Shown here piece by piece: positions 1 to 18,764 of a stretch of DNA of 18,764 nt. A model generated the notes under the pieces. The model made no database searches. It was not told the DNA's origin and was given only the letters and a program-made list of their open reading frames with translations. The DNA is from Alistipes sp. Its GTDB lineage: Bacteria > Bacteroidota > Bacteroidia > Bacteroidales > Rikenellaceae. How positions within the stretch are numbered: the first letter of the stretch is position 1; each line of letters begins with the position of its first letter. The stretch covers positions 1 through 18,764 of the forward strand of contig JAIDKM010000369.1 in NCBI GenBank assembly GCA_029051915.1, in the 5' to 3' direction. The position numbers and the translations under genes are program-made.

Positions 1-650
1 AAGACCTTGCGGCTGTTCCACGCGAATATCTGCTCGTAAAGCTCCGTCTTCGTTCCGCACCACGTAATACGAACACGTGGCAAGGATTGCTCCGCCTGCT
101 GTTGTTCCAATGCGTACAACTCTTTCGTCAGATAAGTGAGCAATAATTCGTTGGCCAACAATTTCGCCACTTTGAAATCGGCATTGGTCGAGAACTTTGG
201 ATCGCGTTCGTAATGGAACGATTCGAGGTATAGTGCCGTATCGTTCCGATTGCGCAGATAATACAACGAATCCAAATGCGTCATGCCGGAGCGATAGTAA
301 CGCACGAAATCGGAGTGTTTGTTGTTGTAACGGTTGATTGCCTTGATTTCATCCCGCAGATAGACATGTTGCGATTCGACACCCACGGGACGGTTCATCT
401 CGATGTTATAAACTTTGCGATAATAGATCAGACGATGGTACAACCGAGGCTTGATAACCTTGAAAAACTCGATCTCCTCGGCTTCGGTGCTGAATGTATA
501 GCCGGCGACAAACTCCCTCAACCGCTGAAAAGCATCGCCCAAAACGAGCGATGCTTCTAAGGATTTTTTCAGAACGTTTAAATTCGAGAGTTCGAGGTTT
601 CTTAATTTTTTCTCGATCTCTTTTTCGAGAGTTTCAATAAATTTTTGCAT
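1..650 (-). CDS. rteC: RteC-family regulator, partial (C-terminus outside window)
   Basis: The minus strand reads open from an ATG at 648-650 to the window edge (216 codons, no stop). The protein starts MQKFIETLEKEIEKKL and includes the stretch RITWCGTKTELYEQIFAW close to the edge. This resembles the W-T-G-S-K-T-L-E-L-I-Y motif that I recall near the C-terminus of RteC proteins. In CTnDOT-type conjugative transposons RteC is the last regulator of the rteA-rteB-rteC cascade and activates the excision operon; that role is carried over by family. The N-terminus is highly charged and probably helical. Codons are AT-richer than in the chromosomal genes to the right, which fits acquired DNA. RteC proteins also occur alone in degraded elements, so an intact element cannot be claimed from this edge. 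Confidence 0.8.
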   Translation of the reverse strand, partial: MQKFIETLEKEIEKKLRNLELSNLNVLKKSLEASLVLGDAFQRLREFVAGYTFSTEAEEIEFFKVIKPRLYHRLIYYRKVYNIEMNRPVGVESQHVYLRDEIKAINRYNNKHSDFVRYYRSGMTHLDSLYYLRNRNDTALYLESFHYERDPKFSTNADFKVAKLLANELLLTYLTKELYALEQQQAEQSLPRVRITWCGTKTELYEQIFAWNSRKV

Positions 651-675
651 AATATCTTTCTTTTTATTTGACCAT

Positions 676-683
676 TAAAGATA
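676..683 (-). promoter_or_regulatory. Possible -7 box of rteC
   Basis: The minus strand reads TATCTTTA, seven of eight matches to the Bacteroidetes -7 consensus TAnnTTTG. It lies 26 bp upstream of the rteC ATG, a fitting distance. No TTTG -33 element is seen at the usual 19-21 bp spacing, so any activity may need an activator, as known for rteC of CTnDOT (RteB). Surrounding DNA is very AT-rich, so chance matches are likely. Confidence 0.35.
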
Positions 684-773
684 AATAACAAGAAAGATTA
701 CGTGCTATATTCTTATTGTTATTCACATAAAATTAAACATGAATTAGAGAGTAGTGTTATACGAAAAAAAATA

Positions 774-783
774 CTATCTTTGC
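774..783 (+). other. Candidate element/chromosome junction (CTnDOT-like att core)
   Basis: The sequence CTATCTTTGC matches the CTnDOT-family attachment core GTAnnTTTGC at nine of ten positions. It lies where composition shifts from AT-rich DNA carrying rteC to the GC-richer chromosome, and before the first chromosomal-type repeat at 853. The same bases 775-782 (TATCTTTG) are a perfect -7 promoter box reading right, and these two readings cannot be separated here. The other end of the element is not in the window. Confidence 0.3.
775..782 (+). promoter_or_regulatory. Consensus -7 box reading into a gene-free region
   Basis: TATCTTTG is a perfect match to the Bacteroidetes TAnnTTTG box. A clear TTTG -33 element is missing 19-21 bp upstream. 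Transcription from here would cross 790-1093 without a recognisable gene and meet the hairpin terminator at 1094-1120. It would include a 4-codon ATG reading frame (MKCS, 817-831) and a 7-bp-arm palindrome. Confidence 0.35.
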
Positions 784-818
784 AGTAGCAAAAGAGTTAT
801 TTGGATATTGGAAAAATG

Positions 819-836
819 AAGTGTTCTTAAACACTT
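819..836. repeat. Perfect inverted repeat, 7-bp arms
   Basis: AAGTGTT and AACACTT are perfect inverted arms separated by CTTA. The palindrome lies about 37 bp downstream of the -7 box at 775-782. It could be an operator or a small hairpin. It has no T-run, so it is not a terminator. The function is unknown. Confidence 0.5.
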
Positions 837-852
837 GCAACTTACTTATCCG

Positions 853-917
853 TTGCCCTCTTTTATACGATTCTCTTCTAAATCGTTTATGCCCAAATAA
901 ATATCTCCGGGCAATCT
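853..917. repeat. Dispersed 65-bp repeat, copy 1
   Basis: This segment aligns without gaps to 7211-7275 with 8 mismatches in 65 bases. The last 21 bases (ATAAATATCTCCGGGCAATCT) are identical. It joins directly onto the 87-bp repeat at 918-1004. Neither copy keeps a plausible protein, so it is best treated as an intergenic repeat. Together with 918-1016 it forms a composite whose outer ends (65-bp block and GAAATTCGGATA) are shared with 7211-7368 while the middles differ. Confidence 0.75.
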
Positions 918-1004
918 CAAAGATACGAATAAGCCGAGCGTAATGCCAAATTTATTTGAGCATTACCGAGGCGGGAGTATCTAAGACGCAGTCAAAGATA
1001 CGAA
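918..1004. repeat. 87-bp repeat, copy 1 (identical to 17410-17496)
   Basis: All 87 bases match 17410-17496. The unit begins and ends with the same 12 bases, CAAAGATACGAA. Its centre is a hairpin: GTAATGC plus CAAAT (940-951), a 2-base tip, ATTTG (954-958), one unpaired A (959), and GCATTAC (960-966). On the minus strand the left end contains TATCTTTG (925-918) with TTTG (950-947) 21 bp upstream, a complete Bacteroidetes-type promoter pointing left. Confidence 0.85.
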
Positions 1005-1093
1005 GAAATTCGGATAAAGTAAGGTCATGGCGAGGAATAAGGTTAAGTGTTTGAGAGGCAGAAATGTTACCCGCCGCTCCTCGTCGGGGCGAG

Positions 1094-1120
1094 AAAAGGA
1101 GCACTTATGTGCTCCTTTTT
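1094..1120. terminator. Hairpin terminator, probably bidirectional
   Basis: AAAAGGAGCAC and GTGCTCCTTTT form an 11-bp perfect stem with a TTAT loop, followed by a T-run on the plus strand and T4 on the minus strand. It abuts the stop codon of the porin gene, which it should terminate. It would also stop any rightward transcript from the mobile-element side. Confidence 0.8.
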
Positions 1121-2133
1121 CACAATCCGTATCCGAACCTCAGCATTCCTGCGCATTTCCAACTGCCGCCGCTGCGGATGCAATGCAAGGCGGGTTGCAG
1201 ATAGCATGTTCGGGCGAGCGGGATCTTTACGGTCGCCTCCGTCGCCCATTCGTCGCCGATGGCGAATCGGGCGCAGTTCGAGACCAGCCCGAGTTCCGCC
1301 TTGCGGCAACGCATCAGAAAGCCCGCTCCGGCGTACATGTTGCAAGCGGCCTTCCGCGACGGGCTGGCCGAATATTGCAACAGCGCATATAGCGACGGCG
1401 AAATCCGAAGTTCCGCATAGGCCCAGAGGGCGACGTTCGTCATCTTCCCGGCTCTCTCCGTTTCAGAAGCGATGCCGCTAAAAAAAGTAGTGCCGATATT
1501 AAAATTGCTGCCATTGTTCCGATAGTTGAGCGATGCGATACCGAATATCCCGTCCGACGCGGGACAAATGCGGAAGACATTCTGCCGTCCCGCGAACCGA
1601 TTATGCCCCGTGCCGTTGTAGAGCGTGGTCCGGAATTGCCAGTGCTCCGTTTCGAAGGCGTAATGTATGCCGAATGACGAGAGCGGATAGTTGGCAATCG
1701 GGGCGTTGGCCGAAATCGTGGGAAATATGCCGCACGAGCTGTTGGTGAATAACGAGGTAACGGGCGAGACGAAATAGTCTTCGTTCATATTGCGGATGCC
1801 GAGGAACAGCATATGCGCCTCTCCTTGCCATCGAATGCCCGCTACGGCGAGCCCGAGCGGCAGATTCTCCTCCTCGATGTTGGAGAAGGTCTGCCAATCG
1901 TCGATTAGCCGTTCGTCCCTCGTTCGGGCGATGCTGATGGTCGCCAGATCGAAATGAAACCGTTCGCCTGCGGCCAGCGTGAAGTCAGCGCGCAGCAGGT
2001 TTACCCAGTTGGCGGCCCGACGGAAATCCGTCTGCATCTCGGTGGTGTACTCCGCCGAGAGCTGCTGCGCCGCCAAGCGGTGGCTGCTCATGGCAGCCAC
2101 CGACAGCGTCAGAAAAAATACGATTCTTTTCAT
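1120..2133 (-). CDS. OprB-like outer-membrane porin, operon partner of mgtA
   Basis: This 337-residue protein has a signal peptide of about 22 residues (MKRIVFFLTL, hydrophobic core, LAAQQ), followed by alternating polar and aromatic stretches typical of an outer-membrane beta-barrel. The section LFLGIRNMNEDYFVSP, then NSSCGIFPTISANAP and YPLSSFGIHY resembles the conserved block of the carbohydrate-selective porin (OprB) family. The gene starts 15 bp after the mgtA stop on the same strand, so the two are almost certainly co-transcribed. The C-terminus LRFGYGL is barrel-like. I infer that it lets Mg2+ or another small solute through the outer membrane for the pump; substrate specificity cannot be read from the sequence. 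It contains several cysteines, unusual for a porin. Family placement is moderately sure. Confidence 0.72.
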   Translation of the reverse strand: MKRIVFFLTLSVAAMSSHRLAAQQLSAEYTTEMQTDFRRAANWVNLLRADFTLAAGERFHFDLATISIARTRDERLIDDWQTFSNIEEENLPLGLAVAGIRWQGEAHMLFLGIRNMNEDYFVSPVTSLFTNSSCGIFPTISANAPIANYPLSSFGIHYAFETEHWQFRTTLYNGTGHNRFAGRQNVFRICPASDGIFGIASLNYRNNGSNFNIGTTFFSGIASETERAGKMTNVALWAYAELRISPSLYALLQYSASPSRKAACNMYAGAGFLMRCRKAELGLVSNCARFAIGDEWATEATVKIPLARTCYLQPALHCIRSGGSWKCAGMLRFGYGL

Positions 2134-2148
2134 CGGTCGAGTTCATGA

Positions 2149-4794
2149 TTAAAGCCATTTTTGGAATCGGCGGATATACCACACCTTTACCGCCTGCGTC
2201 AGGGTGCAGTAGGCCAGCAGCGAGAGTACGAGCCAAGGGAAGTAGCTCCACGGCAGGGGCATGAGTCCGACGCTCGCTCCCAGCGAGGTGAAGGGCAGTA
2301 CGATGCCGACAGCCATGACGACGCCTGTCATCAGCAGCACGGGCCACGAAGCACGGCTCTGGATGAACGGAATCTTCCGCGTGCGGATCATGTGGACGAT
2401 GAGCGTCTGCGACAGAAGTCCCTCGATGAACCAGCCCGACTGGAACAGCGTCTGCATCTCGGTCGACTGGCAGCCGAAGACGTACCACATCAGCAGGTAG
2501 GTCGTGATGTCGAAGATCGAGCTGATGGGGCCTATCCAGATCATGAAACGGCTCAGGTCGGAGGAGTCCCAGCGGCGGGGTTTGCGCAGATAGTCGTCGT
2601 CCATGCGGTCGAACGGAATGGCGGTTTGCGAAATATCGTACAGCAGATTCTGGATGAGCAGGTGGATGGAGAGCATCGGTAGGAAGGGCAGGAAGGCGCT
2701 CGCCACCAGCACGCTGAACATGTTGCCGAAGTTGGAGCTGGCCGTCATCTTGACGTATTTGATGATGTTGCCGAACGTGCGGCGCCCCTCCTCGACCCCG
2801 TTTTCGAGCACCATGAGGTCTTTTTCCAGTAGGATGATGTCGGCACTCTCCTTGGCGATGTCCACCGCCGAATCCACCGAGATGCCGATGTCCGACTGGC
2901 GCAGGGCCGCCGCATCGTTGATGCCGTCGCCGAGGAATCCCACGGTGTTGTCCTGCGCTTGCAGCAGCGTGATGATTTCGGTCTTCTGCATCGGCGTCAG
3001 TCGGGAGAAAACCGTGGCACGCTGCACGGCGAGCCGTTTTTCGGCGGCGTCCATCGCTTCCAGCGCCGGCCCCGTTACGCTTCGGGTCGTGTCTATGCCC
3101 ACTTGCCGGGAGATGGTGCGCACTACCGCTTCGTTGTCGCCCGAAAGGACTTTCACTTCGATTCCGTGTTCATGCAGCCGGCGAACGGCATTCGCAGCCG
3201 ACTGCTTGGGAGGATCAAGAAAGGCAAGATAACCGATCAGCACCATATCGCGCTCGTCCTCTACGGCGAAGCCGCCGCCCTTGTCCGAAAAACTCTTGTG
3301 AGCCACGGCGAGTACGCGCAGCCCCTCGTTGTTCATCCGTTCGCTTATCTGCTTCGCTTTGCGGCGCAGCTCGTCGGTCAGGGGCACCGCTTCGCCGCCG
3401 ACTTCCGTGTGCGAGCAGACATCCAGCATCTCGGCCACGGCGCCTTTGGTGATGATCTGACGCTTCCCCTGCCGGTCTTCCACCACCACGGACATGCGGC
3501 GGCGGGTGAAGTCGAACGGAATTTCGTCGACCTTGCGGTAGTTCTCTTTCAGCGACTCCATGTCGAGCTCCTTCACGTGCGAAAGGATCGCCTTGTCCAT
3601 CAGGTTGCGCAGTCCGGTCTGGAAATAACTGTTGAAGTAGGCGTGGCGCAAAATCCGCTTGTCCTCATCGGCGCTTCCGTCGGCGTTGACATGCCGTTCC
3701 AATACGACCCGGTCGCAGGTCAGCGTCCCCGTCTTGTCGGTGCAGAGGATGTTCATCGCGCCGAAGTTCTGAATGGCGTTCAGATCCTTGACGATCGTCT
3801 TCTTGCGCGACATCGCGACCGCGCCTTTCGACAGGTTGGCCGTAACGATCATGGGCAGCATCTCCGGCGTCAGGCCCACAGCCACCGAAACGGCGAAAAG
3901 GAAAGCGTCCAGCCAGTCGCCCTTGGTCAGGCCGTTGACCAGAAAGACGAAAGGCACCATCACCAACATGAAGCGGATGAGCAGCATGCTCACCTTGGCG
4001 ATGCCGCGGTCGAAAGCCGTGGTCGCCCGATGTCCGGCGATGCTTTTGGCGATGGTTCCCAGATAAGTGTCGCCCGCCGTGGCGAAGACGATGCCCGTGG
4101 CGGCTCCGCTCACCACGTTGGAGCCCATGTAGCAGATGTTGTCCAGCTCGACCACGCTGCCCTTGCGGAATCGTTTCCCCTGCACTTCGGGGTGCTTCTC
4201 GATGCTCTCCGACTCGCCGGTGAGCGACGCCTGACTGATGAACAGGTCTTTCGATTCGACGATGCGTAGGTCGGCAGGCACCATGTCGCCGGCGGAGAGC
4301 AACACGAGGTCGCCCGGCACGAGGGCGTCGATGCCGATCTCCTCCGTCTCGCGGCCGGCACGCTTCACGGCGCAGGTATTCGTTACCATGCGTTGCAGCG
4401 CCGCGCTCGACACGCTTGCTTTCCACTCCTGCCAGAAACGCAGGATAGCGCTGAGCACCACCATCGTGGAGATGATGATGATCGCCGTCCAGTCCTGCTC
4501 CGCCGGTTCGGCAAGATAGACATCGAGCAGATAGGAGATGACTACCAGCCCCGTCAGCACGCCGATGAACGGATTGATGAAGGCCTTGACGAACATTGTC
4601 AGCGGATTTTCACGCCGCTCGTGTTCCACCTCGTTCTTGCCGTAAAGCGACTGCCGCCGAGCGACCTCGGCGCTGTCGAGACCGTCGGGCGAGGTCTGAA
4701 AATAGTTGAATACCGCAGCCAGCGGTTGTCCTGCGGCCAGAAATACCTTTTCGGCATTGAATGTCGAGAGGCTCTTTTTTCTTCTCTTCCACAT
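2149..4794 (-). CDS. mgtA: Magnesium-translocating P-type ATPase, MgtA/MgtB type
   Basis: The protein is a P3B-type ATPase that imports Mg2+ across the inner membrane using ATP. Visible landmarks are the actuator loop SLTGES (about residue 190), the membrane motif GLTPEMLPMIV, the phosphorylation site CTDKTGTL (Asp at about 353), the hinge LGDGINDAAALR, and a hydrophobic C-terminal domain. The run NLSKGAVAMSRKKTIVKDLN and the tail segment QTAIPFDRMD are characteristic of MgtA. I chose the ATG at 4794 (881 aa, near the usual 900). The alternative GTG at 4836 adds 14 residues but falls five bases after the -7 box and would give a leaderless message. The porin gene follows after 15 bp, and a two-component system lies upstream on the same strand. 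No long leader is present, so a Mg2+-sensing leader RNA like that of enteric mgtA is unlikely. Confidence 0.95.
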   Translation of the reverse strand: MWKRRKKSLSTFNAEKVFLAAGQPLAAVFNYFQTSPDGLDSAEVARRQSLYGKNEVEHERRENPLTMFVKAFINPFIGVLTGLVVISYLLDVYLAEPAEQDWTAIIIISTMVVLSAILRFWQEWKASVSSAALQRMVTNTCAVKRAGRETEEIGIDALVPGDLVLLSAGDMVPADLRIVESKDLFISQASLTGESESIEKHPEVQGKRFRKGSVVELDNICYMGSNVVSGAATGIVFATAGDTYLGTIAKSIAGHRATTAFDRGIAKVSMLLIRFMLVMVPFVFLVNGLTKGDWLDAFLFAVSVAVGLTPEMLPMIVTANLSKGAVAMSRKKTIVKDLNAIQNFGAMNILCTDKTGTLTCDRVVLERHVNADGSADEDKRILRHAYFNSYFQTGLRNLMDKAILSHVKELDMESLKENYRKVDEIPFDFTRRRMSVVVEDRQGKRQIITKGAVAEMLDVCSHTEVGGEAVPLTDELRRKAKQISERMNNEGLRVLAVAHKSFSDKGGGFAVEDERDMVLIGYLAFLDPPKQSAANAVRRLHEHGIEVKVLSGDNEAVVRTISRQVGIDTTRSVTGPALEAMDAAEKRLAVQRATVFSRLTPMQKTEIITLLQAQDNTVGFLGDGINDAAALRQSDIGISVDSAVDIAKESADIILLEKDLMVLENGVEEGRRTFGNIIKYVKMTASSNFGNMFSVLVASAFLPFLPMLSIHLLIQNLLYDISQTAIPFDRMDDDYLRKPRRWDSSDLSRFMIWIGPISSIFDITTYLLMWYVFGCQSTEMQTLFQSGWFIEGLLSQTLIVHMIRTRKIPFIQSRASWPVLLMTGVVMAVGIVLPFTSLGASVGLMPLPWSYFPWLVLSLLAYCTLTQAVKVWYIRRFQKWL

Positions 4795-4840
4795 AGCATT
4801 TCGTTTTTTCAATGATGATCGTGTTCGCGTTTTCACGCGG

Positions 4841-4848
4841 CAAAGGTC
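4841..4848 (-). promoter_or_regulatory. Probable -7 box of mgtA-porin operon
   Basis: The minus strand reads GACCTTTG, seven of eight matches to TAnnTTTG, followed by CCGC. It lies 46 bp upstream of the preferred ATG at 4794. No TTTG lies 19-21 bp upstream. That position is occupied by the end of the repeat array at 4871-4910, as expected for a promoter that depends on an activator. Confidence 0.5.
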
Positions 4849-4870
4849 GGCCGTTTCATCGGCAAAGGCC

Positions 4871-4910
4871 GTTAGAGAAGAATTAGAACGCTATTAGAAA
4901 ACCATTAGAA
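4871..4910 (-). promoter_or_regulatory. Four direct repeats at 11-bp period: predicted response-regulator operator
   Basis: On the minus strand TTCTAAT occurs at 4910-4904, 4899-4893 and 4888-4882, and CTCTAAC at 4877-4871, each separated by exactly four bases. Head-to-tail sites one helical turn apart are the usual target of OmpR/PhoB-family regulators. The array ends 22 bp before the mgtA -7 box, overlapping the -33 position. The adjacent response regulator gene belongs to that family and is the obvious candidate binder. The repeats are seen directly; the binding partner is inferred. Confidence 0.7.
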
Positions 4911-4948
4911 CCGTCGCAGGCCGGGCACGGCACTCCGGCAGACGACAA

Positions 4949-4978
4949 AAGGCTGCATCCGTTGTAAGATGCAGCCTT
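4949..4978 (-). terminator. Terminator of the two-component operon
   Basis: AAGGCTGCATC and GATGCAGCCTT form an 11-bp stem with an 8-base loop. On the minus strand the hairpin is followed by TTTTG. It lies 32 bp after the histidine kinase stop and before the mgtA operator, so it separates the two transcription units. Confidence 0.75.
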
Positions 4979-5009
4979 CCGAAAGCGGGAGCGCAGGCGA
5001 CCGGTGCGG

Positions 5010-6380
5010 TCAGACGTGCGGCAGTTCCACCACGAACGTGGTGCCCTTGCCCTGCTCCGAGTGTACGGCGATTTCGCCCTCGTGCAGCCGGACGATCTTT
5101 TGCGCGAGCGCCATGCCGATGCCGTGTCCCTCGACGGGTTGTTCCTGCCGCCCCCGATAAAAGAGCGTGAACAGTGCCTGCTTGTCCGCCTCGGACATGC
5201 CGATGCCGTCGTCGGAGAAGCGCAGCACCGTCCATTTGTCCCAATACGAGATCTGAACGTAGGATGCGTGGTCGGCGGAATACTTGCAATTGTTCTCTAT
5301 CAGGTTGGAGAAGGCGATCGAGAGCAGGTAGAGGTTGCCGCGGACGGTTATCAGGCGGTCGTCGTCGGCCTCTTCCTGCTCGAACAGCAGATGGATGCGA
5401 TAGTCGGGACGGGCACGGAGGAGGCACTCGCGGACGTCGAGCAGCAACTCGTCCAGACGGATTTCCTCCATCTTGATCCGCTCCTTCTGGTAGTCCGCCT
5501 TGGCAAGGTTCAACAATCCGTCGACAAGGCGCGTCATACGCCGGGCATCTTGCAGTGCGGCGGCGATGGCGGCACGGTATTGTTCGCCGGTACGCTCTTT
5601 CTGCAACGAAAGGTCGAGCCCGGCGATCAATGCGGCGAGGGGCGTGCGCAATTCGTGGGAGACGTTGCTGACGAACATCTTCTGCGAGCCGAACGATACG
5701 TCCAGCCGTTCGAGCAGGGCATTGAACGTGGTGCACAATTCGCCCAGTTCGTCTTTTTCCTTTTTGACGGGCAGGCGGCGCGAGATTTCCGAGGCGGTGA
5801 TTTCGTCCGTCTCCTTCACGATACCCCGAATAGGGCGCAGGGCGGCGCGGGCGAGCAGCCAGCCCACCACAGCGAGCATCGCCAGTCCGACGATCAGCAA
5901 CACGAGGAGCGTACGCCTCAGTTGGGCGAGGTTGGCATGACCGTAGCCGTCGTAAGCGGCAGCGGTTACTACATACTCTTCGCCCTCGAAGAGGTAGACC
6001 ATTCCGACCGCCTGATAGTCGCCCACGAAGAACTCGATCTCCCGCTTTTGCAGGATGTCGTCGATCATCGCGAGGTCCTCCTTGACGATGTCGTTCTGCA
6101 CGGCGTCGTGGTAGAGCATGCGGAAGTCGGGGGTGTAGACCGCCACCTCCACTTCGTGGATGAACTTCGTGTTGTTCAGATAGATTTCTTGCATGATCGC
6201 GGCGTCCACCCGATGCTGCAAGAACAGGTTCGCCTTGGTAACCGCCTCTCTTTTCAGGTCGTGGAAAAAGGTCGCTCTGCGCGTGCGCTCGCTGCCCGCA
6301 TAGATCAGCACCATGCAAAGCAGGAATACCGTCGCCGTGGCGCAGGTGTTTTTCAGCGTGAGGGCGGTGCGGATCTTCAT
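5010..6380 (-). CDS. Membrane sensor histidine kinase with HAMP domain
   Basis: This is a 456-residue sensor kinase. A first membrane helix (about 13-28) is followed by a periplasmic region of some 130 residues, a second helix (about 157-177) and a HAMP linker (about 178-230). The H-box SNVSHELRTPLAAL carries the phospho-accepting His242. The N-box NLIENNCKYS (about 359-368), G1 motif DDGIGM (390) and G2 motif GHGIGMALA (418) complete the ATP-binding domain, so it should be active. The start ATG at 6380 overlaps the stop of the response regulator (ATGA), showing tight co-translation. The reading frame stays open upstream into the regulator gene, but that part is a shadow. The ligand is unknown. 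Position next to mgtA suggests it senses Mg2+ or a related envelope signal, which is inference. Confidence 0.93.
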   Translation of the reverse strand: MKIRTALTLKNTCATATVFLLCMVLIYAGSERTRRATFFHDLKREAVTKANLFLQHRVDAAIMQEIYLNNTKFIHEVEVAVYTPDFRMLYHDAVQNDIVKEDLAMIDDILQKREIEFFVGDYQAVGMVYLFEGEEYVVTAAAYDGYGHANLAQLRRTLLVLLIVGLAMLAVVGWLLARAALRPIRGIVKETDEITASEISRRLPVKKEKDELGELCTTFNALLERLDVSFGSQKMFVSNVSHELRTPLAALIAGLDLSLQKERTGEQYRAAIAAALQDARRMTRLVDGLLNLAKADYQKERIKMEEIRLDELLLDVRECLLRARPDYRIHLLFEQEEADDDRLITVRGNLYLLSIAFSNLIENNCKYSADHASYVQISYWDKWTVLRFSDDGIGMSEADKQALFTLFYRGRQEQPVEGHGIGMALAQKIVRLHEGEIAVHSEQGKGTTFVVELPHV

Positions 6381-7063
6381 GGACGGTCGGTCAATATGAA
6401 CCCGACGCCGGGCCGGGTATGTATGAGTTTCACGCCGAAGTCGCGGTCGATCTTTTTGCGCAGGTAATTGATGTATACGTCGATGAAGTTCGTGCCCGTG
6501 TCGAAATGCGTGTTCCACACCTTTTCGGCGATTTCCGCGCGACTGACGACCCGTTCCGCGTTCTCCGTCATGTACACCAGCAGGTTGTACTCTTTGGGCG
6601 AGAGTTTTATCTGCGTGCCGTTTCGGCTGACTTCCTTTCGTTTCAGGTCGATGCGCAGGTCGGCATACGTCAACTCTTCCGGTTCTTTCTCGGGAGCATG
6701 GGGCTTGCGGCGGAGCAGCGTCCGGACGCGTGCCGTCAGTTCGCGGAAGTCGAAAGGCTTCACCATGTAGTCGTCGGCCCCGGCATCGAAACCGTCCAGT
6801 TTGTCGTCCGTCGAGCCGAGCGCCGTCAGCATCAGAACGGGTACGTCGGCATTGATTTGCCGAATCTCCTTGCAGAGTTCGAAGCCGTCCATCTTCGGCA
6901 GAACGACATCGGAGAGCACCAGATGGTACTCGCCCGTGCGGAACAGACGCAGCCCCATCGCTCCGTCGTAAGCCACCGTCGTGCGGTAGCCGTTCTCTTC
7001 CAGCCCCGCACGCAGCAGGTCGGCCACACGCTTGTCGTCTTCTATGATCAGTATGGAGTGCAT
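6377..7063 (-). CDS. OmpR/PhoB-family response regulator
   Basis: This is a 228-residue two-domain regulator. The receiver domain has the acidic pocket IIEDD (residues 6-10), phospho-acceptor Asp52 in LVLSDVVLPKMDG, Thr80 and Lys102 (MVKPFDF). The C-terminal winged helix (about 130-225) shows LSPKEYNLLVYM, VVSRAEIAEKVW and FIDVYINYLRKKI, ending in VGFILTDRP, all typical of the OmpR/PhoB class. I chose the ATG at 7063. A longer frame from 7159 would run through the -7 box TACCTTTG at 7093-7086 and its extra residues match no receiver domain. The kinase gene follows with a 4-base overlap. The probable targets are the 11-bp repeats upstream of mgtA and perhaps its own promoter. Confidence 0.95.
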   Translation of the reverse strand: MHSILIIEDDKRVADLLRAGLEENGYRTTVAYDGAMGLRLFRTGEYHLVLSDVVLPKMDGFELCKEIRQINADVPVLMLTALGSTDDKLDGFDAGADDYMVKPFDFRELTARVRTLLRRKPHAPEKEPEELTYADLRIDLKRKEVSRNGTQIKLSPKEYNLLVYMTENAERVVSRAEIAEKVWNTHFDTGTNFIDVYINYLRKKIDRDFGVKLIHTRPGVGFILTDRP

Positions 7064-7085
7064 TCGCCTCTGTTCGCTTTTGCGG

Positions 7086-7093
7086 CAAAGGTA
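7086..7093 (-). promoter_or_regulatory. -7 box of the two-component operon
   Basis: The minus strand reads TACCTTTG, a perfect TAnnTTTG match, 22 bp upstream of the response regulator ATG at 7063. It decides the start codon, since an upstream start would place the promoter inside the gene. No TTTG -33 element is seen at the usual distance. Confidence 0.6.
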
Positions 7094-7210
7094 ATGAAAA
7101 AATCGTCGCACGGCTGTCGGCGATTCGCGGAATGCGCAATTGTTCCCGCCGAAAATCATTTCCGATTCGAGCGTCTCAAAACCGTACGGATTTCAAATTC
7201 ACCGAAATCT

Positions 7211-7275
7211 TTGCCCTCCTTCATGCGATTTTCTTCTAAATCGGTTATGTCCGGATAAATATCTCCGGGCAATCT
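7211..7275. repeat. Dispersed 65-bp repeat, copy 2
   Basis: It aligns without gaps to 853-917 (57 of 65 bases identical) in the same orientation. It is followed by 80 bases of a different GC-rich, hairpin-prone sequence (CGGGGC at 7335-7340 area pairing with GCCCCG near 7351) and then GAAATTCGGATA at 7357-7368. That last block is also found after copy 1 at 1005-1016. It fills most of the gap between the two-component operon and the DUF3467-like gene. Confidence 0.75.
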
Positions 7276-7426
7276 TCGTCTCGGCGCAGCCAAGTATGGA
7301 CAAGTCGAGCGAAACGAGGTTCTTCGGGGCACCAGCCGAAAGACGAATAGCCCCGGAAATTCGGATATGTTGATAAAATATCGAAAACTTTGGCATCCGA
7401 CCTGCATCACGGAGTCCGGAAACGGG

Positions 7427-7434
7427 TACTTTTG
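7427..7434 (+). promoter_or_regulatory. -7 box of the DUF3467-like gene
   Basis: TACTTTTG matches TAnnTTTG perfectly and lies 26 bp upstream of the ATG at 7461. No TTTG is present at the 19-21 bp spacing. The promoter is placed directly after the composite repeat. Confidence 0.55.
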
Positions 7435-7460
7435 TAATCGAAATCATTTATTGGAAGCCT

Positions 7461-7766
7461 ATGGCAGAGATGAAACAATTCGGGCTCGACGTCGAGCTGG
7501 ACGACCAGGTGGCCCAGGGCCACTACTCCAATCTGGCCATCATATCCCACTCCACTTCGGAGTTCATCATCGATTTCGCGACCGTATTGCCGGGTGTGCA
7601 GAAAGCACGTGTGAAGAGCCGGATCATCCTGACTCCCGAACATGCCAAGCGTCTGCTTCGCTCCCTGCAGGACAACATCGTGCGCTACGAAAGCAATGTC
7701 GGCAAGATCGAAATACCTTCGCCCCCGCAGGCGCCCGACGCCGGGCCCAAGATGGGAGAAGCCTGA
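7461..7766 (+). CDS. DUF3467-like small protein
   Basis: The product is a 101-residue soluble protein, MAEMKQFGLDVELDDQVAQG and onwards, without signal peptide or membrane helix. The body GHYSNLAIISHSTSEFIIDFATVLPG followed by RIILTPEHAKRLLRSLQDNI fits the small DUF3467 family, in which an N-terminal beta-rich half ends with a helix carrying the LTPEHAKRL motif. The C-terminus is a proline-rich tail (IPSPPQAPDAGP) that is probably disordered. The family has no established function that I know. The gene stands alone between its own promoter and a strong terminator, so neighbours give no clue. A second ATG at codon 4 is possible as the start. Confidence 0.85.
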   Translation: MAEMKQFGLDVELDDQVAQGHYSNLAIISHSTSEFIIDFATVLPGVQKARVKSRIILTPEHAKRLLRSLQDNIVRYESNVGKIEIPSPPQAPDAGPKMGEA

Positions 7767-7770
7767 CAAC

Positions 7771-7801
7771 AAAAAAGGGAACCTTCATGGTTCCCTTTTT
7801 T
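7771..7801. terminator. Bidirectional terminator between converging genes
   Basis: AAAAAAGGGAACC and GGTTCCCTTTTTT form a 13-bp perfect stem with a 5-base loop and T6 runs on both strands. It ends the DUF3467-like gene from the left and overlaps the folC stop codon from the right, so it serves both. Confidence 0.9.
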
Positions 7802-9095
7802 AATCCCCCAGCGCCTCCGCCACAACGTAGGTGCTTCCGCCGATGAAGATCAGGTCGTCGGACGAGGCCAGCTCCCGGGCGCGGGCCACAGCTTCGGAGA
7901 CCGTTGCGCTCGTCTCGCCCTGCAATCCGTAGATCGCGGCTTTGGCCGCCAGTTCGGACGCCGGCATGGCCCGATGGTTCTGCGCCGCCGTGAAGATATA
8001 ATGCGCATCCCGGGGCAGAAGCGGCAAAATGTGCGCCAGATCCTTGTCGCGCACGAATCCCATGACGCAATACAACTGCTTGTGCGGCGTAGCCTTGAGC
8101 TGCTCGGCGACGTAGGCGATTCCGTGGGCGTTGTGCCCCGTATCGCAGATGGTGAGCGGTGCATCGGCGAGCCGTTGCCAGCGTCCCTGCAGCGAAGTAT
8201 GGGCCGCCGCATGGCGCACGCCCTCCAGAAAGGCCCGGCGCGAAATGGTGAGCGGCGTCTCCTCGTGCAGGAAATCGACCGCTGCGGATGCGGTTACGAT
8301 GTTGTGCCGCTGGTAGTTGCCCGAGAGATCGAGCTGCACGTCGTAGAACCGGCCGTCGCGGGCACGGCGAATGCGGAAAAGCTGTCCTTGGTCGTTGTTC
8401 TGCTGCTGCTCGCACGAAAATACCTGCCCGGCATAGATCACCTTCGACTTGTTGGCCGCGGCAGCCTGCTCGATCACCGGATCGTAGCGCGGATCGCTCT
8501 CGCCGACGATCACCGGGATGCTCTTCTTGACGATGCCCGCCTTTTCGGCGGCGATCTTCTGCAGCGTGTCGCCCAGCAGATCGGTATGCTCCAGTCCGAT
8601 GTTGGTGATGACGCTCACGATCGGCACGATGATGTTCGTGGCGTCGAGCCGTCCGCCCAGTCCTGTCTCGATGACGGCCACCTCGACGTCGCTTTGCGCG
8701 AAGTAGTCGAAAGCCATCGCCGCAGTCATCTCGAAGAACGAAAGATCGAGCTCGACCATCTTGTCGTGGTGCTTGTCCACGAAGTTGACCACCTTTTGCT
8801 TGGGAATCATCTCGCCGTCGACGCGGATGCGTTCGCGGAAATCCTGCAGATGGGGCGACGTGAAAAGTCCCGTGCGGTAACCTGCCTGCTGGAGCACCGA
8901 CGCGATGATATGCGAGACCGACCCTTTGCCGTTGGTGCCGGCCACGTGGATCGTGAAGAAGTTGCGCTGGGGATTGCCCATGTGGCGGCAGAAGGCGGCG
9001 ATGCGCTCCAATCCCGGCTTGTAGGCCGTTGCGCCTTTGGTTTCGTAGGCCGGCAGTGCCTGAAAGAGGAATTCGAGGGTCTGGGAGTAGTTCAT
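7800..9095 (-). CDS. folC: Bifunctional dihydrofolate/folylpolyglutamate synthase
   Basis: This 431-residue cytoplasmic enzyme adds glutamate to dihydropteroate and then to folates, using ATP. The Mur-ligase type P-loop HVAGTNGKGSVSH is at about residues 50-62. It is followed by TGLFTSPHLQDFRERI, which is diagnostic of FolC, then ETGLGGRLDATN and TNIGLEHTDLLGDTL. The C-terminal domain has ICDTGHNAHG. Length is normal for the family. The gene begins 10 bp after the lnt stop on the same strand and has no promoter of its own that I can see, so it should be the second gene of an lnt-folC operon. Its stop lies inside the terminator hairpin. Confidence 0.95.
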   Translation of the reverse strand: MNYSQTLEFLFQALPAYETKGATAYKPGLERIAAFCRHMGNPQRNFFTIHVAGTNGKGSVSHIIASVLQQAGYRTGLFTSPHLQDFRERIRVDGEMIPKQKVVNFVDKHHDKMVELDLSFFEMTAAMAFDYFAQSDVEVAVIETGLGGRLDATNIIVPIVSVITNIGLEHTDLLGDTLQKIAAEKAGIVKKSIPVIVGESDPRYDPVIEQAAAANKSKVIYAGQVFSCEQQQNNDQGQLFRIRRARDGRFYDVQLDLSGNYQRHNIVTASAAVDFLHEETPLTISRRAFLEGVRHAAAHTSLQGRWQRLADAPLTICDTGHNAHGIAYVAEQLKATPHKQLYCVMGFVRDKDLAHILPLLPRDAHYIFTAAQNHRAMPASELAAKAAIYGLQGETSATVSEAVARARELASSDDLIFIGGSTYVVAEALGD

Positions 9096-9105
9096 GGGAA
9101 CAGAG

Positions 9106-10671
9106 TTATTGGACGAGATAATTCCTTTTCTTCACCCGATAAGCTATGTAGTAGAGTATCGAGAGCAGCAGGAGGTATTCGGCGATACGGCCTATGTAAT
9201 CGCCGTAGCGGGTGTAGAAGGTCATCCGCGAGTTGAGCGGCACCGCTGCCGAGAGCGTGCCGCGCGCCTCCCAGCCGAGGGTGGCGCCGATGTCGCCGCG
9301 GGCCGAGATGAAACCCGAGCGTCCCGTATTGGCCGAGCGGGCGATGGCCCGGCGGTGTTCGATGGCCCGCAGGCGCGAGATCGTGAAGAGATGGCGGTAT
9401 CCCGGCGTGTCGCCCCACCAGCCGTCGTTGGAGATGATGGCCATGAATTGTGCGCCGCGCCGCACGAATCCGCCGTAGAAGTCGCCGTAGAGCCCTTCAT
9501 AGCAGATCGCAGGGCCGGTCGTGATGCCGTCGTGGGTGAATGCCGTGCCGTGGGATCCCACGCCGATCTGTCCTAAGGTGCCGCCCAGGTCGATCACCAG
9601 GAATTCGAGCATCTCGAAGAGCCACGGCATCGGGGTCTTCTCCACGCCGATCACCAGCCGCCCCTTGTGGTGCACCAGCCGGTGCCCGGCCGAATCCAGT
9701 CCCAGTGCCGAATTGAAAATATCGTAGTAACCGCGGTGATCGGAATAGGCGCGGGCCGTGCGGCTCTGCATGCCCGCGTTGTAGTGACGCAACGTATTGG
9801 CGCCGGTAATCAGCAACGCCCCCGGAATGCGGCGACGCAGGGTGTCGACCAGCTCGTCGAGGAATGCGCCCCGGATCGCCGGCTCCCAGTAATAACCCGG
9901 CAATGCGGTCTCGGGCAGCAGCACGAACTGCGCGTCGGCCGGAACGTCGGCCAGCAAGTCGACGATATTGCGCTCCTGCCGCGCGGCGTCGCTGTGGAAC
10001 TTGTCGTAGCAGTCGACGTTGGGCTGGACGATCGTTACGCGGGCCGTACCTTCGTCGGGCTGCTCCCAGCTCCCCCAGATGCCGAGGGAAACGGCGATCG
10101 GCACGAGAAGCATGCACGTGGCGGCGACCCACCGGCGCACGCTGCGCCGGGCCTGCCACGCCTCGAAAAAGAGAATGTTGCAGAGCAGCACCCACAACGA
10201 CCCGCCGAAGACCCCGGTATACTCGTACCATTGCACGGCCCAGACGTCGTGCGAGAAGCCGTTGCCCAGAATCAGCCACGGCCACGAGAATTCGCCTGCG
10301 GTATACCAGTATTCGGTGGCGATCCATGCCGCGACGAGCGTCGTATAGGCCAGGGCTTTCGGCCCTTTTTTGGAGACGGTGAAGTAGAGCATGAAAGCGA
10401 TCATGTTCAGCGTCGTGGAGGCCAGCGTCGCCGCGACGGGCCCCACGGGCGTCGCATACCAGATCCACCAGATCGTCGCGACGTTCCACAGCGCGAAGGT
10501 CAGCGCCGCCCAGCCGAACATGCGCCACCATGCGCGACGCGAAGCATCGCAGGTCGAAGCGATCCACAACAGCGGCACCAGGGCGAAAGGAAGCGTGAGT
10601 CCCGACAAGGAGAGCCATCCTCCCGAGAGAAGAAGCACCGAACCGATGACCGCCGCGATTTTACGAGACAT
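9106..10671 (-). CDS. lnt: Apolipoprotein N-acyltransferase
   Basis: This 521-residue inner-membrane enzyme transfers the third acyl chain to lipoproteins. The N-terminal 200 residues contain several membrane helices, followed by a nitrilase-like domain and one C-terminal helix (about 497-512). The Glu-Lys-Cys triad is visible: Glu254 in LLPETALPG, Lys336 in VHHKGRLV and Cys390 in PAICYEGLYGD. I chose the ATG at 10671. An upstream ATG at 10695 would add 8 residues but sits inside the -7 box TACATTTG (10700-10693). The start is preceded by an A/T-rich leader. folC follows after 10 bp. Confidence 0.94.
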   Translation of the reverse strand: MSRKIAAVIGSVLLLSGGWLSLSGLTLPFALVPLLWIASTCDASRRAWWRMFGWAALTFALWNVATIWWIWYATPVGPVAATLASTTLNMIAFMLYFTVSKKGPKALAYTTLVAAWIATEYWYTAGEFSWPWLILGNGFSHDVWAVQWYEYTGVFGGSLWVLLCNILFFEAWQARRSVRRWVAATCMLLVPIAVSLGIWGSWEQPDEGTARVTIVQPNVDCYDKFHSDAARQERNIVDLLADVPADAQFVLLPETALPGYYWEPAIRGAFLDELVDTLRRRIPGALLITGANTLRHYNAGMQSRTARAYSDHRGYYDIFNSALGLDSAGHRLVHHKGRLVIGVEKTPMPWLFEMLEFLVIDLGGTLGQIGVGSHGTAFTHDGITTGPAICYEGLYGDFYGGFVRRGAQFMAIISNDGWWGDTPGYRHLFTISRLRAIEHRRAIARSANTGRSGFISARGDIGATLGWEARGTLSAAVPLNSRMTFYTRYGDYIGRIAEYLLLLSILYYIAYRVKKRNYLVQ

Positions 10672-10692
10672 GAAGGCTTTTTTTATCCGTCG

Positions 10693-10723
10693 CAAATGTA
10701 GTCAAACGACGGCATATTTCAAA
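10693..10723 (-). promoter_or_regulatory. Full -33/-7 promoter of lnt-folC
   Basis: On the minus strand TTTG (10723-10720) is followed after exactly 19 bp by TACATTTG (10700-10693). Both elements and the spacing match the Bacteroidetes consensus, the best promoter in the window together with that of nadB. The lnt ATG at 10671 lies 21 bp downstream. Confidence 0.75.
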
Positions 10724-10829
10724 GCGGAAACAACAGATAAATTCTCGCCCGGAACTCTTTGCGCCGGGCCCGTGCGGCCGATCCGACCGGAAAGCGTGCG
10801 AAAATTCGTGCGATCTGCGAAAAAATGGT

Positions 10830-10837
10830 TATATTTA
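10830..10837 (+). promoter_or_regulatory. Possible -7 box of the galK cluster
   Basis: TATATTTA matches seven of eight positions of TAnnTTTG and lies 68 bp upstream of the galK ATG. A weak TTCG is found 21 bp upstream in place of TTTG. It faces away from the lnt promoter, in a 234-bp divergent intergenic region in which no other site was recognised. Confidence 0.4.
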
Positions 10838-10905
10838 CCCGATTATTCGGAGCTCCGCCCCGGAGAATCGCCCGCGACGGCTGAAAACCTAAACAACCCT
10901 ATAGC

Positions 10906-12036
10906 ATGAACACACAACTTATCGTCGACAAGTTCGAAGAACTCTACGGCTCCGGAGCCGAGCTGTTCGCATCGCCCGGCCGCATCAACCTGATCGGCGA
11001 GCATACCGACTACAACGGCGGCTTCGTCTTCCCGGGAGCCGTCGACAAGGGCGTCGTCGCGGCGATCCGGCTCAACGGCACGCAGAAGGTGCGCGCTTTC
11101 GCGCTCGACCTGGGCGAAAGCTCCGAATTCGGATTCGACGAAGCCGACAAACCGGCCGAAGCATGGGCCTGCTATCTGTTCGGCGTCTGCCGCGAGATCC
11201 TCAAGCGGGGCGGCACGATCGGCGGTTTCGATACGGTATTCTCGGGCGATGTGCCGCTGGGCGCCGGCATGTCGTCGTCGGCCGCACTGGAGTCGACCTA
11301 CGCCTTCGCGCTCAACGAGCTTTGCGGCTGCGGCATCGACAAGTTCGAGCTGGCGCGCATCGGTCAGGCGACCGAACACAACTATTGCGGCGTCAAGTGC
11401 GGCATCATGGATCAGTTCGCATCGGTCTTCGGCAAGAAAGGGTGCCTGATGCGCCTCGACTGCCGGTCGATGGAGTTCGAATACTTTCCCTTCGATCCGA
11501 AAGGATACCGGCTGATGCTCGTCAACTCGCGCGTGAAACACGAACTGGTCGGCTCGCCCTACAACGACCGGCGCGCTTCGTGCGAGCGGGTGGCGAAAGT
11601 GCTGGGCCAGGAGTTCCTGCGCGGAGCGACGATGGAGCAGCTCGATGCGATCCGGGACGGGATCACCGACGAAGATTACCGGCGCGCCCGCTACGTTGTC
11701 GGCGAGGAGCGCCGCGTGCTCGACGTCTGCGATGCCCTCCGGCGGGGCGACTACGAGACCGTCGGCCGCCGCATGTACGAAACCCATTGGGGCATGTCGC
11801 AGGAGTACGAGGTATCGTGCGAGGAGCTCGATTTTCTGGTTCGGGTGGCCGAGGAGTGCGGCGTGAGCGGCTCGCGGATCATGGGCGGCGGCTTCGGCGG
11901 CTGCACGATCAACCTGGTCAAAGAGGAGCTCTACGACCGCTTCGTCTCCGAAGCGAAGAAGCGGTTCGCCGAGAAATACGGCCACGAACCGCAGATTTAC
12001 GATGTAGTGATTTCCGACGGGGCGCGTCGGCTGTAA
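10906..12036 (+). CDS. galK: Galactokinase
   Basis: This 376-residue GHMP kinase phosphorylates galactose to galactose-1-phosphate, the first step of the Leloir pathway. The galactokinase signature GRINLIGEHTDYNGG is at residues 25-39. Arg26 and Asp169 (GIMDQFAS) are the expected catalytic residues. The ATP-binding GHMP motif VPLGAGMSSSAALE is at about 116-129, and the C-terminal motif GGGFGGCTINLV is present. Length is normal. It is the first gene of a plus-strand cluster with galE 45 bp downstream and a nucleotidyltransferase-like gene after that. No galT is found in the window. Confidence 0.96.
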   Translation: MNTQLIVDKFEELYGSGAELFASPGRINLIGEHTDYNGGFVFPGAVDKGVVAAIRLNGTQKVRAFALDLGESSEFGFDEADKPAEAWACYLFGVCREILKRGGTIGGFDTVFSGDVPLGAGMSSSAALESTYAFALNELCGCGIDKFELARIGQATEHNYCGVKCGIMDQFASVFGKKGCLMRLDCRSMEFEYFPFDPKGYRLMLVNSRVKHELVGSPYNDRRASCERVAKVLGQEFLRGATMEQLDAIRDGITDEDYRRARYVVGEERRVLDVCDALRRGDYETVGRRMYETHWGMSQEYEVSCEELDFLVRVAEECGVSGSRIMGGGFGGCTINLVKEELYDRFVSEAKKRFAEKYGHEPQIYDVVISDGARRL

Positions 12037-12081
12037 CCGCAGCCGAAGTCCGGTCGGAGGAACGGAAAATAACAACAGAAG

Positions 12082-12957
12082 ATGAAAAAACAGAGCGTTC
12101 TTATTTCGGGCGGAGCCGGATATATCGGCACGCACACTGCCGTCGAACTCCTCGGCGCCGGCTACGAAGCGGTGCTCATCGACGACTTTTCCAACTCGGA
12201 CGAGGCGGCCGTCGAGGGCGTGCGCCGCATCACGGGCGTCGACATACCGTTCGAGCAGGTCGACACCTGCGACGAGGAGGCGCTGCGCCGGGTCTTCGAG
12301 AAGTACGAATTCGATTCGGTGATCCACTTCGCAGCCTACAAGGCGGTGGGAGAATCGGTCTCCGAACCGCTGAAGTACTATCGCAACAACCTGGTGTCGT
12401 TCATGAACATCTGCGCCCTGATGCGCGAATTCGGACGGCCCAACATACTCTTCTCGTCGTCGGCCACCGTCTACGGAGAACCCGAAACGTTGCCCGTTAC
12501 GGAGCAGTCGGCACGTCAGCCCGCCACCTCGCCCTACGGCAACACCAAGCAGATGGCCGAAGACATCCTGCGCGACTGCTGCGCCGCCTATCCCGAGGTT
12601 CGCGGCATCGCCCTGCGCTACTTCAACCCCATCGGAGCCCATCCGTCGGCGCTGATCGGCGAACTGCCGCGCGGCGTACCCCAGAATCTGGTGCCCTACA
12701 TCACGCAGACGGCCGCCGGCATCCGCGAATGCCTCTCGATCTTCGGCAACGACTACTCGACGCCCGACGGCACCTGCCTGCGCGACTACATCGACGTGGT
12801 GGATTTGGCACGGGCCCACGTAGCGGCCGTCGACCGCATGACGCAAGACCGGATGAAGACGTCGTACGAGATTTTCAACGTCGGCACGGGACGTCCCGTG
12901 TCGGGGCTCGAACTGGGCGAAGGGTTCGAGAAAGCCCACGGACTGATGCTCAACTAA
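12082..12957 (+). CDS. galE: UDP-glucose 4-epimerase, truncated by in-frame TAA
   Basis: The 291-residue reading frame has the NAD-binding motif GGAGYIG (10-16), FSSSATVYGEPE, and the catalytic Tyr152 and Lys156 in SPYGNTKQ, all expected of GalE, which interconverts UDP-glucose and UDP-galactose. It stops at TAA 12955-12957 after GLMLN. The same frame then continues with the missing C-terminus (see 12958-13110). A full protein would have 342 residues, normal for the family. The stop sits where homologues usually have Tyr or another residue before the IVxRRPGD motif, so one base change from TAC or TAT explains it. The truncated product lacks the Arg and Asp that hold the UDP group in E. coli GalE (Arg292, Asp295) and is probably inactive. 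A sequencing error is an equal alternative. Confidence 0.9.
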   Translation: MKKQSVLISGGAGYIGTHTAVELLGAGYEAVLIDDFSNSDEAAVEGVRRITGVDIPFEQVDTCDEEALRRVFEKYEFDSVIHFAAYKAVGESVSEPLKYYRNNLVSFMNICALMREFGRPNILFSSSATVYGEPETLPVTEQSARQPATSPYGNTKQMAEDILRDCCAAYPEVRGIALRYFNPIGAHPSALIGELPRGVPQNLVPYITQTAAGIRECLSIFGNDYSTPDGTCLRDYIDVVDLARAHVAAVDRMTQDRMKTSYEIFNVGTGRPVSGLELGEGFEKAHGLMLN

Positions 12958-13110
12958 AAGATCGTAGGACGCCGCCCCGGCGACGTACCTGCCGTCTGGG
13001 CCGACACGACGCTGGCCAACAAGGAGCTGGGCTGGAAAGCCGAGCGACCTTTGGAAGAGACGCTCCGCAGCGCCTGGGCCTGGGAACAGCATGTCCGCAG
13101 CCGGCGATAA
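12958..13110 (+). pseudogene. galE: Orphaned C-terminal 50 codons of galE
   Basis: Directly after the TAA the same frame reads KIVGRRPGDVPAVWADTT and ELGWKAERPLEETL, ending at TAA 13108-13110. This is the standard GalE C-terminus, including the RRPGD substrate-binding motif and the helix that follows ADTTLANKELGW. The segment shows no other stop and no frameshift. This indicates that the interruption is recent, is an error in the sequence, or is read through. It has no start codon of its own with a plausible leader. Confidence 0.88.
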
Positions 13111-13179
13111 GCCGACCGGACGCGACACCGTGCAGACGCCGCGCAAAACAACAGGAACACAATTAACAAAATAAATGAT

Positions 13180-14082
13180 ATGAAACCTACGCTTTTCGTT
13201 TTGGCTGCCGGAATGGGTTCGCGTTACGGCGGTCTGAAGCAGCTCGACGGGCTCGGCCCCCACGGCGAAACGATCATGGACTATTCGATTTTCGACGCCG
13301 TGCGCAGCGGCTTCGGCAAGGTGGTCTTCGTCATCCGTCGCGATTTCGAGCAGGATTTCCGGGAAAAAGTGCTTGCGAAGTATGAGAACCATATTCCGGT
13401 GGAGGTCGTCTTCCAGTCGGTCGACGCCCTGCCCGAAGGCTTCGCCTGCCCGGCGGAGCGCACCAAACCGTGGGGCACCAACCACGCCGTGCTGATGGGC
13501 AAGGATGCGATCCATGAACCTTTCGCCGTCATCAATGCCGACGACTTCTACGGTCGCGACGGCTTCCGCGTGCTGGGCGAATGGCTCTCGAAGGCCGAGG
13601 GCGAGAACCGCTACTGCATGGTAGGCTACCGTGTGGGCAACACCCTCTCGGAGAGCGGCACTGTGTCGCGCGGCATCTGCCACACCGACGCCCGGGGCTT
13701 TCTGACCGACGTGGTGGAGCGCACCGACATCGCCCGCGTGAACGGCGAAATTACCTTCACGGGCGACGACGGCCGCCCTGCGACGACCGACGAAACGACG
13801 CCAGTGTCGATGAACATGTGGGGCTTCACGCCCGACTACTTCCGCTATTCGGAGGAGATTTTCCGGCGTTTCCTGACGGAAAACATCGACAAGCCCAAAG
13901 CGGAGTTCTACATTCCGCTGGTTGTCAACGAGCTGATCGTCAGCGGCCGCGCAACGGTCGAAGTACTCGACACGACGGCCCGCTGGTTCGGCGTTACCTA
14001 TGCCGAAGACCGGCAGGGCGTGGTCGACAAGATCCGCGAACTGATCGCCGTCGGCGAATACCCCGAAAAACTGTGGAGCTGA
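13180..14082 (+). CDS. Sugar nucleotidyltransferase-like protein of the gal cluster
   Basis: This 300-residue protein begins with the nucleotide-sugar pyrophosphorylase signature LAAGMGSRYGGLKQLDGLGP (8-27), in which the glycine-rich loop and Lys20 bind the nucleoside triphosphate. FAVINADDFYG (about 114-124) supplies the metal-binding Asp. WGTNHAVLMG and NMWGFTP fit the fold. It is shorter than, and not clearly within, the GalU or RmlA families. Enzymes of this group join a sugar-1-phosphate to a nucleotide. Its place 69 bp after galE in a galactokinase cluster without galT suggests that it makes a UDP-sugar, perhaps from galactose-1-phosphate, but the substrate is not shown by the sequence. 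Confidence 0.8.
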   Translation: MKPTLFVLAAGMGSRYGGLKQLDGLGPHGETIMDYSIFDAVRSGFGKVVFVIRRDFEQDFREKVLAKYENHIPVEVVFQSVDALPEGFACPAERTKPWGTNHAVLMGKDAIHEPFAVINADDFYGRDGFRVLGEWLSKAEGENRYCMVGYRVGNTLSESGTVSRGICHTDARGFLTDVVERTDIARVNGEITFTGDDGRPATTDETTPVSMNMWGFTPDYFRYSEEIFRRFLTENIDKPKAEFYIPLVVNELIVSGRATVEVLDTTARWFGVTYAEDRQGVVDKIRELIAVGEYPEKLWS

Positions 14083-14097
14083 AAAAGGCCCCTATCG

Positions 14098-14140
14098 AAA
14101 AAGGCCCCTGCCGCAGCGATTTGCAGCAGGGGCCTTTTTT
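14098..14140. terminator. Bidirectional terminator with duplicated 5' arm
   Basis: AAAAAGGCCCCTGC (14098-14111) pairs with GCAGGGGCCTTTTTT (14126-14140), leaving a 14-base loop. It ends the galactose cluster on the plus strand and prfC on the minus strand. The first 12 bases of the 5' arm also occur just upstream at 14082-14093, so a longer alternative hairpin can form. Confidence 0.85.
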
Positions 14141-14158
14141 ACGCTTCGGACGGATTCA

Positions 14159-15742
14159 TCAGAACTCCGATGCGAAGTAGAAGCGTATGTCCTTGAAATT
14201 TTCCTGCGCGAGAGCCAGGGCATAGCTCGTGTCGGCCAGGAAGACGTCGCGGCCATGTTTGTCGACGGCCATGTTGGTGTGCTTGCGCTTCTTGAAGTCG
14301 GCGAGCTGCGCGGCGTTGTCGCTCTCGATCCAGCAGGCTTTGTGGATCGAAATGGGCTCCCAGCGACACGAAGCGTTGTACTCGTGCTCCAGACGATATT
14401 GGATGACCTCGAACTGGAGCGCACCCACCGTGCCGATGATCTTGCGGCCGTTGAGGGCGCTGGTGAAGAGCTGCGCGACGCCTTCGTCCATCAACTGATC
14501 GATTCCTTTGGCCAGCTGCTTGAATTTCAGCGGATCGGCATTCTCGATGTAGCGGAACTGCTCGGGCGCGAACGACGGGATGCCGGTGAACTTGAGCGCC
14601 TCGCCCTCGGTGAATGTGTCGCCGATCTTGAAGTTGCCCGTGTCGTGCAGACCCACGATGTCGCCCGGATAGGCGAAGTCGATCACCGATTTTTTCTCGG
14701 CCATGAAAGCCGTCGGCGACGAGAATTTCATCTGCTTGCCGCTGCGCACGTGGAGGTAGTTGCGGTTGCGCTCGAACGTGCCGGAACAGATCTTCAGAAA
14801 GGCGATGCGGTCGCGGTGGTTGGGATCCATGTTGGCATGGATCTTAAAGACGAAGCCCGACATTTTACCCTCCTGCGGCTCCACGGTGCGTGTCTCGGTC
14901 GGTGCGGGCCGCGGCGAGGGGGCGATGCGGACGAAACACTCCAGAAGCTCGCGCACGCCGAAGTTGTTGACGGCCGATCCGAAAAATACGGGTGCCAGCT
15001 CGCCCTGCAGGTAGGCGTCGCGATCGAACTCGTCGTAGACCCCCTCGACGAGCTCGACGTCCTGCCGCAGCTGCTCGGCGAACTGTCCGCCGATGTGCTG
15101 GGCGAGTTCGGGAGCATCGAGGTCGGAGATCTCCACGGTAGAAGCATCGGCCGTCAGCTTCTCGTCGGAAGTGAAGAGCGAAAGATTCTTCTCGTAGAGA
15201 TTGTAAACCCCCTTGAATGTGGGCCCGTTGGAGATGGGAAAGGCCAGGGGCCGCACGCGGATGTGCAGCTCGCGCTCCACCTCGTCGAGCAGATCGAACG
15301 GCTCTTTGGAAGGGCGGTCGAGCTTGTTGATGAAGACGATGACGGGGGTCTTGCGCATGCGGCAGACGTCCATCAGCTTGCGCGTCTGCGCCTCGACGCC
15401 CTTGGCACCGTCGATGACGATGATGACCGAGTCGACAGCCGTCAGCGTGCGGTAGGTGTCCTCGGCGAAGTCCTCGTGGCCCGGCGTGTCGAGGATGTTG
15501 ATCTTGCAACCGGCGTATTCGAAGCCCATGACGGCCGTGGCGACCGAGATGCCGCGCTGACGCTCGATCTCCATGAAGTCGGACGTGGCGCCCTTCTTGA
15601 TCTTGTTGCTCTTGACGGCTCCGGCCACGTGGATGGCACCGCCGAAAAGCAACAGTTTCTCGGTGAGCGTGGTCTTACCGGCATCCGGGTGCGCGATGAC
15701 CGCAAAGGTGCGGCGGCGTGTTATTTCGTCTTGTAAAGCCAT
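14159..15742 (-). CDS. prfC: Peptide chain release factor 3
   Basis: This 527-residue translational GTPase removes RF1 and RF2 from the ribosome after peptide release. The G1 loop AHPDAGKTT is at residues 17-25. The switch region [16 protein letters not shown], the G3 motif DTPGHEDF and the G4 motif NKLD follow. The order [21 protein letters not shown] distinguishes RF3 from EF-G. Length is normal (529 in E. coli). It lies 83 bp after nadB on the same strand. A weak -7-like TATTTTTA occurs 11 bp upstream of the ATG (15761-15754), so it may be read through from nadB or have its own promoter. Confidence 0.97.
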
Positions 15743-15825
15743 AGTTCAGTAATTAAAAATAACGGAAGCCGGTAGCCAAAGCCGTGTTTTGCCTGACCGC
15801 AAGCCGATCTCCGGGAAATCGATTT

Positions 15826-17385
15826 TTAATTCTCCTGTTGGTAATCCATGTTATAGTGGCAGCCGACCGACTCCTTGATGTCGCGGCCCTGCTTGATGAC
15901 CAGATAGGCCACGGCGATCATGTTGCGCAGCTCGCACAGCTCGCGGTTGGGCTTGGTCTTGCCGTAGAGCTCCTCGGTCTCCTCGTAGAGGGTCGAGAGA
16001 CGCCGCATGGCCCGCTTGAGCGAGAGGTTCGAGCGTACGATACCCACGTAATTGGACATGATGGTCTGCATCTCGCGCTTCGACTGGATAATCATCAGCA
16101 TCTCCTCGGTATGCTGCGTGCCCTCGAAATCCCAGTCGGGAATCCCCTCCTGGAAATCCACCTTGTCGAGCTGGGCCGTGGCGTGGCGCGCTGCCTGGTC
16201 GCCGTAGACGACTGCCTCGATCAACGAATTGGAAGCCAAACGGTTGGCGCCGTGCAGCCCCGTGCAGGAAGTCTCGCCCAAGGCATAGAGCCGTCTGACG
16301 GAAGTCTGACCGTCGGTATCTACCCGCACGCCGCCGCAACAGTAGTGCGCCGCCGGAGTTACGGGAATCAGGTCGCGCGTGATGTCGATGCCGATCGAGC
16401 GGCACTTCTCGTAGATGTTGGGGAAGTGGCTGCGCACGGCCTCGGGATCCTTGTGCGTAACGTCGAGGTAAACGAAATCCTCGCCCCGGCGGGTCATTTC
16501 GCGATAGATCGCCCGGGCCACGACGTCGCGCGGTGCCAGCGACTTCATCGGATGATACTTGTCCATGAACTCCTCGCCCGACTGCAGCCGCAGAATCGCG
16601 CCGAAACCGCGCATCGCCTCGGTAATGAGGAAGTTGGGTTTCTCGCCCGGGTTGTAGAGCGTTGTCGGATGGAACTGGATGAACTCCATGTTCTCGGTGA
16701 TGGCTTTGGCTCGGTGGCACATGGCGATGCCGTCGCCCGTGGCGACTATGGGGTTCGAAGTCGTGGAGTAGATATTGCCGCAGCCGCCCGTCGCCACGAT
16801 GGTGAACTTCGCGAGCATCGTTTCGATTTCGTTGGTCGCCTCGTTGAGCACATAGGCCCCGAAGCAGGCCAGGCCGCGGGTATGGCGCGTAACGAACTCG
16901 CCCAGATGGTGCTGCGTCAGCAGGTCGATGGCGAAATGGTGTTCCAATACGGTGATGTTCGGGTGGCGGCGAACCGATTCGACGAGCGCCCGTTCGATCT
17001 CGGCACCCGTGAGGTCTTCGTGGTGAAGAATGCGGTGTTCGGTATGTCCGCCTTCGCGATTGAGCTCGAAACGCCCATCGGGAGTCTTGTCGAAGCGCGT
17101 GCCCCATCCGATCAGGTCGCGGATCAACTCGGGAGCGCGCCGCACGACCAGCTCCACGGCTTTTTCGTCGCACTTGCCGGCACCGCATACCAGCGTGTCC
17201 CGAATGTGTTTTTCGAACGTGTCGGGTTCGTAGGTTACCGAGCAGATGCCTCCCTGTGCATAGTCGGTGTTGCACTCCCGGATCTCGCCTTTCGTTACCA
17301 CGGTAACGTGTCCGTGGGCGGCGGCTTTCAGCGCGAACGAGAGTCCCGCCGCACCGGATCCGATGACCAGAAAGTCGGTTTTCAT
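15826..17385 (-). CDS. nadB: L-aspartate oxidase
   Basis: This 519-residue flavoenzyme oxidises L-aspartate to iminoaspartate, the first step of de novo NAD synthesis. The FAD dinucleotide motif VIGSGAAGLS is at residues 7-16. The substrate-domain motifs EFIQFHPTTLY, and GETSCTGLHGANRLASNSL near residue 380, are diagnostic. The C-terminal helical domain is complete. I chose the ATG at 17385 (KTDFLVIG), which places the FAD motif at the usual distance. A start at 17412 would overlap the promoter in the repeat. No nadA or nadC is seen in the window. prfC follows after 83 bp. Confidence 0.96.
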   Translation of the reverse strand: MKTDFLVIGSGAAGLSFALKAAAHGHVTVVTKGEIRECNTDYAQGGICSVTYEPDTFEKHIRDTLVCGAGKCDEKAVELVVRRAPELIRDLIGWGTRFDKTPDGRFELNREGGHTEHRILHHEDLTGAEIERALVESVRRHPNITVLEHHFAIDLLTQHHLGEFVTRHTRGLACFGAYVLNEATNEIETMLAKFTIVATGGCGNIYSTTSNPIVATGDGIAMCHRAKAITENMEFIQFHPTTLYNPGEKPNFLITEAMRGFGAILRLQSGEEFMDKYHPMKSLAPRDVVARAIYREMTRRGEDFVYLDVTHKDPEAVRSHFPNIYEKCRSIGIDITRDLIPVTPAAHYCCGGVRVDTDGQTSVRRLYALGETSCTGLHGANRLASNSLIEAVVYGDQAARHATAQLDKVDFQEGIPDWDFEGTQHTEEMLMIIQSKREMQTIMSNYVGIVRSNLSLKRAMRRLSTLYEETEELYGKTKPNRELCELRNMIAVAYLVIKQGRDIKESVGCHYNMDYQQEN

Positions 17386-17409
17386 TGGTTTGAGGGCTTT
17401 ATAGCGTCG

Positions 17410-17442
17410 CAAAGATACGAATAAGCCGAGCGTAATGCCAAA
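17410..17442 (-). promoter_or_regulatory. nadB promoter located inside the 87-bp repeat
   Basis: On the minus strand TTTG (17442-17439) is followed after 21 bp by TATCTTTG (17417-17410), a perfect -7 box. The nadB ATG lies 24 bp downstream. Both elements lie in the repeat, whose last base on this side is the final G of the -7 box. Confidence 0.7.
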
Positions 17443-17496
17443 TTTATTTGAGCATTACCGAGGCGGGAGTATCTAAGACGCAGTCAAAGATACGAA
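17410..17496. repeat. 87-bp repeat, copy 2 (identical to 918-1004)
   Basis: It is identical over all 87 bases to 918-1004, in the same orientation. It begins and ends with CAAAGATACGAA and has a central hairpin at 17432-17458 (12 paired bases per arm, one unpaired A on the 3' side). It occupies the intergenic space between nadB and sppA and merges on the right into a related second unit. Confidence 0.85.
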
Positions 17497-17574
17497 TAAG
17501 CCGAGCGTAAAAAAACGAATTCATTCGATTTTTTTGCCGAGGCGCAGTATCTTCGGCGCAGCCAAAGTACGAAA
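17485..17574. repeat. Diverged tandem unit of the same hairpin repeat
   Basis: It shares CAAAGATACGAATAAGCC and GAGCGTAA with the start of the 87-bp unit, then CCGAGGCG and AGTATCT with its second half, ending in GCCAAAGTACGAAA. The central hairpin differs in sequence but not in form: seven A plus CGAAT (17509-17520), 2-base tip, ATTCG, one unpaired A (17528), seven T (17529-17535). Confidence 0.75.
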
Positions 17575-17580
17575 AAACCA

Positions 17581-17618
17581 CAAAAAAAGCGGGACGCCCC
17601 GAAAAGGAAACGTCCCGC
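17581..17618 (-). terminator. Terminator of sppA
   Basis: GCGGGACG (17589-17596) pairs with CGTCCCGC (17611-17618). On the minus strand the hairpin is followed by seven T. It lies 20 bp after the sppA stop codon. Confidence 0.8.
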
Positions 17619-17638
17619 GAAAAGTCGGTGAAAGGAGA

Positions 17639-18764
17639 TTAGCGGATCTCGACCTTGTAAGGCGAATACATGACGATGCCCTGCTGTCCCAGTGCCTCGC
17701 GGATGCGGTCGTAATCGTCGGCGGAGACACCCGGCAGCACGTTGCCCGCAACAGCGGCACGGACGCGGACGTCGAGCGACGAGAGGATGGCGGCCAGGCC
17801 CGACGGCTGCTCCACTTTCTCGACGACGCGGTATTTCTCGCCCAGGTCGGCCTTGTCGACCGCAATGGCGATCGCCGTCTTCAGACCGCCGTAGGTGTCG
17901 ATCAGACCGATGCCGAGGGCATCCTCGCCCGACCACACGCGGCCCCCGGCGATGTCGAGCACCTTTTCGATCGGGAGGTTGCGGCCCTCGGCCACATAGT
18001 TCGTGAACGTTTCATAGATCTTGTCCACACTGCGCATGGTCGCAGCCCGCTCCAGCGGAGTAAGGGGCTCGACCGTACCCATTCCGGCCGAGGTATTGCT
18101 CTTCACGCCGTCGAGCGTGATGCCGAGTTTGTTTTTGAGGGCGTCGATCTTGTCGATATACATGCCGAAGACGCCGATCGAACCTGTAAGGGTCATCTTG
18201 TCGGCGACGATGACGTCGGCCGGGCAAGAGATATAATAACCGCCGCTGGCCGCATACGATCCCATCGAGACGACGACGGGTTTCTCGGCTTTCAGAAGTT
18301 CCATTTCACGCCAGATCACATCGGAAGCGAGCGCACTGCCGCCCGGAGAATCGACGCGCAACACCACGGCTTTGACATCCTCGTCCTCGCGCACGTCGGC
18401 AAGCCGGCGGGCCAGCGAATTGCCGCCGATCGTGTCGCCCGAACCCTCGCCGTCGACAATGCTGCCCGAAGCATAGACAACGGCCACCTGCGGCGAGGAG
18501 AAATCGAGATCTGCGGGAAGCTGCGAGGCATAGTCGCCCAACGTAACGAACCGATAGTTGCCATCCTTGTCGGACTCGACTCCCAGCGCGGCGAACACGT
18601 CGTCCATCTGGTCTTCGAAGAGCAGACCGTCGACGAATCCCTTCTGCAGCGCCTCCTCGGGAAGCGAGACTTCGAGTTTGTCGGCAAGACGGTTCAGCTC
18701 CCGGACATCGATGTTGCGCGACGCGGCGACCTCTCCGGCGATGGTGCCCCACAACGAATTGACG
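17639..18764 (-). CDS. sppA: Signal peptide peptidase SppA (67K type), C-terminal part
   Basis: The frame is open to the window edge, so only about 375 C-terminal residues are seen, out of roughly 590 usual for the long form. SppA is a membrane-bound serine protease that degrades cleaved signal peptides. The nucleophile region MGSYAASGGYYISCPAD is present, preceded by VLRVDSPGGSALASDVIW and followed by TLTGSIGVFG, all diagnostic of the S49 peptidase family. The catalytic Lys and the membrane anchor expected in the N-terminal half lie outside. The region before about residue 80 links the two repeated domains of the long form. It ends with its own terminator. Confidence 0.93.
   Translation of the reverse strand, partial: VNSLWGTIAGEVAASRNIDVRELNRLADKLEVSLPEEALQKGFVDGLLFEDQMDDVFAALGVESDKDGNYRFVTLGDYASQLPADLDFSSPQVAVVYASGSIVDGEGSGDTIGGNSLARRLADVREDEDVKAVVLRVDSPGGSALASDVIWREMELLKAEKPVVVSMGSYAASGGYYISCPADVIVADKMTLTGSIGVFGMYIDKIDALKNKLGITLDGVKSNTSAGMGTVEPLTPLERAATMRSVDKIYETFTNYVAEGRNLPIEKVLDIAGGRVWSGEDALGIGLIDTYGGLKTAIAIAVDKADLGEKYRVVEKVEQPSGLAAILSSLDVRVRAAVAGNVLPGVSADDYDRIREALGQQGIVMYSPYKVEIR

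Follow-up and report, generated by a model that had tools for sequence, protein, structure and literature searches.

A four-unit heptamer array with a constant offset to the -7 box, predicted to bind an OmpR-type regulator upstream of mgtA in Alistipes and recurring in Bacteroidota

In enteric bacteria, the two-component system PhoP/PhoQ controls MgtA and MgtC, and the PhoQ sensor carries an acidic patch. The CusR site is a dyad. At PhoB-type promoters, the promoter-near site takes the place of the -35 element, and the PhoB site is unlike the heptamer TTCTAAT described here. To our knowledge, little is known about how classical two-component regulators work in Bacteroidota, where the sigma factor recognizes other promoter elements. 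An mgtA gene is annotated in Bacteroides thetaiotaomicron as BT0988 (PMC10434189). PhoB and OmpR recruit polymerase, as cited in the available part of PMC3798270, where 11-bp direct repeats are described for ArcA, with three to five of them at most ArcA sites. The available part of PMC7366714 gives the Bacteroides sigma factor consensus as TAnnTTTG at -7 and TTTG at -33, and reports that no -33 motif was found in Flavobacterium johnsoniae.

The locus studied here lies in a stretch of 18,764 nt from Alistipes sp. (the window), and reads on the minus strand in the order response regulator, sensor kinase, hairpin, heptamer array, -7 box, mgtA and porin-like gene. The mgtA gene (2149..4794, minus strand, start ATG 4794) encodes a Mg2+-transporting P-type ATPase that scored 1265.4 bits against TIGR01524, above the cut-off of 610.75, and thus belongs to MgtA; the closest solved chains are also Mg2+-transporting ATPases (e.g., 8uy7). 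Located 3' of it is a gene for an outer-membrane porin-like protein (1120..2133, minus strand), which owes the name porin to the initial annotation and matched no Pfam or NCBIfam family at an E value of 0.001. Its relatives adjoin mgtA or follow an array of their own at L036, L106, L123, L124, L247, L248 and L301.

The presence of a two-component pair with an OmpR/PhoB-class regulator upstream of mgtA, already proposed in the initial annotation, is borne out by the domains of both proteins. The 228-aa response regulator (6377..7063, minus strand) matched PF00072 and PF00486 above their cut-offs, i.e., the receiver and winged-helix DNA-binding domains that define the class, while the 456-aa sensor histidine kinase (5010..6380, minus strand) contains HAMP, HisKA and HATPase_c domains and two membrane spans, recognized by eye, that flank an extracytoplasmic PAS-like domain. 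The top-scoring NCBIfam models are those of the CusRS/CzcRS/CopRS systems, and related pairs are often found by CusA/CzcA-type pumps. However, both scores fell under the curated cut-offs (regulator, 231.5 bits against the heavy-metal regulator model TIGR01387, cut-off 279.2; kinase, 208.6 bits against TIGR01386, cut-off 292.55), which leaves the pair outside CusR/CzcR/CopR and CusS/CzcS/CopS, and the site here consists of four direct repeats. PhoP/PhoQ is alike in its two-component control of mgtA and mgtC, and the predicted structure of the sensory region could be aligned with the PhoQ sensor and has a PhoQ-type fold, although the pair here scores best with CusRS/CzcRS models, adjoins its target and leaves scant space for a leader RNA. 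The best 25 NCBIfam models of either protein included none that is named PhoP or PhoQ, and visual inspection of the sensor alignment showed no clear acidic patch like that of PhoQ.

The array itself (4871..4910, minus strand) comprises four heptamers with start-to-start steps of 11 bp in all three cases. Units 1 (4910-4904), 2 (4899-4893) and 3 (4888-4882) are exact copies of TTCTAAT, and unit 4 (4877-4871) is CTCTAAC, with two mismatches; including spacers, the array reads TTCTAAT-ggtt-TTCTAAT-agcg-TTCTAAT-tctt-CTCTAAC. The title of the initial annotation had announced four exact repeats with an 11-bp period: the period holds, but only three of the units are exact and the fourth is a near copy. 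The annotation also had the array end at -33, while it ends at about -37. The units thus lie on one helix face, given the 11-bp period, between about -76 and -37, and would form the site of two regulator dimers. Sites of OmpR/PhoB-class regulators are direct repeats at 10 to 11 bp, and the spacing here is 11 bp throughout. Both the PhoB box and other OmpR-PhoB sites are alike in their 11-bp direct repeats, but the array described here differs from the PhoB box in having four units and a fixed offset to a Bacteroidota -7 box.

Exact TTCTAAT occurs in the window at units 1 to 3 and nowhere else. The paired heptamer pattern with up to two mismatches was found three times in the window, versus a mean of 0.01 and a maximum of 1 in 200 dinucleotide shuffles, and the top four-unit score was 26 of 28, against a maximum of 19 over 300 first-order simulated windows. 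Even a heptamer-blind test for any 11-bp self-repeat gave 19 of 21 for the window, versus a simulation maximum of 17 (n = 300). With up to three mismatches, no other array of three units was found in the genome assembly (1.78 Mb, 82% complete), although two weaker heptamer pairs occur elsewhere in it. In addition, a 12-mer, CGGCAAAGG(T/C)CG, is found twice in the window, 22 bp apart, once over the -7 box (4838-4849) and once at the array end (4860-4871).

Downstream of the array, the -7 box GACCTTTG (4841..4848, minus strand; consensus TAnnTTTG) has its TTTG at an offset of 33 nt, counted from the first base of unit 4. It departs from the consensus at the first base, reading GAnnTTTG, which counts against our reading; G stands at this base in 4 of the 63 sites of the same design described below. 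Transcription of mgtA would start at about 4834. We set the start of the gene to ATG 4794 because the alternative GTG 4836 coincides with this inferred transcription start; the same MW protein start is found in several relatives. The resulting 5' UTR would be about 40 nt, which, given the length of mgtA-type leaders, leaves scant room for one. Together with the lack of matches in an Rfam scan of the window at the gathering threshold, and hence of any mgtA leader RNA family upstream, this agrees with the earlier proposal that control here is unlike that by the enteric leader RNA. A sigma-70-type promoter scan of positions 4700 to 5100 gave no match. The TTTG at 4866-4863 was considered as a -33 box and rejected, as it is located merely 14 nt ahead of the -7 box. 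The mgtA promoter accordingly has no -33 box, as the initial annotation held, and combines the features of an activator-dependent promoter: a -7 box, a missing -33 TTTG and a site abutting -33. Between the kinase stop and the array, a hairpin with 11-bp arms is followed by TTTT (4949..4978, minus strand); it is a possible terminator of the regulator-kinase operon, and was absent from the output of a stricter terminator scan.

To look for the array regardless of its neighbours, we used the exact triple repeat alone as a query against named genomes, and recovered at least 118 stretches. Among the first 80 listed (62 from Bacteroidota, 17 from other phyla and 1 unclassified), TTTG was found at +66 from unit 1 in 35/62, 0/17 and 0/1, respectively, and the second commonest TTTG offset in those 62 Bacteroidota stretches accounted for 4. 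The remaining 38 listed stretches, looked at after the design had been fixed, gave 13/26 for Bacteroidota (second commonest offset, 3 stretches), 1/11 for other phyla and 0/1 unclassified, making 48/88, 1/28 and 0/2 over all listed matches. The sole listed exception outside Bacteroidota (L186) comes from Chlorobiota, a neighbour of Bacteroidota. The genera with TTTG at +66 include Bacteroides, Phocaeicola, Prevotella, Dysgonomonas, Pedobacter, Sphingobacterium, Flavobacterium, Chryseobacterium, Elizabethkingia, Myroides, Weeksella, Belliella, Raineya and Chitinophaga. Two stretches labelled Beijerinckiaceae and Saccharibacteria (L102 and L142) carry Bacteroidota-like regulator-kinase genes with arrays and are perhaps misbinned contigs. 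Counting against our reading, 40 of the 88 listed Bacteroidota stretches have no TTTG at +66. Twelve of those among the first 62 belong to a pair of metagenome assemblies that have repeated heptamers with similar spacers. These two metagenome-assembled Bacteroidales genomes contain tandem rows of TTCTAAT with an 11-bp period and repeated spacers (L069, L090, L111, L115-L117, L134, L144 and others). Such rows are what a neutral minisatellite would look like, but they are without TTTG at +66, while at the array of the window and its relatives the promoter offset is fixed.

A comparison within the genus bears on the same point. One other Alistipes genome (G022) has the order regulator, kinase, array, mgtA (degenerate) and porin, as in the window, with the array TTCTAAT-ggtt-TTCTAAT-acgg-TTCTAAT-cgct-TTCTAAC. 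The units are kept and two of the three spacers differ, with TTTG 33 nt from unit 4 in both. Shuffles, simulations, conservation and the fixed offset together led us to reject chance or a neutral minisatellite as the origin of the array, to which we assign a negligible probability. The mgtA copy of G022 (L036:9763-11621) is without a large middle part, the regulator, array and porin being retained, and is followed by two recombinase-like reading frames, named by eye, at 13494-15994 of L036.

A search for the whole design in 119 loci (the 80 listed stretches, kinase- and MgtA-driven loci and L036) yielded 49 sites in 47 loci. One (L129, Bacillota, with a weak unit 4) was removed as a chance match, leaving 48; 12 sites from further stretches brought them to 60, and two in L290 and one in L296 to 63 distinct sites. 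The common design consists of three copies of TTCTAA(T) and one YTCTAAC, followed by 22 nt and TAnnTTTG. The last T of the heptamer is present in 62/63 sites at unit 1 and in 60/63 at unit 2, unit 3 is TTCTAAN, and unit 4 is YTCTAAC, with C in 51/63. TTTG was a requirement for selecting the 63 sites, but the T (58/63) and A (62/63) of the -7 box were outside the selection criteria. No site had TTTG at -33 spacings of 17 to 23 nt (0/63), a count in which the letters of unit 4 alone exclude TTTG at some spacings. Since no -33 motif was found in F. johnsoniae, this absence is weaker evidence outside Bacteroidales. Strong hairpins between unit 4 and the -7 box, sometimes with a T run, were seen in L248, L087, L303, L113 and L036, an arrangement in which the promoter of the next gene would seem to enclose the terminator of the preceding operon. 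Spacer hairpins reached p <= 0.05 at merely 9/60 sites, and were rejected as a common feature of the design.

For the neighbours of the design, families were assigned on representatives. In 28 of the 48 sites, a related kinase gene ends 3 to 335 bp upstream on the same strand; 2 have a regulator further upstream, 5 a divergent pair, and 13 no two-component gene in view, some of them because the locus end cuts off the neighbours. Mg2+-transport, porin, Omp85-like, outer-membrane efflux or metal-efflux genes are preceded by 41 of the 48 sites: within 4.5 kb downstream, MgtA, MgtC or MgtE were found at 26, CusB/CusA-type efflux at 9 others, Omp85-like proteins at 4, an outer-membrane efflux protein at 1 and a porin at 1. 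The other 7 are without such genes, two of them because the locus stops too early. In Chryseobacterium jejuense (L127), mgtC-mgtA and a set of efflux genes are each preceded by an array, and a genome of the same family as the window (G383) carries a design with no mismatch ahead of efflux genes. G157 has mgtA and efflux genes transcribed away from each other on either side of a shared gap, in which heptamers point both ways without amounting to the full design. A lack of conservation in relatives had been set beforehand as a result that would refute the initial annotation; instead, the array recurs in many Bacteroidota, with its fixed -7 offset and often by related two-component genes.

We then compared the distribution of the array with those of kinase, MgtA and regulator. 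Searching 296 genomes of the phylum with the kinase protein, we looked at 600 nt downstream of 30 of the 40 matches, and 16 of the 30 loci, our own included, had an 11-bp array there (p <= 0.01 by 100 letter shuffles). Counting against our reading, the equivalent survey for MgtA (296 genomes, 30 of 58 matches, 700 nt upstream) gave a clear array only at our own locus among the 30, with L192 at p = 0.045; G667 has a 3-mismatch site at a greater distance, ahead of mgtC. At E <= 1e-230, MgtA was detected in nine of 393 order genomes, and arrays were detected at our own and at 5 of the 8 others (64 to 73% identity), with the full design in 4 of the 9 and no array at the three most distant (48 to 54%). 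Since the kinase survey finds arrays and the phylum MgtA survey only our own, the array goes with the regulator and not with MgtA per se. Upstream of a more distant mgtA (L252 of G208), there is a different row of TCTAACTTCC-like repeats at 10 to 11 bp.

Weak matches mean little, because reversed controls also give them. The triple repeat alone with 2 mismatches was found in 70 of the 393 order genomes by our count, the same as its reversed control, and was not counted as evidence; the full design with up to three mismatches was found in 17/393 versus 7/393 for the reversed control. A design search in 18 kinase-bearing genomes matched 9, the control none, and depended on kinase identity, with 8/9 genomes at >=41% (G667 at 3 mismatches) and 1/9 among the more distant. 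Two genomes count against our reading: G189 (kinase 38%), outside that set, has two sites of 2 to 3 mismatches, and in G702 the kinase is there and the array was not found. A regulator at E <= 1e-40 was present in 11 of 12 genomes with arrays, in a set of 18 that were chosen rather than sampled, G157 having entered from the MgtA survey and G406 having 3-mismatch sites only. A scan of viral contigs with the regulator returned one 32% relative, which was not used.

In a tree of regulators built from one tblastn segment per sequence (residue <=20 to >=210, shorter ones such as L223 and L071 being dropped; 88 rows, 86 distinct), the design was present at the loci of 34 rows, and 31 of these rows fall in a single clade of 37 (SH-aLRT 97). 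Many clade rows were picked through the array, which favours this clustering and makes it no independent proof. Within the clade, the helix that we take to be the recognition helix is FDTGTNFIDVYINYLRKKID or near it, with F after TGTN (Y in two rows), while out-of-clade relatives mostly have V there in the rows where it was extracted by script. Six members have no design in their locus: for the two of G667, the genome has the 3-mismatch site, for the one of G699 the site is elsewhere in the genome, one is from G189 and one on L102 (TTTG one base off), and in G702 none was found. Two kinases outside the clade (L231 and L234) are followed by 11-bp arrays of TTTTAAT and not TTCTAAT, which suggests that site and regulator changed together.

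These data also weigh on whether a different OmpR-family regulator of the cell binds the array, the neighbour being there by history. The 13 sites where no two-component gene was seen (in part because the locus stops short) and the out-of-clade kinases that adjoin 11-bp TTYTAAT-like arrays would fit such a regulator. However, the only regulator match at E <= 1e-40 in our own genome is the neighbour, no regulator reaches this threshold in the six design-free genomes, and genomes with arrays apart from the pair hold a similar regulator elsewhere (G383, 58%; G699, 59%; G054, 66%; G157, 63%), although G129 has the design with a regulator of just 46% identity and G317 (89% complete) has it with no regulator match. 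Within the genus, regulator and array share the same 2 of 25 genomes (Fisher p 0.003), and the other 23, when searched, had neither the design nor a close regulator (top match <=39% identity). We thus consider binding by another regulator very improbable.

Taken together, we propose with high confidence, on the strength of the sequence comparisons, that the array is the binding site of the adjacent OmpR-type regulator, which in its phosphorylated form would activate mgtA and the porin-like gene in place of a -33 box. Stimulation of the sensor kinase would lead to phosphorylation of the response regulator, which would bind the array head to tail as two tandem dimers; the promoter-near dimer would sit at the -33 contact of the polymerase and recruit it instead of a -33 box, and mgtA and the porin would be switched on jointly. 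Phosphorylation, the two dimers and polymerase recruitment are modelled on the OmpR/PhoB family, and the fixed offset of the -7 box points to direct contact with the polymerase. Binding by the same regulator, but with repression or anti-repression as the main role, appears very improbable to us. ArcA, a repressor for the most part, belongs to the same family and uses two to five direct repeats at 11 bp, yet its activation sites are without a conserved location (both in the available part of PMC3798270), while here the -7 offset is fixed and the array lies upstream. The missing -33 box in 63/63 sites also fits direct activation.

The signal is less sure. Since MgtA, MgtC, MgtE and CusA/CzcA-type efflux genes all follow this design at other loci, it may be low Mg2+ or another divalent-cation disturbance outside the inner membrane. 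Alternatively, toxic metals or envelope damage could be sensed instead of Mg2+, with mgtA among a number of ion pumps that came under a CusRS/CzcRS-like sensor, which we find plausible, if just short of evenly balanced. The initial annotation had predicted a locally encoded switch for the pump and porin. The co-occurrence of the neighbouring regulator with the array supports the switch, but not its being merely local, as the design is widespread and found also ahead of MgtC, MgtE and CusA/CzcA-type efflux.

Overall, the site is of a known kind but takes a new form that is rigid and widespread, with a probable regulon beyond the reach of the initial annotation; a literature search of titles and abstract openings, with subscription papers and preprints mostly outside its range, returned no paper on the site or the system. 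A broader reading, on which we are evenly divided, is a Bacteroidota counterpart of PhoPQ, in which a CusRS-like clade would read divalent cations outside the inner membrane and a rigid four-site promoter replacing -33 would command Mg2+ uptake (MgtA, MgtC, MgtE and porin) and CusA/CzcA-type export as a single regulon. If so, this regulon would be readable from the genome by its DNA code. Across many lineages of the phylum, a DNA pattern of fixed geometry allows the site of the regulator and its likely targets to be predicted by sequence alone. With this one promoter, the way in which an activator stands in for -33 in Bacteroidota can be addressed by direct experiment. It also suggests a joint control of magnesium import and metal export.
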